Part shown: one piece after another, positions 1 through 64,000 of the stretch | Layout of the letters: each line of letters starts with the position of its first letter | Position numbering within the stretch: the first letter of the stretch is position 1 | Source of the DNA: Schlesneria sp. | GTDB lineage: Bacteria > Planctomycetota > Planctomycetia > Planctomycetales > Planctomycetaceae | Assembly (NCBI GenBank): GCA_028291515.1 | Contig: JAQGHU010000107.1 | Location: forward strand, 62,001 to 126,000 | DNA length: 64,000 nt | Direction of reading: 5' to 3' | Notes under the pieces: generated by a model | The model's database searches: none | Seen by the model: the letters and a program-made list of their open reading frames with translations, nothing else | Told to the model about the DNA's origin: nothing | Program-made: the position numbers and the translations under genes

Positions 1-949
1 TTCCTGACCCGCCATCATGCTCGTCATTGCGAGCACGAGCCTGCGTGATATTGCTGCCTGGTGGAACGCTGCGAGTTACCCAGACGTTGCCGCCGATCAC
101 GCTTCCCTTCCCGATCGTGATGCGGCCCAGGATCGTCGCCCCGGCGTAGACCACCACGTCATCCTCGACGATCGGATGGCGGGCTCCGCCCTTGATCAAG
201 GCTCCATTCTCGTCGGTCGGGAACCGCTTGGCTCCTAATGTGACCGCTTGATAGAGCCGAACCCGCTGACCGATCACCGCGGTCTCGCCGATGACGACAC
301 CAGTCCCATGATCGATGAAGAAGCTTCCCGAGATTTTGGCACCGGGATGAATGTCGATGCCGGTTGTCGAATGAGCGATTTCCGCCATGATCCGTGCGAC
401 CAGCGGAACTCCCAACGAATAGAGTTCATGTGCCAATCGATGATGAGTGACCGCCGTGATGCCAGGATAGCACGCCAGGATCTCGTCGAGGCTGCGGGCG
501 GCGGGATCGCCTTCGAAGGCGGCTTGGATATCGGTCTCCAGTAATGCTCTGATCCGCGGCAGTCGGCTGGCGAACTCTCGGGTGATCTCGGTCGATTTCT
601 TTTGGTGCTCGTCGATCGAATCGTCCGGGCCAGCGACAAACAGCAGTTCACGCAGCACTTCTTCAGACAGCACACCCAACGTCGTATCCAGCGTATGGCC
701 GACGAAGTAATCAACGCTTTCCGGAGCCAACTCGCGCGAACCGAGTCGATTCGGAAAGAGCGCCGTGCTCAACTGCTCGATGATGCTGGTCAGGACTTTG
801 CGCGATGGCAGCTTGACCGGGCGACCACTGCGCTGACGAGCCTGCAAAGATCGAGTTCGCAGCTCGCGTAACTCTGCAACAATGCCGTCGATATTCCAAT
901 CGGTCTTGTCGGACGGACCATATTCGAATGGGATCCTGGGCAGGGTCAT
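1..949 (-). CDS. cysE: Serine O-acetyltransferase (partial, 3' end outside window)
   Basis: Transfers acetyl from acetyl-CoA to L-serine, giving O-acetylserine, the substrate of cysteine synthase; cytoplasmic. The left-handed beta-helix hexapeptide region is clear: [12 protein letters not shown], then [14 protein letters not shown]. Asp199 and His214 keep the 15-residue spacing of the catalytic pair Asp143/His158 of E. coli CysE. About 316 codons are visible and the frame is still open at base 1. The helical N-terminal part is roughly 55 residues longer than in E. coli, as in the longer EpsC-type forms. The ATG at 949 overlaps the cysK stop (ATGA), so the two genes are almost certainly one translationally coupled operon making cysteine from serine and sulfide. 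Identification is firm; only the C-terminus is unseen. Confidence 0.95.
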
Positions 950-1923
950 CGGGCAAGTCCCTTCTCATCGAACACGCCATCAAACAGAATCGAACTGAGG
1001 TATCGTTCACCGGAATCGGGCAGCACGACAACGATCGTCTTCCCGGCGTTTTCAGGACGTTTCGCGATTCGTACCGCTGCAGCCGTCGCCGCCCCGCAAG
1101 AGATCCCTGCGAGAATCCCCTCTTCCAGCGTGAGTCGGCGAGCGTACTCCATCGCCTCTTCGTTTGATACTTGCTCAACCTGATCGATCAACGAGAGATC
1201 CAGCACGCCTGGAACAAAGCCGGCTCCGATCCCCTGGATCTTGTGCGGGCCAGGCTTCAATGGCTCGCCTGCTCGCGCTTGAGTCAGCACGGGACTGGCG
1301 GTCGGTTCGACGGCGACAGAGATAATCTTTTTTCCTTTGGTCCCTTTGATGTACCTTGAAACCCCGGTGATCGTGCCGCCCGTTCCGACCCCGGAGACGA
1401 AGATATCGACGGCTCCGTCGGTATCTTCCCAGATCTCTGGCCCTGTCGTTTGTTCATGGATCGCCGGGTTGGCCGGGTTCTTGAATTGTTGCAGCAGCAC
1501 ATAGCGTTGGGGGTCGGACCCGTAGATCTCTTCCGCCTTGGCGATCGCGCCGTTCATTCCTTTCGGCCCCTCGGTCAGTACCAGTTTGGCCCCGTAGGCG
1601 ACCAGCAGCTTGCGACGCTCCAGGCTCATCGTTTCCGGCATGGTCAATGTCAGCGGGATCTTGCGTGCCGCCGCCACGAAGGCCAACGCGATGCCGGTGT
1701 TTCCGCTGGTCGGCTCGACCAATTCCTTACCAGGACCGAGCAAACCGCGTTTTTCGGCATCCCAGATCATGGCCGCACCGATGCGGCACTTCACGGAGTA
1801 CGCAGGATTGCGTCCTTCAATTTTCGCGAGCACGGTTGCAGATGCTCCATCGATCACGCGATTCAGTTGCACCAAAGGTGTGCGGCCGATCGACAGAGAA
1901 TTGTCCTTGTACCAGCGTGCCAT
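946..1923 (-). CDS. cysK: Cysteine synthase A (O-acetylserine sulfhydrylase)
   Basis: PLP enzyme that replaces the acetate of O-acetylserine with sulfide to give L-cysteine. At 325 residues it has the usual family length. The PLP lysine is K45 in YSVKCRIGA; the substrate loop [12 protein letters not shown] is near residue 70; [13 protein letters not shown] follows; the phosphate-binding [10 protein letters not shown] is near 180. Start ATG at 1923 is preceded by GGAGG with 5-nt spacing. Its stop overlaps the cysE start by 4 nt, so synthase and acetyltransferase, which form a complex in other bacteria, are made together. The leader carries a promoter and an intrinsic terminator (separate entries), suggesting attenuation. 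Identification is very secure. Confidence 0.97.
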
Positions 1924-1941
1924 CTGAACCTCCGTGAGTCG

Positions 1942-2022
1942 TCAATAATCTATGGGCGTCACAAAAAAAGAGGCCAGTGCATCTGAAAAGACGCACTGGC
2001 CTCCGGAATTTCCGGTCAGCAT
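1942..2022 (-). CDS. Possible 26-residue leader peptide before cysK
   Basis: An ATG at 2022, about 5 nt downstream of the predicted transcription start, opens a 26-codon frame that runs through the whole terminator hairpin and ends 18 nt before the cysK ATG. It begins MLTGNSGGQC; the single Cys codon (TGC, codon 10) lies in the 5' arm of the terminator stem. Translation through this arm could affect hairpin formation, as in leader-peptide attenuation, but there is only one Cys codon, not a run. May be chance. Confidence 0.25.
   Translation of the reverse strand: MLTGNSGGQCVFSDALASFFVTPIDY
1963..2003 (-). terminator. Intrinsic terminator in the cysK leader (possible attenuator)
   Basis: On the minus strand a perfect 11-bp stem, GAGGCCAGTGC (2003-1993) with GCACTGGCCTC (1980-1970), closes a 12-nt loop and is followed at once by seven T (1969-1963). 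It lies between a consensus-like promoter (2034-2061) and the cysK start (1923), so a transcript from that promoter meets it before reaching cysK. It could also end transcription of the small upstream gene at 2145-2381. Confidence 0.8.
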
Positions 2023-2033
2023 TCCCAGCGCGG

Positions 2034-2061
2034 AGCATATCGCAAATTGGTGGACTGTCAA
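2034..2061 (-). promoter_or_regulatory. Probable sigma-70 promoter for cysKE
   Basis: On the minus strand TTGACA (2061-2056) and TATGCT (2039-2034) are separated by 16 nt: a perfect -35 box and a -10 box with four of six consensus bases. Transcription would start near 2027, giving a leader of about 104 nt that contains the terminator hairpin. The -35 box also lies in the loop of a small dyad GGTGGA/TCCACC, which could be an operator. Inference from sequence only. Confidence 0.55.
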
Positions 2062-2144
2062 TATCCACCGAGCGAATGTCAGAATTGATCGTTAGAGCGC
2101 ATCCTACCTCTTGGTAGTGACCAGCATCTGTGTTGGTTGGCGAG

Positions 2145-2381
2145 TTATGTTGCTCGTCTCGACTTTTCGAGGGAGTGAAGGATTTGCAACAGGGCCATGA
2201 CCTTGTTGCTAGTCTGAGACTGGTATGAATCACAAACCGCCTGAAGCCCTGAATCTGGATCGGTAATTCGGACCGCACTATCTCCAAGACGGGTTTCCGT
2301 GACCACGGAATGAAGCGACGGTAGAGTCTCTAGTGACTGGAGCATGTCGCAGATAACTTGCAAAGCGTCGTCTGGCATCAT
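2145..2381 (-). CDS. Small hypothetical protein (78 aa)
   Basis: I do not recognise this protein. Support for a real gene: GAGGG sits 4-7 nt before the paired ATGs at 2381 and 2378, and an intrinsic terminator lies about 140 nt beyond its stop. The product is acidic to neutral and probably helical. Its two halves are weakly similar (ALQVICDMLQSLETL near residue 6 and GLQAVCDSY near 45), hinting at an internal duplication. There is no signal peptide or membrane segment. It could be part of the cysKE leader region or a spurious frame. Confidence 0.4.
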   Translation of the reverse strand: MMPDDALQVICDMLQSLETLPSLHSVVTETRLGDSAVRITDPDSGLQAVCDSYQSQTSNKVMALLQILHSLEKSRRAT

Positions 2382-2530
2382 TTAACCCTCGCCTGTAAAC
2401 GAAACAAGCCTCACCATATCGCCGGGGCCTGCTCGTTTCGATACCGCCTCACGCGGCTGGTCTTTCCGCAGAATGCCAGTCATGAAGTGATGGTTTCCAT
2501 CGACACAAATGCTGGTCAGTACCCACCTAT

Positions 2531-2606
2531 CTGTGGCGTCCCGCGAGCAGAAAGCCGCTTAGTCTAACCCGTGCTTCAACGCGACATGTAGGTGCCACAC
2601 GCACTA
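2531..2606 (-). repeat. 76-nt stop-codon-associated repeat, copy 1
   Basis: First of three copies (others at 36789-36864 and 54107-54182), all exactly 76 nt. Read on the minus strand it starts with TAG, the in-frame stop of the MotE-like gene. A short hairpin follows (GTGC, 5-nt loop, GCAC), then a conserved core including GTCGCGTTGAA, GGGTTAGACTAAG and CTGCTCGCGGGACGCCACAG. This copy is the most diverged of the three, with substitutions only. Confidence 0.9.
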
Positions 2607-3335
2607 GCGGCGAATGACATCATTGCGACCGGCCTGGACCGTTGTGGCCAATCTGTCAGCCAGGTTGGCGTCGATGCCATCCAGCGATGTCAGCACTCCG
2701 GCGGCATCTCGTTCTTTCATCGCTTTCAAGACTGAGATCGCTGTTTCGATCTTGCCGTCATCGACCAGCTTCCTGATGAATAACGCCTGACTACGGATGA
2801 ACGCGCTTTCGCCGGATGGGCGATTGGCATTCGCAATTGGTTTGTTTTTGGTCGATCGAGGAGTTCGCTGAGCCACTTCGAGCATTCGCAGTTCCGCATC
2901 GGCCATATCTTCGCGAGTCCGCTTGCGCAGATCATCGACAGCAGCGAGCTCGGTGCGGATGTCGTCGTAGATCATCTTCAGAGCTTCCTGGCGAACCGCC
3001 AGTTTCGATTCTTGCTCCTTCACGTCAGTCAGCAACGATGCGGCTTCGGCATCAACTACTTTGGCTTTGGCTGCAGAGACTCTCTTCGTGACGGCCTTCG
3101 GTGCTGCCACGACGACTTCTGCTTCCTCGTCAGGAACCGGCAGCAATTCTGGTTCGACGGCCGCAACGACTTTGCGAGGTCGTTTTCGCGGAGCAGGTGC
3201 TTCGGCGATGGCAGCTTGTTTTTCCGCTGCGACTTTCGCCTGCTGGTTCAATTGAGGCTGTACGAAGTCCACCCACGTCGATGCGAGGGCAAAGACGAAT
3301 AAGGCGGTCATCAGTACAGTCACCAGAATCTTCAT
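2604..3335 (-). CDS. MotE-like flagellar protein (MgtE_N-like C-terminal domain)
   Basis: About 243 residues from the ATG at 3335; a GTG at 3365 would add 10. There is an N-terminal membrane segment (ILVTVLMTALFVFALAS), an Ala/Pro/Lys-rich linker, a coiled coil near residues 105-160, and a C-terminal helical domain (FIRKLVDDGKIETAISVLKA...ILASLADRLA-type pattern) resembling the MotE/MgtE N-terminal fold. Such proteins stabilise stators or act as export-associated factors in bacteria with flagella. It lies directly downstream of flgB-flgC-fliE with a 57-nt gap, which supports a flagellar role. The stop codon is the first triplet of the 76-nt repeat. The family assignment is inferred from layout and pattern. 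Confidence 0.6.
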   Translation of the reverse strand: MKILVTVLMTALFVFALASTWVDFVQPQLNQQAKVAAEKQAAIAEAPAPRKRPRKVVAAVEPELLPVPDEEAEVVVAAPKAVTKRVSAAKAKVVDAEAASLLTDVKEQESKLAVRQEALKMIYDDIRTELAAVDDLRKRTREDMADAELRMLEVAQRTPRSTKNKPIANANRPSGESAFIRSQALFIRKLVDDGKIETAISVLKAMKERDAAGVLTSLDGIDANLADRLATTVQAGRNDVIRR

Positions 3336-3391
3336 TGGCCCATCCCAACCGCGTGTGGCGAACACCGCCCGCGATCAATCGCGCCGATTCA

Positions 3392-3691
3392 CTACATCGG
3401 CATGCGCATCACTTCTTGATACGCGTCAATCACCTTGTTTCTCACTTCCACGAACACTCGCAGGCTCAGATCCGCCTTGGCCAGTGTCAGCATCGTCTCA
3501 TGCACACTCTCGCTTTGACCTGTTGCCAATTGCTGAACCGACGCGTCTGCCTGCAATTGCTGAGCGTTCGTATCGGCGACGAACTGTTCGACCACATTCC
3601 CGAAGACCGCGCCGTTGGATGGTGGCGTCACGCCAGACAGTGGCGAGGCTAAGGGCAGCCCGCCAATCATTCCTGCTGGTGCAATGTTCAT
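3392..3691 (-). CDS. fliE: Flagellar hook-basal body protein FliE
   Basis: FliE joins the MS ring to the proximal rod at the start of flagellar assembly. The 99-residue length is typical. The C-terminal half carries the family pattern: SVHETMLTLAKADLSLRVFVEVRNK then a Tyr-Gln-Glu-Val-Met segment ending in MRMPM. The N-terminus is Gly/Pro-rich and disordered, as expected. It lies 32 nt downstream of flgC in a flgB-flgC-fliE order common to many phyla. Confidence 0.93.
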   Translation of the reverse strand: MNIAPAGMIGGLPLASPLSGVTPPSNGAVFGNVVEQFVADTNAQQLQADASVQQLATGQSESVHETMLTLAKADLSLRVFVEVRNKVIDAYQEVMRMPM

Positions 3692-3723
3692 CGCCGTTCC
3701 TCAGAACGAAGGTCTTCGAGAAG

Positions 3724-4170
3724 TTATCCGCGAACGATCGCTAACGCCTGCTGATTCATGTCCACAAAGTTCTGAGCCGCCTTGAGGTTGGCTTCATAGG
3801 CTCGGGTCGCCGTGATCAGGTTGACCATTTCCATGGGCAAGTTGACGTTGGGCATCGTGACGAAGCCTTCGGGGTCCGCATCGGGATGTCCAGGTTCATA
3901 GCGGCGCGGCATCTCGGACATGTCGTCCACGACGCCGACCGTTCGCACACCCGCGAGCCCTGTCGACTCGACGGAACCGCGTGGTCCCGGTCCCTGGGTA
4001 CTCATGGCTGTCTCGAAGACGATGTCTTTGCGGCGGTAGGCCCCACCTTCAGGAGTCCGTGTGGTCGATGCGTTCGCGATGTTATTCGCGACAACTTCCA
4101 TGCGCATCCGTTCGGCCGTTAAGCCGGATGCACTGATGTTGAACGCTCCCAGCGACGTATCGAACCCCAT
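3724..4170 (-). CDS. flgC: Flagellar basal-body rod protein FlgC
   Basis: Proximal rod component of 148 residues. The N-terminal rod motif SGLTAERMRMEVVANNIANA (residues 15-34) is followed by the RRKDIVFE strand region. The C-terminus has the family helix NLPMEMVNLITATRAYEANL and ends FVDMNQQALAIVRG. Both terminal helices form the coiled-coil of the rod. The ATG at 4170 lies 24 nt after the flgB stop, so the genes are cotranscribed. Confidence 0.95.
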   Translation of the reverse strand: MGFDTSLGAFNISASGLTAERMRMEVVANNIANASTTRTPEGGAYRRKDIVFETAMSTQGPGPRGSVESTGLAGVRTVGVVDDMSEMPRRYEPGHPDADPEGFVTMPNVNLPMEMVNLITATRAYEANLKAAQNFVDMNQQALAIVRG

Positions 4171-4194
4171 TGGCCCCTCCGTGACTCAGCCCTG

Positions 4195-4554
4195 TTATTG
4201 CCCGCTGATGGCTCGCCGCATCATGGCCGTTTTCGTGGACACGATCTGCAGGTACGCATTATTCAGTAGAGTGTTTTTGTTCAGTCGCATCATCTCGCGA
4301 TCGATGTCGACATTGTTTCCATCGATTCGTCCCGGCGTCGTCGTATCCTCGACAACGGTCGGCTGTAAGTTCGCCACACCCTGGTCGCCATGCATCTGCA
4401 GATGCTTGTTCAATTGATCATCGAATGACACATCCAGCTTGTGATAGCCAGGCGTGTTCACGTTGGCGACATTCTGCGACAGCACCTTGTGCCGGAGCAC
4501 GGTGACATCGACCAGCTTCGCGAGCATGTCAAATTGTGAAGGTGTAACGGACAT
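4195..4554 (-). CDS. flgB: Flagellar basal-body rod protein FlgB
   Basis: Proximal rod protein of about 119 residues from the ATG at 4554; an upstream in-frame start at 4605 would add 17 residues without family similarity. It shows the rod signature VLSQNVANVNTPGYHKLDVSF near the N-terminus and a C-terminal helix with NKNTLLNNAYLQIVSTKTAMMRRAISG. It is the first gene of the rod operon. The upstream gap (4555-4791) shows no clear promoter or Shine-Dalgarno sequence. Only the proximal-rod genes are present here; the other flagellar genes must be elsewhere. Confidence 0.93.
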   Translation of the reverse strand: MSVTPSQFDMLAKLVDVTVLRHKVLSQNVANVNTPGYHKLDVSFDDQLNKHLQMHGDQGVANLQPTVVEDTTTPGRIDGNNVDIDREMMRLNKNTLLNNAYLQIVSTKTAMMRRAISGQ

Positions 4555-4791
4555 ACCGATTCTATCGGTTGAGCCGAAAGCGTAAGTTGAACCGAAGCCC
4601 GCCAATCGGCCGTTTCAGCACCCCTGCACGTCGCGTCACCGGCGACTTCCGCCGCTCCTCGCATCGTAAGACGAAACCGCTGCTGTGTTGGTGTCATCGG
4701 AAGGTGACGTGCGATTCGGTCAAGCAACGATTCGCAAGTGACTATTTCACAGATGGGTCCGTCGTTTTTGTCGCCTGGGCCATGCCGGCGC

Positions 4792-7011
4792 CTATTCGTC
4801 CTCGGGCGGCATTTTGCCCAGTGGCAGGCCCAGGGCTGTTTCCACGGTTTCCGCAATGGCGCACAGTCGGCCGACGATTCGCAAACTGATCTTCAGCCCT
4901 TCGTCACCGGCGTAAGACAAGACGCCGTCAACCGCGGCCGGCTCATCCTTGGCGGGAAGCGTAGCGATCAGGTAGTTGCTGACCGTGATCTCTTCGTCGA
5001 CGTGATCAAACGGATACTCGAGTTCCTGCAATCGTTCCTTGACTTCGGCCAGTCTCGAAACGCCGTTCGACATCGCCCCCAGCAAGTTCTGAATCAGCTT
5101 TCCGTTGTCTTCATTCCCTTTGATTTGCTTGTAGAGATCGCGGACAAGTTCACGTGCGTCGTAGATGCCCAACAGGTCCTGTCGGTGGCTGCTCAGTTGA
5201 GCGTCGTGACCAATCAGATAGCGACTTTCTTCCCACAGTTGATCTCCGTTCGGGACCGTCGCGGTCACCGACGGGACGCCGAGCAATTGCAATGGCAACA
5301 CGATTCGATCGGCGAGATCCTGCAGAATGGGGGCGAGAGATAAGTAAGCCTCATCCTTGTTCGCATTCGACTGGCTGCGGACTTCCCCGATTTCTTGTTG
5401 GTTGGTGAGGGGAACGGTGAATGTATTTGCTTTGATTTTGAAGCCGGCGTCCAGCAGCGCCTCGGCCAGATTGGCCTCTTGCACTAAGGCAATGTTGTAA
5501 GCCAGCTTTTTGATTTCTTCGAGGTGTGCGGCTCGCGACTGAGGGATGCGTTCGCGCAGTGATTTGATTTCTGCGATCACCTCATCAGTCGATTGAGTGG
5601 CCGGTTCCAGCGACTCTGGGAACGGCAGCGTCCAGTAGTAGTGGTAGATGCCAGCCAGCACTCGCTCGCGGGATTTGTGTTCTTCCGCATCCGCCTGCTG
5701 GCGAGCCATGAGGACATCGAGCGAAACAAGACTCTTGGCCGGTACGTCTTCGTCCAATTGCCAGCGATAGAACTTCAGCGTTTCGGCTCGGCACGTCGCG
5801 GGGAAGTCTTGAAACAAGACCGACGCCGGGGCATCGATCTGCAACAGGCCCACGGCCTCTTCACGTTCGGCGCTGGCGATCCGGTCAGCATCACAGGGAT
5901 GTGTATCGTACCAGCCAGTCTTCCGATTCATTTGCTCATCGAGCAACTCCTGCTTTCCTTCCTCGGGAATCTGTTCAGCACGGTACGTGATCAGGCCGAA
6001 GAAGTCGTCGACCAGTCGACCTTCGCGATACGATTCACTGAGGTCCGAGATCGCCCAGCGGCGGGCTCCCATCAACACGGGCAATCGATGGCACGTCGAA
6101 GCGAACGTGTTGCTGCCCGACAACCGCGCTTCGTGTCGATCAGCGTCGAATTCCATCTCTCGCGACAACCGGCAGCTCATGGCATGGCCGACATTCATCA
6201 ATCCCTGCAGTATCTTCCGAGTCAGCCAGACGCCGGCACGCGTGAGATAGACGATCCAGCCTGCTCGCAGGTCGAGTTCCTTGGACCACCGTTCCAAGGT
6301 CGCATCCCATTCGTCTCGTTGATAGACGACGAACGCGAACCACCGGTTCACCGAATTGATGATGCCCCCGAGGCGCATTCCAGCTCCTTGCGAGAAATGG
6401 CCGAATTCGTGAGCGAGGATTCCCGCGAATTGCTTCAGTGTCATACCGGCCACCAGCGGCAAGCCGATGACCAGCATCAAATCGTGGCGGAACGGGTTCC
6501 AGGCACCGCTGGTCAGCGCTGCCGCCGCGTTGACGTTGTCGTCCAGCAGGATGGACTTGGGCCGAGGCGACCCCACGGCATCGCAAAGTCGATCGATGAA
6601 TTCGAACAGCACTGGTTCGTCCTGCCGCCCGATCGTTTTGGGCTTGTTACCGCTATCTCGTCGCCGAGCGAACAGTGGTTTGAGCATAAAAGCGACTAGG
6701 GTGGCTCCCACAATCGCGGGGGCGAGGTAGGCGAAGAGGACTCCAATCGCTCCCTTGCCTCTCACTTTGACTTGCAACATGCCCGTGTTGTTGACCAGAT
6801 GCCAATAGACTCCATAGCAGACCAGTCCGATGAGCGCGAGGTAGATAATTGGCAGCAGGACCATCAGGGCGGCAACCACACAGATCGCCAGCCGATATCC
6901 CAGCGTAACTTTGATCGGTTCGATCTGTCCGTCCAGCGATCGCAGGATGCGATCGGACAATTCGGATGACGCTGACACGTGTTTCGATGTCGCAGGAGTG
7001 GCCATGCTCAC
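4792..7011 (-). CDS. Membrane-anchored M48-family zinc metallopeptidase
   Basis: 739 residues. Two N-terminal membrane segments (about 41-66 and 90-111) precede an M48 catalytic domain: zinc-binding HEFGH at 201-205 and the third ligand Glu287 in EMEFDAD. This is the CAAX prenyl protease/HtpX-like arrangement of membrane proteases that degrade or process membrane proteins. The remaining C-terminal 400 or so residues are helical and unassigned, much longer than HtpX (about 290 aa). Start GTG 7011 is chosen because GAGGA lies 9 nt upstream; an ATG two codons further is possible. Substrate unknown. It stands alone upstream of the flagellar operon with a 237-nt gap, so no functional link is implied. 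Confidence 0.85.
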   Translation of the reverse strand: MSMATPATSKHVSASSELSDRILRSLDGQIEPIKVTLGYRLAICVVAALMVLLPIIYLALIGLVCYGVYWHLVNNTGMLQVKVRGKGAIGVLFAYLAPAIVGATLVAFMLKPLFARRRDSGNKPKTIGRQDEPVLFEFIDRLCDAVGSPRPKSILLDDNVNAAAALTSGAWNPFRHDLMLVIGLPLVAGMTLKQFAGILAHEFGHFSQGAGMRLGGIINSVNRWFAFVVYQRDEWDATLERWSKELDLRAGWIVYLTRAGVWLTRKILQGLMNVGHAMSCRLSREMEFDADRHEARLSGSNTFASTCHRLPVLMGARRWAISDLSESYREGRLVDDFFGLITYRAEQIPEEGKQELLDEQMNRKTGWYDTHPCDADRIASAEREEAVGLLQIDAPASVLFQDFPATCRAETLKFYRWQLDEDVPAKSLVSLDVLMARQQADAEEHKSRERVLAGIYHYYWTLPFPESLEPATQSTDEVIAEIKSLRERIPQSRAAHLEEIKKLAYNIALVQEANLAEALLDAGFKIKANTFTVPLTNQQEIGEVRSQSNANKDEAYLSLAPILQDLADRIVLPLQLLGVPSVTATVPNGDQLWEESRYLIGHDAQLSSHRQDLLGIYDARELVRDLYKQIKGNEDNGKLIQNLLGAMSNGVSRLAEVKERLQELEYPFDHVDEEITVSNYLIATLPAKDEPAAVDGVLSYAGDEGLKISLRIVGRLCAIAETVETALGLPLGKMPPEDE

Positions 7012-7335
7012 GACAGTTCGTCCTCGTTCAAGTGGAAACGTGGCTGGTTATTTAAGGTGAGGTGACGCCAAAACAATACGGATTCGGATCGCGGTTGTCA
7101 GCGCTACCGTTAAAGCGTGTGGCCGAAACAACATAACGGTTGAAGCGATTCATCTCTTGGATGATGAATTGCTTGCGGCTGCATCAAGCAGGGACGACAC
7201 CGTCCTCACTTAAGGTTGTTAGATCCAACGTCAGTCAGTCGCACTTTCAGAACGAGTTCTTGACTTTCGGTCGCGCTCTTCGCAGAGTATTTCAGACATT
7301 CTGCTTGAATTACCTACAGCAAGGAGGACTTGGTA
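7012..7335. other. Intergenic region between divergent genes
   Basis: No convincing gene. It must hold promoters for the M48 protease (left) and the secreted protein (right). A TTGACT at 7260-7265 is present but no good -10 box follows at 16-18 nt. A strong Shine-Dalgarno AAGGAGG occupies 7321-7327. Confidence 0.5.
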
Positions 7336-8811
7336 ATGAAGCGTCAGTTGTTCGTCGTTGGCATTTGTCTTGGTTTCATCAGTTCCGCGATTGCGGCTGA
7401 TCTGCCCCAGAAAGTGGAGGCATCAGCCAAGGCTGCTGTTCCGCCGCGAATAATCTCGGGCCGAACACAACTCGAAGCGTTGTTGCTCTCTCCTGCCAAC
7501 CTCGATTTCGAGGGGCGGAAGCACGTCACGGTTCGCGAAGTTCTGGATCAACTGCATCAGCAGCATCATCTTTCGCTGCGGTTCGACACGCCGACCTTGG
7601 CCTCGATGTTGGACAAGTCTTCGCAGACGCCCGCTTATCGTTCTGCCCAAGTCGCGACGAACTATATGGCCCCACTGGGATTTGCGGCTTGTTATCCCGG
7701 AGTAAGCTGCCAGCCGGGAGTCGTCCACATCCAGTCTTCTCAGCCAGCGTTTCCCGTAGCCGCCGCTGCGTACTATTCACCAGACGAAGCAGGGGACATT
7801 GCCCCGGCCCAACCCGGCGTACAATCCAAAGCCCCGGCCGCAACGGCACCAGCACCTGCCTCTTCGGCGACCCCGAACGTGGCCGTCGCACCTGCGGCGG
7901 CAGCCCCGCAGGTGGGTCCCCAGGCTCCAATGCCTGCGGTCTCCCAAGAGCCACCTGTCTCAGCCACTCCCGCGCCGGCGACCGAGGCACCTGCGCCAGC
8001 ACAAGCGGCTCCCCCAATCTATTACGAACCCGGCACAAGTTCGCAGGCACCACCTTTCGACAAGCCTGGACCAGCGGTGGTCCAACCCGAAGCCCCATCA
8101 CCCAAGGGGATCCAACAGATTCTGGAAGAGTTGCTCGATAAGGAACTCGACATCCAGACGCTGGACTTGTCGCGCGTCAGCATCGCCACGGTCTTGCGAC
8201 AGGCCCTCGACGCCGCCCCGACTGCGCAGAGTGATGAAGTCTCCGGAATGCCGATCCTGATGACGAATGCGGCGTTGCTGGACTACCTGATCGAAGACGA
8301 TGGTCTGCTGATCACCACACGAATGAAAGCACTGTCGACGCGTGAAACCCGGGTCTATTCGATCAAGCATCTGCAGGATTTGCCCGCCGAGCAACTTGCC
8401 AAGACGATTCGTCAGTCGATTCGTCCCTGGAGTTGGCGATCGCAAATCAGTGACCTGGGCGAGCAACTGAAGGGAACTCCGATCCCCGGAGAAACGCTGA
8501 CTTCACTCGTGAAAACAGGCGTGCAACTGGTTGGTGCCGAAGTCGGGGTCGACATCAGTCCCGAATCGACTGCCGAACCCAAGACGATCAACCGCGCCGA
8601 CGAGGCCAGGCAGATGGAGATGCTGGGAGGCGCGATTACCAATGGATTGGTGACGTTCGCTCAAACGACACTGCTGGCGTTGGAAATGGTGCATTACGCC
8701 GAACCTCCGACAGCCAGCATTCAGACGCTGGGTCACAAGCTGATCATTACGCAATCACAGACCGCCCATCGCGAGATCGCCGAACTTCTGAAGCAGTTGG
8801 CGGACGATTGA
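7336..8811 (+). CDS. Secreted Ala/Pro-rich protein with STN/secretin-like segments
   Basis: About 491 residues. The ATG at 7336 is preceded by AAGGAGG with 8-nt spacing; a TTG six bases earlier is too close. A signal peptide is clear (basic MKRQ, hydrophobic LFVVGICLGFISS, cleavage after AIAA). Residues 35-130 contain a segment resembling STN/secretin short domains (VTVREVLDQLHQQHHLSLRF). A long Ala/Pro linker (about 150-250) follows. The C-terminal part repeats the STN-like pattern (VSIATVLRQALDAAP) and ends with a strand-helix (KLIITQSQTAHREIAELLKQL) similar to those in secretin N-domains. No secretin pore domain is seen. It is probably a periplasmic protein; its function is unknown. It is followed by a strong hairpin. 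Confidence 0.7.
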   Translation: MKRQLFVVGICLGFISSAIAADLPQKVEASAKAAVPPRIISGRTQLEALLLSPANLDFEGRKHVTVREVLDQLHQQHHLSLRFDTPTLASMLDKSSQTPAYRSAQVATNYMAPLGFAACYPGVSCQPGVVHIQSSQPAFPVAAAAYYSPDEAGDIAPAQPGVQSKAPAATAPAPASSATPNVAVAPAAAAPQVGPQAPMPAVSQEPPVSATPAPATEAPAPAQAAPPIYYEPGTSSQAPPFDKPGPAVVQPEAPSPKGIQQILEELLDKELDIQTLDLSRVSIATVLRQALDAAPTAQSDEVSGMPILMTNAALLDYLIEDDGLLITTRMKALSTRETRVYSIKHLQDLPAEQLAKTIRQSIRPWSWRSQISDLGEQLKGTPIPGETLTSLVKTGVQLVGAEVGVDISPESTAEPKTINRADEARQMEMLGGAITNGLVTFAQTTLLALEMVHYAEPPTASIQTLGHKLIITQSQTAHREIAELLKQLADD

Positions 8812-8832
8812 TCTCGGTCACGATGCCAGCGA

Positions 8833-8865
8833 CGTGGCCGTGTCTTGGAAGAGGACACGGCCACG
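8833..8865. terminator. Hairpin between convergent genes
   Basis: Perfect 12-bp stem CGTGGCCGTGTC (8833-8844) with GACACGGCCACG (8854-8865), loop 9 nt. There is no T-run on either side, so it is not a classical intrinsic terminator, but its position between the convergent ends at 8811 and 8906 fits a bidirectional stop or a 3'-end stabilising structure. Confidence 0.5.
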
Positions 8866-8905
8866 CTGGCTAAAGCAACTGTCGCGCACGATCAATCAGA
8901 TCGAC

Positions 8906-10129
8906 TCAATCATCTGTCTCAATGGCGCGCACGTCGCTGATGACGCTTCCTTGCGCGAGCAGCGTCGAAATCTGATCGCCGACAGAGAGTGACGAAGCGT
9001 CTCGGATCAGTTCTCCGTCGGAAACACGCTTGGTCAACGAGTAACCTCGATCGAGTACCGCCAACGGACTGAGCGCATTCAAAGATGATGCGAATGCCTG
9101 CAGTTTCTGCTTTGACGATTCGACTACTTGCTTCATCCCTCTCTTCAGTCGCACTTCCAAATCGTCCAGACGATGCGACTGCTCCTGGATGCGTTCCAGC
9201 GGTCGCGAAAAGCAGCGTCGACTGGCAACGGAATCGAGCCTTAGTCGAGCCCGTTGGGTCTGTTGCTTCAATGAGTTCACCAGACGCTGTCGCACTTGAT
9301 CGAGTTCGAGTCGCACGTCCGATTCAAGCGGTACCACAAGCTCAGCCGCCTCACTGGGGGTCAGAGCCCGTCTGTCGGCAACCAGGTCCGCAATCGTGAC
9401 ATCGACTTCGTGACCGACGGCGCTCACGACGGGTATCTTGCAGGCATAAATGGCCCGTGCGACCACTTCCTCATTGAAAGCCCACAGATCTTCCAGGCTG
9501 CCGCCCCCGCGACCGCAGATCACGACATCCACGTCGGGAATCGTATGCACCTTGCGCAGTGCCGCAGCAATCTGACCGGCCGCCTGATCTCCTTGAACGG
9601 CGACCGGTACCAGGATGATGCGAGCTTTGGGCCAACGACGCGTGATCACCTGAATCATATCTCGAACAGCCGCGCCGCTGGGGCTCGTGATGAGGGCAAT
9701 CCGCTTAGGAAATCGGGGTAGCGGCCGTTTGCGTTCGACTTCGAACAATCCCTCTGCTGCGAGCTTCTGCTGCAGTTGCCGGAATGCCAATTCCAGCGGT
9801 CCGATCCCCTTGGGCTGAAGCTGCTCCACGACAATCTGATGTTGCCCGCGCGCTTCGTAAACCTGGATTCCACCCGCGACAATGACCTCCATCCCATCGC
9901 GAAGATCGAATCGCATTCGTTGAGCTGCAGTGCGCCACATCACCGCTTTCAGTTGCGCGGCTTCGTCCTTGAGCGTGAAGTAGATGTGCCCGGATCCGGC
10001 ACGCATCAAGTTTGAGATCTCGCCGCAGACCCAGAGATGTGGAAACGTCGCTTCCACGACTTCTTTGAGAGCAAAGGTCACTGCGCTAACAGTGAGAACG
10101 GGGATAGTCTCAGGAGGACGAGGGGGCAT
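8906..10129 (-). CDS. xseA: Exodeoxyribonuclease VII large subunit
   Basis: Catalytic subunit of ExoVII, a single-strand DNA exonuclease that acts from both ends. The OB-fold domain is N-terminal (HLWVCGEISNL...GHIYFTLKD), followed by the nuclease domain with SPSGAAVRDMIQVITRRWP, then CGRGGGSLEDLWAFNEE and AVGHEVDVTIADLVADRRA. The C-terminal part is a long coiled coil. The length of 407 residues is usual. The ATG at 10129 is used; a TTG at 10144 would add five residues. No Shine-Dalgarno was seen for either. The small subunit gene xseB, often adjacent, is not next to it in this window. Confidence 0.95.
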   Translation of the reverse strand: MPPRPPETIPVLTVSAVTFALKEVVEATFPHLWVCGEISNLMRAGSGHIYFTLKDEAAQLKAVMWRTAAQRMRFDLRDGMEVIVAGGIQVYEARGQHQIVVEQLQPKGIGPLELAFRQLQQKLAAEGLFEVERKRPLPRFPKRIALITSPSGAAVRDMIQVITRRWPKARIILVPVAVQGDQAAGQIAAALRKVHTIPDVDVVICGRGGGSLEDLWAFNEEVVARAIYACKIPVVSAVGHEVDVTIADLVADRRALTPSEAAELVVPLESDVRLELDQVRQRLVNSLKQQTQRARLRLDSVASRRCFSRPLERIQEQSHRLDDLEVRLKRGMKQVVESSKQKLQAFASSLNALSPLAVLDRGYSLTKRVSDGELIRDASSLSVGDQISTLLAQGSVISDVRAIETDD

Positions 10130-10182
10130 AGGTGAAGAGCTCAATCATCGAAGGAAAGCGAACAAGCAAGATGAGGCGATAG

Positions 10183-10974
10183 TCAGCCACCCAGCAGCAA
10201 CCGTCCCACGTGCTTGACGGCCTGGGCTACGTCGTTCGCTCGATCATCACCTTGATTGCGAATCGCTGTCAGCCAGCCGCGATAGTCGATCTCACCCAGC
10301 AGCGCCAGCAATTCTGTCCAGTCGACCACGCCGCTGCCGACGGCGGCTTCCTGGCCGCCGCCATCGAAACCTCGAAAGCCGTCTCGCAACTGAACATGCA
10401 TCGTCACGGCGTGTAGAACTCGCAACGCTTCGGCGTTCGATCGGCCCGTCAACGCGAAATGTGCGGGGTCATAATCGATCCCGATCGGTCCCGATTTCAC
10501 TTCCTGCATGAGCGCCAGCAGATCTTCGGCCGAGTCGTTCGTCGGCGTAATACACAGCACCGTCCCAATGTGATTGGCGTGGTTCGCCAGGTCATTCAGG
10601 ACTTCCACCAGCAGTTGCCGAGATCTTGATTCGCGGTCTTCCGGGATTCGCCCCACTTTGCAGCACAGCGTGCGCGCCTTCAGCGAATACGCGAATGTCA
10701 TCGCTGCTCGTAACTCGCTGACTCGACGATCGATTTCGGATTCGTCTGTCAACGGGCGCGACAACGGGTACGACGCTCCTGCGATCGTCAAGTTCAGTTC
10801 GGTCAGGCGATGCAGGAATTGACGCCGACCCGTGTCTGACAGTTCCGTCGCCACGACTTCGTTTCGCAGATCGAACTGAACACCTTCAACGCCGATGCTG
10901 GCGGCGGATTTCAATGAATCCATCAGCGGCTGGCGAAAACAGCGAGTGGCAACGGCAAGGCGAAACTGATGCAT
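10183..10974 (-). CDS. Sugar phosphate isomerase/epimerase-like TIM-barrel protein
   Basis: 263 residues from the ATG at 10974; a TTG five codons upstream is less likely. AP_endonuc_2/xylose-isomerase-like TIM barrel: begins FRLAVATRCF, then ASIGVEGVQFDLRNE, LNLTIAGASYPL, and the barrel strands GPIGIDYDPAHF and HVQLRDG with the conserved Asp/His metal ligands. The family isomerises or epimerises keto-sugars and related polyols; the substrate cannot be inferred here. It ends 54 nt before the xseA start on the same strand and may be cotranscribed with it. Confidence 0.75.
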   Translation of the reverse strand: MHQFRLAVATRCFRQPLMDSLKSAASIGVEGVQFDLRNEVVATELSDTGRRQFLHRLTELNLTIAGASYPLSRPLTDESEIDRRVSELRAAMTFAYSLKARTLCCKVGRIPEDRESRSRQLLVEVLNDLANHANHIGTVLCITPTNDSAEDLLALMQEVKSGPIGIDYDPAHFALTGRSNAEALRVLHAVTMHVQLRDGFRGFDGGGQEAAVGSGVVDWTELLALLGEIDYRGWLTAIRNQGDDRANDVAQAVKHVGRLLLGG

Positions 10975-11105
10975 GGGCAGCGACTTCAAACTCAGAGCAA
11001 TACAGATTGATCAAGCGTCTATTGTGAATGGCCGGAGATCGGAGAGCAAGGAGGTCTCCCGTTCCGACGAACTGATCCGATTCGGACCTTCGGATTTCTC
11101 CGTTC

Positions 11106-11156
11106 AATCTGCGTACATCTGCGGATCAAGATTCTTGTCCGCAGATGACGCAGATT
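11106..11156. repeat. Imperfect inverted repeat of the TCTGCGT-ATCTGCGGA type
   Basis: AATCTGCGTACATCTGCGGA (11106-11125) is nearly the reverse complement of TCCGCAGATGACGCAGATT (11138-11156), differing by one inserted base, with a 12-nt loop. It lies between divergent genes. Short intergenic repeats of this wording are often seen in planctomycete and related genomes; that is recollection, not a search result. Confidence 0.6.
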
Positions 11157-11212
11157 TCATAGATTGAAGACGAGATGAAGACCGGTACACTGTCTCTGTG
11201 AAGAGAGCTCGA

Positions 11213-13099
11213 ATGGATGTCGCGACGTTGATGGACGAACGGATGACCGAACTGCTGGAAATTGAGGGCCTGAAGACTTACTTCCGCACCGATGCGGGAA
11301 CTGTCAAAGCCGTTGACGATTTGTCCGTCAAGATTCGCCTGGGCGAGACGTTAGGGCTAGTGGGGGAATCCGGCTCCGGGAAATCGGTCACTTCGCTCAC
11401 GATCATGCGCCTGCTTCCCGATGTTGGTGCGATCATCGCCGGGGGACGCATTTCATTCCTGGGCCGCGATCTGGTCCAACTCCCGCGCAGCGCGATGCCA
11501 GCGATTCGCGGCAAAGACATCGCGATGATTTTTCAAGAGCCCGGCACGTCGCTGAACCCCGTCTATCGAGTCGGCGATCAAGTCGCTGAAGCCGTCCTGC
11601 TGCACGAAAGGGTGACACGTGCCCAAGCCCGGCAGCGAGCGCTCGACCTGTTCCGCGAAGTCGGCATCCCTGATCCCGAGATGTCATTGGACAAGTATCC
11701 CCACGAAATGTCCGGCGGGCAGAAGCAGCGCGTGATGATCGCGATGGCGCTGTCGTGCAATCCGAAACTGCTGATTGCCGACGAACCGACGACCGCGCTG
11801 GATGTCACGATTCAAGCTCAGATTCTGGCACTGATTCGCAAGCTGCGTGACGAGCGCGGGATGGCGATTCTGTTTATCACGCACGACCTGGGAGTCATCG
11901 CCGAGATCGCCGACGAAGTCGCCGTGATGTATCGCGGCAAGCTTGTGGAATACAACACCGCTCGAAACATCTTCGCGAACTCTCAGCATCCCTACACGAA
12001 GGGTTTGCTGGCATGCCGGCCACGCCTGCAGACGACTCGGCGTCGATTGCCCACGGTCGCCGACTTCATGACTTCGACCGTCGATGACGAAGGCCGCTTG
12101 ATCATTACCGAGAAGCAGCTATCTCCCGAGCGTCTTGCGGAAATCGAAGGCCGCGGACGAGGACGATTGTTGCATCCCAGGCTCGAACCTGATGCTGCCG
12201 GCGCGGCATACCACTCGGTCAGCACGCTGGTGAACTACGTCCCTGCCAACCAGCAACCGCTGTTGCAGGTCAAAGATCTGCAAGTCTATTACCCGATCAA
12301 GAAGGGTTTGCTCCGACAGACGGTCTCGCACGTCAAGGCTGTCGATGGCATCAGCTTTGAGGTTTACAAGGGCCAGACTCTGGGGCTGGTGGGGGAATCA
12401 GGCTGCGGCAAGACGACCACGGGGCGAGCCATCCTGCGACTGGTTCGAATGACAGGCGGCAGCGTGATGTTCGAGGGACTCGATTGGGCGCACCTTCAAG
12501 GTGCGGCCCTACGTCGTGAACGTCGGCGCATGCAGATCATTTTTCAGGATCCCTACAGTTCGCTGAATCCGCGTTTGACCGTCGAAGCGATGCTGACAGA
12601 AGCGATGAGCGTTCATCGACTCGGCTCAAGCACTCGCGATCGTCGTGATCGATCCGCCAAGCTGCTGGAGGAAGTCGGGCTGCTGGCCGAACATCTGCAG
12701 CGCTACCCTCACGAGTTCTCAGGTGGCCAACGTCAGCGGCTGTGCATTGCCCGGGCTTTGGCCGTGGAACCCGATTTTCTCATCTGCGACGAGTCAGTCT
12801 CGGCGCTCGATGTCTCCGTTCAAGCTCAGGTGTTGAATCTGTTGAAGGACCTTCAGGAAAAACGCGGCCTGACATACATCTTTATCAGCCACGATCTAAG
12901 CGTCGTGAAATTCATGTCCGACATGATGGCCGTGATGAACGCCGGAAAGATCGTCGAGTTCGGGCCATCGGACGAGATCTATGCCAACCCGCAGAACGAA
13001 TACACTCAACGGTTGATCGCCGCGATTCCGCAGCCTTCGCTGGAAGCCATCGAACGGCGCGAACGACAGTTGAAAGAGCGACTGGCAACGGCAAAGTAA
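11213..13099 (+). CDS. Fused OppD-OppF type ABC transporter ATPase (peptide/nickel class)
   Basis: About 628 residues with two complete ABC domains in one chain, the layout of fused DppD-DppF/GsiA-like ATPases. First domain: Walker A GESGSGKS, signature MSGGQKQR, Walker B LLIADEPTTALD, H-loop FITHD. Second domain: Walker A GESGCGKT, signature FSGGQRQR, LICDESVSALD, FISHD. Each domain ends with the Opp C-terminal motif (HPYTKGLL in the first, NEYTQRLI in the second). It would energise uptake of peptides or similar solutes, but no permease or binding-protein gene is adjacent. Start codons GTG 11198, ATG 11213 and two later ATGs are possible. A strong terminator follows at 13368. Confidence 0.92.
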   Translation: MDVATLMDERMTELLEIEGLKTYFRTDAGTVKAVDDLSVKIRLGETLGLVGESGSGKSVTSLTIMRLLPDVGAIIAGGRISFLGRDLVQLPRSAMPAIRGKDIAMIFQEPGTSLNPVYRVGDQVAEAVLLHERVTRAQARQRALDLFREVGIPDPEMSLDKYPHEMSGGQKQRVMIAMALSCNPKLLIADEPTTALDVTIQAQILALIRKLRDERGMAILFITHDLGVIAEIADEVAVMYRGKLVEYNTARNIFANSQHPYTKGLLACRPRLQTTRRRLPTVADFMTSTVDDEGRLIITEKQLSPERLAEIEGRGRGRLLHPRLEPDAAGAAYHSVSTLVNYVPANQQPLLQVKDLQVYYPIKKGLLRQTVSHVKAVDGISFEVYKGQTLGLVGESGCGKTTTGRAILRLVRMTGGSVMFEGLDWAHLQGAALRRERRRMQIIFQDPYSSLNPRLTVEAMLTEAMSVHRLGSSTRDRRDRSAKLLEEVGLLAEHLQRYPHEFSGGQRQRLCIARALAVEPDFLICDESVSALDVSVQAQVLNLLKDLQEKRGLTYIFISHDLSVVKFMSDMMAVMNAGKIVEFGPSDEIYANPQNEYTQRLIAAIPQPSLEAIERRERQLKERLATAK

Positions 13100-13367
13100 A
13101 AGCCATTTGAACGGCAGTTTTCGCTCCTATTCCCGGCAACAGATGACGTTGTGGCGTGTGGTTATTTTCCTTAAGAATTCTGTCTTGTGAACGTTGCCGG
13201 GAAGGCCTATAACCCGCCCGCTTTATCGGACAGACATGATTCCGCCGGAGGTGCCAAACCTTATTTGTGGGCTCGGATCGATTCAACGGTGAGTGCTAGT
13301 CACTACCGGATCCCGCTCAACTCTTGCGACTCCACCGTCGCGATCCACATGTCCGATAAGCGATTAC

Positions 13368-13408
13368 GAGACCACGACATCCACAAGATGTCGTGGTCTC
13401 TTTCTTTT
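13368..13408 (+). terminator. Strong intrinsic terminator
   Basis: Perfect 13-bp stem GAGACCACGACAT (13368-13380) with ATGTCGTGGTCTC (13388-13400), 7-nt loop, followed by TTTCTTTT. It is 270 nt after the end of the fused ABC ATPase, the only plus-strand gene it can serve. Confidence 0.85.
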
Positions 13409-13422
13409 CCATCGGCCTGATT

Positions 13423-13450
13423 CCGTCATTCGCGCGCAGGCGGGAATCCA
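13423..13450. repeat. Single REP-like element (ATTCCCGC family)
   Basis: Matches the palindromic unit found as inverted pairs at 33151-33254 and 62156-62270, with one substitution (CATTCGCGCGCAGGCGGGAA). Here it is unpaired and lies just behind a terminator. Confidence 0.75.
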
Positions 13451-13679
13451 CTGAGCCAGGCTGGCTCGCCTGAATGGCCGTGAGAGATGATGGCCGCTCC
13501 GGATCACTGATTACCGACATCGTGAATAATCCGGCTAAACTGGCGTCGCTCAGCCACAAATTTGCGTCAGTCCGGAACTTGTCAGTTTCGCAGGTGCAAA
13601 TCCTCGCGGTATACTTTCCCCGCGTCCTTCAATGTCCATGCGCGCCGTCCCCGCCTGCCGATTCGGGAGATTTTTCCTG

Positions 13680-15974
13680 ATGGTTCCTTGTCCGAATGTG
13701 AAACTGTGCGGGTTAGTTGGATTGTGTCTGTTGCTGGGCATTCACGGGAACGGATACGGCACTGACCTGCCGAAGTTTTCCGAGACTGAACGCAATCACT
13801 GGGCCTTTCAACCGGTCTCTCGGCCAGCAATCCCGACAACGTCCGAGTCCACCCTATCGCAGCCCCTCAACGAGATCGATTCGTTTGTTTTGTCCGCACT
13901 CCAAAAGGATGGGCTCGAATTCTCGAAGCCAGCCGACAAGCTAACGCTACTGCGACGAGTCACCTTTGATCTGATCGGTTTGCCACCCACTCCCGCCGAA
14001 GCTACTGAGTTCCTGGCTGATGAATCTCCGGAAGCCTATTCGAAAGTCGTCGACCGACTGCTCGCCAGTCCGCACTATGGCGAAGCGTGGGGGCGGATGT
14101 GGCTGGATGTGGTGCGATTCGCAGAGACCGCCGGGTTTAACGCCGATCCGGCACGACCCCTGGCTTACAAGTATCGCGACTACGTCATTCGCGCCTTCAA
14201 CCGCGGACTCCCCTATGATCAGTTCCTGCAAGAACAACTCGCCGGCGACGAATTGTTCCCCGATAATGTCGAGGCCCTCACGGCGACCGGCTACTGCCGG
14301 ATGTGGGCTGATGAGAGCAACGCATCCAACATTCATCTCGCCCGCCAACTGGCGCTAAATGATTTGACGGGAAACCTGGGAGCCGCGGTCCTGGGGCTTT
14401 CGATCGGCTGTGCTCAATGCCACGACCACAAATTCGATCCGCTATTGCAGACTGACTTCTACCAGTTGCAGGCTTTCTTCTCGGGCATCGTCCTCGAAGA
14501 TAGAGTCCCCGTGGGATCGCATGATCAGTTGACCGAGTATCAGCATCGTCGACAAGAATGGCTCGATGAAACGGCCGATCTACGTCACGAGCTGCATGCG
14601 ATCGAAATTGAAGCGCGCATCAAGATGGCGGGCGATCGCCGGATGAAGTTCCCTCAAGACGTGCTCGCCGCGATTGACTGTCTGCCCGAAGAGCGGACAA
14701 CAATGCAGCGGCAGTTGGCGTTCTGGTCGGAACGGCAAATGGAATATAAAAATGACGACCTTCCCAAAAATGTGAGTGACGAGAAGAAGAGCCGACGCGA
14801 AGAACTGTTGAAGCTGATTGCCGAGGCACGCAAGCAGCAACCCAAGCCGCCGCGAGAAACAAGCGTCATGGCGGTCGCCGAATTGTCGACTGAGCCACCG
14901 AAGACACACCTGCTCAATTCAGGAAGCTATGACCAACCAACCGACGAGTTGCCACCGCACTATCCCGCCATCCTGCGAAAGGCGGAAACTGTGGAGCCGC
15001 CGACGTTCGTTCCGCCCAGCGACCGCTCCTCCGGCCGCCGCTCGGTCCTGGCCAAGTGGCTGACTTCGGCCGACCATCCACTGACTCATCGCGTCTGGGT
15101 GAATCGCCTCTGGCAGGGACATTTCGGTCGCGGTCTGGTCGATAATGCCAATGATTTCGGCGTGCTCACCCCCGCCCCGGCGCACCTTCCTCTACTGAAC
15201 TGGCTGACTTCCGAATTTATTGCCCAAGGCTATGACACCAAGCACCTGCACCGCTTGATTGTCATGTCAGCCACCTATCGCCAAGCCAGCAATGTGCGAT
15301 CCTCTGACGATGAGCCGGATTCGAAAGCGATCGCGTCCGAGCAACAGTTGCCACAGCACGTCTATGCCAGTTTCCCTCGCCAGCGTCTCTCGTCCGAACG
15401 AATCCGCGATTCGTGGCTGGCCTCGGCGGGAACCTTGAACGACACGATGTTCGGCCCCGGGGTTCGGCCCGAGTTGCCACCCAACTTTGGTGGCGCCGGA
15501 AATTGGAAACTGAGCGAACCACCCGAACGAACACGGCGTTCCGTTTACATCTATGCGAAGCGCAACTTACCCTACCCATTGATGGCCGCATTCGATTTTC
15601 CCGACATGCACGAAACGTGTGGTTGCCGTACCAAAACCACGATCGCTCCTCAAGCCCTGATGCTGCTCAACAGCAGCTTGATTCTTGATGCGGCGAAGCA
15701 ACTTGCTCAACGCGCCAAGAGCGAAGCCGATTCCGCCGACCCGGATGCTCAGACGACAACCGCCTGGAAGATTGCCTTTGGTCGAACTCCCAGCTCACGT
15801 GAACTGGAAGTATCGCGAAAGTTTATTGCCGATCAGCAACTGACGATCGCGACTTCCGATCAGACTCGGACCGGTGAGGATGCCAATCGCGCGAAAGACT
15901 CGGATTTTGATGAGGCCTTCATCGACCTGTGCCACGCGCTCTTGAACGCAAATGAATTTTTGTTTGTGGAGTGA
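13680..15974 (+). CDS. PSD1-type secreted protein (DUF1549 and DUF1553)
   Basis: 764 residues from the ATG at 13680; an ATG at 13632 would prefix 16 residues before the signal peptide, so the later start is preferred. Signal peptide: VKLCGLVGLCLLLGIHGNG. DUF1549 region: WAFQPV, then LRRVTFDLIGLPPTPAEATE, WLDVVRFAETAGFN, and the cytochrome-like CAQCHDHKFDP. DUF1553 follows a charged linker: SVLAKWLTSADHPLTHRVWV, HRLIVMSATYRQASN, APQALMLLNS, ending LLNANEFLFVE. The family is exported, very abundant in planctomycetes and of unknown biochemical function. Unlike the protein at 46525 it has no N-terminal PSCyt1 domain, and the usual DUF1501 partner gene does not follow; a minus-strand gene does. 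Confidence 0.9.
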   Translation: MVPCPNVKLCGLVGLCLLLGIHGNGYGTDLPKFSETERNHWAFQPVSRPAIPTTSESTLSQPLNEIDSFVLSALQKDGLEFSKPADKLTLLRRVTFDLIGLPPTPAEATEFLADESPEAYSKVVDRLLASPHYGEAWGRMWLDVVRFAETAGFNADPARPLAYKYRDYVIRAFNRGLPYDQFLQEQLAGDELFPDNVEALTATGYCRMWADESNASNIHLARQLALNDLTGNLGAAVLGLSIGCAQCHDHKFDPLLQTDFYQLQAFFSGIVLEDRVPVGSHDQLTEYQHRRQEWLDETADLRHELHAIEIEARIKMAGDRRMKFPQDVLAAIDCLPEERTTMQRQLAFWSERQMEYKNDDLPKNVSDEKKSRREELLKLIAEARKQQPKPPRETSVMAVAELSTEPPKTHLLNSGSYDQPTDELPPHYPAILRKAETVEPPTFVPPSDRSSGRRSVLAKWLTSADHPLTHRVWVNRLWQGHFGRGLVDNANDFGVLTPAPAHLPLLNWLTSEFIAQGYDTKHLHRLIVMSATYRQASNVRSSDDEPDSKAIASEQQLPQHVYASFPRQRLSSERIRDSWLASAGTLNDTMFGPGVRPELPPNFGGAGNWKLSEPPERTRRSVYIYAKRNLPYPLMAAFDFPDMHETCGCRTKTTIAPQALMLLNSSLILDAAKQLAQRAKSEADSADPDAQTTTAWKIAFGRTPSSRELEVSRKFIADQQLTIATSDQTRTGEDANRAKDSDFDEAFIDLCHALLNANEFLFVE

Positions 15975-15998
15975 TCGTCGGGTCGAAGCGGGAATGCG

Positions 15999-18900
15999 TC
16001 ACTGCTTGTCGGCAGTGGCGACGACTTGCCGTTCGCCGGAAGAGCGAAAGGCGATCAGGTTCTGATTCGTCTGAATCAGCCATCCCTGTTCATCACCGAT
16101 GGCGTCAACTACTTGCTCGCCCTTGGGCAGATTCAGTCGTTGCAGGATGCGTCCATCGTTCGCATTGCACCAGACAATGAACGATGCCTTCTGCTGATGC
16201 GGTACCGCGACCTCCAAGGTATCGACTAGCCACGCCGCGACTGAGTCATGACTGGCAGCCACGCGCCACTGTTCTGCTGTACTACCTAGAAACTGTTCCC
16301 ACTCACACGTGCCATACCTCAGTGAGATCCGTCGCAGCAAGCCTTGGCTGGCGGCGTATGCGCTGTCGTTCGTCGCAATCACCTGGTGCGCGGAATGCTG
16401 AAAGGGGCGGCCAGCGATCCCCACGGACCAGTCGGCACGCCCCGTCGTTCGATTCACGCCAGCCAATGTCATTCCATCGACAGTCAGCAATAACCGCGAT
16501 CCCGCGGACCACAGATAAGGATCGATATGAGCGAATGACATTCCGCCCTGATAGACCCAGCGAGTTCTTCCAGACTGAGTGACCTTTGATTCAATACTTC
16601 GATCCGTATTGACCGTCACCATGGATTCTGCGTCGTCGACTTCCGGCCCCCATAACCATGGCTCTGCAGAACCGGGATAGTCCGTCACCCGGCGTTCGGC
16701 TGCAATGTCCAACATCCAAGTGATCGATGGCTGTAACGTTTGCAGGAGGATCTGTCGGTCTCCGCAAGACCATTGACGTTGCAGCTTTCCTCGAGGCGGC
16801 ATGAACGTCCACAGTACCTTACCGACTTGCGCATCAATCAGAGTGACTCCCGCGAGCGGATCAAATGCCGCGATGAACTGATCGCGAACGCAGAGTCGAA
16901 TGGACGGCACTTTCAACGAGCGATCGTCGACAATTCGATTGCCGGGCTCCATACCAGTGATTGTCCGATTTTTGCCGGACGCTGTGCTCAGTGGGACGGA
17001 CCACAGCTCCCGTCCCGATTCCAGAGTGAGCGCGATCAATCGGTCTTCGATCGCGATCAGTAGATGCGAATCACCATAGGCAGACCACTGCGGCGCAATC
17101 GTCCAGGATCGACTCCATCGCACGCGCCCCGTCGTACGCTCAACGCAGTCCCAGCGAGAATCGGCCGATTCGCGCGGACGAACAAGGATGCTGGCAAGTT
17201 CCCGCGAAGGTGGTAGGCCCTGCGGAACAACGATGTTGGCACCAGGTTCGCCATTTGCGAAAGCGAGTGGTGTGACCCAGCTTCGCTCGAGATGTCGAAA
17301 GGATGTCTGTTCGAGTGTGTCGTAGCGCCGATAGACCGGGTTCGCGAGTCGTTGCTGGGCCAGTTCGGGGACTTTGTGCTTGGCCCCTTCAAATTCAATG
17401 TCCAGCGTCGCGTATTTGTTCGACAGAAGTTGCTTCCAGGTATTTTTCGCCGCACGCCAGTAGCCTCCGGCTTCAAAGGTGCTGGCGCGGTCTGCCATTG
17501 CTGCGGCTTGTTCGCCGGGCAAAACGGCTTGATTCATCAGGTGAGCTTGAATCGCCAACGCACTATTCAGTTGGCCGGCACTGCGTTCCATCATTGCCAG
17601 ATCATGCCAGGCTTGAGCCGTCGCCTGGGCCTGCGGGTATTTTTGCAAGGTCTTGCGTAGACCAACCAGATCCTTCGCGGCCAGCAATGACAATATTTCC
17701 TCAGTCGCCCGATGCTCAACTTCGGCAAAGACCATTCGGCCGCGATCGTGGATCAAATCGGAAATCGCCTTCTCTGCGACTCTCCCGAAGGTCGAGTCCC
17801 CGGTCGAAGTGTCGCGAATACGACTGTCGTCCAAAATCTCCTGCCAATGTTCAACAGCTGCCACAGGCCGACTCCGCGCCAGTTCCGACTTGGCGAGTTC
17901 CATTAGGATCGCCGCAACATCGCCGGGCTCAACTGCTAGCTCCCGCGCCTCTGCCAGATGTTCGACGGCCACGGCGACGTGTCCCTCGGACATCGCCGTT
18001 CGACCTGCCTGACGCAGCAGCTCCATCAATCGCAGCCTGGATCGTGATGTTGCCGATTGATCAGCTTGTTCGTTGCTGCCGATTGCATCGCGCAGCGCCG
18101 CGATGGCCGGCACTAAGTTTCCTTGAGCAAACTCCAGATCCGATAGTTGTCCATACAAGTAGGCCAGAGATTGTCGCCGATCGCTGTTCGCCGAGGTGAG
18201 CAGCAGGTTTGCGGATTGATCGTCCGCGTTGATTTCGGAAATCTGCTTTTCTAATCGCCGCTTCAGCAAACTATACTCGCAATAGACGACCAATCGCTCT
18301 GGCTGCGCCACCAATAGCATCCCCTGCGAGACTGCTAAGTTGCCACCTGTGTCGGTGGCACCGTCGGCATGCAGCGGCTTATTTCCAATCGTGGTGCCCG
18401 TTGTCGCGTCGACAGTCTTGATCGATTCCAATGTCGGCCACAGGATCACTTTTCCAGCGATCACACCACGGCCAAAGCCGCGTTCGGTCTCTGGCAGCGA
18501 TTGTCGGTATGCAATTTCACTGCTTCGCGGGCCGAAAACAATCTTCTTGGTCGCGATATCGATCGACGTCAGCGTTGTTCCACTGACAATCAAGCGACCG
18601 GCATCTCCGCCTGGCACGACACCCAGCAGATGTCGCCATCGTTCCCGCGCCGGTTCCGGCTGTTTAAGCTGCCAGCGAACCCGCCCCGAATCGGCTTCAA
18701 TGCAGAACAGGCGACTACAGTCGTTGGGTGCGACAAACACGAATCCTTCGTGAAACATCGCCGGCACCAATCCCTGTAGCGACTTCGTTTGCAGCGGTGC
18801 TTTGTCAATCACGACGCTCTCATAGGATACGGCCCAATCCAGCCGCCCGTCCTTGGCGTTCACGGCAATGATGGCTCCGGCGTCTGTCGAAAGAAATATT

Positions 18901-20411
18901 TTCCCAGCACCGGTTGTCAGCAATAGGTGACTGACACGATTTTGATGCTCTTCGACATTCCCGCGGGCATACACGACGGGACGATGCCACAGTAGAGATC
19001 CGCTAGAAGCCTCTAGACAGGCGATGGCGAATTCCAGTTGAGGCCGTCGGCTTAGCACGACGTAGGCTCGGCCTGCCAGGATCAATGGCGAACCTTCGAA
19101 CCGCCACGTGTGTTCCTCTTTGATCAATTCGTGAGCAGCCACCTTCCAGACCAGCTTCCCCTGACCGTTGGCGACATCCAGGCAGACCAGTTCACTCTCA
19201 ACCGTCCCTTCCCCCTCCGCGACATTCGTGATCGCTGATCCCATGCGGGCGTACAGCCGTCCGTCGGCGATCGTCATCGTGTAATGAGGAACTCCGATGT
19301 TCCCCTTCTGTTGCGGTAGGCCCGTGATATCGTCGGGGGCGGGTGGATAGATTTCAGCAGTGCCGCGGTCAGATGCCCAGGCGGGCTCGCCTGTCAGCAG
19401 GTTCCAAGCCCAGATCGACCTGGCGTTGTTCACGAACACAAAGTCTTCGTATGTGACGGGGTGGTAACTAAGTGGCCCTCGCTCGATTGCGGTACTTGAC
19501 CTATTGCCCGGCAGGGGCCGCGACCATTTCGAGGCACCGATTTCGACACTCGCCGGCAGCGTACCACTACGACCATTGTTCAGTCCGAATGTGGCGACCT
19601 CTTCACTGGTCAGATTCCACGGGGCAGACTCCTCATAAATCTGCTTCAGCAGATCGACGAACCGCCCATGTCGCCCGGCCAGTGTGCCGGCCGCATCAGG
19701 GAACCGCTCGCCAAAATGCGCGATCTCGATTCCAGCGCGGTTGCGTTCTCCTTCCAGCAACGTACACAGAACTAATCGAGCCAGGATCGCGGCCTGATCG
19801 AGGTCGCTGTCGGGATACCGCAGCACGGTGGGCAGATTCGCTTCACGAGCTTCCTTGCCCAACGGAACCAGTTGTGTCCAGTACAGCCTGGCCGAAGCAA
19901 GGTCGCCGCGATCCCAAGCCGCTTCTCCCAAGGCCCACAGGGCTTCATCACCCAAACTGCTCAGGTACGCTTCTCGAACAAGACGCTGTAGATCCGCTTC
20001 ATCGCGAGTCTGCTTCCAATGGTCCAGCCAACGCTTGGCTTGCGGATCGATCTTCTTCCGATAGGTCGCCAAACCTTCGGGTGGCAACTGGGACAACAGG
20101 ATATTGCAGCGCGTGGCAACGTTGAGGTAAACCGCAGACTCGCCCGCCGTCCCCGGTTGAGCCAGCACCAAATAGCGTCCGTCGGTTTGAGAAATCTCCT
20201 GTAGCAAATCAATCGCTTCGGACCAGCGTTTTTCGGCGAGGTAGTCCTCGATGGCGCCGAATCGCTTCAGAGCGTTCTTATCCACTGGAAGCGTGACGGT
20301 TTCACGCATCGGCTTCTTCGGTCGCTCGGCGGAATCCGTCGTGACCACCAGCAAGCTCAGCGCAATGAGGCTTGCCGAACACAGCAATAAGTAGACGCGA
20401 CGGTGATACAC
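15999..20411 (-). CDS. Giant secreted PQQ-type beta-propeller/TPR protein
   Basis: About 1,470 residues. The GTG at 20411 is chosen because GGAAGAGG lies 6 nt upstream; a TTG at 20438 would overlap the previous stop. A signal peptide follows (VYLLLCSASLIALSLLVV). Layout: an N-terminal helical region, a first PQQ-like propeller with blade motifs such as WAWNLLTGEPAW, SELVCLDVANGQGKLVW and IAVNAKDGRLDWAV; a middle TPR/helical region (about 730-1050) with Ala-rich repeats; then a second propeller (RWDCVERTTGRVRWSRSW, LIALTLESGRELWSV, LAGVNRTTGRADWSV). There are no PQQ-enzyme catalytic residues, so it is a structural or binding scaffold rather than a dehydrogenase. It sits at the end of a leftward gene run. 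Function unknown. Confidence 0.8.
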   Translation of the reverse strand: MYHRRVYLLLCSASLIALSLLVVTTDSAERPKKPMRETVTLPVDKNALKRFGAIEDYLAEKRWSEAIDLLQEISQTDGRYLVLAQPGTAGESAVYLNVATRCNILLSQLPPEGLATYRKKIDPQAKRWLDHWKQTRDEADLQRLVREAYLSSLGDEALWALGEAAWDRGDLASARLYWTQLVPLGKEAREANLPTVLRYPDSDLDQAAILARLVLCTLLEGERNRAGIEIAHFGERFPDAAGTLAGRHGRFVDLLKQIYEESAPWNLTSEEVATFGLNNGRSGTLPASVEIGASKWSRPLPGNRSSTAIERGPLSYHPVTYEDFVFVNNARSIWAWNLLTGEPAWASDRGTAEIYPPAPDDITGLPQQKGNIGVPHYTMTIADGRLYARMGSAITNVAEGEGTVESELVCLDVANGQGKLVWKVAAHELIKEEHTWRFEGSPLILAGRAYVVLSRRPQLEFAIACLEASSGSLLWHRPVVYARGNVEEHQNRVSHLLLTTGAGKIFLSTDAGAIIAVNAKDGRLDWAVSYESVVIDKAPLQTKSLQGLVPAMFHEGFVFVAPNDCSRLFCIEADSGRVRWQLKQPEPARERWRHLLGVVPGGDAGRLIVSGTTLTSIDIATKKIVFGPRSSEIAYRQSLPETERGFGRGVIAGKVILWPTLESIKTVDATTGTTIGNKPLHADGATDTGGNLAVSQGMLLVAQPERLVVYCEYSLLKRRLEKQISEINADDQSANLLLTSANSDRRQSLAYLYGQLSDLEFAQGNLVPAIAALRDAIGSNEQADQSATSRSRLRLMELLRQAGRTAMSEGHVAVAVEHLAEARELAVEPGDVAAILMELAKSELARSRPVAAVEHWQEILDDSRIRDTSTGDSTFGRVAEKAISDLIHDRGRMVFAEVEHRATEEILSLLAAKDLVGLRKTLQKYPQAQATAQAWHDLAMMERSAGQLNSALAIQAHLMNQAVLPGEQAAAMADRASTFEAGGYWRAAKNTWKQLLSNKYATLDIEFEGAKHKVPELAQQRLANPVYRRYDTLEQTSFRHLERSWVTPLAFANGEPGANIVVPQGLPPSRELASILVRPRESADSRWDCVERTTGRVRWSRSWTIAPQWSAYGDSHLLIAIEDRLIALTLESGRELWSVPLSTASGKNRTITGMEPGNRIVDDRSLKVPSIRLCVRDQFIAAFDPLAGVTLIDAQVGKVLWTFMPPRGKLQRQWSCGDRQILLQTLQPSITWMLDIAAERRVTDYPGSAEPWLWGPEVDDAESMVTVNTDRSIESKVTQSGRTRWVYQGGMSFAHIDPYLWSAGSRLLLTVDGMTLAGVNRTTGRADWSVGIAGRPFQHSAHQVIATNDSAYAASQGLLRRISLRYGTCEWEQFLGSTAEQWRVAASHDSVAAWLVDTLEVAVPHQQKASFIVWCNANDGRILQRLNLPKGEQVVDAIGDEQGWLIQTNQNLIAFRSSGERQVVATADKQ

Positions 20412-20434
20412 GAATAACCTCTTCCCGCAACCGC

Positions 20435-20602
20435 TCAACTCGACTCACGCAAGCGAGTTCCAATCCAGAACAACAGGATGGCCACCACCAGCAGTGCCGG
20501 CATCCAGATCAAATTGAACCCAAACTGAAGCTGCCACCACGAGATCAAGGGTGTCGCCGTCAACACAAGAAACTGCAGCCCCACACCAATCTGATGCTTC
20601 AC
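20435..20602 (-). CDS. Small two-helix membrane protein (55 aa)
   Basis: The GTG at 20602 is preceded by GGGGAG with 7-nt spacing and begins 34 nt after the SMP-30 stop. The product has two hydrophobic segments (VGLQFLVLTATPLISWW and LIWMPALLVVAILLFWIG) and a short basic tail, RLRESS. Its stop lies 23 nt before the GTG of the giant PQQ protein. No family recognised. The ribosome-binding site, spacing and clean membrane pattern argue for a real gene; a longer frame from 20725 overlaps SMP-30 and is unlikely. Confidence 0.55.
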   Translation of the reverse strand: MKHQIGVGLQFLVLTATPLISWWQLQFGFNLIWMPALLVVAILLFWIGTRLRESS

Positions 20603-20636
20603 CAATCCACTCCCCGACAGTATCGATGAACCTAAC

Positions 20637-21575
20637 TCACTTCCGATGAACGACCCAACCCGGAACTTCAACTCGTACATGATACAACGTCTTCCCGGCG
20701 GTGATGTACAACGTCCGCAGATCAACCCCGCCCCAGGTACAATTGGTGATCACATCTTCGAACACGGGAATACAGCCTAGCAGCTTGCCATCCGGTCGGA
20801 CCACATAGACGCCGGGTTGCACGTCTGCCGTCTCGTTCGCATGGCGTGCTCGCGACACCCCCGCCGCGATGTACAGCGTCCCTTGCGAATCGACGCACAT
20901 CCCATCGCCACCCCGCCCCGGCGCGAAGTCAATCACCAGGCGTTGATTACGAAGCGATCCGTCGTCGCCCAGATCGAATGCCCAGATCTTCCGATTGCCA
21001 TCGGCGAACGGACAGCTATCGACGACATACATTGTTCGTTCGTCTGGACTCAGGGCGATCCCGTTAGGTCGTTGGATCTCTGGCTGCGACAAGACGCAGG
21101 TGACGGTGCCGTCGGGGTCAATCCGGAATACTGAATCGTGATCCAGCTCCATTGTCGTCCGATCGTAGTAGCATGGATCGGTAAAGAACAATCGCCCGTT
21201 CGAGCAAGCGGCGATATCATTGGGCGAATTCAGCCGCTTCCCTTGCCAGTGATCCACGAGAACTTCAATCGCACCGGTCGTCATGTCTGTTCGAGTCACC
21301 CGGCGGTTACCGTCGTTGGGGCAGAATTCGTTCCCCTCGCAGGCCAGCAGTCGACCCTGGACATCAAACAACAGGCCGTTGGCACGACCACTCGGTTCGC
21401 GAAATGTTTCGTACCGCTTCGACTTCGCATCCAGTTTCAGGATGCGGTTATTGACGATGTCGGTGAAATAGACATCGCCGCTGGCATTACAGGCAGGCCC
21501 TTCGGTGAACGCGACAAATGTGGCCGCGGTCGGTGGTGCCGTCACACCCGGTGGAAGATCAAGATTGCGAAACAT
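20637..21575 (-). CDS. SMP-30/gluconolactonase-like protein
   Basis: 312 residues, six-bladed propeller of the SMP-30/gluconolaconase/LRE-like family, which hydrolyses sugar lactones with a divalent metal. Metal-ligand positions are visible: Glu25 in FTEGPAC, Asn in NSPNDIA (near 118), and Asp in MYVVDSC (near 186). Also GLLFDVQGRLLACEGN and GDGMCVDSQGTLYIAAG. There is no signal peptide, so it is probably cytoplasmic. It lies in the leftward run between the Gly-rich protein and the small membrane protein. Substrate unknown. Confidence 0.88.
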   Translation of the reverse strand: MFRNLDLPPGVTAPPTAATFVAFTEGPACNASGDVYFTDIVNNRILKLDAKSKRYETFREPSGRANGLLFDVQGRLLACEGNEFCPNDGNRRVTRTDMTTGAIEVLVDHWQGKRLNSPNDIAACSNGRLFFTDPCYYDRTTMELDHDSVFRIDPDGTVTCVLSQPEIQRPNGIALSPDERTMYVVDSCPFADGNRKIWAFDLGDDGSLRNQRLVIDFAPGRGGDGMCVDSQGTLYIAAGVSRARHANETADVQPGVYVVRPDGKLLGCIPVFEDVITNCTWGGVDLRTLYITAGKTLYHVRVEVPGWVVHRK

Positions 21576-21605
21576 CGTGAACTGGTTCCAGAAGATTCAC
21601 TGCGA

Positions 21606-22424
21606 CTACCGCCGAGGTCCCGTATCGCCCTGTTCAGAAAGCGCTTCATAGAACTGCTTGACCAGATGCTGATACTTCGGCAGCACCTTCTCGCCATAAG
21701 TATTGAGCAACTGATCGCGTAGATGCGGCGGCAGATGGCCCCAGACATCCATCTCCAGCTTCTTCTTCCGAGCAGCCTCTTCCGACGCTTTGCGTTCCGA
21801 CTCCGTCCGCTCGTCGGAACCTTCGGCGACTTTCTTCTCTTGGCTGCCGGATTTGCTCGATTCAGTCCCCTGCTGGCCCTGACCAGCCTTGCCCGCTTTA
21901 CCTTGTCCAGACATCTGTCGAGACTGGCCTTGCTGAGACTGCCCCTGTCCGCCGCCAGGCTTTTGCATTTGGGACTGGCTTCCCTTTCCGGAGGCACCGC
22001 CACTGCTCCCTCCACCACCGCCACCTCCGCCTTGTCCCTGGGGCGGCGGGGGCGGGTTCTGCATTTGCTTGATTAACTCATCCAAATCGCGAATCACCTG
22101 CTCCTGCACCTTTCGAGTGTCCTGGCCGGTCTGGTTTTCGTTCAACTTGTCTCCAGCATCGCGCATTCCATTCGCGGCCCGTTCCAGCTTGTTGTCCTTC
22201 TCCGGCTTCTTCGTCTGACCTTCATCCAGATCTTTGAAGAGCTCTTTGGACAACTTGTCCAACAACGAACCTTCTTTCCCCTTGGCCTCATCTGCTTTGA
22301 GATCCGCTTGCTTTTCAGGAGCAGTTTTCGGCTGTTCCTGATCCTCTGCGACAGCCGCGACTGGACTTGCGGCCAGCAAGAGCATGGCAACGTATTGAAA
22401 ATAACCGGAAGATATTCGCATCAT
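21606..22424 (-). CDS. Secreted low-complexity Gln/Gly/Lys-rich protein
   Basis: 272 residues: signal peptide (VAMLLLAASPVAAVA), a charged helical region, then a striking low-complexity stretch with PPPPPQGQGGGGGGGG and Gln/Ser/Gly/Lys repeats (about 125-215). It ends in a conserved-looking C-terminal domain (DVWGHLPPHLRDQLLNTYGE, PKYQHLVKQFYEALS). Its ATG overlaps the stop of the preceding 1,300-residue membrane protein (TAATG), so the two are coupled and probably work together. Such pairs are typical of planctomycetes; the function is unknown. The C-terminal segment is the only part likely to be folded. Confidence 0.75.
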   Translation of the reverse strand: MMRISSGYFQYVAMLLLAASPVAAVAEDQEQPKTAPEKQADLKADEAKGKEGSLLDKLSKELFKDLDEGQTKKPEKDNKLERAANGMRDAGDKLNENQTGQDTRKVQEQVIRDLDELIKQMQNPPPPPQGQGGGGGGGGSSGGASGKGSQSQMQKPGGGQGQSQQGQSRQMSGQGKAGKAGQGQQGTESSKSGSQEKKVAEGSDERTESERKASEEAARKKKLEMDVWGHLPPHLRDQLLNTYGEKVLPKYQHLVKQFYEALSEQGDTGPRR

Positions 22425-25400
22425 TATTCCTTCGCCCCAGGCGCTTGGCCTGTCGATGATTTCTTTGGTTTGGCTGGATCGAGCGAATCGAGATCTAACG
22501 AATCGAGATCCGATTTATCTTTGGGCTGTTTGGCGGGCTTGGCTTCGGACTTTTCCTGGGCCTTCTCTTTCGAAGCGTCCTTCGGAACCTCTTCCGCGTC
22601 CGGTTGTCGATGCAGAATCTTCACGACCAGATCGCGCGTCAAATCGGCGAGTTCGGCTTGCTCACGTGCCAGCTCTTCCAGTTCCTGAGCCGCATGCTCG
22701 GGGAGCTTGCCCTCTTTGTCACGCAAGCCGTCGAGTAACTGCGTTCGTTCCAGAAACTCTTCCTGCAGCGCCTTCAAGAGTTTGAGCTGCGCCAACTGAG
22801 GTAGAGCCTCACCCGGTGGCTGAGCCTGCTGGGGCTTCTCTTCACCCTCAGGCTGCTGGCCCGCTGGTGGCGGTTGCGCACCATCTTGCTGTGGCTTGGC
22901 CTCTTCGTTCTTCAGCACCAACAACAAGCTTTCAATCTTCTTCAACGCGTCTCGTTCGACTGCGACAACCGATGCATCCGATTGTTTGTCCGCCAGCCGA
23001 TCGGCTGCCAGTTTCAAACTGCGAGCTGTCCGTCGCAGCACCAGCGCGAAGACCTCGGCGACCTTCAGCGACTTCTCCATTTGCTCGGCATCGACTTGCA
23101 GACCGCGTTCAACTTCGGCCAGATCGCGCAGCGTGCGTAACTGTCCACGACTTAAACTGCCACGTGCCAGGCGTTCGGCTTCCAAGCGTTCTGTTTCGGT
23201 GATCACTCCCTGTTGTTGCGTTTGCAGCGCCTTCAACTGGTCTTCAATCCGCTCCAACTCTTCCACCGCAAGTCGCTCTTGAGCCACTCGCTTTTCCAGA
23301 GCCAAGTCCCGTTGGACCTGCTCCAGGTCATCGACCACCTGCTGCATCTGCTCGGTCGCTTCATCCGCTTGTTCGGGATCCTGCAACTGATCGTTGATTC
23401 GATCCAAGCGTTCCTTGGCACGCTCGGCCGATTCTGTCGGTGGTCGCAAACGCAATCGTTCCAGACGCCGCTCGGCCTGAGCGACCTTCTCACTCAATTC
23501 CCGCTGCTTCTGACGCAATTGTTCCAATTGTTCGGTCTTCTGGGGCGAATTCGGCTGACTGGCTGCTTGCTGGGTTTGCTCCTTCAGTTCCACTTGCTCT
23601 TTGCGGAGCGTGTCGAATTCCTGCTGAGCCTGTTCGATCTGCTTGATCAACATCTCTGCATCGTCGGTCGGCACTCGCTTCAATTGCTTGTCGAGGTCTC
23701 GCAGATCCTGCAAAGCCTGCTGCTGCATCTGCGATGCGGTTCCCATCTGGTTTTCGGCGATGTCCTGAGCCGCCTCGCGCAGCTTGCCCGCGGTTCCGTC
23801 CGAGTTCAATTCCTCTTTGGCATCGTTGAAACGGCCTGCGGCGTCTTGATCACGTTCTTTCAGGCTGTCGGCTGCTTGTTGCAACTGCTTGCGAAACTGG
23901 TCGACTTGTTCGGCGATCTTCATCTGCCGCGTCGCCATTTTCGCCAGATCCGCCTTTTGTTGCGGCGTCAGATCTGACCCGGATTTCGACAATGTCTGCT
24001 GTCCTAGTTCGGTAGCATCTTTTTGCAGCTGATCTTGTTCACCAATTAGCGAGCTCAACTCACGCGACACGTCGCGTTGATCGCGCCATTCCGACAGCAG
24101 ATCCTGCAACTCCTGCAGCTTTTCCATGGCCCGTGTCTGTTGAGTCGTCGCGTCGCTCAATGCACTTTCCAACTCGGGATTGACCGTACTTCGAGGCGCG
24201 GGCTTGCTGGGAGCCGTGGGTTCAGCGGAATTGGATTTGTCTGCCGAACTCTGATCGAGCGGAGTCGGCGTTTTCTCGCCGGGTGCTTTTTGCTGCGACG
24301 ACTCGGGCGACGACTTCGTTGGTTTGCTGTCAGGTGTCGAAGTGGCGTCTTGATTTCCGCCCTCTGGCCGCGACTGAACCTCGGCTTGTTTGGAAGCACG
24401 CGTCAGTGCCGAATCAATCTCGGGCAACTGGTCGCGGCTCAGTTGAGACAATTCATCGACGATGCGGCTCAGACGCTGCTGCATCTCGGCATCGTCCAGT
24501 TTGTTGGCGCGGAATTCCTCTTGAAGCTGCTGCGCCTGAGATTGGACTCCGTCAGCTGGACGAATCAGCCGTGAAGCGGCTTGCCGCTGATCTAACTCAA
24601 TCCGATGCAACTGATCGACGTCCTGCATGCGCAGTTCGCCCGCCGTGTTCAACTGTGTTTTCAGCTCTTCTGTTTGTTGCTTGGCGCGTTGCTGCAGTCC
24701 CGCGGCCTGTTGCAGATCTTCCAGCAGATCGCCAACGCGGCCTGCCAGTTCCTTCTGCTTTTCCGGTTTGGAAACGATCGAAATCGTGCGCGGCGAACTT
24801 CGGCCGATGTGCGTTTCCTGACCCAGGTTGTAAGAATCCAACGCCTCTGCGCGAAACACAATTCGATTGCCCGGCTGAAGCGAGAGTTCTGACAGCTTCC
24901 AGACGTAGTCCGGGGTCGACAACAGCAACGACTCGGTATCGGCCTCGTGAGTCACCAGCGGAATCAAGGTCGGCGTCGGGTCGTCATTCAAAATGTAAGA
25001 GATGCGAACGCTCGTCAGCCCCAGGTCATCTTTGGCCAGGATTTTGATGGGCAACTCGGCATCTGCTGACAGCAGAATGTCGGCCACAGGTTGCTCGATC
25101 ACGACATCGGGAACCGAGTCGGCAATTCCACGCAGTTCAAAACGAGGGGCCTCGGGATCACTGAAGCCTTCCACATCCGTCAGTTCAAACCAATACCCGG
25201 TGACCCCCGGATCGGTAATCTTGAACGACGCCGTAAACGACAGTTGATCCTCGCCGATTTGCAGCGGCCTCCCCGGCTTGTCCGCCACTCGAAGCTGCGC
25301 TGACTTCAGCGGTTTATCTGCCGTCGCCACCACCGTGATCTCGGTCCCCAGCAATCCCTGCACATGCCCGACACCTTGCGGCAATGTTTCGGGCAACCGC

Positions 25401-26374
25401 CCAGCGTATTTGGGGGGCGCTACGGTGACTCGCAACGACTCCAGCGTGGGGGGCTGCACGACTTCGACTTGTTGGAATGACATGGTGTCGTCATCGCCGC
25501 CCGTCACACGAAACAAGAGCGGCCCGCGACCAGCCACCCAACTGATGACTGCCGCCTCACTGGATTTCCCTTTCTCATCGCGCAGGGTTGTCTGACGCAA
25601 TGGTTCTCGTTGCAGTTCGCCATCCGTCCCCAGCCGGTGTTCGAACCAGACGCGTTCGGGCAGGCGACCGCGTTTGTCAACGACATACAACTCCAGCGTA
25701 TCTCCGCGAGCGATCAGGATTGGCTGATCGGGATCTTGAACAGCCGGCGTCATGTCCGGGCGGACCAGGGTCAATTCAAATTGACGCGGCCAGGGACAGT
25801 CGGCGAATGGAAACATCAACCGCTTGACGGATGTCCCCGCTTCGACCGGATGCAGCAGCACCACGGTGGCGATGACGACACACAGGACCGCTCCGGCGAT
25901 CGTGATCCGTTTGATAGCCTTCGTCTCGACAACGTCACTCGTTTCGATCTTCTCCAAGTCCTGCAAGGCATTCTTGACGACCGCCTGCTGCAATTCGGGC
26001 GAGCCCAGTTTGGGATCCAGCTTATGATGCAGGAACTCGACGGCACTCAGGACACGGCTGTGTAAACCGGGAAAGCGTTGCTCGATTCGCAGAGCCAGAA
26101 ACGTGGTCGTCAGTGGTTGCAACAGCGGCAGAATCAACTGTCGCCACGCCATGAAACTGGCAGCCCCCAGCAGGCTGACGCCAATGACCAGCCGCAACCC
26201 AGGATCATCGAAGTGGATTGTCCAATCGAGCAGCCCCGAGACCAGCAAGCCGCCAAACAAGACCAGCACGGTCCAGGACAAACCGGAAACCCAGGTCAAT
26301 AGCCGAACTCGACCGCGCAAGTCGGCCAGGTGCTCCGAGACAATGACTTCTTCCCGGTTGAGGTTCTTCGGCAC
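22424..26374 (-). CDS. DUF4175-like membrane protein with long coiled coil
   Basis: About 1,316 residues. The GTG at 26374 is preceded by GGTGGAG at 6-nt spacing; a GTG four codons earlier is possible. Membrane segments: LLTWVSGLSWTVLVLFGGLL and LVIGVSLLGAASF near the N-terminus, and ITIAGAVLCVVIATVVLL near 165. An extracytoplasmic Ig-like beta region follows (about 200-530). From about 550 to the C-terminus come very long Gln/Glu/Leu-rich coiled coils broken by a Pro/Ser linker (about 680-740). This matches the DUF4175-like proteins that occur with MoxR/DUF58 genes in planctomycetes, although those partners are not in the window. A structural or stress-envelope role is an inference. It is coupled to the Gly-rich gene downstream. 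Confidence 0.7.
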   Translation of the reverse strand: MPKNLNREEVIVSEHLADLRGRVRLLTWVSGLSWTVLVLFGGLLVSGLLDWTIHFDDPGLRLVIGVSLLGAASFMAWRQLILPLLQPLTTTFLALRIEQRFPGLHSRVLSAVEFLHHKLDPKLGSPELQQAVVKNALQDLEKIETSDVVETKAIKRITIAGAVLCVVIATVVLLHPVEAGTSVKRLMFPFADCPWPRQFELTLVRPDMTPAVQDPDQPILIARGDTLELYVVDKRGRLPERVWFEHRLGTDGELQREPLRQTTLRDEKGKSSEAAVISWVAGRGPLLFRVTGGDDDTMSFQQVEVVQPPTLESLRVTVAPPKYAGRLPETLPQGVGHVQGLLGTEITVVATADKPLKSAQLRVADKPGRPLQIGEDQLSFTASFKITDPGVTGYWFELTDVEGFSDPEAPRFELRGIADSVPDVVIEQPVADILLSADAELPIKILAKDDLGLTSVRISYILNDDPTPTLIPLVTHEADTESLLLSTPDYVWKLSELSLQPGNRIVFRAEALDSYNLGQETHIGRSSPRTISIVSKPEKQKELAGRVGDLLEDLQQAAGLQQRAKQQTEELKTQLNTAGELRMQDVDQLHRIELDQRQAASRLIRPADGVQSQAQQLQEEFRANKLDDAEMQQRLSRIVDELSQLSRDQLPEIDSALTRASKQAEVQSRPEGGNQDATSTPDSKPTKSSPESSQQKAPGEKTPTPLDQSSADKSNSAEPTAPSKPAPRSTVNPELESALSDATTQQTRAMEKLQELQDLLSEWRDQRDVSRELSSLIGEQDQLQKDATELGQQTLSKSGSDLTPQQKADLAKMATRQMKIAEQVDQFRKQLQQAADSLKERDQDAAGRFNDAKEELNSDGTAGKLREAAQDIAENQMGTASQMQQQALQDLRDLDKQLKRVPTDDAEMLIKQIEQAQQEFDTLRKEQVELKEQTQQAASQPNSPQKTEQLEQLRQKQRELSEKVAQAERRLERLRLRPPTESAERAKERLDRINDQLQDPEQADEATEQMQQVVDDLEQVQRDLALEKRVAQERLAVEELERIEDQLKALQTQQQGVITETERLEAERLARGSLSRGQLRTLRDLAEVERGLQVDAEQMEKSLKVAEVFALVLRRTARSLKLAADRLADKQSDASVVAVERDALKKIESLLLVLKNEEAKPQQDGAQPPPAGQQPEGEEKPQQAQPPGEALPQLAQLKLLKALQEEFLERTQLLDGLRDKEGKLPEHAAQELEELAREQAELADLTRDLVVKILHRQPDAEEVPKDASKEKAQEKSEAKPAKQPKDKSDLDSLDLDSLDPAKPKKSSTGQAPGAKE

Positions 26375-26634
26375 AGCGGTCTCCACCCATAATCCTACCG
26401 AAGGGAATTCCGGCAGTTTTGGTCTCGCCCAATTCTACACGTCGTCCCGTCGCAACGGTATGATTGTTTGCTGTAGTTTCCTGAAACGCATCGGCTTTCT
26501 GGATATGATGATCGGGAAAACGCCGCGCCCAATTGTGGGTGCTCGACTGATCCTCACCGCCGGATTTGCCCTTAATACACCCCTGCGATTGTCCCGCCGC
26601 TCTTAGACGCTTTCCTACTGCTTCAGGTTCCCTT

Positions 26635-28839
26635 GTGACTGCGACTGCCGAACCGACAACTCCGCTGCGTGACGCGCTGCTTCGTTACTGGGGCTATGAC
26701 TCGTTCCGGCCGCTGCAGGCCGAAGCGATGCAAGCCGTTGTCGAACATCGCGATTCACTGGTGGTGATGCCGACAGGTGGCGGGAAATCGATCTGTTTTC
26801 AAGCACCAGCGGTGACGATGCCAGGCATCGCGATCGTGGTCTCGCCTCTGATTTCGCTGATGAAGGATCAGGTTGACACGCTGCGGGAATGCGGAATCTC
26901 GGCCGCTTGTGTGAACAGCGCCCAAACGGCCGCCGAGCGACAGCAGATCGCCGCCGATGTTCGCAGCGGCAATCTGAAACTGCTGTACGTCGCACCCGAG
27001 CGACTTTGCACTCAGAAGATGCTCGACTTTCTGGCGGATGTCGAAGTCTCGCTGATCGCGATCGACGAGGCGCACTGTATCAGCGCCTGGGGTCATGATT
27101 TTCGACCCGAATACCGGATGCTGCGCCAGCTACGTTCGCGGTTCCCCAAGGTCGGCGTGCATGCCTACACCGCCACCGCGACCGAGGAAGTCCGCCGCGA
27201 TATTGTCGCACAGTTGGGATTGGAATCCGCTGAACTATTGGTCGGGTCATTCGATCGGCCGAATCTCGTTTACAAAGTGGTCCGGCGTAAAGAGGTCTTG
27301 AAACAGGTTCGCGAAGTCATCGACGCCAACCCGAATGAATCGGGAATCGTCTATTGCATCTCACGCCGCGAAGTCGACGAACTCGCCGAAGCACTACGCC
27401 GCGCGGGATACAAAGCCAAACCGTATCACGCGGGTCTCAGCGATCAGGAACGGCACAAGCACCAGGACGAGTTTCTGAACGACGACATTCAGATCGTTGT
27501 CGCCACTGTCGCTTTCGGAATGGGGATCGACAAATCCAACGTCCGCTACGTGATTCACACGGGATCGCCCAAGTCGCTGGAGCATTATCAGCAAGAGACT
27601 GGTCGCGCGGGCCGCGACGGATTGGAAGCAAGTTGCTGGCTGATCTGGACGGCGGGCAACTTCATCACCTGGCGAAAGATGCTGAGCGACCTGCCCGCGG
27701 ACGCTTTTAAACAGGCCGACGACAGCCTGAAGTCGATGGAACGCTTCTGCAATGGCGTGACCTGTCGACACAAAGTCCTGGTTGAACATTTCGGGCAACA
27801 GTTCGGCAAAGACAACTGTGAAGCGTGCGATGTCTGTCTGGAGCAGATCGAACAAGTTGCCGAACCGTTGGTTCTCGGTCAGAAGATCCTTTCCTGCGTG
27901 GTTCGCGTGAAAGAAAGCTTCGGAGCCGACTACGTGGCTCAAGTCCTCACGGGTTCGCGCGAAGCCCGCATCGTCGAAAACGGACACGATCAGCTGTCGA
28001 CCTGGGGCCTGCTGAAAAACGAGAAGAAAACCAACGTCCGCGACTGGATCGAACAGTTGGCTTCGCAAGGCTACATGACTCGCGTGGGCGACTACAACGT
28101 CCTCAAGGTGACGCCCACCGGTTGGGAACTGCTGCACGGCAAGTCGATCCCGCGACTGCTGCAAGCTGCCGCCAAGAAAACCGCTTCCCGAGCCGCGAAG
28201 AGCGAAGCGGATTCGTGGGAAGGCGTCGATTCGGGCCTGTTCGAAGCCCTACGCCAACTCCGCCGCCAGATCGCCACAGAACACAACGTCCCCCCATTCG
28301 TGGTCTTCGCGGACACGACACTGCGCGACCTGGCTCGACGACGCCCCACCACATTGGCCGGCTTTCGGCAAGCGCACGGCGTCGGTGACAAAAAGACTGC
28401 TGAATACGGAGAGACGTTCCTGCAGGCGATCGCTCAACACGCCGCCGCCCGCGGCCTCACAACGGACATCGCATCCACCTCCAAGAAGCCGCAGTCGGAA
28501 GCGACTGCCGAAGCGGTCTCGACTTCCGCGGCCCAACAGGCCGCCTTTGACTTGTTCCGCGAAGGCAAATCGATCGAAGAAGTTCGCCTCGCGGTGAATC
28601 GAGCATCAGCGACCGTGTGTGAATACCTGGTCGAGTTCATCCATCAAACAGAACTCAGCGATCCATCAACCTGGGTCGACGAAGCGACCTCGCGAAAAAT
28701 TATCGATGCTCGCCGCCAGCAATCCGACAACCGCTTAAGGCCAATCTTCGAAGCTGTGGGCGGAACAGTGACCTACGACACGATCCGCATCACACTCGCC
28801 TGCCTGCAGCACGAAGCACCGCCTCTTGCCCCGGACTGA
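26635..28839 (+). CDS. recQ: ATP-dependent DNA helicase RecQ
   Basis: About 734 residues. 3'-5' helicase of recombination and fork repair. Helicase core: Walker A PTGGGKS (near 46-52), DEAH box AIDEAHCISAWGHDFRPEY, motif VI QETGRAGRDG. RQC zinc-binding cysteines: CRHKVL then CEACDVC. HRDC domain: FEALRQLRRQIATEHNVPPF to GVGDKKTAEYGETFLQAI. A C-terminal helix-turn-helix segment (AFDLFREGKSIEEVRLAVNR) adds a domain absent from E. coli RecQ. Start: GTG 26635 with a weak AGG 7 nt upstream; an in-frame TTG at 26566 gives a non-conserved N-terminus. Confidence 0.96.
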   Translation: MTATAEPTTPLRDALLRYWGYDSFRPLQAEAMQAVVEHRDSLVVMPTGGGKSICFQAPAVTMPGIAIVVSPLISLMKDQVDTLRECGISAACVNSAQTAAERQQIAADVRSGNLKLLYVAPERLCTQKMLDFLADVEVSLIAIDEAHCISAWGHDFRPEYRMLRQLRSRFPKVGVHAYTATATEEVRRDIVAQLGLESAELLVGSFDRPNLVYKVVRRKEVLKQVREVIDANPNESGIVYCISRREVDELAEALRRAGYKAKPYHAGLSDQERHKHQDEFLNDDIQIVVATVAFGMGIDKSNVRYVIHTGSPKSLEHYQQETGRAGRDGLEASCWLIWTAGNFITWRKMLSDLPADAFKQADDSLKSMERFCNGVTCRHKVLVEHFGQQFGKDNCEACDVCLEQIEQVAEPLVLGQKILSCVVRVKESFGADYVAQVLTGSREARIVENGHDQLSTWGLLKNEKKTNVRDWIEQLASQGYMTRVGDYNVLKVTPTGWELLHGKSIPRLLQAAAKKTASRAAKSEADSWEGVDSGLFEALRQLRRQIATEHNVPPFVVFADTTLRDLARRRPTTLAGFRQAHGVGDKKTAEYGETFLQAIAQHAAARGLTTDIASTSKKPQSEATAEAVSTSAAQQAAFDLFREGKSIEEVRLAVNRASATVCEYLVEFIHQTELSDPSTWVDEATSRKIIDARRQQSDNRLRPIFEAVGGTVTYDTIRITLACLQHEAPPLAPD

Positions 28840-28868
28840 GTTGAATGCGATCAACCCAGGGTGTCGCC

Positions 28869-29447
28869 CTACCAATAAGAACAGCTTTGGTAAGCAACCT
28901 CTTCTGACGGGGAATACCAGATCTCGAAGCCACTTCCTCTGGACGAGAACGGTCCGCCATATTTGATGGTTTCTGCGGCAGGTCTCCATTCATAGACAAG
29001 AAACTCTTCAGGAAAGTCGGTCGCGTTGATCACGGGTCGGTTGTCACGAAGCTCGCGTTGAATCACCGAGAAGTCCCCGTACTTTTTCCAGATTTCATCG
29101 AGCCAACTTTCAAGGTCGATTTTGGAGATCTTGAATCTCGCCCGGTACCCGCTCGCAAATTTGTCGATCGTGATCTCAGTAGCCGAATTCGGGATCGATT
29201 CGGGTGAATGAAAATTCCAGATCGCTTGATGAGTCGGGTAGTGAGCGAGTCCGAATCGCTGTGTGTCGACCAGGAACCCAATTCCAGCGCACGAAGGGAT
29301 AAAGCAAAGCATGGCCAGGCCAGTCGTCATGACGAACGTACCGACCGGCCTGCGGCCGTTTGATGCTGCGAGGCGAGTCCGCACGACAATCAATATGCCC
29401 ATTGCCACAAGCGTGATTTGAAATGGTAAGACAACCGGCCAGAACAC
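28869..29447 (-). CDS. Membrane protein of unknown function
   Basis: 192 residues if started at the GTG 29447 (GGA 7 nt upstream); a TTG at 29504 would add 19. Two N-terminal membrane segments (WPVVLPFQITLVAMGILIVV and TTGLAMLCFIPSCAGIGFLV) are followed by a soluble domain of about 130 residues with SGYRARFKISKIDLESWLDE and several aromatic strands near the C-terminus. No family recognised. Its composition is more A+T-rich than that of the flanking helicase and ABC-F genes, consistent with a recently gained gene. It is convergent with recQ. Confidence 0.6.
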   Translation of the reverse strand: MFWPVVLPFQITLVAMGILIVVRTRLAASNGRRPVGTFVMTTGLAMLCFIPSCAGIGFLVDTQRFGLAHYPTHQAIWNFHSPESIPNSATEITIDKFASGYRARFKISKIDLESWLDEIWKKYGDFSVIQRELRDNRPVINATDFPEEFLVYEWRPAAETIKYGGPFSSRGSGFEIWYSPSEEVAYQSCSYW

Positions 29448-29631
29448 GATTCGTTCCGTAGAGGTGACTGGAATAGAGACTTTCCGAAGGTGGCCAAAAG
29501 GCAATCGACTTGGCTGATGGGAGAAGCCCTCTCATAAGTTGCCAACTCAGCTTTCGTTTGGTCAATCAGTTTCGTAAAATTAACGGTTTGGCTGGCGAAA
29601 AAGTTCTGATCTATAGTTGCTGGGGCGGTGA

Positions 29632-31530
29632 ATGGCTGTTGTTTGTTTTCGTGGTGTGTCGTTTGGGTTCGTGAGTCCGCCACTACTGGATCGCGTTGAC
29701 TTTTCGGTCGAACGAGGTGAACGGGTTGGCCTTTTAGGCCGCAACGGTGCCGGCAAGTCGACGTTCATGAAGCTGGTCAACGACGAGTTGAGACCCGACG
29801 CGGGAATCGTTGATCGCCAGGCGGGGGCTCGGGTGGCTCGATTGGAACAAGATGTTCCCATCGGTCGTGTGGGTACGATCTTTGACGAAGTCGCCTTGGG
29901 GCTGGGTGAGTTCGGGGACGCGATTGCCGCGTTCTTCAAACTCCATCAATCCACCGAGGCCTTGTCGGACGCCGAGCGACGCGACCTGGAACGCCGATCC
30001 GAATCGCTGAATCCCGAAACCTCCTGGAAGCTGGAACACCGCGTCGATCAGGTTTTGGACCGGATGCAACTCGACCCGCACCGAAAATTCGATTCGCTGT
30101 CCTCGGGAATGAAACGCCGCGTGCTGCTCGCTAAGGCGCTGGTCACGGAACCTGATGTCCTGCTCTTAGATGAACCCACAAACCACTTGGACATTGAAGC
30201 GATCGCGTGGCTGGAAGAGTTCCTGCTGAAGTTTTCCGGAACGCTGATCTTCATCACCCACGATCGCGTGTTCCTGCAGAGACTGGCGACGCGAATCGTC
30301 GAGTTGGACCGCGGCAAGCTCTACGACTGGACCTGCGACTACCAGACGTTTCTCGTTCGCAAGCAGGACACGTTGCTGGCCGAAGAACAGCAACAGGCCT
30401 TGTTCGACAAGAAGCTGGCTCAAGAAGAAGTCTGGATTCGCAAAGGCGTGAAAGCGCGAAATGTACGTAACGAAGGTCGCGTACGAGCCCTCGAGAAACT
30501 CCGCGCTGAACGCCAGGCGCGCCGCGAAAAAGTCGGCAGCATCCAAGTCGAAATGCAAGAAGCCGAACGTTCCGGTGCGCTCGTCATCAACGCTCGCGAT
30601 GTCTGTTACCAGTACAATGCCGATGGACCGACGATCATCAGCGGACTGACAACGACCATCATGCGCGGCGACAAGGTCGGGATCATCGGCCCCAACGGTG
30701 CCGGCAAGACCACATTGCTGCGACTGCTGCTCGGCGAACTCGAACCGACCTCCGGAATGATCCGCCTCGGCACAAATCGCGAAGTCGCTTACTTCGACCA
30801 GTTGCGAGCACAACTCGACGAGAACCAGACTGTCCACGAAAACGTCTCATCCGGTCAGACCGAGATCATGGTCAATGGTCGCAAGCGACACATTATCAGC
30901 TACCTGGAAGACTTCCTGTTCTCGCCCGAGCGCTCGCGCAGCCTGGTGAAGTACCTCTCTGGCGGTGAACGCAATCGACTGCTGCTGGCCCGATTGTTCT
31001 CCAAGCCATCGAATGTTTTGGTTCTCGACGAACCCACCAACGATCTCGACGCCGAGACCCTCGAACTACTCGAAAACTTGCTGGTAGAGTACCCCGGCAC
31101 TGTCCTGCTGGTCAGCCATGATCGTGCGTTTCTCAACGAAGTCGCCACGAATACGCTCGTGTTTGAAGGCAACGGAGCCATCAAAGATTACTCCGGCGGC
31201 TACGACGACTGGCTGATGCAGCGACGACTGGCAGCAGGAGTCGCAGAGGCGGCAACGAAGGCCAGCAAAGCAGAGGCGACTCGAACAGAAGCTCCCGCCA
31301 AGCCACGTCGATTGAGCTTCAAAGAGCAGAAGGAACTCGAACTGCTCCCCAAGCAAATCGAACGCATGGAAACCGAACAGGCCGAGTTGCACGAGGCGAT
31401 GGCGAAGCCAAACTTCTACCAGCAGGACAAAGTCACCATCGCGACCGCGACCCAGCGGTTGGAACGTTTGCAGAGCGACCTCTCAAAAGCCTTTGAGCGC
31501 TGGGAAAACTTGGAAGGCTCAGCCGATTGA
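29632..31530 (+). CDS. ABC-F family ATPase (Uup-like)
   Basis: 632 residues. Two ABC domains without membrane parts: Walker A GRNGAGKS and GPNGAGKT; Walker B LLLDEPTNHLD and LVLDEPTNDLD; H-loops FITHD and LVSHD. The charged inter-domain linker and a C-terminal coiled coil (KEQKELELLPKQIERMETEQ onwards) match Uup, whose C-terminal domain binds DNA and which acts in transposon excision and ribosome-linked functions. The first signature reads LSSGMKRR instead of the usual LSGG pattern, while the second is normal (LSGGERNR). Cytoplasmic. Isolated gene, preceded by a short intergenic region. Confidence 0.92.
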   Translation: MAVVCFRGVSFGFVSPPLLDRVDFSVERGERVGLLGRNGAGKSTFMKLVNDELRPDAGIVDRQAGARVARLEQDVPIGRVGTIFDEVALGLGEFGDAIAAFFKLHQSTEALSDAERRDLERRSESLNPETSWKLEHRVDQVLDRMQLDPHRKFDSLSSGMKRRVLLAKALVTEPDVLLLDEPTNHLDIEAIAWLEEFLLKFSGTLIFITHDRVFLQRLATRIVELDRGKLYDWTCDYQTFLVRKQDTLLAEEQQQALFDKKLAQEEVWIRKGVKARNVRNEGRVRALEKLRAERQARREKVGSIQVEMQEAERSGALVINARDVCYQYNADGPTIISGLTTTIMRGDKVGIIGPNGAGKTTLLRLLLGELEPTSGMIRLGTNREVAYFDQLRAQLDENQTVHENVSSGQTEIMVNGRKRHIISYLEDFLFSPERSRSLVKYLSGGERNRLLLARLFSKPSNVLVLDEPTNDLDAETLELLENLLVEYPGTVLLVSHDRAFLNEVATNTLVFEGNGAIKDYSGGYDDWLMQRRLAAGVAEAATKASKAEATRTEAPAKPRRLSFKEQKELELLPKQIERMETEQAELHEAMAKPNFYQQDKVTIATATQRLERLQSDLSKAFERWENLEGSAD

Positions 31531-31745
31531 GGCCGCCTCGAATGGAGGTTGATATCTGGGGATATCCAGCTCGTTCTCTTCATGATTGCTTCAGAAAATG
31601 GCCACAATTCGGGCTGCTCAGTCAATTTTCTGGCGTTGCTGTACGTTCAAGGAAACCCTGATATCATAAGTGGATCGGTCCTGCAGACACGCCGCTGTCT
31701 TTGGATTCTCATCACGCTATCACCGTAAGTCAGAGGGAGCATTCA

Positions 31746-33074
<1,329 letters not shown>

Positions 33075-33105
33075 GAGTTCTCCCTTGGGTCTTGCAGTAA
33101 ATCGG

Positions 33106-33142
33106 CACCCCGTCAGCTCACTAGTTGACGGGGTGTTTTTGT
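33106..33142 (+). terminator. Intrinsic terminator after the Gfo/Idh gene
   Basis: Perfect 10-bp stem CACCCCGTCA (33106-33115) with TGACGGGGTG (33126-33135), 10-nt loop, followed by TTTTTGTT. It lies 31 nt after the stop codon. Confidence 0.88.
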
Positions 33143-33150
33143 TCGTATTT

Positions 33151-33254
33151 CCGTCATTCCCGCGCAGGCGGGAATCCAGAATCTCGGCAGCCAATCACCA
33201 TTTATCGAGACCGTCTCGCAATTCGCTGGATTCCCGCCTGCGCGGGAATGACGG
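33151..33254. repeat. REPIN-like inverted pair, ATTCCCGC family
   Basis: Two REP units in opposite orientation: CCGTC plus ATTCCCGCGCAGGCGGGAAT plus CCAG at 33151-33179, and its exact reverse complement at 33226-33254, separated by 46 nt. Each unit is itself a hairpin. The spacer has a further small dyad, CGAGAC/GTCTCG. It lies between convergent genes. An identical pair is found at 62156-62270. Confidence 0.9.
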
Positions 33255-33286
33255 AAGAAGCGCAATCACGACGTAAACAAATCGAG

Positions 33287-33976
33287 TTACGAAACCAACT
33301 CCAACGTCTGCCACAGGCTCGGATCCGATTCGACGGGAAACTCGGGGCCGACCAAGGTTTGATCGCCAAGTTCCAAATCGCGGACTCGATAGTGAAACCC
33401 CAGTCGCGGCGAGGTCGCGGGGTCGAACCCCACAAACGCGGCCGTCGGAAACCACGCCTCCAGGTAGTAGCCGGTCTTCTCGACACTCGATTGCAACTCG
33501 ACCAGCGACGTATCGAGCGTTGCTTCTTCGCGAGCGCGAGCCAGCTGAATCTGCACCGCGACCGGCTCAGCTTCTTTTCTTCCGCCTCCTGTTGGCAGCA
33601 GGCAAAACTGGTGACAGAACTTGGTCGCTCGATGCACACCTTGAGTATTCCGCGTATCGATCCACAGCGTCAGTCCATCGGATTCGTTCGGTGCATCCGC
33701 CGCGGTGATCAGCTTCTTACTTCGGCCTCGGACCTCGACGCTGACCCCTAAACCAGACGAGTTCCACGCCAACCGCACATCGGCAAAGTCGCGGCGACCG
33801 TCGAGTTCTCCGACTGCCGGCAATCGACACGATTCGGGCAGATCGAGTAGGCGTCCTGTTCGATTCGGAATCGTCTTAATGTGCGGGACGGCAAACGACC
33901 ATCGGAACAGAAAACTCGGTGTCACAAGCTGGTTCATGCGGAATGGGCTCAACTCATCAGGCGGCTTGAATTTCAT
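33287..33976 (-). CDS. CBM9-like carbohydrate-binding-domain protein
   Basis: 229 residues from the ATG at 33976. The sequence has the layout of DOMON/CBM9-like domains: DFADVRLAWNSSGLGVSVEV, SDGLTLWIDTRNTQGVHRAT, then VEKTGYYLEAWFPTAAFVGF, and a final FHYRVRDLELGDQ strand. In this family the domain binds sugars and usually belongs to larger exported proteins; here it stands alone and has no obvious signal peptide. It is divergent from the pcrA-like helicase with about 140 nt between starts. Family call by pattern; role unknown. Confidence 0.6.
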   Translation of the reverse strand: MKFKPPDELSPFRMNQLVTPSFLFRWSFAVPHIKTIPNRTGRLLDLPESCRLPAVGELDGRRDFADVRLAWNSSGLGVSVEVRGRSKKLITAADAPNESDGLTLWIDTRNTQGVHRATKFCHQFCLLPTGGGRKEAEPVAVQIQLARAREEATLDTSLVELQSSVEKTGYYLEAWFPTAAFVGFDPATSPRLGFHYRVRDLELGDQTLVGPEFPVESDPSLWQTLELVS

Positions 33977-34122
33977 TCCCAATTTGGGAGACTCAACGAT
34001 AGGGTTGTCGGGGCCGCGAGGACAACCCCCGCGGCAATCTTTTCGAGCGACAACGTTGTTTGTCTGCTACAATGAAGCGACCGCGAAAACGCCGATTCAA
34101 TGGAGTGTTGCTTACCGTGTCG

Positions 34123-36582
34123 ATGGATGATGACTGGGCCGTTCCCGCAGACGATTTGACTCCGGCCCAGCGGGCGGCCGTCGAACATTTTGAAGGCCCG
34201 TTGCTCGTGCTGGCAGGCCCGGGTTCCGGTAAAACTCGCGTCATCACGCGGCGCATTGCTCGACTGATTGAACGCGGTGTCAGGCCATGGGAAATCCTGG
34301 CGATCACGTTTACCAACAAAGCCGCTCGAGAAATGGCCGAGCGAGTCCAGTCGCTGCTTCCCGGCTCCCGAATCTGGGTCAGCACGTTTCACCGCTTCTG
34401 TTCCCGGATCCTGCGTGAACGGGGTGCCGCTGTCGGCCTGCAGCCCAATTTCTCGATCTTCGATACGGGCGATCAGCAACAACTGATCAAGCAGGTGTTG
34501 CACGATTTGGATTTCGATGCCAGCCACTTTCCTCCCGGCAAGCTGCTGCATCGCATCAGCCAGGCGAAGAACGAGCTGCTCACGCCAGAGAACTACGCCG
34601 CTCGTTATGGCGAAGGGATCGGCACACATCTCGAAGCCGTCGTCGCCAAGATCTATCCGCTGTATCAGAAGCGACTGCTGGAAGCGAACGCGGTCGACTT
34701 TGATGATCTGCTCGTTCACGTCGCGATCCTGTTGAACGAGAACGACGGACTGCGTAGTGACCTGGATCAGCGATACCGATTCATCCTGGTCGACGAGTAT
34801 CAGGATACCAACAAAGCTCAGTACCAGATTGTCGCCGCCCTATCCCAGATCGAACCGAACCTGTGCGCCACCGGCGATCCCGATCAGTCGATCTACGGCT
34901 GGCGTGGAGCCCGGATCGAAAACATCCTGCGGTTTGAGCAGGATTTTCCGGAAGTGAAATCGATTCGTCTTGAGGACAACTTCCGCAGCACGCCCGAAAT
35001 TTTGAAGACCGCCGATGCCCTGATCGCCAACAACATTCATCGTAAAGCGAAGCGGCTTCAGACTGGCAATGCGAGTGGCGAGCCGGTCGAGATGCGGCTG
35101 TACAGGGACGGACAGGATGAAGCGACAGGCATTGCGAACGAGATTCGTGCTCTCGTTGAAGCCGGCGAACGACAATGGAAAGACTTCGCCGTCTTCTATC
35201 GAGTGAACTCGCTGTCGCGATCTCTGGAAACCGCGTTTGCGAGACTGAAGATCCCGTTCCAGGTCGCAGGCGGCGTGGCGTTCTTCGAACGCATGGAAGT
35301 GAAAGACCTGCTGAGCTATCTGCGGCTGATCGAGAACCCGCTGGATCGAATTGCCTTTCTGCGAGTGGTCAACACGCCGACTCGCGGGATCGGAAAGAGC
35401 TCGCTTGAACGACTGACCCGCTGGGCCGATAGCACGGGAACCTCGCTGCTTGATGCTGCCCGTCAGCCCGGCCAAGTCCCCGATCTGCCCAAGAAGGCGG
35501 CTGTGCAACTGCGAGCGTTCGCCAGCTTGATCGATGAATTCACCGATCTCATGATCGGTTCGGGGAACTCACGACAGGACGAGGAGAGTCTTCTCGACCA
35601 AGAAGGCGATGATTTTTCTGAAGCAGTCCAAATGCCTGTCGGTTTGATCGAACGCCTGCTACGAGCCATTCTGCAACGCACCGGTTACGCCAGTCAGTTC
35701 ACTGATGAGCGGGACGAAGTCGCGTTGGCCCGACTGTCGAATATCGAAGAACTGGTGAGTGCGGCTCGATTGTACGACGTGCAAGAGTCCGCCACAGAAG
35801 GTGGACCGACTCTCACGGGCTTTCTGGAAACCGCCAGCCTCGCGCAGGACATTGACTCTCTCGATGAAGCGACCGGAGCGGTCACGCTGATGACCTTGCA
35901 CGCGGCGAAGGGGCTGGAGTTTCCCGTCGTGTATATCATCGGAGTCGAGCAAAATTTGATTCCTCACGAACGATCTCTACGAGAAAATGACCCTCGACAA
36001 CTGGAAGAAGAGCGACGCCTGCTATTTGTCGGAATCACACGAGCCGAAGAGAAACTGGTGCTCACACATACCCAGCGGCGTGAAATGCACGGCCGCAGCC
36101 TGAGCACCATTCCCAGTGATTTCATGCACGAACTGATCGTCACACGGAAGGACCTTACGAACGTTGATGAATTTCAGTTCGGCGATGACACTTCGAGTGA
36201 TTTCCACGATCCGGATCACGACTCAGTCGATCAGTCGTCGGACGTGCATCACTCGGAGTCCGCCTATCAACGATATTCCTCTGTCTCCGAAATCAGTAAG
36301 AAGCAGAAAAAAGCCAAAGGATCGATCGGCATTCCAGGCCTGGAAGGGCTCAACCTGACAACGGGCGCCGCGCTTCAGGCCGGAACCAATGACGCGGTGG
36401 AACTACCCCAGGGATTCTCTGTGGGGATGCAAGTCCGACATCCTCGGTATGGCTTAGGAACCGTCGTCGATGTCAGCGGCATGTCGCGGCGTCGAACATT
36501 GACAGTCGAGTTCGAAGTCGGCGACCGACGCGAAAGCTTCGTCGAATCGAAGTGCCCGCTGCAGCCAGTGGGCCTGCGTTAA
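34123..36582 (+). CDS. UvrD/PcrA-type superfamily 1 DNA helicase
   Basis: 819 residues from the ATG at 34123 (GTG 34117 and ATG 34072 are alternatives; GGAG lies at 34102-34105). 3'-5' helicase of nucleotide excision repair, replication restart and plasmid replication. Motifs: Q-motif LTPAQRAAVEHFEGPLLVLA, Walker A GPGSGKT, ITFTNKAAREM, DEYQDTNKAQY, GDPDQSIYGWRGA, LHAAKGLEFPVVYIIGVEQ, and VGITRAEEKL. The C-terminus has the Tudor-like domain of PcrA (VRHPRYGLGTVVDVSG...TLTVEF), which binds RNA polymerase in PcrA. An acidic Ser/His-rich linker separates it from the core. Assignment to PcrA rather than Rep rests on that domain. Confidence 0.94.
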   Translation: MDDDWAVPADDLTPAQRAAVEHFEGPLLVLAGPGSGKTRVITRRIARLIERGVRPWEILAITFTNKAAREMAERVQSLLPGSRIWVSTFHRFCSRILRERGAAVGLQPNFSIFDTGDQQQLIKQVLHDLDFDASHFPPGKLLHRISQAKNELLTPENYAARYGEGIGTHLEAVVAKIYPLYQKRLLEANAVDFDDLLVHVAILLNENDGLRSDLDQRYRFILVDEYQDTNKAQYQIVAALSQIEPNLCATGDPDQSIYGWRGARIENILRFEQDFPEVKSIRLEDNFRSTPEILKTADALIANNIHRKAKRLQTGNASGEPVEMRLYRDGQDEATGIANEIRALVEAGERQWKDFAVFYRVNSLSRSLETAFARLKIPFQVAGGVAFFERMEVKDLLSYLRLIENPLDRIAFLRVVNTPTRGIGKSSLERLTRWADSTGTSLLDAARQPGQVPDLPKKAAVQLRAFASLIDEFTDLMIGSGNSRQDEESLLDQEGDDFSEAVQMPVGLIERLLRAILQRTGYASQFTDERDEVALARLSNIEELVSAARLYDVQESATEGGPTLTGFLETASLAQDIDSLDEATGAVTLMTLHAAKGLEFPVVYIIGVEQNLIPHERSLRENDPRQLEEERRLLFVGITRAEEKLVLTHTQRREMHGRSLSTIPSDFMHELIVTRKDLTNVDEFQFGDDTSSDFHDPDHDSVDQSSDVHHSESAYQRYSSVSEISKKQKKAKGSIGIPGLEGLNLTTGAALQAGTNDAVELPQGFSVGMQVRHPRYGLGTVVDVSGMSRRRTLTVEFEVGDRRESFVESKCPLQPVGLR

Positions 36583-36674
36583 TCTGATCGCGAATCTGGG
36601 TGCCACGGTCTTGGAACATAGGTATGTACACCTCTCGGATGTACTTGTTTTGGGAAGCTTTGGCCGCTGTCATG

Positions 36675-36764
36675 AGGCCCAAGGGGCCGGAACATTTTCC
36701 AGCCGGGGCCCTTCGGCCCCGGAACAGGATCTCCAAAAATATCTCTTGAGGCCTGAAGGGCCGG
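36675..36764 (+). repeat. Left palindromic module of the transposase cassette
   Basis: Contains, in order, AGGCCCAAGGGGCCGG, CCGGGGCCCTTCGGCCCCGG (a near-perfect hairpin with a short TTCG-type loop) and GAGGCCTGAAGGGCCGG. The same three blocks occur in the same order in the reverse complement of 37338-37428. Confidence 0.8.
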
Positions 36765-36788
36765 TCCTTTAGAACGCATCCCGCATAA

Positions 36789-36864
36789 CTGTGGCGTCCC
36801 GCGAGCAGAAATCCACTTAGTCTAACCCATGTTTCAACGCGACACGTAAGTGCTATCAGCACTA
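36789..36864 (-). repeat. 76-nt stop-codon-associated repeat, copy 2
   Basis: Same length as copies 1 and 3. On the minus strand it opens with TAG, the stop of the transposase gene, then AGTGC, a 5-nt loop and GCACT. It differs from copy 3 almost only in the loop and at two positions near the middle. Confidence 0.9.
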
Positions 36865-37317
36865 ATCCCACGCATATCGCTCGTCAAGTTCGAGTTCATG
36901 CCGGCGGCAGAGTTCACGGAACTCATCTTGAAATGATTGTTTCGCATGATGTGCAGGCTGGCGACGGACATAGTCAACAACCTGATCGAGGTTTGATTGA
37001 CTAACCGAAAAAGCTCCGTAACCCGACTGCCACGAGAATGTCGGACTCCCCTGAGTTGCTGATTTGGCCCATTTGGAAGTTTCCACTTTGACATATTCCA
37101 GGAGCGAAGCAACTGTCACCGTGCGAGATAGTCCGCATACCAGATGCACATGATCAATCCAGCCACCAGTATGCACGAGGACACAACCTGCTCTTTCGAT
37201 CTGGTGGCAGAGGAGACTCAGCATTTCGTCGCGAAAATCGTCGCGCTGAAGATACGCACGCCGATCTTTAGTGCTGAACGTCACATGCAGCCACACGCGC
37301 GCCAAGGATTGAGGCAT
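36862..37317 (-). CDS. tnpA: IS200/IS605-like (Y1) transposase
   Basis: 151 residues, small HUH single-strand transposase. It starts with the family strand VWLHVTFSTKDRR; the HUH pair is H56-V-H58 in WIDHVHLV; the nucleophile is probably Tyr116 in VVDYVRRQ with Gln120 nearby. The C-terminal part (FSWQSGYGAFSVS, then KQSFQDEFRELCRRHELEL) is the version found in stand-alone REP-associated-like transposases of planctomycetes and acidobacteria. No tnpB is present. ATG at 37317. The protein looks intact. Its stop is the first triplet of the 76-nt repeat. Confidence 0.9.
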   Translation of the reverse strand: MPQSLARVWLHVTFSTKDRRAYLQRDDFRDEMLSLLCHQIERAGCVLVHTGGWIDHVHLVCGLSRTVTVASLLEYVKVETSKWAKSATQGSPTFSWQSGYGAFSVSQSNLDQVVDYVRRQPAHHAKQSFQDEFRELCRRHELELDERYAWD

Positions 37318-37337
37318 CGGCGACTCCCCTGAAATGT

Positions 37338-37428
37338 CCGGCCCTTCAGGCCTTTGGAAAGTTAAATTATGGGTTTAATTCCAGGGCCGAAGGGCCCTGG
37401 CTGGATAAAGTACCGGCCCCTTGGGCCT
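37338..37428 (-). repeat. Right palindromic module of the transposase cassette
   Basis: Inverted counterpart of 36675-36764. On the minus strand it reads AGGCCCAAGGGGCCGG, then CCAGGGCCCTTCGGCCCTGG, then AGGCCTGAAGGGCCGG. The central hairpin has compensating changes relative to the left module (G-C replaced by A-T on both arms), so the fold rather than the letters is conserved. Confidence 0.8.
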
Positions 37429-37526
37429 GAGAACAATGGACCGACAGACCATCTTTCGGGTTGCAGTCGGACAAGATGTGCAGATGCCTACGGACTTAAA
37501 GCCCTCCCAGACAGAGACCAGTCGCA

Positions 37527-38516
37527 TCACCGATCTGTCGGGCAACCACTCGCCCTCAGCACGGTTTCCTGCACGGCCAGATCGTGCATCGGGGACCAGT
37601 CGAACATCTTCTCACCGCGAATGACCTTGGCAAAATCGGCCGCGTCGCCGACGTAGCGCTCATACGACGCAACAGGTACGTCCTGGTATCCCTTGCGATA
37701 CATCCCGCGGTCTTTCGATAAGGCCAGATGCACCGACTTCGGTGCGTCCAATGGCTCGATATGTATCGTCCCTTCCGTGCCACAGACCACAAAATGCCGT
37801 CGGGCGGAGCCATCGACTTCCAAACCAGAAGACTTCACCGTCGCGAGAGCCTTGGGATAAGTGAGGACCGCCAGCATATTATCTTGCAACGTATCCTGCT
37901 GAGGGCCCGCATGCTGACGATACGGCGTGACAGACTCGGGCGCACCCAGAACATCAACCGCGATGTCGATGAGGTGACAGCCCAGTTCAAACATCATGCC
38001 GCCAACATACTCACCATGCCGCGCCCGATTCACTGGATCGACGACCTTGCTCATCACGCAGTGAACTTCGAACGGCTCGCCCAAGTATCCTTTTCGCAAT
38101 AGGTCTTTCATTAGCACCACGGCCGGGTTGTAGCGGTACATGTAGCCCATTTGCAGGCACAGGTGTTGTCGAGTGGCTATGTCGAGGATCCGACGAAACT
38201 GCAGCAGCGATTCTCCGGCTGGCTTGTCGAGATGCACATGCTTGCCAGCGTCGACGGACATTTCCGCATACTTCAGCAGGTCTCGCGGCTCGGTCTCAAT
38301 CGCGACCGCCTGCAAGCCGGGGACGCTCAGCAGTTGCTCGGCCGACATCCACGGCAGGTCTTTGTAAGCCGCTTGCCGCTGCGCCGTGTTCCGCAATCGA
38401 TCGATCGGCTCGACAATACCGACCACTTCGAAGTCGTCCGACTTTCGATAGGCCTCAAGCGCGCCCGCCGCGTGACCGTGCCCCGTCCCAATTTGACCGA
38501 TCTTGATCTTGGACAT
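37527..38516 (-). CDS. Gfo/Idh/MocA-family oxidoreductase (cytoplasmic)
   Basis: 329 residues. Rossmann N-terminus KIGQIGTGHGHAAGALEAY, GLQAVAIETEP, active-site Lys in HLDKPAGESL. The C-terminal domain has MSKVVDPVNRARHGEYVGGMMFELGCHLIDIAVDVLG, broken here only to show the Glu-Leu-Gly-Cys-His catalytic helix. There is no Tat signal, unlike the protein at 31746. Likely an NAD(P)-dependent sugar dehydrogenase or related enzyme; substrate unknown. It is followed downstream by the transposase cassette and lies 39 nt from the end of the DUF1648 gene, on the same strand. Confidence 0.88.
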   Translation of the reverse strand: MSKIKIGQIGTGHGHAAGALEAYRKSDDFEVVGIVEPIDRLRNTAQRQAAYKDLPWMSAEQLLSVPGLQAVAIETEPRDLLKYAEMSVDAGKHVHLDKPAGESLLQFRRILDIATRQHLCLQMGYMYRYNPAVVLMKDLLRKGYLGEPFEVHCVMSKVVDPVNRARHGEYVGGMMFELGCHLIDIAVDVLGAPESVTPYRQHAGPQQDTLQDNMLAVLTYPKALATVKSSGLEVDGSARRHFVVCGTEGTIHIEPLDAPKSVHLALSKDRGMYRKGYQDVPVASYERYVGDAADFAKVIRGEKMFDWSPMHDLAVQETVLRASGCPTDR

Positions 38517-38555
38517 TGCTCAACGCTTTCCAGGTTGAAGTCTGCCATCTGGGCT

Positions 38556-39092
38556 TCAGAGTGCCGGTGCGATGTGATTCGATGGCTGTTCGTTTGGCCT
38601 CCGAAATCGCCGATAAAGACAGACGATCCACGCGACGACACCGACTAGAAACGGTCCCGCCACTAACAATACCCACGACAGCGGCAAACTGGCTGGTTGA
38701 CGTTGATTGCCGAAGACGACCGCCCAGTGCAGCCCCGTAATAAAGGCGATTCCCAGGCAGGCCAGCCAGATGGAATGATGGAACAGATATTCGGTCGATT
38801 CATCTCGCCTCTCCGCCGCCAGCCAGTAGTCTCGATGGGGGAGATTAATGGCGGAGAGTGGCAGATAGCGCGCCATCCGCAACATGCCGATGATGAAGAG
38901 TGGAAACCCGACTCCGAATGCTCCCATGAAGATCAGATGCGCGGATCGACTCATCCAGCCGTTCGGATTGCCCGCTCCGTCGAAGTGAGTAGCCATGCGC
39001 GGGGGCAGCATTGGCACTGCCCCCAACAAGCTGGCCCCGAATCCGACCCACAGAATTGCGAGGACCAGAACAGAAAACTGGAATCGGGTCAT
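38556..39092 (-). CDS. DUF1648-domain membrane protein
   Basis: 178 residues from the ATG at 39092; an earlier in-frame start adds 12 non-hydrophobic residues. Four membrane segments: FSVLVLAILWVGFGASLLGA, LIFMGAFGVGFPLFIIGML, WLACLGIAFITGLHWAVV and LLVAGPFLVGVVAWIVCLY. Between the first two is the DUF1648 signature LPPRMATHFDGAGNPNGW. In other bacteria this domain occurs in small integral membrane proteins of unknown biochemical role. It lies between the DUF1080 and Gfo/Idh genes on the same strand. Confidence 0.82.
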   Translation of the reverse strand: MTRFQFSVLVLAILWVGFGASLLGAVPMLPPRMATHFDGAGNPNGWMSRSAHLIFMGAFGVGFPLFIIGMLRMARYLPLSAINLPHRDYWLAAERRDESTEYLFHHSIWLACLGIAFITGLHWAVVFGNQRQPASLPLSWVLLVAGPFLVGVVAWIVCLYRRFRRPNEQPSNHIAPAL

Positions 39093-39131
39093 GGCTCTGA
39101 CACTCCGACAGGCGTCTGTGCAGGACACAGA

Positions 39132-39881
39132 CTACTTTAACGATTTGACTCGGACATTGCGGTAGCGAACGAACTGCTTCGTGTAGTCTCCACCGCCATG
39201 CACTTGCAGGGCAATGCTACCAGTATCGGGGTGACGCTTCTCGGTGTCGGCGAACTCCATGAAGCGAACGCGATTGATCCACGTCGTGACCTTCGGTGGA
39301 TTGCTTTCGATGCGAGCTCGCAATTCATTCCATTCGCCATGCTTCCAGAATTCGGGCCAATCGGCTGGCTTGATCGGGCAGGGGAACGGAGAGTCCTTGG
39401 TCTGGATCTTCTTGACGTCGTCCAGGAAGTCGAAATTACGCAGATGAATCCCGCCCGATAGTCCTTCACCATAGACCCCGGCCAGATTGCCGCCATTGTG
39501 GTAGTCGACCATGTATTGATACGCCTGGCCTTTGTCGTTGCTGCGCAGGAACAGGCCGCTATCGGGACCGTAGTCGTTTTTCATCTCGACGATGACTTCG
39601 AAGTCCCCGAACTGGCGATCGGTGAGAATGATTCCGCCGTTTCCGGGGATATCCTGGCTGCCGGTGATCGCACCGTCTTCCAGGACCCACTTGCCGCCGC
39701 TGGTATGCATGCTGGCACCGCTGTGGCCGGTCTGAGTGCTGACGTGCCAGCCTCGTAATGACTTGCCATCGAAGATCGTTTCGAATCCATCGCTACTGAG
39801 CGACTTGTCGACCGGAAACTCGGCCGCTGACAACGCCGAGCCGCAGAGGGCGACACTACAGATCAAAGCCAAACGCATCAT
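39132..39881 (-). CDS. DUF1080 (3-keto-disaccharide hydrolase-like) secreted protein
   Basis: 249 residues from the ATG at 39881, with GAGG 8 nt upstream; the frame is open further upstream but without coding character. Signal peptide MMRLALICSVALCGSALSA. DUF1080 jelly-roll: FETIFDGKSLRGWHVS, WVLEDGAITGSQ, FGDFEVIVEMKNDYGPDSGL, FLRSNDKGQAYQYMVDYHN, and TGSIALQVHGGGDYTKQFVRYRNVRVK at the end. The family includes 3-keto-glucoside hydrolases and is highly expanded in planctomycetes. It probably works in the periplasm on sugars together with the neighbouring oxidoreductases. Confidence 0.9.
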   Translation of the reverse strand: MMRLALICSVALCGSALSAAEFPVDKSLSSDGFETIFDGKSLRGWHVSTQTGHSGASMHTSGGKWVLEDGAITGSQDIPGNGGIILTDRQFGDFEVIVEMKNDYGPDSGLFLRSNDKGQAYQYMVDYHNGGNLAGVYGEGLSGGIHLRNFDFLDDVKKIQTKDSPFPCPIKPADWPEFWKHGEWNELRARIESNPPKVTTWINRVRFMEFADTEKRHPDTGSIALQVHGGGDYTKQFVRYRNVRVKSLK

Positions 39882-40263
39882 CGAAGCAACCTCAAAGCAG
39901 AATTGAGCCACGGATGAAACACTGATGGAACACCGATAATTCTGCAGTGTTTTGCGGGCGAGAACAATCGACATCATGGCTGAACCACGGCAAATCGCGC
40001 TGGCTTCTGGTGCCATCCGCGATCAGCTTCTCGTTCTTCGGCTACGACGTGCTTTGCCCGTCAGAACGGAATCTTGCCCAGCAGAAATATGTCGCCTCTG
40101 AATTCAGCTAGTTGACAAGTCACATTGCACTCGCTGTAATGTGACTTGGTGACAGCGGGCACTTTGACCGACCATCCGCACCGATGGCTCCGTCTTTCAT
40201 GACCGTTGATAACCGATCACGTTACGCGATTCATTTTTTTGAATTCGTGGCGCTCGCTTATCA
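39882..40263. other. Intergenic region at the left edge of the accessory island
   Basis: No gene seen. It contains a perfect inverted repeat: CAAGTCACATT (40116-40126) and AATGTGACTTG (40138-40148), 11-nt spacer, extended by TGAC/GTGAC flanks. It lies 115 nt upstream of the MerR-like gene and could be an operator or an element end. Base composition drops from about 40100 onward. Confidence 0.6.
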
Positions 40264-40734
40264 ATGGATACGATCATGCAAAGACAACCAACGGTTTACA
40301 TGGCAGGTCAGGCCGCTAAGGCAGCAGGCGTTGCGTATCACCGTCTGAACTATTGGGCAACGACTGGAATCGTCGTTCCTAGCGTTGCAGAGGGTAAAGG
40401 CTACGCCGGAGTCAGGGCGTATTCGTTCGCTGATGTTGTCGCGTTGAAGGTAGCTGCTCGCATGAAGGCGAGCGGGTTCCCGATTCGCACGCTTCAGAAC
40501 TTAGTAACAGCGGTTCAGCAATGGGATGAGGAGTCCCCGAAGACATATTTCGTCGGCGATGAAAAAGGTAGCGTTGCGGCATTTGATGAAGCTGGAGCTT
40601 TTACCGCGCTACAACAGAAGGACCTGAAGGGGCTGACTTGGTTCGTCAATATTTCAGATATCGTGCAGGAAGTGAAGTCGCGATTGGAATCGCTGTCTCA
40701 ACCAATGCGCGGAAAGTCACTCCGAACAGCCTGA
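40264..40734 (+). CDS. MerR-like helix-turn-helix regulator
   Basis: 156 residues. The N-terminal winged-helix pattern GQAAKAAGVAYHRLNYWATT and GVRAYSFADVVALKVAARM matches MerR-type DNA-binding domains. The second half (FVGDEKGSVAAFDEAGAFTA and a final helix) is a small unassigned domain without metal-binding cysteines. A terminator follows at 40752. It probably controls neighbouring accessory genes or itself; the dyad at 40116-40148 is a candidate site. ATG 40264 is used; a second ATG four codons later is possible. Confidence 0.75.
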   Translation: MDTIMQRQPTVYMAGQAAKAAGVAYHRLNYWATTGIVVPSVAEGKGYAGVRAYSFADVVALKVAARMKASGFPIRTLQNLVTAVQQWDEESPKTYFVGDEKGSVAAFDEAGAFTALQQKDLKGLTWFVNISDIVQEVKSRLESLSQPMRGKSLRTA

Positions 40735-40751
40735 ACGAAACTAAATCAGAT

Positions 40752-40789
40752 AAGCCGATTGGCGCATGCGTGCCAGTCGGCTTTTTTTA
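40752..40789 (+). terminator. Intrinsic terminator after the MerR-like gene
   Basis: Stem AAGCCGATTGGC (40752-40763) with GCCAGTCGGCTT (40772-40783), one G-T pair, 8-nt loop, followed by TTTTTAT. Located 18 nt after the stop. Confidence 0.88.
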
Positions 40790-40861
40790 TTCCTTGAACC
40801 CGCGAACATGGAGGTCGCAATGCGATTGAGAATAATACCTGGGGGCTAATCCGGCAGCCTG

Positions 40862-41178
40862 CGCCCAAGGGGGCGGAGTGAGCCTAGTTTGGCGACCGAC
40901 TCACCCGCTCCACCCGAGATCGCTCTTGACCATCGGATTTGCTTTGCCGCAGACCTCCGATGGCATGCCCTTGTGAGGCTTGATGACGCCGCAGGCACGG
41001 TCTGCGCTTGTGGCGTCTTCATTTTCAAATGTACACAGCCGCTAAGACAGGATCAAGCTGAGTTTTATTTGGACTCGGCGTTTTTCAGTCCTCTCGTTGC
41101 CGCACGAACCCCTATTGATTGCAGCCATACGGCGACGGAGACGCCTGCAATGCGGCGTCAATCTGTTCTGTCGTATGG
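40862..41178 (+). ncRNA. Candidate structured RNA upstream of the SieB-like gene
   Basis: No gene is convincing in the 528 nt between 40735 and 41262, but at least six consecutive hairpins can be drawn: CGCCC-AAGG-GGGCG (40862-40875); GGAG-TGAG with CTCA and CTCC (40875-40911, 4-nt bulge); CCATCGGA/TCCGATGG (40930-40963); GACGCC-GCAG with CTGC and GGCGTC (40985-41017); GGACT/AGTCC (41071-41091); and CCATACG with inner GACGCC/GGCGTC and CGTATGG (41125-41178). It may be a structured leader of the following gene or an independent RNA. The strand is assumed from the neighbours. No family recognised. Confidence 0.4.
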
Positions 41179-41262
41179 TGAGTCAAAGTAATCCCCTTTA
41201 TCACCAATGCCAGTTTGATGGTTTCGCTTTCATTGGACGAAAATTCTGTCGGAGCAGAAGAG

Positions 41263-41817
41263 ATGGCTGAAATTCTCAAACACCTGATTGAACTACTGAA
41301 GCTCGCACCTCGCTATATGGCTGCCATTGCCTTAGTGAGCGGGATACTCCTTTACTTCCCTGACGCATTTCTCGATGGCCTTGGCGTACTGGCGTTCAAG
41401 AAATCGCATCATCAATGGATAGGAATTACGTTCCTTGTGTCTCTGGTTCTGTTCGTAATCGATAGGTCACTACGATTTTCAGAGAAGATTCGCGACGGGA
41501 ACAGGAAGGCAGAGCAGATCACAAGGCAAGTAAAGAGACTGTATTGCCTTACCGAGGAAGAGAAGCAGATTCTTCGGTTTTATATCGGTAAGCTGACGAG
41601 GACAAACTATCTAAAAATGGACGACGGTGTTGTTCAGGGACTGGTGTCCTGTGGGATCATCTTTCGCGTTGCCGCGATCGGAAACATGCGTGATGGGTTT
41701 GCGTACAATATTTCAGATTTGTCGTGGGATCATCTGAACGAGAGTCCGGGGCTACTTAATGGCGAGACAAATTTGTATCGAAACGACAAGGAAGAGAATC
41801 AGCAACGATGGAGATGA
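41263..41817 (+). CDS. SieB-like superinfection exclusion protein
   Basis: 184 residues from the ATG at 41263 (GGAG at 41251-41254, 8-nt spacing); an in-frame ATG at 41215 is possible. Two membrane segments (MAAIALVSGILLYFPDAFL and WIGITFLVSLVLFVID) are followed by a cytoplasmic helical domain with LTEEEKQILRFYIGKLTRTN, DDGVVQGLVSCGIIFR and GFAYNISDLSWDHL. This is the layout of the SieB family; the E. coli Rac prophage and phage P22 members abort infection by other phages. Composition is more A+T-rich than in the surrounding genes. Family call by pattern without a search. Confidence 0.7.
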   Translation: MAEILKHLIELLKLAPRYMAAIALVSGILLYFPDAFLDGLGVLAFKKSHHQWIGITFLVSLVLFVIDRSLRFSEKIRDGNRKAEQITRQVKRLYCLTEEEKQILRFYIGKLTRTNYLKMDDGVVQGLVSCGIIFRVAAIGNMRDGFAYNISDLSWDHLNESPGLLNGETNLYRNDKEENQQRWR

Positions 41818-41909
41818 TCAATCTCAGTGAATTCCGCCTCCGCAACGGGCCGTTTCCGACCTGTGATTAGCACGTTCTTCCACGGCTGGCGACGAAAGGC
41901 GAGTGGTTG

Positions 41910-42125
41910 ATGAACGACTGGGTGCCGTGCGTGAACTGTGGCCGCAAAAACAATATGAGCCCTCGATGGGGCATCGTGCCGCGTTGTCGGTACTGCGGTA
42001 AGTCAATACTCTGGGGTGGTGACGACGGCGTTGATTGGGGCGGGTGGATAGCAGTGGCGATTGTGAGTTGGATTGGACTGCTGTTTACTCTCTTCTTGAT
42101 CTATGCTGCACGGATTGGGCTTTGA
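41910..42125 (+). CDS. Small zinc-ribbon membrane protein (71 aa)
   Basis: The ATG at 41910 is preceded by AAAGGCGAG. The N-terminal half has two CxxC pairs (CVNCGRKN and CRYCGKSI), a typical zinc ribbon; the C-terminal half is one membrane helix (WIAVAIVSWIGLLFTLFLIYAA). Spacing to the SieB-like gene is 92 nt on the same strand, so they may be cotranscribed. The function is unknown; a membrane-tethered sensor is one possibility. Confidence 0.65.
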   Translation: MNDWVPCVNCGRKNNMSPRWGIVPRCRYCGKSILWGGDDGVDWGGWIAVAIVSWIGLLFTLFLIYAARIGL

Positions 42126-42328
42126 TACTGCCCCAATTTCGCCGTCAGCACCCAGCCGATGATGCATCAGCCTACACGGCGATAACGCATAGTAACCATC
42201 ATCACACAGATGTCGGTCATCGACAAAAACTCGACTTGCTCATCAGAATCAAACCAGCCCAGTAGAACGACGGTTTTCGGTTCTGGCGGGCAAAGCCCCT
42301 ACCACGATCCAATACCGTATCGTTTCTG

Positions 42329-43294
42329 CTACGTCAGCCCGAATGCTTTCTGCATCTGCTGACGAACAAGCGTCAGTCGTTCGAGGCCCCCGCCGCCGAC
42401 TTCGGCTGTGGTCCAACCGGTGAAGCCAATATCGTCCAGACCCTTCTGCACTTCACCCCACGGCAGATCATCTTCTTCTGAGGTGATATCGACGAACTTG
42501 TTGCCCTTGCGGCTGAAGCCTTTGACGTCCAGCTTGACCGCTCGGTGACCGAACGCATTCAGCCAGGCACGGGGCTGGCCGTATTTCCAGTGGTTGCCGA
42601 TGTCGTAGTACATCCCCACCCAGGGGCTGTTGAAGCTGTCGACAAACTTGATGAAACGATCGGGCGTCTGTTCCGGCGGCTGGTCATGATCATAGTGCAT
42701 CTTGTTCCAGACATTCTCGAACAGAATCATCTGACCAAGCGACGCGGCCAGCGGAAGCAGCTTCTTGATCTCCACGCGAGCTCGTTCGTCGATTTCGTCG
42801 GCTGACCCATCGTTACCGCTACCGATGACGATCAGCACGGCACCGCCGCCCGCGGCATGAGACACTCGCAGGCAGTGTTCGATATTCTTGCGGCCGGTCG
42901 CCCGTTCCTCTTCCTTCGCACTGGTCAATCGCTGGCCCCAGTGAGCGTGATTGATCGCGTTATGGACAAACACGCCCGATTCTCGGACGGCATCGCGAGC
43001 CTGCTCAGCGGTGAACGATCCCGCTTCATCGAAATCGACGCCGTCAAATCCAGCTTGGCCCGCCAACTTCAATCGCTCGGTGAGCGTCAGGTCTTTTCCA
43101 TCGACCTTTTTGGCAATCATCCCCAACTTGCATGACAGCAGAATCCGCTTCCCTGCCGGTGGTTCGATGATCGGATTCGCGGGTGCATCGGCGGCAGTGG
43201 CCTGCTGTCCAGCGGCCAAGGTTAGACCCGCGGCGGCGGCGGTTCCGGCAGTCAGAAAAGATCGACGGCTGACTTCCGAGCGACTATCGGACAT
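42329..43294 (-). CDS. Tat-exported sugar isomerase/epimerase-like TIM-barrel protein
   Basis: 321 residues. Twin-arginine signal SRRSFLTAGTAAAAGLTLAAG, then an AP_endonuc_2-like barrel: LSCKLGMIAKK, AGFDGVDFDEAG, GVFVHNAINHAHWG, ILFENVWNKMHYDHDQPPEQ, WVGMYYDIGNHWKYG, and HRAVKLDVKGF with metal-binding Glu, Asp and His residues. Exported members with this layout are common in planctomycetes and may act on keto-sugars. The ATG at 43294 opens leftwards into the gap from 43295 on. Confidence 0.85.
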   Translation of the reverse strand: MSDSRSEVSRRSFLTAGTAAAAGLTLAAGQQATAADAPANPIIEPPAGKRILLSCKLGMIAKKVDGKDLTLTERLKLAGQAGFDGVDFDEAGSFTAEQARDAVRESGVFVHNAINHAHWGQRLTSAKEEERATGRKNIEHCLRVSHAAGGGAVLIVIGSGNDGSADEIDERARVEIKKLLPLAASLGQMILFENVWNKMHYDHDQPPEQTPDRFIKFVDSFNSPWVGMYYDIGNHWKYGQPRAWLNAFGHRAVKLDVKGFSRKGNKFVDITSEEDDLPWGEVQKGLDDIGFTGWTTAEVGGGGLERLTLVRQQMQKAFGLT

Positions 43295-44373
43295 GAAGCA
43301 TCTCCACGGGTGATATTGGGTAATCGGATCATCGGCGGTGCGGACGTGTATTCGACCGCGACCGTCAGGCGATGTCTACCCTGTAGCGTCCGTATCGCCG
43401 TACGGACTTCCGCAGGTCGCGAGATCTGCCCAATCACTTGGCGAACTCTTGGTGAGACGAGCGGCAAGGTGAGTCGTTCATTGGTGGTCCTGCGAAGTCT
43501 GCGATTGCGGAAAGTCCCCACCTCCTCGGCGTCTTCGCAATTGAAGATTCGCGATTTGGGATCTCTTCTCACCAGCGCTCCAGCACTTTTCAGGCCGACC
43601 TCTGCGGTCGCTAAATCAACTGTCAGTAAACATGCACTTTTTTGAGGAAATCTGCCAAAAACAGGGCTGTTTTGTCCCCCATTGTCAAAAGTTGTCCTGG
43701 GGTGTCAAAATTTGTCAGTGACAATTTCAAACAAAGCTCCCAAGATTGCCAAACGCCGTCTTGATCAGCACACCACAAACGGGACAATCGTCTGCAAGAT
43801 GATATTCGTAGGTGCACCGTAACCAACGGGCACGCCTCTGGGCCGCTCTCTTAGCGGAAGGTCAGAGGTTCTTGTTCCTCAGTTGATAACGACGAAGATC
43901 AAGCTGCCCACCTCCTACCTGAGCGGGGCGGCGTAAGCCGGCTTAAACCCTTGGCACAAACACAAACAACCCCACGTCGCGCGGCTCAACAGCCGTGCTA
44001 GCCCGTACTGTTCGGAACTGACAGCACATGCAAAGGAGAACGTGACCACATGACCCGCCGCCACACCGCCAATCAAGTCCTAATCGCCGGCTTGGCTTCG
44101 AGCCTCATGCCAGCGATCCCGACCTCTTTTCTCTCCGCGACTTCGCGTCTCCGCGTGAGAAAATCTTCACCCCCCTCAAAACCCTGCCATGGACTGACAA
44201 ATTCTGCCAAATCGTAAGGAAACAGAAAGCCCAGTCATGGCCGCACCACTGTCCTGCCATCAATTGACAACCCAATTAACGATTGCGCCCCTGGCGACAG
44301 GTTTCCTGACTCGTCTCTTTCGGGGACCGTCAGGATTGGCGTACAATCCTGATTCACTCTCCAAGGAATCTGC
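43295..44373. other. Long intergenic region, possibly with gene remnants
   Basis: About 1.1 kb without a convincing gene. 43640-43740 is rich in TTGTCA/TGTCAAAA words. On the minus strand 43861-43727 is an open frame lacking a start codon, with a zinc-ribbon-like CPVCG and HLADD segment, possibly a gene remnant. A 55-codon frame at 44050-44217 follows an AAAGGAG 11 nt upstream but its product looks random and includes a common intergenic repeat (TCTCCGCG motif). The TadC-like gene starts at 44374. Confidence 0.5.
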
Positions 44374-45324
44374 GTGGTGAATTTGTCTCTGTTCGCGGCA
44401 TCCGTCCTGCTGAAAGATCCGTTGTCCCCGGCGATTATTTCGCTGGTGTTTGGCATCGCGGCCTTTCTATTTGCCTGGGCGATCTGGCGAACACTGGCGA
44501 CGGAAGATCTGACACAAGACTCTGAATGGCGATACGACGTTAACCGCATCAACGAACTGCGCCGTATCAGTGTGCTGTACCGGACGCTTCAACCGGTCAT
44601 TCAAGCCTTCGCTCGATTCAATCGCGGTGCCTTCGCCGATCAGTTGCCCGAGATCGGTCGCGAGATTCAAGCGGCCGGGTTGCCTCGCTTCTGGACACCG
44701 GCCGAATATCTCGCCCGAATCGAATTGCAGGCCCTGATGCTGATGCCGGCGTATGTCTACATCTGCGTGCAGATGATGGGACCGGCCGGCGCTGTGATGG
44801 CCCTGATGTTCACCGTGCTGACCGCTTATCTGCTGCGTCGACGCCTCCGAAACGCTGCTCGCTATCGACTGCTCCTGATCAAGCGTCGACTACCTTTCCT
44901 ATTGGACCTTGTCACGTTGCTGATGGAGGCGGGATCGAACTTCCTGCAGGCACTGAAACAAGCCGTCGACGAATTCCGTGAACACCCTGTCGGAGTTGAA
45001 TTTGGCCGGGTCCTCGGCGAGTTAAACATGGGGAAAGGGCGCATTGCCTCACTCGAGTCGATGCGCGATCGCCTGCATGATGACGAGATGACCAGCATCG
45101 TCGGCTCGATTATTCAAGGCGAACAATTAGGTACGCCGCTGGCAAAGATCTTTCGAACTCAGGCCGATGTGCTAAGGCTAAAACGGAGTCAGCGTGCCGA
45201 AACAGTGGCAGGCGAGGCGGCGGTACAGATGCTGTTGCCAGGCATTTTAATTATGGCCTCCACAGTGCTGATCATCCTGGGACCATTCCTGTTGAACTTT
45301 ATCACGACTGATATCATGCAGTGA
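44374..45324 (+). CDS. TadC/GspF-like inner-membrane protein of a pilus or type II secretion system
   Basis: 316 residues. Start GTG 44374 follows AAGGA. Membrane segments at the N-terminus (IISLVFGIAAFLFAWAIW), at about 120-155 (a pair including AYVYICVQMMGPAGAVMALM), and at the C-terminus (LPGILIMASTVLIILGPFLL). The cytoplasmic T2SSF domain shows RLPFLLDLVTLLMEAGSNFLQA and IVGSIIQGEQLGTPLAKIF. It is closest to TadC-type platform proteins, which anchor the assembly ATPase. The next pilus genes are separated by a repeat and an FHA gene, so this is a dispersed cluster. Confidence 0.85.
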   Translation: MVNLSLFAASVLLKDPLSPAIISLVFGIAAFLFAWAIWRTLATEDLTQDSEWRYDVNRINELRRISVLYRTLQPVIQAFARFNRGAFADQLPEIGREIQAAGLPRFWTPAEYLARIELQALMLMPAYVYICVQMMGPAGAVMALMFTVLTAYLLRRRLRNAARYRLLLIKRRLPFLLDLVTLLMEAGSNFLQALKQAVDEFREHPVGVEFGRVLGELNMGKGRIASLESMRDRLHDDEMTSIVGSIIQGEQLGTPLAKIFRTQADVLRLKRSQRAETVAGEAAVQMLLPGILIMASTVLIILGPFLLNFITTDIMQ

Positions 45325-45344
45325 CGAATTCGTACGAAAGAATG

Positions 45345-45484
45345 AGAATTTGAAACACAGAGGCACAGAGAGCACTGAGAAAAGGAGAAGTGAACCACGG
45401 AACACACTGAAGTACACGGAAAGAAGACAGTGAAACTCAGTAGTATTTCTCCGTGACCTCCGTGCCCTGTGTTTCAAATTCTTC
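45345..45484. repeat. Long imperfect inverted repeat of the CACAGAGG type
   Basis: Left arm from about 45345 (GAATTTGAAACACAGAGGCAC) is mirrored by the right arm ending near 45484 (GTGCCCTGTGTTTCAAATTC), spacer about 70 nt that also contains ACACGGA-type words. It lies 20 nt after the TadC-like gene and could fold into a long 3' hairpin. Such words are common in intergenic DNA of planctomycetes; that is from memory. Confidence 0.65.
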
Positions 45485-45553
45485 GCCGCTTGTAGCTTGA
45501 TGTACTAACCTTATTTTTGAATCGATCGACTAGAACGCGGGCCGGAATCTGTT

Positions 45554-46474
45554 ATGTCTGTGACCACTAGTACTGCCAGCCTGACGGTCTCTACCGGCCC
45601 TGACCGGGGGCAGACGTTTGCGCTGACCGAGGAGTTCATCCATATCGGCAGTGGTCCCGATAGTCAGGTTCTGTTAACTGATCCTCAGGTCAGCGAACAC
45701 CTAGCATCGCTGGCCAATCGCAACGGTCGCTTCGCGATTTTCACACCGATCGGCGGCGCGATCACTGTCGACGGGAATTCTCTGGAAGCCGACCAATGGG
45801 TCTGGCTGCCGGCTCGGGCCTCCATCAAGTTGACCTCGAAGACGACGTTGGCGTTTCAATCGAACTTGGCCGACATCGCTGCCGCCGAGACGAAGCTGCC
45901 TGAAGCGGCTCTGCCTCCACCCAAGAAGTCGACCGACAAACGGCGTACCGCGACCAAGAAGGGTGAATCAACGACCACGGGCCGCGCGGTGGCCAAGTTC
46001 ATCACTGATCGACCTGGCGAAACACTGGTTCGATTGGGTGAGGACGGCCATCTGCCCGAACTGTCTCTGCAGGAAGTGACTGCTCCCAAAGCCGATAAGC
46101 GCAAGCAGGCATCGCAGGGGAATCCGGCGATCATGTATGGTGCCCTCGGCTTCAGCGTACTCGTTTCGGTCGCGATGATGTTCCTCGACCCTCCTTCGTT
46201 CGAAGAGCAATCCAGTTCCAAGGCTCAATCGCGAGAGGAGATCTCGCGCGCCTTCATCGGCGGCGAGAATGGCCCGACGAAACCCTATCAGAAGCTGTTG
46301 CGTGAAGCGGGCCTGGCCCATTCGCGCGGTGACTATGCCAGCGAGCGTGCCGCTTATCTGAACGTTCTCAGTCTGCTAAACTCAGAAGATAAGAATCCGT
46401 TCACCGGAATTACCGGCAGCGCAGATTCTGATGAAGACCTGAAGAAATATCTTTCGGTGCTGTTGAGCCGCTAG
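45554..46474 (+). CDS. FHA-domain membrane protein
   Basis: 306 residues. The N-terminal FHA domain (about 8-105) has the phosphothreonine-binding layout: GPDRGQTFAL, HIGSGPDSQVLL, DPQVSEHLASL, AITVDGNSL; the usual Arg-Ser of FHA sites is weak here (SGP instead of GR-S). A Lys/Thr/Pro linker leads to one membrane helix (MYGALGFSVLVSVAMMFL, about 195-212) and a helical C-terminal segment resembling a TPR (GLAHSRGDYASERAAYLNVL). FHA proteins often go with type VI or Tad systems, which fits the TadC-like gene upstream. Confidence 0.8.
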   Translation: MSVTTSTASLTVSTGPDRGQTFALTEEFIHIGSGPDSQVLLTDPQVSEHLASLANRNGRFAIFTPIGGAITVDGNSLEADQWVWLPARASIKLTSKTTLAFQSNLADIAAAETKLPEAALPPPKKSTDKRRTATKKGESTTTGRAVAKFITDRPGETLVRLGEDGHLPELSLQEVTAPKADKRKQASQGNPAIMYGALGFSVLVSVAMMFLDPPSFEEQSSSKAQSREEISRAFIGGENGPTKPYQKLLREAGLAHSRGDYASERAAYLNVLSLLNSEDKNPFTGITGSADSDEDLKKYLSVLLSR

Positions 46475-46524
46475 AGTTGGTTAGGGTCAGGTCCTACCGC
46501 CCGACATGAGATAGACATCCCACC

Positions 46525-49500
46525 ATGATGAAATCGCCACTCGCCCCGCTGTTTTTCATGTTGATCGCACTGCCGGCCGTGGCTGAAGATGCGAAGACGC
46601 TTCCACCGGCAGCCAGTCAGATGGTCGACTTCGTGAAAGACGTTCAACCGATCCTGAAGTCGCGGTGCTTCGCTTGTCATGACGGTGCGAAGCAACGAGG
46701 TGGATTGCGGTTGGACGTGAAAGCAGCCGCCTTCAAAGGTGGCGAAAGCGACGCCCCCGCGATTGTGCCGGGTAAGTCCGCCGAAAGCCCGCTGGTCCGA
46801 TTCGTGGCAGGACTGGAAGAGGGCATGTTGATGCCTCCCGAGGGAGACCGCTTGACGGCCGAACAGATCGGCCTGCTGCGTGCGTGGATCGATCAGGGTG
46901 CGAAGTGGCCCGACAATGCGTCCGCAGAAGATGATGTCGCTGGCCACTGGTCGTTTCGACCTGTTGTGCGAGCTGCCATTCCGCCAACGTCAAAGTCATG
47001 GACCAGGAATCCGGCGGACGCGTTTGTCGTTGATCAACTCATGAAGACGATCCAGCTTGATCCATCCCCCGAAGCGGACCGCGCGACTTTGATCCGCCGT
47101 CTCAGTTTCGATTTGCTCGGCCTGCCACCCACGCCCGCTGAAGTTGACGAATTTGTCGCTGATACCAATCCCGATGCGTATGAACGCCTGGTCGATCGCC
47201 TGCTGGCGTCGTCTCACTTTGGTGAACGCTGGGCTCGTCACTGGCTCGACGTTGTCCGTTTCGCCGAAAGCGACGGGTTTGAAACCAATCAACCTCGCCC
47301 CAATGCCTGGCCCTACCGTGATTATGTGATCCGCGCCTTCAATGAAGACAAACCGTATGTGAATTTCATCGCGGAACAACTGGCGGGTGATGCGATGGGA
47401 ATCGACGAAGCGACGGGGTTCATCGTCGGGGGAGCGTACGACCGCGTGAAGAGTCCCGATCCCGGCCTGACCGCGCAACAGCGAGCCGATGAAATGCACG
47501 ACATGGTCAGCACCACCGGGAGCGCGTTCCTGGGCCTGACCGTCGGTTGTGCCCGTTGCCACAACCACAAGTTCGATCCGATCTCGCAGGTCGATTACTA
47601 CTCAATCAAGGCAATTTTCGCTGGTGTTCAGCATGGTGATCGACCGATCAAGCCGCTCGACTTCCAGCAACGCGAGCAAAAGATAACGAAGGTCAAGGAA
47701 GAACTCGCCCGCGTCGAAACGGCCTTGCGAGCCTTCGAGCCGGTGGCCTTCACGGCACCATCAACTCGTGAATCGCCAGCCGATCTGCTGCTGGACGATG
47801 ACACCGCGGATAGCACCTCGGCCGATCAACCGAGTATCTCGCAATACGTCCCCCGTATCGGACTGGAACCACATCGACCGGGTACGGCTCACGGGCAGGC
47901 CAGCGACCCTGGTGATTCCAGCCGGTTCCCGAATCTGGGTCGCAACTATTCCTACTGGAAGAATGTTGCAGGACGAGATGTCTTCAGTTGGAATCCGCGC
48001 GTCACTGGTTTGTACGACGTCTGGATCTCCTGGGGTTGCGGTTGGATGACTCATGCGGCGGATGCTCGTTATGTCCTGGATCTGGATGGCGATCTCGCAA
48101 CCAAAGACGATCAGCGCGAGATCGCTCGCGTTGATCAACGACGCTTTGCCGATGGGACCGGTGGCGACGAACAGCAACCGCGGTGGAGTGGCTTCTTCTC
48201 GTTGGGAAGTTATGAGTTCACCCCCGCCACACGACTAATTCTTCGCGGTGGTGAAACGGATGCTTTTGTAACTGCCGACCTGTTGTGTCTACAGAAGGCC
48301 GCACGAGCAAGTTCGTCGGAACCAAAGCGGCTGCCAAGCCTGCGGGCGTCAGTTCAGCGAAAGACCAATGTCGAACGGTTCACTCCAATCACAGCCAAGG
48401 TCGTGCGGTTTGTGATCGAGCAAACCAACAACGGGTCTCAACCCTGCGTTGACGAACTGGAAGTCTTCACGACGGAAGCGGCTCCGCGAAACGTCGCACT
48501 CGAAGCGACGGCAACATCATCATCGAGCTTGCCCGGCTACGAGATTCACCAACTGAAGCACATCAATGACGGTCGCTACGGTAACGCGGCCAGTTGGATT
48601 TCGAACGAGGCGGGGCGCGGCTGGATTCAGGTCGAGTTTCCGCGACCGGTCGAAATTGATCGCGTCTTGTGGAGTCGGGATCGCCCCGAGAACGGCCAGT
48701 TCGTCGATCGAATCGCCACGAAGTATCGAGTCGAAGCGGGACTGACTGCCGATTCGATGGTCGTCGTCGCCACGTCTGATGATCGCCTGGCGATCGATCG
48801 CAATGTGACTTCATTGCCGACGCGAGTCGGTGCGTCGCGCGGAGAAGAACAGCAGATCTCGGGATTGTCGCAGCGACAAGCATCGCTCAGCACGACACTG
48901 CGACAATTGACTGAGATGCGACAAGTGTACGCCGGCCAATTCGGGACACCCGAACAGACGCATCGCTTTCACCGAGGCGACCCGCTGCAACCGAAGGAGC
49001 CAATCGCTCCCGCAGGTCTGGCAAAATTCGGACAAGAGCTCACGTTGCCGCTGGATGCTCCCGAGGCAGCACGCCGCCAACAATTGGCAGACTGGATCAC
49101 AGATCCCAAGCATCCGTTGACCGCTCGCGTCTACGTCAATCGGCTCTGGCACTTTCACTTCGGCCAGGGTCTGGTCACGACGCCCAGCGACTTCGGACGT
49201 AACGGGGCTAAGCCGTCACACCCTGAACTATTGGATTGGCTTGCCAGTGAAATCACAGACCCCGGGCGCGAGGCCTCGCCCAAGCGGTTGCATCGACTGA
49301 TTGTGACATCCGCCACGTATCGTCAGAGCGGCACTGGCCGCCCGGATGGAATGGCCGCTGATGCCGGATCAAGACTGCTCTGGCGGTTCCCACCGCGACG
49401 ACTGGAAGCAGAACCGCTACGCGATGCGATTCTGTCCGTCTGCGGCAACCTGGACGATCGCATGGGGGGACCGGGCTTCGACTTGTTCGAGCCCAACACG

Positions 49501-49911
49501 AACTACGTGAAGGTCTATAACTCGCGAAAAGAATTCGGTCCGGCCGAATGGCGGCGGATGGTTTATCAATCCAAGCCGCGGATGCAACTGGATGACACTT
49601 TCGGTCAGTTCGATTGCCCCGATGCCGGCCAGATCACTCCGAAGCGAACCAGTTCCATCACAGCACTGCAGGCCCTGAATCTGCTCAACAGCCAGTTCAT
49701 CGTGCAGCAGTCGGCCATGTTCGCCACGCGTCTGGAACGCGAAGCAGGGCCAACGGTCGCCAAGCAGATTGAACGCGCATTCTCGTTGGCGTTTCTCCGC
49801 AATCCGACAGACGAAGAGCAAGCCGCCTCGTCCGAGTTCATTGCGCAACACGGCCTGCCAGCGTTCTGTCGAGCCATGCTGAACGCCAATGAATTCTTAT
49901 TTGTATTCTGA
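46525..49911 (+). CDS. PSCyt1-PSD1 protein with an inserted F5/8-type domain
   Basis: 1,128 residues. Signal peptide (PLFFMLIALPAVAE), then a PSCyt1 domain with the c-type heme motif CFACH (near 48-52) and GMLMPPEGDRL, then DUF1549 (LIRRLSFDLLGLPPTPAEVD, HWLDVVRFAESDGFE, and a second heme-like CARCHNHKFDP). The middle (about 480-760) holds a YVLDLDGDLATKDDQ-type strand region and a discoidin-like segment (HINDGRYGNAASWISNEAGR). DUF1553 closes the protein (LADWITDPKHPLTARVYVN, HRLIVTSATYRQS), ending LLNANEFLFVF. Exported, probably redox-active and sugar-binding; function unknown. No DUF1501 gene follows. Confidence 0.92.
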   Translation: MMKSPLAPLFFMLIALPAVAEDAKTLPPAASQMVDFVKDVQPILKSRCFACHDGAKQRGGLRLDVKAAAFKGGESDAPAIVPGKSAESPLVRFVAGLEEGMLMPPEGDRLTAEQIGLLRAWIDQGAKWPDNASAEDDVAGHWSFRPVVRAAIPPTSKSWTRNPADAFVVDQLMKTIQLDPSPEADRATLIRRLSFDLLGLPPTPAEVDEFVADTNPDAYERLVDRLLASSHFGERWARHWLDVVRFAESDGFETNQPRPNAWPYRDYVIRAFNEDKPYVNFIAEQLAGDAMGIDEATGFIVGGAYDRVKSPDPGLTAQQRADEMHDMVSTTGSAFLGLTVGCARCHNHKFDPISQVDYYSIKAIFAGVQHGDRPIKPLDFQQREQKITKVKEELARVETALRAFEPVAFTAPSTRESPADLLLDDDTADSTSADQPSISQYVPRIGLEPHRPGTAHGQASDPGDSSRFPNLGRNYSYWKNVAGRDVFSWNPRVTGLYDVWISWGCGWMTHAADARYVLDLDGDLATKDDQREIARVDQRRFADGTGGDEQQPRWSGFFSLGSYEFTPATRLILRGGETDAFVTADLLCLQKAARASSSEPKRLPSLRASVQRKTNVERFTPITAKVVRFVIEQTNNGSQPCVDELEVFTTEAAPRNVALEATATSSSSLPGYEIHQLKHINDGRYGNAASWISNEAGRGWIQVEFPRPVEIDRVLWSRDRPENGQFVDRIATKYRVEAGLTADSMVVVATSDDRLAIDRNVTSLPTRVGASRGEEQQISGLSQRQASLSTTLRQLTEMRQVYAGQFGTPEQTHRFHRGDPLQPKEPIAPAGLAKFGQELTLPLDAPEAARRQQLADWITDPKHPLTARVYVNRLWHFHFGQGLVTTPSDFGRNGAKPSHPELLDWLASEITDPGREASPKRLHRLIVTSATYRQSGTGRPDGMAADAGSRLLWRFPPRRLEAEPLRDAILSVCGNLDDRMGGPGFDLFEPNTNYVKVYNSRKEFGPAEWRRMVYQSKPRMQLDDTFGQFDCPDAGQITPKRTSSITALQALNLLNSQFIVQQSAMFATRLEREAGPTVAKQIERAFSLAFLRNPTDEEQAASSEFIAQHGLPAFCRAMLNANEFLFVF

Positions 49912-50105
49912 CGAATCCGCGATAAGCCATTACTGCTTTGGTTGTTAAAGCGAGTTGCGTCTAGCGGTACGCACGCCCGCAGATTCTTCCCATTCTATCT
50001 AATCGGCAAAACGCTCAAGATCGCTGCAACTGTTCGCCGATAGCATACGGACGGGCCAGATCGATCACTGCGCCCCTGTCGCGCACTTACCCTGAGAGCG
50101 ATCGA

Positions 50106-50531
50106 ATGAGCAGTTCTCAATCAGAGCCACGCAAGACTTCGCGATGGCTGGCTCGCTTGCCGCGCCTTCGCGTTGCGATGGGGGTGGCCCTTGTTTTGAC
50201 CGCTGTCGGGTTCGGCGTCCACAGCGCGATGAATCGTCGCGTTGAAGCCATTGACGATTCCGAACTGGAAGTCCTGGATGATTTAGACGTCGAATCGTCG
50301 CCAGACCGACCTCGCCCTTTGGCCGCGACCATCACCGACGTCGTCCCGGCAGTGCATCGAGAAGCCGCGGGCGACACAAATGGAGTTCAGTTGGCAGCAC
50401 ATGCCACTGGCGTCCGACCGGAATCGCAGCCGCCGGTTTGGCTAAGTGGGACGATTGAAGATTCAGGGTCTGGGGCCACGGGTGCCGACCAGAATACGAA
50501 TGCTTCTCCATTCCGTCGGTTCAATCGATAA
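50106..50531 (+). CDS. Single-pass membrane protein of unknown function
   Basis: 141 residues with a basic N-terminus, one membrane helix (VAMGVALVLTAVGFGVHSA, about 23-41) and an acidic, low-complexity outer part (SELEVLDDLDVESSPDRP). No family recognised. It lies 20 nt upstream of the ExeA-like ATPase and is probably cotranscribed; ATPases of that type usually need a membrane partner (ExeB/GspB), so this may be the functional counterpart. That is inference from context. Confidence 0.6.
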   Translation: MSSSQSEPRKTSRWLARLPRLRVAMGVALVLTAVGFGVHSAMNRRVEAIDDSELEVLDDLDVESSPDRPRPLAATITDVVPAVHREAAGDTNGVQLAAHATGVRPESQPPVWLSGTIEDSGSGATGADQNTNASPFRRFNR

Positions 50532-50551
50532 GCATCGCTACCGAGAACGAG

Positions 50552-51373
50552 ATGTACGAACAATATTGGGGATTGCGAACGGCTCCCTTCGGCAATGATC
50601 GAAGTGACGAGTCATTCTTTGCGAGCAGCACTCACCAAAGCGCCTTGTTGAAGTTGCGTTTTCTCGTCAATCACCGGCGGGGCGCCGGATTGTTGGTGGG
50701 CCCTAGCGGTGCCGGAAAGACGCGTCTACTGCAGTCTCTACTGCCCGAAGACGACAGTCATCCTGCGAATCTGGTGAATATTGTTTACCCGTTGATGTCG
50801 CCGCTGGAACTCTTGTGCTTCATTGTGACCACCCTGGGTGAAGACCATCCCGCCAACGTCGGAACCTCGATCGATGTGGTGCTCAGACAATTGGTTGCAC
50901 AACTACGCATGTTGACGAAAGCAGGCTATCCCGCTGTCATCGTGATCGACGACGCTCACGCCATTACGGATCGACACGTGATGCAGTCCTTACAGCTACT
51001 GCTGAATCTGCAACAGATTGCTGGTGTGGAATTCACGCTGATCCTATCAGGCCAACCGGATCTGGTGGCGATGACGAAGCGGCTACCTCAACTGGATGAT
51101 CGGATCTCGATTCCGTGCGTACTGACGGCGATGTCGGCGAAAGAGACCGCCGACTACATTGAGCATCGAATGAAAGCTGCGGGCGCTGTCGAATCGATCT
51201 TCAGCCTCGACGCCATGCAGGCCGTGTACGAACTGTCAGGCGGATTGCCTCGCCGCATCAATCGACTTTGCGATTTCGCCCTTGTCGTTGGTTTCGCGGA
51301 AGGCCTCGGTCTGATCGACGCCAGACAGATCGAAGCCGTGTCGTCGGAATTGAATCTGACCAAAGCGGCTTGA
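50552..51373 (+). CDS. ExeA/GspA-like AAA ATPase
   Basis: 273 residues. Begins with the family hallmark YWGLRTAPFGN, then Walker A GPSGAGKT, Walker B AVIVIDDAHAI, sensor LILSGQPDL and the C-terminal LSGGLPRRINRLCDFALVVGF. ExeA-type ATPases remodel peptidoglycan around secretin assembly together with a membrane partner. It lacks the long C-terminal peptidoglycan-binding extension of ExeA, so it is the short, cytoplasmic version common near type II secretion and polysaccharide genes. It follows the single-pass protein closely. Confidence 0.9.
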   Translation: MYEQYWGLRTAPFGNDRSDESFFASSTHQSALLKLRFLVNHRRGAGLLVGPSGAGKTRLLQSLLPEDDSHPANLVNIVYPLMSPLELLCFIVTTLGEDHPANVGTSIDVVLRQLVAQLRMLTKAGYPAVIVIDDAHAITDRHVMQSLQLLLNLQQIAGVEFTLILSGQPDLVAMTKRLPQLDDRISIPCVLTAMSAKETADYIEHRMKAAGAVESIFSLDAMQAVYELSGGLPRRINRLCDFALVVGFAEGLGLIDARQIEAVSSELNLTKAA

Positions 51374-51400
51374 GAGTAGACGGCATACGGACTCTGCCTG

Positions 51401-51985
51401 CTATTTTTCTGGCTTCTTCTCTTCGAACTTCAGCGATGCGGAGTTGATGCAGTAGCGCAGGCCCGTCGGTTGCGGACCGTCTCCGAACACGTGTCCCAGA
51501 TGCGCGTCGCACCGCTTGCAGAGCACCTCCACTCGTCGCGTTCCATCGCTGACATCCTGCTTGGTCTTGATGACGTTCTCGTCGACCGGTTGAAAGTAGC
51601 TGGGCCAGCCGGTCCCTGATTCGAACTTTGTCTCTGAGTCAAACAGCGGTTCATCGCAGCAGATACAGTGATAGACACCGGTCTTCTTGTTGTTCCAGTA
51701 CTGACCGGTGAACGCGGGTTCGGTCACCTTCAGCCTGGCTACCTTGTACTGCATCGGTGTCAGTTGCTTCCGCCACTCAGCCGCCGTCTTGACGACCTTC
51801 TCGGACTTTTGCCCCGCTTCTTTATCGTCACCGTCAGACTTCGCTGGCTTGGCACTCTCTTTGGCCACCGACCTGGATTTTGAGACCGTACCTGGCTTCG
51901 TCGCTGGATCCGCTGCGTGGCTGGCCACCAAAGCAGTGAAACAGATGAGGGTGACAAAGAGCAGACCGGCAGTTCGGCGAAACAT
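51401..51985 (-). CDS. msrB: Secreted peptide-methionine (R)-S-oxide reductase
   Basis: 194 residues. Signal peptide ([17 protein letters not shown]), a Lys/Ser/Ala linker of about 40 residues, then the MsrB domain: [20 protein letters not shown], zinc site CICCDEPLF and [16 protein letters not shown], and the catalytic Cys in [11 protein letters not shown]. It repairs methionine-R-sulfoxide in exported proteins, here in the periplasm. Catalytic and zinc residues are all present. Convergent with the ExeA-like gene. Confidence 0.95.
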
Positions 51986-52426
51986 GCTTTGGCCTTCAAT
52001 CGGAAGTCATTGAAGCGGTGGGATCTCTCACGGCAGGCCACCAATTCTAGGCCAGAAGTGCCGTTCGCATCAATATTTCCCAGCTCTCTTTTTGAACAGG
52101 TTTGGCGGTCGGTTGGTGTCTGGAGTAATGATGAATGTCGCTTCAAATGGATCTACCGCGAAACCAAAGGGGCGATTAGGAGGGTTGGGAGCACATCGAC
52201 TGAGCGGCTCAGTAGGAGCTTCGCCCTCCCAAAAACTGATCAATCCCACCTAGTTGTGGCCTAGGTTAACTTGGACATTAACCCTTAATTGCATTCAGGA
52301 TCCGTTCAGGTTTGCCGATTCAATTTGACCTGCGCAGACTGCCCCTTGCTGTTGCGGGGCGTTCAGCCGACAATGATTGTTCTCGACGTTTTGTCTCCAA
52401 ATACGCCGGAAAAGACATTTCGACAT
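51986..52426. other. Intergenic region before gspE with a hairpin repeat
   Basis: No convincing gene. A complex dyad spans 52180-52235: GGGTTGGGAG is closed by CCTCCCAA and encloses CTGAGCGGCTCAG; the right part (GTAGGAGCTTCGCCCTCCC) resembles a frequent planctomycete intergenic repeat. At 52264-52283 GGTTAA/TTAACC flank 8 nt, a candidate operator. Several open starts upstream of 52427 exist (TTG 52289, ATG 52373). Confidence 0.5.
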
Positions 52427-54109
52427 ATGGATATCGCCAAGACTCTCATTCGCCACGGGCTTGTTTCCAAAGAGCAGGTCGATATCGCTATTTCGACTTC
52501 GGCGGGACGGCGACTGGATCGGGTGCTCGTCGATAATGGCGTGCTCGACGAAGACGCAGCTCTGAAAGCGTTTGCCGATGAACTGGGGATGCCATTCGTC
52601 GACGTGAAGCACGAATTGATCGACCGCGAACTCTTGATGCAGTTCCCGACGACGGCTGTCTTTCGTCATTCGCTGCTACCGATCAGCCGACAGAACGGCA
52701 GCGTGGTGGTCGCCACTTGCGATCCATTCAACCTGGAAGCGTTGGAAGAACTGGAGTCTGTCAGCGGCTTTCATCTGGTCCCGGTGCTCGCGCGGCGGTT
52801 GGATGTGGTCGAGCTGATCAAAGAGCATCTTGGGGTCGGCGGCGACACCTTGAACGAACTGGTGGCTCAACGATCGGCCGACGGCGTTGAACTGCTGAGT
52901 GACATGTCCGCCGATGACGGTGATTTGGCTCAACAGGCCGAAAACGCCTCGGTGATCAAGCTGGTGAACGAGTTGTTGCTGGAAGCATTGGAGCAGCAGT
53001 CGAGCGACGTTCACATCGAGCCTCAAGAGAACGGCTTGATCATTCGTTATCGCGTTGACGGGTTGTTGCGAGTGCAGCCGGTCCCTGAATCGATCATGCA
53101 CTTCTATGCGGCGATCGTCACTCGACTGAAAATCATGTCGAAATTGAATATTGCCGAAAAGCGCATTCCGCAGGACGGCCGCATCAAGTTGAAGATCTCG
53201 GGTCGCGAGATCGATGTCCGTGTTTCGATCATCCCCATGATCTATGGCGAAGGGGTGGTGCTGCGACTGCTCGACAAGGGACGCATGGTCTTCAATCTGA
53301 AGAACGTCGGGATGCCCGATGCCATGGCGAAGACATTTCATGAGTTGATCGCGATGCCGCACGGGATTGTGCTAGTCACCGGTCCGACTGGTAGCGGTAA
53401 AACATCGACGCTGTACAGTGCGCTGAACGAGATCAAAGACCCATCAATCAAGATTATCACAGTCGAAGATCCCGTCGAATATCAAAATGCAGGGATCAGT
53501 CAGATCCAGGTGCATAGCAAGGTGGGACTGACCTTCGCGGCGGGTCTGCGAAGCATTCTGCGTCACGATCCGGACGTCATCCTGATCGGGGAAATCCGCG
53601 ATGGTGAAACTGCCGAGGCGGCCATCCAGGCCTCACTGACAGGCCACCTGGTATTCAGCACCTTGCACACGAACGACGCTCCGAGCGCATTCGCCCGTCT
53701 GATCGATATGGGTGTTGAACCCTATCTGGTCGCCAGTACCGTCGAAGGAGTGCTGGCTCAACGATTGGTGCGAGTGTTATGCAAGCACTGCAAAATCGCC
53801 TACACCCCCGCGGTGGAAGAGATCCCTGACGACTTTCCGCGGCCGGTGCCAGAACATTTCTACAAGCCGGCCGGTTGTCGCGAATGTCGCGGGACCGGCT
53901 ATGCCGGGCGTCGCGCGATCTTCGAATTGCTGCGAACCGATCCGGAAATCGGCAAGCTGTGTGTGGCCCGCGCCAGTTCGGCGGCGATCCGCGAATACGC
54001 ATTGCTCAATGGCATGTTAGGATTGCGATTGAATGGCTACCAGCGCGTGATCGACGGAACGACAACACTCGAAGAGGTTCTGCGAATCACCAAGGCTGAC
54101 GTCAGCTAG
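52427..54109 (+). CDS. Type II secretion/type IV pilus assembly ATPase (GspE/PilB)
   Basis: 560 residues from the ATG at 52427; upstream starts at 52373 and 52289 are possible. N-terminal GspE_N domain ([19 protein letters not shown], then [12 protein letters not shown]), the N2 domain [21 protein letters not shown], Walker [16 protein letters not shown], Asp box [10 protein letters not shown], Walker [20 protein letters not shown], His box [13 protein letters not shown], and the zinc tetracysteine motif ([18 protein letters not shown]). It drives pseudopilus extension. The C-terminus [13 protein letters not shown] is normal, and its TAG stop is the first triplet of the 76-nt repeat. No gspF or gspD is adjacent. 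Confidence 0.95.
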
Positions 54110-54182
54110 TGCGTGGAGCACTTACGTGTCGCGTTGAAACATGGGTTAGACTAAGCGGTTTTCTGCTCGCGGGACGCCACAG
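54107..54182 (+). repeat. 76-nt stop-codon-associated repeat, copy 3
   Basis: Begins with the TAG stop of the gspE-like gene, then AGTGC, loop GTGGA, GCACT, and the conserved core ending GGGACGCCACAG. Same length and orientation relative to the upstream gene as copies 1 and 2. Confidence 0.9.
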
Positions 54183-54221
54183 TTAGGTTAAGAGTCGAAT
54201 CGTCTTCAGTAAGGATGTCTG

Positions 54222-54476
54222 GTGCGAATCTCGTCGCCTGAATACGTGGTCGTCGCGATCCTGGCCTTGGTCCTGCTGTTACTCGTCGCGCCAGCAGTGC
54301 TTTACAAGCGCGAACAGGCTCGGCAAATGATGAAGCAGGATCGACTGAAGCAGGTCGGCATGTCGCTGAATAACTATCACGACACTTTCAACAGCTTCCC
54401 CGCCGGGTCCACCGCGAAGAAACAACCAGCGAAACGGCAACCGAAGCCGCAGGACGTGTTGATCTCGCCGTTGTAG
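54222..54476 (+). CDS. Short DUF1559-like pseudopilin fragment
   Basis: 84 residues; GTG start at 54222 with AAGGA 7 nt before. One membrane helix (VVVAILALVLLLLVAPAVLY) followed by RLKQVGMSLNNYHDTFNSFP, the diagnostic DUF1559 motif of planctomycete pseudopilins. The N-terminal prepilin cleavage site (Gly-Phe-Thr-Leu-Ile-Glu) is absent and the protein stops after about 25 more residues, where full-length DUF1559 proteins continue for some 200. It is either a truncated pseudopilin or a small derived protein. It lies 112 nt after gspE, separated by copy 3 of the repeat. Confidence 0.65.
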   Translation: MRISSPEYVVVAILALVLLLLVAPAVLYKREQARQMMKQDRLKQVGMSLNNYHDTFNSFPAGSTAKKQPAKRQPKPQDVLISPL

Positions 54477-54501
54477 GCCGACTGCGCTGTCTCTTTTCCA
54501 A

Positions 54502-54686
54502 AGACGTGCCACTGCGTTGGCTGCTTCGGACAACCAGTGTGATTGCTGTCGCCGCGTCGAACGACAGTTCCGGCACTTCTCCAGGCCGCAAGAATGTGTC
54601 TCTCTTTGGAATCCACCGAGATCATCGTCATGATCAAACGGCGTCGGCACTGCGTTGTCCGAAGCGTCCAACACAGTGGCACGTCT
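54502..54686. repeat. Inverted repeat with 34-bp arms
   Basis: Arm AGACGTGCCACTGCGTTGG (from 54502, to 54535) is mirrored at 54653-54686; read from the right the arm is AGACGTGCCACTGTGTTGG followed by a matching CGCTTCGGACAAC. A few mismatches; spacer about 117 nt. There is no gene inside. It may be a small non-autonomous element between the pseudopilin fragment and the STAS gene. Confidence 0.75.
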
Positions 54687-54703
54687 CTCGTGGCTGGAAG
54701 CTG

Positions 54704-55063
54704 CTAGAACGACCAGACAGCCTCGCCACGAGTTCTGCAGCAGTGGCATCCCAATACCGCCTGGCGGATTTTGGCAAGGACGTTGGCGGGAGCTCGGCAC
54801 AAGATCAGCGTACCGTCGGCGTCATCAATGCTGTCCTGGAACGCCTGTAACATCGCGAGCCCCATGTCATCGATGTCACTGATGGATGACAGTTCCACAA
54901 CAACCTGAATCGGACGTTCACTGACGACCAGCGAAACGAATTCCAGCAGTTCTTCGGAAACGATGTCGTAGTTCTGTTCATTGAGGAAGCGGACCGTGAA
55001 GCACAGGACAGTCACGTTGCGAACCTGTTCGACGTAGAAGCTGCTGGCTGTGGCGATCGTCAT
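54704..55063 (-). CDS. STAS-domain protein with altered phosphosite
   Basis: 119 residues from the ATG at 55063 (AAAGGAT 6 nt upstream). STAS fold: VTVLCFTVRFLNEQNYDIVSEELLEF, IQVVVELSSISDIDDMGLAM, DGTLILCRAPANVLAKI. Anti-sigma-factor antagonists carry Ser-Ser-Gly at the turn; here it reads Asp-Asp-Met-Gly, so the phosphorylatable serine is missing. It may be constitutively active or work without a kinase. No partner kinase or phosphatase is nearby. Confidence 0.8.
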   Translation of the reverse strand: MTIATASSFYVEQVRNVTVLCFTVRFLNEQNYDIVSEELLEFVSLVVSERPIQVVVELSSISDIDDMGLAMLQAFQDSIDDADGTLILCRAPANVLAKIRQAVLGCHCCRTRGEAVWSF

Positions 55064-55248
55064 GATGGCATCCTTTGCGAACGATTGAGAATGAAACAGC
55101 GTGCGAACGTGCCGAAAAAAAGCTGCTCGACTTGTTCTCACCCTCGCAAAGGCTAGCTGGCAATTGTGAACCACCGCGGAACTCTTGATGAATATCAAGA
55201 ACAGAGATTGGGACGAACTGAGGGGAGCCGATCGCCGAACCGAGGCAA

Positions 55249-56250
55249 TCAGGCTGCTCGTTCAACGGCACTCACCAGTTGGCGTGAGATACAGTTCAAT
55301 GAATAGCGGGCCTCGGCCGTCTGTCGTCCTGAGCGGCCGATGACGGTTCGCAACGCGGCGTCATCGACTAGACATTGCAGGACCGTTCGCCATTCTTCCG
55401 GGGTCTTGGGCAGAAAGCCATTCTTGCCGTGCTGGATAATGTCGCAATTCACACCCACGGGGCTGCAGACCGCGGGAGTGCCAAGCGACATGTACTGCAA
55501 TGCTTTGCACCCGCATTTTCCCTGGGTCAGGTTATCGTCCGGAAGCGGCATCAACCCGATATCGAATTCCGCCGTCTCGGCAACTTCGGTTTCCGCCGAC
55601 CAGGGAACGAATCGATGTGGAAGGTTCCCAAGACTTGCAAAGTGAAGGTCATCCGTCGCATCAGCAATGATTTTCAATTCCACATTGCCGCGCAATTTGG
55701 CCAATGCCGGGAAGATCGAATTCAAATAGCGCGTCGTGCTGCGACTGCCCGTCCAACCGATGACGGCTTTTTTGTGTGGGTCTATCGGAGCGAACTGTCG
55801 AGCAGGAAATCGATCGGTATCGATCGCCGTCGGCACGATCAGAGTCCGTCCCCCGTACCGCTCGGCCTGTTTTGCGAGATAGCCATTGCCGCAGACGACA
55901 AGATCCGCCGCGTGCATCATCGCGCCAAATCGTCGCAGGCGGCGCGAATCCGATTCGCCATCTCCGTTAAACATGATCGCATCGTCGACATCAAAGACCA
56001 GCTTGCGCGCGCAGCGCCGCACCAGATTCAGTTCCATCGGTGCGATCAGTCGTTTCTGAATGAAGACGACATTGTATTTGGACAGTTCGCGATACATCAA
56101 CAGGCGCGAAAAGAGGTTCTTCGGAAAGAAACGAACGTCACAGTGATGCCCCGCGTTCACAAAGTGCGGCAGCATCTGGTCGACCCGATAGCGATAGCTC
56201 GGTCGCCCCGCTCGCGTCGACAGGAACAGCAAGTTCAGTCCGCTCATCAT
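55249..56250 (-). CDS. Glycosyltransferase, GT4-like
   Basis: 333 residues, GT-B fold. Begins NLLFLSTRAGRPSYRYRVDQ; N-domain LVFDVDDAIMFN and ADLVVCGNGYLA; C-domain VIGWTGSRSTTRYL, FDIGLMPLPDDNLTQGKCGC and ALQYMSLGTPAVCSPVG, which is the nucleotide-sugar-binding segment. Transfers a sugar from a nucleotide donor during glycan assembly; the acceptor is unknown. It begins 23 nt from the end of the methyltransferase gene upstream on the same strand and opens the polysaccharide cluster. Confidence 0.88.
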   Translation of the reverse strand: MMSGLNLLFLSTRAGRPSYRYRVDQMLPHFVNAGHHCDVRFFPKNLFSRLLMYRELSKYNVVFIQKRLIAPMELNLVRRCARKLVFDVDDAIMFNGDGESDSRRLRRFGAMMHAADLVVCGNGYLAKQAERYGGRTLIVPTAIDTDRFPARQFAPIDPHKKAVIGWTGSRSTTRYLNSIFPALAKLRGNVELKIIADATDDLHFASLGNLPHRFVPWSAETEVAETAEFDIGLMPLPDDNLTQGKCGCKALQYMSLGTPAVCSPVGVNCDIIQHGKNGFLPKTPEEWRTVLQCLVDDAALRTVIGRSGRQTAEARYSLNCISRQLVSAVERAA

Positions 56251-56273
56251 TTGGCCCTTCGCGGAATGAATGA

Positions 56274-57065
56274 TTAAGCCGCACGTCGCGTTGCAGGCGT
56301 TATCTTGGACTCGACTTTAACCGAGGCATCTTTTCGCAAGACGCAAATCACTTCCTGTCGATTCTTGCAGAACGACTCGATTTCAAAGCCGATTCGTGTT
56401 CGCAGCGCCAGTAACAGTTCGAGAATTTCGTGCTGTGACCAAACGTGGTAATGGATCGAGTAGTCGTGATCCAGCAGTTCCTGGACGCGGCTCTGCAACA
56501 GTTGCGGCGTCGAGGGACGCTCCATGCATTGCACATACTCTTCGAAGTGGGTGTGTCGAGATCGTTCGGGGCCCTGCTCGTGGTCCTCAAACAGATGTTT
56601 AAGCGGTGTGACGGGACGATCGCGGTCAAAGGTGAATCGTTTGTCTGGTACCGAGAAATAGACGATGCCGCCCGGCTTGAGCACTCGGAAGAAGTGTTCC
56701 ATCGTGCCAATTGGATCCTGACAGTGTTCCAGGAAGTGTCGCGAGATGACGAAGTCGCGCGTTTCATCCGCGACGGCAGACAGCTGTTCTCCATCCGCGA
56801 CGATGTCGACCGGAACGAGCGCCAACGACTGCAAGGTGGGATATTGTCGACGAAGGTCTTCGACCGAGAACCGGTCGACGTATTCGACGTGGGCTCCGGC
56901 GGGAACTCGCAGTGGATCCGCCAGCGCACCAATTTCTATTCCGCGGCCTTCCAAATATGCGGCTGGCAGGTACTTGGCGACACCCTTTCGCTTCCTTTGT
57001 GGCAGCAGATTCCGAATCCAATTCCAGATTTGGCGACGTGTGCGACGAATCTGGCCGGTCTTCAT
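56274..57065 (-). CDS. SAM-dependent methyltransferase
   Basis: 263 residues, class I methyltransferase fold. SAM motif I region YLEGRGIEIGALADPLRVPA, acidic end of strand 2 VEYVDRF, then FVISRHFLEHCQDPIGTMEH and FRVLKPGGIVYFSVPD. The N-terminus is basic (RRTRRQIWNWIRN). It probably methylates a sugar or lipid-linked glycan; it lies just upstream of the GT4-like gene with a 23-nt gap. Confidence 0.85.
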   Translation of the reverse strand: MKTGQIRRTRRQIWNWIRNLLPQRKRKGVAKYLPAAYLEGRGIEIGALADPLRVPAGAHVEYVDRFSVEDLRRQYPTLQSLALVPVDIVADGEQLSAVADETRDFVISRHFLEHCQDPIGTMEHFFRVLKPGGIVYFSVPDKRFTFDRDRPVTPLKHLFEDHEQGPERSRHTHFEEYVQCMERPSTPQLLQSRVQELLDHDYSIHYHVWSQHEILELLLALRTRIGFEIESFCKNRQEVICVLRKDASVKVESKITPATRRAA

Positions 57066-57271
57066 GGCGGGAAAGCTCCTTCTTTTTTTGCCTTGCGCTC
57101 AATTAAGTGCATCCTGCCACGTGCGAGTCTGACGGATTACAGAACAATCGTTCTAAAGCGTCAATCCGAGTTCTGACGATGACCTCATCAAGTCGAGGTG
57201 TGGCAATTCCTCTTGCTCCATTTCTACCATCGCCGTTACCATCCCGGCCGAAATCATATTAATTGATCTGG

Positions 57272-58177
57272 ATGACACCGGGACTGTCGCTCATGGGGAA
57301 TTTGGAAAGCATGGCTCATTCAGACGGACAGTCTCAGGATGCTTACCTGGAACTGCTGAAGAAGTGCCTGACCGCATCGTTGTACGACGAGAGCGCCTGG
57401 ATGGTCGCCGACGGATTCGGTCGCGACGGCATCTGGAACATGGTCAAGCGTTATTTCTATCGCCTGATGGCCAAACGTGGTTACAAGATCATCAAGGTCA
57501 AGCGATTCAATGCTGAAAAACGTTCCAACGGCCTGGACTGGCCGATGTTCGGATACAGCATGGCCGGCAATCGTCGGCTGGATAACCTCGAAGACTGCCT
57601 GCGAACAATTCTGCAAGAGAAGGTTCCCGGGGATATTATCGAAACGGGAGTCTGGCGCGGCGGGGCCTGCATGTTCATGAAGGCCGTGCTGAATCGCTTC
57701 GGTGATACCACGAAAAACATCTGGCTCGCCGACTCATTTGCCGGTCTACCCAAGCCAAAAGCACAAGCAGATTTGGCAAAGCCTGAATTCGATCTTGCCG
57801 GTTGCGAGTTTCTGCAGATTTCGCTGGAGCAAGTGAAAGCGAACTTCGAGCGATTCAATCTGCTCGATGAACGAGTCCGCTTCTTGAAGGGCTGGTTCTG
57901 CGACACGCTGCCGACAGCTCCAATCGAACAGTTGTCGCTGCTGCGGTTGGACGGCGATCTTTACGATTCGACCATCGACGCCTTGAATGCGCTCTACCAC
58001 AAGGTCGTACCCGGCGGATTCGTGGTGGTCGATGACTATGGCACGTGGAGCGGCTGCCGCATTGCCGTAGAAGAATTCCGTCGTCAGCACGGAATTGAAG
58101 CCGAGATCACCACCATCGATCAATCTGGTGTGTTCTGGCGAGTGCCGCTGCAAGCTCAACAAAAAGCAGTGGCGTAG
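57272..58177 (+). CDS. TylF/macrocin O-methyltransferase-like protein
   Basis: 301 residues from the ATG at 57272; later ATGs (57293, 57311) are possible. TylF-type sugar O-methyltransferase pattern: YLELLKKCLTASLYDESAW, SAM loop GDIIETGVWRGGACMFM, NIWLADSFAGLPKP, LSLLRLDGDLYDSTIDAL, and GGFVVVDDYGTWSGCRIAVE. The Asp residues of DGD and DDY match the divalent-metal site of the family. Likely modifies a sugar in the exported glycan. It is convergent with the GT2 gene, with a REPIN in the gap. Confidence 0.92.
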   Translation: MTPGLSLMGNLESMAHSDGQSQDAYLELLKKCLTASLYDESAWMVADGFGRDGIWNMVKRYFYRLMAKRGYKIIKVKRFNAEKRSNGLDWPMFGYSMAGNRRLDNLEDCLRTILQEKVPGDIIETGVWRGGACMFMKAVLNRFGDTTKNIWLADSFAGLPKPKAQADLAKPEFDLAGCEFLQISLEQVKANFERFNLLDERVRFLKGWFCDTLPTAPIEQLSLLRLDGDLYDSTIDALNALYHKVVPGGFVVVDDYGTWSGCRIAVEEFRRQHGIEAEITTIDQSGVFWRVPLQAQQKAVA

Positions 58178-58210
58178 CCGCAGTGAGCATGACACTCTGG
58201 TCAGCTTTGC

Positions 58211-58317
58211 CAATGTAGACGGCACACTCCGTGTGCCGAACGCATTCAGCTCGCTTGTCATGAAGTCGTCAACAAACGTAGAAAATCTTCGGCACACAGA
58301 GTGTGCCGTCTACATTG
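58211..58317. repeat. REPIN-like inverted pair, GGCACAC family
   Basis: Unit 1 (58211-58240) has TAGACGGCACACTCCGTGTG followed by CCGAA; unit 2 (58288-58317) is its reverse complement with one mismatch in 30 nt; spacer 47 nt. Each unit is also a hairpin (GGCACAC/GTGTGCC). It sits between convergent genes and is unrelated in sequence to the other REP family in the window. Confidence 0.9.
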
Positions 58318-58330
58318 AAGCGATGGAACG

Positions 58331-59317
58331 TTAGGCAGCCCGTTTCAGTGTCGCTGCCGTACCATTCGCACGAGCAACACCTTTTCGCGTCCAGCGGTCT
58401 TGCCACAGTTTGCCAAAGGCAAACAGCAGCGGGCCGACTTGTCGCCACTTCAAACCGAGCGTGGCCTTTGTCACGCGGATTACTGGCTCACCCACCAGCG
58501 TTGCGGCCTGGACAGTGAAGGCCGCGGCACCTGAAAAGTGCTTCTTGGCGTACAACAGTCGGCTGCGGAGCGAGTAAAACAAGCTGAGAGCGCGAACTTG
58601 GCTTGAGCAGCCTGCGCCGACGTGTATCGCCTGGGCTGTCGCCAGATAGACGGTTCGCAGTCCCAACTGCCGCGTCCGTTCGCAGAAGTCGACTTCCTCG
58701 AAGTAAACGAAGAATCGCTCGTCGAAACCCTGAAGTTGGTCATAGACGCTACGGCGAACCAGAAAGAAGGCTCCGATGACTTGCTCGACATCGCGTGTTT
58801 CGGCGTGATTCCACTCTTTCATAAAGTTGGGTGGAAACAATCGTCGTGATACAGAATGCAGTCGCAGTGCCATCGCGGTCAGGTTGAAACAGGTCGGCAA
58901 GCGCGAGCACGATCGGGCCACGCGTCCAGACTCATCCAGCAACTGGACACCGCAGATCGCCACGTCGGCATTCTGCGGTTCCTCGAGGTACTGCAAGGGG
59001 ACGCTCAAGGAGTTCGGCAATAGCTCGGAATCAGGATTCAGAAAGAGAACGTATTCGGCGCTGCAGACAGCCGCTCCCTGGTTGCAAGCGGCTGCAAATC
59101 CCAGGTTGTCGGTATTGCGAATGACTTTGACCGGCGCTGTCAGTGAAGGGAGATCGTCACAGGAGTCATCTCGGGAATTGTTATCGACTACGACAACCTG
59201 GGCGACTCGATCAAATCGATCGCAGACCGCCATTGATGCCAGACATTGCCGCAGCATGTCTCCGCTGTTCCAGTTGACGATCACGATTCCCAGGTGACCC
59301 ATTGTGGCGGCGTCCAT
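58331..59317 (-). CDS. Glycosyltransferase family 2 (rhamnosyltransferase-like)
   Basis: 328 residues. GT-A fold: GIVIVNWNSGDMLRQCLASM, VVVDNNSRDDSCD, NLGFAAACNQGA, the DXD-like FLNPDSE, then VIGAFFLVRRSVYDQLQGFDERFFVYFEEVDFCERTR, given here to show the EEVD metal/acceptor motif. It resembles WbbL-type rhamnosyltransferases. A hydrophobic C-terminal part suggests membrane association. Its ATG overlaps the stop of the methyltransferase gene (TGATG), so the two are coupled. Confidence 0.92.
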   Translation of the reverse strand: MDAATMGHLGIVIVNWNSGDMLRQCLASMAVCDRFDRVAQVVVVDNNSRDDSCDDLPSLTAPVKVIRNTDNLGFAAACNQGAAVCSAEYVLFLNPDSELLPNSLSVPLQYLEEPQNADVAICGVQLLDESGRVARSCSRLPTCFNLTAMALRLHSVSRRLFPPNFMKEWNHAETRDVEQVIGAFFLVRRSVYDQLQGFDERFFVYFEEVDFCERTRQLGLRTVYLATAQAIHVGAGCSSQVRALSLFYSLRSRLLYAKKHFSGAAAFTVQAATLVGEPVIRVTKATLGLKWRQVGPLLFAFGKLWQDRWTRKGVARANGTAATLKRAA

Positions 59318-60372
59318 CAGATTCGCTCCGCCACCAGTCGGATCGCGTCACCTTGATTGGCGGCTTCGGTCCGGTCAGCTTGTTGACTCCAGAAGGATTT
59401 TCCTCGGGGCAGCCAATCAGTGTATTTCGTGTGACCTGCGGCAACGGCACGCTCGACGCTTCGCTTCATCCAGGAACGCGAACCCATCTGTTGAACTTCC
59501 ACATTCCGGAAACAACCATGCGGAAGGATGGCGGGCAGCGTCTGCGGATCGAAATGTTGCAGATGCCGCGGTAATTCCAGTCCGAACCAGTTCGATCCGA
59601 ACTCGGCAAATGACCAACTGGCGATATTAGGCACCTCAATCACCAGCAGTCCATTCGGTCGCAACAGGTCGGCAGCACATTTCAGCAGACCGCGTGGATC
59701 GGGAACATGCTCCAGCAGATGCCACATCGTGACCGCATCAAAACTTTGCGGCTTCAGGTCGGTGTGCGGCAATGTCCCTGAATAAACCTTGATACCCGTT
59801 CGTTGCTGAACGCGTTGTGCGACGTCGGCGGCCAAGTCGATTCCGGTGACGTTCCAACCAAAGTGTCGCATTCGTTTGAGGAACTTGCCGCCACCGCATC
59901 CCACGTCGAGCAGCTTCCCTGATTCTCGATAGGGAAACCATTCGTGTCGCTTGCGACGACTGCGAAACTTTGTCAGCGCCAATCGACCGAGCAATTGCGT
60001 CATCAAGTTGACTGGCTGCTGCGGATAGCCGTAATAAGATCGCAGAGCCGCACGTTCCAGCAACTGCGGCCACCAACCGAGGCTTCCGGAGTTGGATGGA
60101 TCGTACGGGGTGTAATTGCTGGGGTAGAAATAACCCAGCGAATCGGCGACCGGGCGCGGATTCGTGAGGGCGAGTTGGCAGTGGGTACACCGGACCAGCG
60201 AGAATTCACCGCCCAAACGTGTGAGGTGATCGCCCCCCTTCAGGATCGGCTCAAACGAGGTTCCCTGGCAACCGGGACAGGGAACTGTCTCCATTTGAAT
60301 CTCGGGCCCGTCGAGACTTTCTGTTCCAGTCTCAGCCGCTCCCCAGCGTGACATCGTGGCCGTCGCAGTCAT
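59317..60372 (-). CDS. SAM methyltransferase with N-terminal zinc ribbon
   Basis: 351 residues from the ATG at 60372 (AGGA 6 nt upstream). N-terminal four-cysteine zinc site (CPGCQGTSFEP, CTHCQLALTNPRP), then a class I methyltransferase domain: GKLLDVGCGGGKFLKRM, VTGIDLAADVAQ, FDAVTMWHLLEHVPDPRGLL, LLRPNGLLVIEVPN. Common in O-antigen and exopolysaccharide loci. Translationally coupled to the GT2 gene downstream. Confidence 0.9.
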   Translation of the reverse strand: MTATATMSRWGAAETGTESLDGPEIQMETVPCPGCQGTSFEPILKGGDHLTRLGGEFSLVRCTHCQLALTNPRPVADSLGYFYPSNYTPYDPSNSGSLGWWPQLLERAALRSYYGYPQQPVNLMTQLLGRLALTKFRSRRKRHEWFPYRESGKLLDVGCGGGKFLKRMRHFGWNVTGIDLAADVAQRVQQRTGIKVYSGTLPHTDLKPQSFDAVTMWHLLEHVPDPRGLLKCAADLLRPNGLLVIEVPNIASWSFAEFGSNWFGLELPRHLQHFDPQTLPAILPHGCFRNVEVQQMGSRSWMKRSVERAVAAGHTKYTDWLPRGKSFWSQQADRTEAANQGDAIRLVAERI

Positions 60373-60877
60373 TCCCAATCCTTTGTTCCGTGGGCTGCAA
60401 ATCAATCGAGACCAGCATCCAATTCCGGAAACATATCAACGAGCCCGCTAAGTGCGAAGAGCGCTATTTGATCGGCCGCGTCAAAATCGGAGTTTCGGAG
60501 CTCCGCCCCCGCCGATCTTGCCACATTTCGAGGGCACCGATATAGTCCCCGCGAGTTCCATGGGTGAGCCTGAGCAGACGCATTGATCGTCGCACAGTGC
60601 TCGTTCCTGGCACCTGCCGGTTCAAGGTCGAACTGGATATTCCGAATGGATTCGAACGGAGCGAATGATGCCTGTCGTCATTCTTGCAGGTGGAAGTGCG
60701 GCACCGTCGTGCCTATCCACAGGTCGAGTCGACAGTTCCGTTCCAATGCCTGACCCGCAGCCACCTTCACTGGCACCCGCCCTTCTGGGTGTCTCACACG
60801 TCTAACGCCTTTCGCCTTCCCGTTGCGCTCACTCGCAAGCCTTGGCCACGTTGGAAGATTATCGGAGAACGAACGCG
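60373..60877. other. Intergenic region between divergent genes with a gene remnant
   Basis: 505 nt separating divergent methyltransferase genes. It holds a short frame at 60668-60805 that begins like a sugar nucleotidyltransferase (separate entry). The rest shows nothing recognisable apart from the promoters that must be present. Confidence 0.5.
60668..60805 (+). pseudogene. Possible remnant of a sugar-1-phosphate nucleotidyltransferase
   Basis: The ATG at 60668 (GGAG 6 nt upstream) starts MPVVILAGGSAAP, the same opening as RfbF/RmlA-type nucleotidyltransferases (M-x-V-V-I-L-A-G-G), but the expected Gly-Thr-Arg-Leu does not follow and the frame ends after 45 codons. Just before the next gene, 60837-60865 encodes a KPWPRWK-like string in another frame, faintly like the C-terminus of such enzymes. 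An internal deletion would explain both. Could also be chance; the good ribosome-binding site supports the first view. Confidence 0.35.
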
Positions 60878-62065
60878 ATGATTATCGAAATCAATTCAAC
60901 CGACGATGCCAATCAGGTTGCCGCACCGTGTCGAATCTGTAGCCGAGTCGGCTTGAATTCCATCTTGCCACTGGGGAGATCCGCCGAGGCGCAGTCTGCC
61001 GCAGTCGCAACAAGCGATGCCAGGTGGTCGTTGGATCTGGCGTGGTGCCCGAGTTGTTCATTGGCTCAAATCACCGAATCAATTCCGTCTGATATTCTGA
61101 CTCGTGAATCCGCGCTGCCTGCCTCAGCTATGGCCGGCGTGGTCTCGCAAGCCAAATCCGTCGTGCAACACGTCTGCGAGAAGCTGGAGTTGGGACCGGA
61201 TAGTCTGGCAATCGAAATCGCCAGCAACGACGGATATCTCTTGCAGTGGTATCAGCAGGCCAAGATTCCCGTGCTGGGAATTGAAGCCGCGCAGGATGTC
61301 GCCTGGATTGCCGAATCCAAGCACGGCATCGGTTCGTTTCCAGATCGCTTTGGCCTGGAGTTCGCGTTGCAGTTGAAGCGAGAAGGCCACTGTGCCGACG
61401 TGATTCATGCAAATCATGTGCTGGGCCACGTGGCCGACTTGAACGACGTTGTCGCAGGGTTCGCTGCGTTGCTGAAGCCAGAGGGAATGGCGGTCGTCGA
61501 GGTTCCTTATTTGAAGGACCTGCTGGATGAAGCGAACTTCGATACGATCAACCACGATCACCTGTGCTTCTTTTCACTGTCATCGTTGAGGCAACTCTTC
61601 GGTCAGCACGGAATGGAAATCGTGGATGTCGAAAGATCGACGGCATCCCCTGGCACACTTCGCGTATTTGCGGCGAAGTCGGATGCCTGGCCAGTTCAGT
61701 CGTCGGTTCGCGATTTGATGGATCAAGAAGCGACTTGGGTGCGGGATTCCGCGCAGTACCTGGCATTCAGTGATCGGATTCAATTGCTTCGACAAGAACT
61801 CGGGCAGTTGTTGCAGACGCTCAAGTCCGAAGGAAAACGGATCGCCGTTTACGGAGGATCCGCCAAGGGAAACACTCTGCTCGAATCTTTCGGCATCGGA
61901 TCACACCTCAAGATTTACGATCCGGTACAATTGGTCGAAGACCAACCCGACTATTGTCTGTTGCTGGCAACGGACGGCGCGGACGAAATCCTTAGTGAGC
62001 AACGCCAATATCGGGAAATGGGCGGGCGATTTATCATCCCGACCCCAACAGTCCGGATCGCGTGA
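60878..62065 (+). CDS. C-methyltransferase-like protein (zinc-binding N-terminus)
   Basis: 395 residues from the ATG at 60878 (GGAG 10 nt upstream). N-terminal zinc-site cysteines (CRICSRVG, then WCPSCSLAQI), class I methyltransferase core (SLAIEIASNDGYLLQWYQQ, VIHANHVLGHVADLNDVV, LLKPEGMAVVEVPYL, DTINHDHLCFFSLSSL) and a C-terminal Rossmann-like part (KRIAVYGGSAKGNTLLESFG). This three-part layout is that of NDP-hexose C-methyltransferases (Methyltransf_13/23/14). It suggests a branched or methylated deoxysugar in the cluster's product, and a nucleotidyltransferase would be its usual neighbour. Confidence 0.88.
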   Translation: MIIEINSTDDANQVAAPCRICSRVGLNSILPLGRSAEAQSAAVATSDARWSLDLAWCPSCSLAQITESIPSDILTRESALPASAMAGVVSQAKSVVQHVCEKLELGPDSLAIEIASNDGYLLQWYQQAKIPVLGIEAAQDVAWIAESKHGIGSFPDRFGLEFALQLKREGHCADVIHANHVLGHVADLNDVVAGFAALLKPEGMAVVEVPYLKDLLDEANFDTINHDHLCFFSLSSLRQLFGQHGMEIVDVERSTASPGTLRVFAAKSDAWPVQSSVRDLMDQEATWVRDSAQYLAFSDRIQLLRQELGQLLQTLKSEGKRIAVYGGSAKGNTLLESFGIGSHLKIYDPVQLVEDQPDYCLLLATDGADEILSEQRQYREMGGRFIIPTPTVRIA

Positions 62066-62155
62066 TTGATCACTCTTCTCGTGGGACGGTTTTCCAAACC
62101 GTCCATCTTTGATCCGCGCGATAATCTAAGAAAGTTTAGTTCGTCGTTCCCGCGT

Positions 62156-62270
62156 CCGTCATTCCCGCGCAGGCGGGAATCCAGCGGATGAAGTGCACGT
62201 ATCTACGCCGGAAAGACGAATCTCACACCATCCTTGTTAGGCTGGATTCCCGCCTGCGCGGGAATGACGG
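62156..62270. repeat. REPIN-like inverted pair, ATTCCCGC family
   Basis: Units at 62156-62184 and 62242-62270 in opposite orientation, identical in sequence to those at 33151-33254; spacer 57 nt. It lies in the 323-nt gap between the C-methyltransferase and hslV genes, in which no other feature was seen. Confidence 0.9.
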
Positions 62271-62388
62271 GGACGGAGGGCATCACCGATTTCTCAGACG
62301 AAGCTTGCTGCGCTGCGTAGAATTCGACGGTGGAAGTTGGTAATTGAAAACCAGCCGTCGAACGAATTCCTCGCAGAGCAAACACCGC

Positions 62389-62964
62389 ATGACTTCAAAT
62401 CGAACGAGAAGCCCCAATCGAGTCGAAACGCATTCCACCACGATTCTGGCCGTCAGACACCAAGGCCGTGTTGCATTGGGTGGCGATGGTCAGGTGACGT
62501 ATGGATCAAACATTTTGAAGGCGGACACTCGCAAAGTCCGCTGGATTCTTGACAAGAAAATGGTTGTCGGATTTGCCGGATCAACCGCAGATGCATTCGC
62601 TCTGCTGGAACGATTCGAGACGAAAGCCAAGAATTTTCCTGGTAACTTGCCGCGTGCCGCGACCGAATTGGCGCGAGACTGGCGTACCGATCGTATCCTG
62701 CGAAAGCTGGAAGCGATGATGATCGTTGTTGATCCTGAACATAGCCTGCTGATCACTGGACAGGGTGATGTGGTTCAGCCCGCGGACGGCATCCTGGGGA
62801 TCGGCTCGGGCGGAAATTTCGCCATTGCGGCAGCCCGAGCACTCATCAAGCACTCGTCACTCAGCGCGGGCGATATCGTGCGAGAATCATTGCGAATTGC
62901 GTCCGAGATCGACGTGTACACCAATGACAACATCGTCGTCGAGGAATTTCTGACCGCAATCTGA
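62389..62964 (+). CDS. hslV: ATP-dependent protease subunit HslV
   Basis: 191 residues from the ATG at 62389. Proteolytic subunit of the HslUV two-ring protease. The catalytic N-terminal Thr is the first T of TTILAVRHQGRVALGGDGQV; other family marks are VVGFAGSTADAFALLERFE, ELARDWRTDRILRKLEAMM, LLITGQGDVVQP, GILGIGSGGNFAIAAARAL and SEIDVYTNDNIVVEE. In E. coli HslV only Met precedes Thr1; here 17 residues (MTSNRTRSPNRVETHS plus the preceding base of the site) come first, so a propeptide must be removed. No in-frame ATG/GTG/TTG lies closer to the Thr. Followed 69 nt later by hslU. Confidence 0.95.
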   Translation: MTSNRTRSPNRVETHSTTILAVRHQGRVALGGDGQVTYGSNILKADTRKVRWILDKKMVVGFAGSTADAFALLERFETKAKNFPGNLPRAATELARDWRTDRILRKLEAMMIVVDPEHSLLITGQGDVVQPADGILGIGSGGNFAIAAARALIKHSSLSAGDIVRESLRIASEIDVYTNDNIVVEEFLTAI

Positions 62965-63033
62965 CGCGCGATCGCGAAACTAAATACTGATGCAGGTTGG
63001 CTGCCTGCTTTCTGAAATAGACAGGATTGTCAC

Positions 63034-64000
63034 ATGCAAGATATGTCACCTCGGCAGATTGTCGCGGAACTGGATAAGCACATCGTTGGACAAGATGCGG
63101 CCAAGCGCGCCGTTGCTGTGGCGCTGCGAAACAGATGGCGTTGGCAGCAGCTTCCGGAAGACGTGCGTCGCGATATCACGCCGAAAAACATCCTGATGAT
63201 TGGTCCCACCGGCGTCGGCAAGACCGAGATCACGCGGCGGTTAGCTCAGCTAATTGGCTCACCTTTCGTGAAAGTGGAGGCGACTCGCTTCACGGAAGTT
63301 GGCTATGTCGGTCGCGACGTGGAAAGCATGATCCGCGAATTGGTCGATGCTTCGATCAATCTGGTCAAGCAACGCAAGCGAGTCGAAGTCGAGCAGCAGG
63401 CTGACAAAAACGTCGAAGAACGATTGCTGGATTTGCTGGTTCCTCATGAACCCGTATCACACACGCCGTCAACAGAAGGGGACACTGGCGACCCTGCGGC
63501 CGAGGCGCAGGCTCGTCACGAGAGAACTCGCGAGAAGTTCCGGACGATGTTGAGATCGGGAAGCTTGGATGACAAGTCTGTCGAGTTGTCGGTACCTCAG
63601 CGTCGGATGCCTGTTCAAGTCTTGTCGAACATGGGTCTGGAACAAATCGACGGCGATTTCCAGCAGATGTTCGAGAAACTGATGCCGCGCCAGCACAAAG
63701 ATCGGAAGCTCCCGGTGCGAGAGGCTCGCACGTTGCTGAAGGAACAGGAAATCGAGCAACTGCTGGATAAGGATGTCATTCACGACGAAGGATTGAAGCT
63801 GGCGGAAACCAGCGGAATCGTCTTCCTGGACGAGATCGACAAGATCTGCGGCCAGTCTGAAGGGAAGCAGGGCGCGGATGTCAGCCGCCAGGGAGTCCAG
63901 CGCGACTTGTTGCCGATCGTTGAAGGAGCGACCGTGCAGACTCGATATGGATCACTGAAGACGGATCACATTCTGTTTATCGCCGCCGGCGCGTTCCACT
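63034..64000 (+). CDS. hslU: ATP-dependent protease ATPase subunit HslU (partial)
   Basis: Unfoldase partner of HslV. The ATG at 63034 (AGGA 6 nt upstream) opens a frame running off the right edge; 322 residues are visible. Begins MSPRQIVAELDKHIVGQDAA after a three-residue prefix; Walker A GPTGVGKT; pore region EATRFTEVGYVGRDVE (GYVG loop); the I-domain (about 130-240) with its coiled helices; Walker B GIVFLDEIDKICG; then QGVQRDLLPIVEGATVQTRYG and HILFIAAGAFH. All key motifs up to the edge are intact. Operon with hslV. Confidence 0.96.
   Translation, partial: MQDMSPRQIVAELDKHIVGQDAAKRAVAVALRNRWRWQQLPEDVRRDITPKNILMIGPTGVGKTEITRRLAQLIGSPFVKVEATRFTEVGYVGRDVESMIRELVDASINLVKQRKRVEVEQQADKNVEERLLDLLVPHEPVSHTPSTEGDTGDPAAEAQARHERTREKFRTMLRSGSLDDKSVELSVPQRRMPVQVLSNMGLEQIDGDFQQMFEKLMPRQHKDRKLPVREARTLLKEQEIEQLLDKDVIHDEGLKLAETSGIVFLDEIDKICGQSEGKQGADVSRQGVQRDLLPIVEGATVQTRYGSLKTDHILFIAAGAFH

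Follow-up and report, generated by a model that had tools for sequence, protein, structure and literature searches.

Three genes in a 64,000-nucleotide stretch of a Schlesneria genome (the whole stretch is called the window here) end on the first codon of one and the same repeat, which raises the question of what kind of element begins with its neighbour's stop codon. The preliminary description had placed the copies at 2531-2606 (minus strand), 36789-36864 (minus) and 54107-54182 (plus), each starting with TAG and preceded by C, T and C, respectively, and we recovered them exactly so. At all three, the TAG is an in-frame stop, and the open frame before it spans 256, 170 and 606 codons from the preceding stop, respectively. 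A 17-nt core matches exactly at the three copies and has no other match in the window even with three mismatches allowed, while only one of 100 shuffled sequences held three or more places at this tolerance. We conclude that the repeat is very likely a 91-bp non-autonomous transposon (MITE) of the IS630/Tc1-mariner type.

The repeat unit and its distribution

The genome that contains the window (G000) comprises 8.59 Mb in 119 contigs, and we compared it mainly with a sister species (G012) that is 88-91% identical over the compared stretch. A conserved 20-nt core, at up to two mismatches, gave 72 pattern matches in the whole genome, 70 of which had at least one recognisable end; the other two (L095 and L097), with neither end recognisable, were dropped. 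Three further copies lie outside this pattern and were left out of the counts, so that the genome holds at least 73 copies, of which 70 were analysed. In the sister species, 60 regions fetched for 69 pattern matches yielded 61 copies, and 42 of these had no match to any of the 72 rows of the window genome. Matches were confined to one genus, occurring in eight of the 59 genomes searched (the window's own genome included), among which were 15 genomes of the genus. Additionally, nine of the 15 repeat matches listed for one genome (G007) span only about the first 45 nt, which suggests a subfamily whose right half differs or changes fast.

The element is laid out as Y-TA, 91 bp with imperfect terminal inverted repeats, and TA-R. 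It is short and multi-copy and carries no transposase gene. Counting the TA at each end, the unit measures 95 nt in 48 of the 66 two-ended copies of the window genome (88-98 nt in the rest) and in 42 of 54 copies in the sister species. The 76-nt length first proposed therefore has to be abandoned; it arose because the right arm of copy 1 is split by an insert and that of copy 3 is partly deleted. The terminal inverted repeats, GTGCGGGTCGCACTTA and GAGCGCATCCCACCTA, agree at 11 of 16 positions. Read inward, the left end begins with GTGCGGGTCGCAC and the right end with GAGCGCATCCCAC, G being the first base in both; the right end begins GAGCGC on the opposite strand and thus also gives TAG after TA.

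Table 1. Positions in the window of the repeat copies (putative MITE) and associated features
Feature	Coordinates	Strand	Remarks
Copy 1 of the 95-nt element	2093..2606	-	Left-end TAG (2604-2606) is the stop of a 253-aa ORF (2604-3365); right arm interrupted
Nested insert in the right arm of copy 1	2110..2521	-	Own inverted ends TACTGACCAGCATTTGTG / TAGTGACCAGCATCTGTG; flanks AGGTGGG/AGGTAGG
Copy 2, full-length 95 nt	36770..36864	-	Both TAs kept; Y1 transposase ORF stops at the left TAG
IS200-like Y1 transposase gene, whose stop hosts copy 2	36862..37317	-	Pfam PF01797
Copy 3	54107..54188	+	GspE-type ATPase stops at the left TAG; about 12 nt missing from the right arm, right boundary approximate
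GspE-type ATPase (T2SSE), stop formed by copy 3	52289..54109	+	C-terminus conserved in the genus

The right end of copy 1 lies at 2093-2109, beyond an insert of about 412 bp, and the sister species carries an uninterrupted copy at the corresponding locus (L226). It also holds an uninterrupted unit at the place of copy 3, where the last TA reads TC. When the best match is taken from each genome of the genus (15 in all), the GspE-type protein ends within about three residues of one place, its stop being TAA, TAG or TGA. The label MotE-like, which had been given to the gene in front of copy 1, found no Pfam match at an E-value of 0.001.

The nested insert in copy 1, absent from the sister species, belongs to a second end family, TACTGACCAGCNTTTGTG, with 14 pattern matches in the genome that form inverted pairs around differing small cargo of 0.4-1.6 kb. 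Other members lie at C59:284-1911 and C85:40177-41430 of the window genome. Their cargo ORFs appear related by eye, and the two C59 ORFs compared with Pfam had no match.

Insertion into TA and the re-formation of stop codons

The flanks of the copies point to the target. In the window genome, the base before the left TA is C in 38 copies, T in 20, A in three and G in two, and the base after the right TA is A in 34, G in 22, C in two and T in one. The rebuilt target is YTAR in 46 of the 53 copies with both TAs (CTAA 19, CTAG 10, TTAA 9, TTAG 8). Since A follows the right TA more often than G does, the G of the supposed YTAG target belongs to the element. The overlap with stop codons and the mobility proposed in the preliminary description were thus upheld, while its target, YTAG, gives way to Y-TA-R with a G supplied by the element.

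To find the exact insertion boundary, 26 joined flank pairs were compared with the sister species; they were picked from 53 by the longest open frame at an end, and the sample is accordingly rich in stop sites. Nine sites were cleanly empty, at four both species had a copy of about 95 nt, and 13, including L053, L056, L089 and the copy at the Y1 gene, were unclear or had one flank only. At the nine empty sites (eight aligned together, plus L048), the sister species has a single TA where the window genome reads TA, 91 bp, TA, with small indels beside the junction at L055, L071 and L048. The insertions differ between the two relatives, and the orthologous loci bear out the suspected mobility, although at individual empty sites there may have been loss in the sister species rather than gain in the window genome. 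Insertion duplicates the target TA, which is the mark of IS630/Tc1-mariner MITEs, and IS630/Tc1-mariner elements are described as inserting into TA with TA duplication (PMC2170065).

These observations bear directly on the idea that the repeat is a single-strand transposon end, that is, a non-autonomous IS200/IS605-type element or REP derivative inserted 3' of YTAG by the Y1 transposase beside copy 2. Y1 transposases of the IS200/IS605 type insert 3' of a fixed tetranucleotide and leave no target duplication, so that a single TA at the empty sites against TA-element-TA contradicts this idea, as does the predominance of A after the right TA. Copy 2 does adjoin a Y1 transposase with palindromic sequence downstream, the left end of the element contains a GTGC/GCAC hairpin, and TAG stops derived from REP termini are already known (PMC3733652). 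Yet the genome has 13 Y1 transposase loci, only one of which carries the repeat, and four loci in the sister species, one of them aligned, match the tail of the Y1 gene and its downstream sequence straight across the junction without a copy. At another Y1 locus (L101), we found no repeat, just a right-end-like stretch with three mismatches. We therefore consider a Y1-driven origin extremely improbable, and the position of copy 2 beside the transposase gene looks incidental.

Palindromic sequences of the GGCCCTTCAGGCC type lie 3' of this Y1 gene (36680-36780), and the same four loci of the sister species share the tail and the downstream sequence without the MITE. Many tyrosine transposase genes with flanking repeats have been described in R. 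baltica (PMC3733652).

The "stop codon" of the repeat is composite, with TA from the target and G as the first base of the element. In the window genome, open frames of at least 100 codons run in frame into the left TAG in 24 of 62 cases, against two and six in the other frames, and into the right stop triplet in 18 of 59, against one and one. The same count in the sister species gives 23, one and four of 47 at the left end and 12, two and five of 43 at the right. Called stops coincide with 32 of the 70 copies (21 at the left end, 13 at the right, two at both), and in these the TAG is in frame with the upstream gene as the preliminary description held; the other 38 copies lie away from called gene stops. 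Nor is the orientation to the upstream gene constant, since both ends form stops: left-end stops outnumber right-end stops by 21 to 13 in the window genome (p = 0.23) and by 21 to eight in the sister species (p = 0.02), two sets of copies that overlap.

The stops existed before the insertion at the checked sites. At the eight empty sites aligned together, which comprise nine called gene ends, five of the ends are TAA and four are TAG in the sister species, all nine are TAG in the window genome, and the last residues of the proteins are the same or similar. At L042, two convergent genes share a single TTAA as their end in the sister species, and each has its own TAG after the insertion. Two of the less clear sites look different: the counterpart of L053 has TGA at the place, and the aligned locus for the copy at the Y1 gene reads through by eye, without a clear pre-existing stop.

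In the mechanism we propose, a transposase acting in trans would insert the element at Y-TA-R and duplicate the TA, giving Y-TA-G...C-TA-R. Because both inverted repeats start with G, TA plus element would read TAG on either strand. Where the target TA opens a TAA or TAG stop codon, insertion would rebuild that codon as TAG, leave the end of the protein unchanged and be tolerated, whereas insertions inside genes would presumably be removed by selection. A TA target with a G at both ends is thus a simple rule by which a transposon could be harmless at gene ends, rebuilding TAG either way round, and it holds even at the overlapping convergent stops of L042.

The excess of copies at stop codons

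We next asked how far tolerance goes in explaining where the copies lie. Gene calls came from a custom hexamer-based caller that had been trained on the window genome and was applied in the same way to copies and background. Nearby non-coding YTAR sites fall at stops in 14.6% of cases (53/364), from which 12.5 copies would be expected against the 32 observed (p ~5e-10, with copies treated as independent, as in all p-values here, and with a random background that takes in the window and its three copies). Other thresholds of the gene caller gave 32 against 13.3 expected and 29 against 11.4 expected. The excess recurs in the sister species, where 18 of the 42 copies without a match in the window genome are at stops against 10.6% expected (25/236, p = 8e-8).

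This excess belongs to the stop itself: copies at a stop versus 0-60 nt downstream number 32 to 11, against 53 to 74 for the background (p = 0.0003). Copies do not differ from the background in lying near or far from a stop (p = 0.31), and no avoidance of divergent intergenic regions was seen (p = 0.70). No copy lies within a called gene, either among the 70 of the window genome or among the 61 of the sister species; L071 overlaps a called ORF in part. Copies shared with the sister species are not significantly richer in stops than unmatched ones (9/18 versus 23/52, p = 0.79), a comparison in which a few of the 52 unmatched copies may be shared, 60 regions having been fetched for 69 matches. 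GC-rich flanks were considered as a reason for site choice and gained no support (flank GC of 0.539 versus 0.531 at intergenic YTAR sites, p = 0.23).

With the excess specific to the stop codon rather than to the 60 nt that follow it, and with shared copies not significantly richer in stops, tolerance alone may not account for the excess over nearby non-coding sites. One explanation is lock-in, in which insertions occur anywhere in non-coding DNA and those that form a stop persist, being undeletable without loss of that stop. Copies 1 and 3 of the window fit this pattern, with damaged right arms and the stop-forming end kept, but the similar stop fractions of shared and unmatched copies speak against it, and we regard lock-in as improbable. 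Another is a true preference of the transposition system for stop codons, mediated by DNA features or by coupling to the end of transcription or translation. The stop-specific excess, its equal strength in unmatched and shared insertions and its recurrence in a second species all point this way, and we hold such targeting to be possible, if on balance unlikely. In either case, the excess of stops over nearby sites in two species makes it a measurable question how TA-targeting elements reach safe sites.

Enrichment at stops would also be expected of a functional 3'-UTR or terminator element held at gene ends by selection on RNA, and the consensus RNA indeed folds well (-36.2 kcal/mol, z -2.5; equalled by two of 200 shuffles), as an inverted-repeat element would. 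However, among 90 distinct 95-nt copies, changes at paired positions are mostly one-sided, and five of the 33 pairs form in at most 68% of copies (counts made without a shuffle control). At base pair 18-78, A-T and C-G forms are both present, yet the pair does not form in over half of the copies. Furthermore, both orientations are used, nine of the 38 copies away from called stops lie between divergent genes, the sister species lacks the element at nine sites, and the window contains no Rfam match at gathering thresholds. The translation-coupled 3'-UTR element suggested in the preliminary description is therefore highly improbable.

The putative transposase and comparison with known systems

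If the repeat is a MITE of this type, its mover would be an IS630 transposase, a candidate that we put forward from sequence likeness. The window genome has five DDE_3 (IS630-type) matches. At the start of contig C59 lies an IS630 remnant, consisting of a transposase C-terminus (65% identity over 20 aa to another IS630 transposase of the same genome) with TAGAGCGCATCCCTGTTAG directly after it. The end of this remnant, GAGCGCATCCC, comprises 11 bases after TA that are identical to the right end of the element. It has three mismatches to the 19-nt end pattern, a level at which a reversed control pattern also has three matches in the genome, so the case for the remnant rests on its position right after the transposase C-terminus. 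Two other IS630 elements, L120 in the window genome and L265 in G011, have ends reading TA followed by GAGC, whereas most others with recognisable ends differ. An intact autonomous element with both MITE ends was not found in the 32 IS630-type loci scanned, which are fewer than the 38 matches listed for 12 of the 15 genomes; L121 and L279 each have one end-like stretch with three mismatches and no pair.

Two IS630 genes of the window genome, L123 (C92) and L128 (C59), are broken by IS3-like copies at contig breaks. We considered whether these halves form one element, but the sequences on either side of the IS3 copy showed no match by eye, and the two are probably different loci.

The IS630-type MITE reading accounts for a pattern that resembles a new class of repeat bound to stop codons. 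Several known families of short mobile repeats invite comparison, among them enterobacterial RU-1, which we take to be ERIC. Like RU-1, Neisseria Correia elements and Coxiella QMITE, the Schlesneria element is short and mobile; in RU elements the ends are TA and TA is duplicated, and these elements, like a QMITE2, can touch the 3' ends of genes (PMC2759123, PMC2229807, PMC5896051). The examples described there extend or fuse to reading frames, whereas the end of the Schlesneria element re-forms the stop and leaves the C-terminus unchanged. The preliminary description knew of no repeat defined by a stop codon, but a family of repeats that supply TAG stops, the GTAG-tagged REPs, has been published: their termini often give TAG stops to flanking genes, and gene 3' ends are preferred (PMC3733652). 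Those REPs are palindromes of 20-40 bp linked to Y1 transposases, whereas the Schlesneria element, about 95 nt long, has inverted ends, duplicates TA and is preceded by G at its TA in only two of 63 copies; we therefore rejected an identity with them.

Among the matches listed in a literature search, no title concerned the repeat or Schlesneria MITEs, and the main text of a 2024 review of prokaryotic MITEs does not contain the words "stop codon", "planctomycet" or "IS630" (PMC10969869). Full insertion sequences of the IS630/ISY100 kind insert into TA with TA duplication as our element does, but carry the transposase that it lacks (PMC2170065); a preference of IS630 for the TA in CTAG is stated in a title cited by the same paper. 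Although the repeat unit of pneumococcus (RUP) differs in sequence and host, and re-formation of stop codons does not feature in the descriptions compared, we regard this IS630-Spn1-type MITE as the closest analogue of the Schlesneria element, with its 107 bp, about 110 copies, TA target and IS630-like ends (PMC2229807, PMC3049150).
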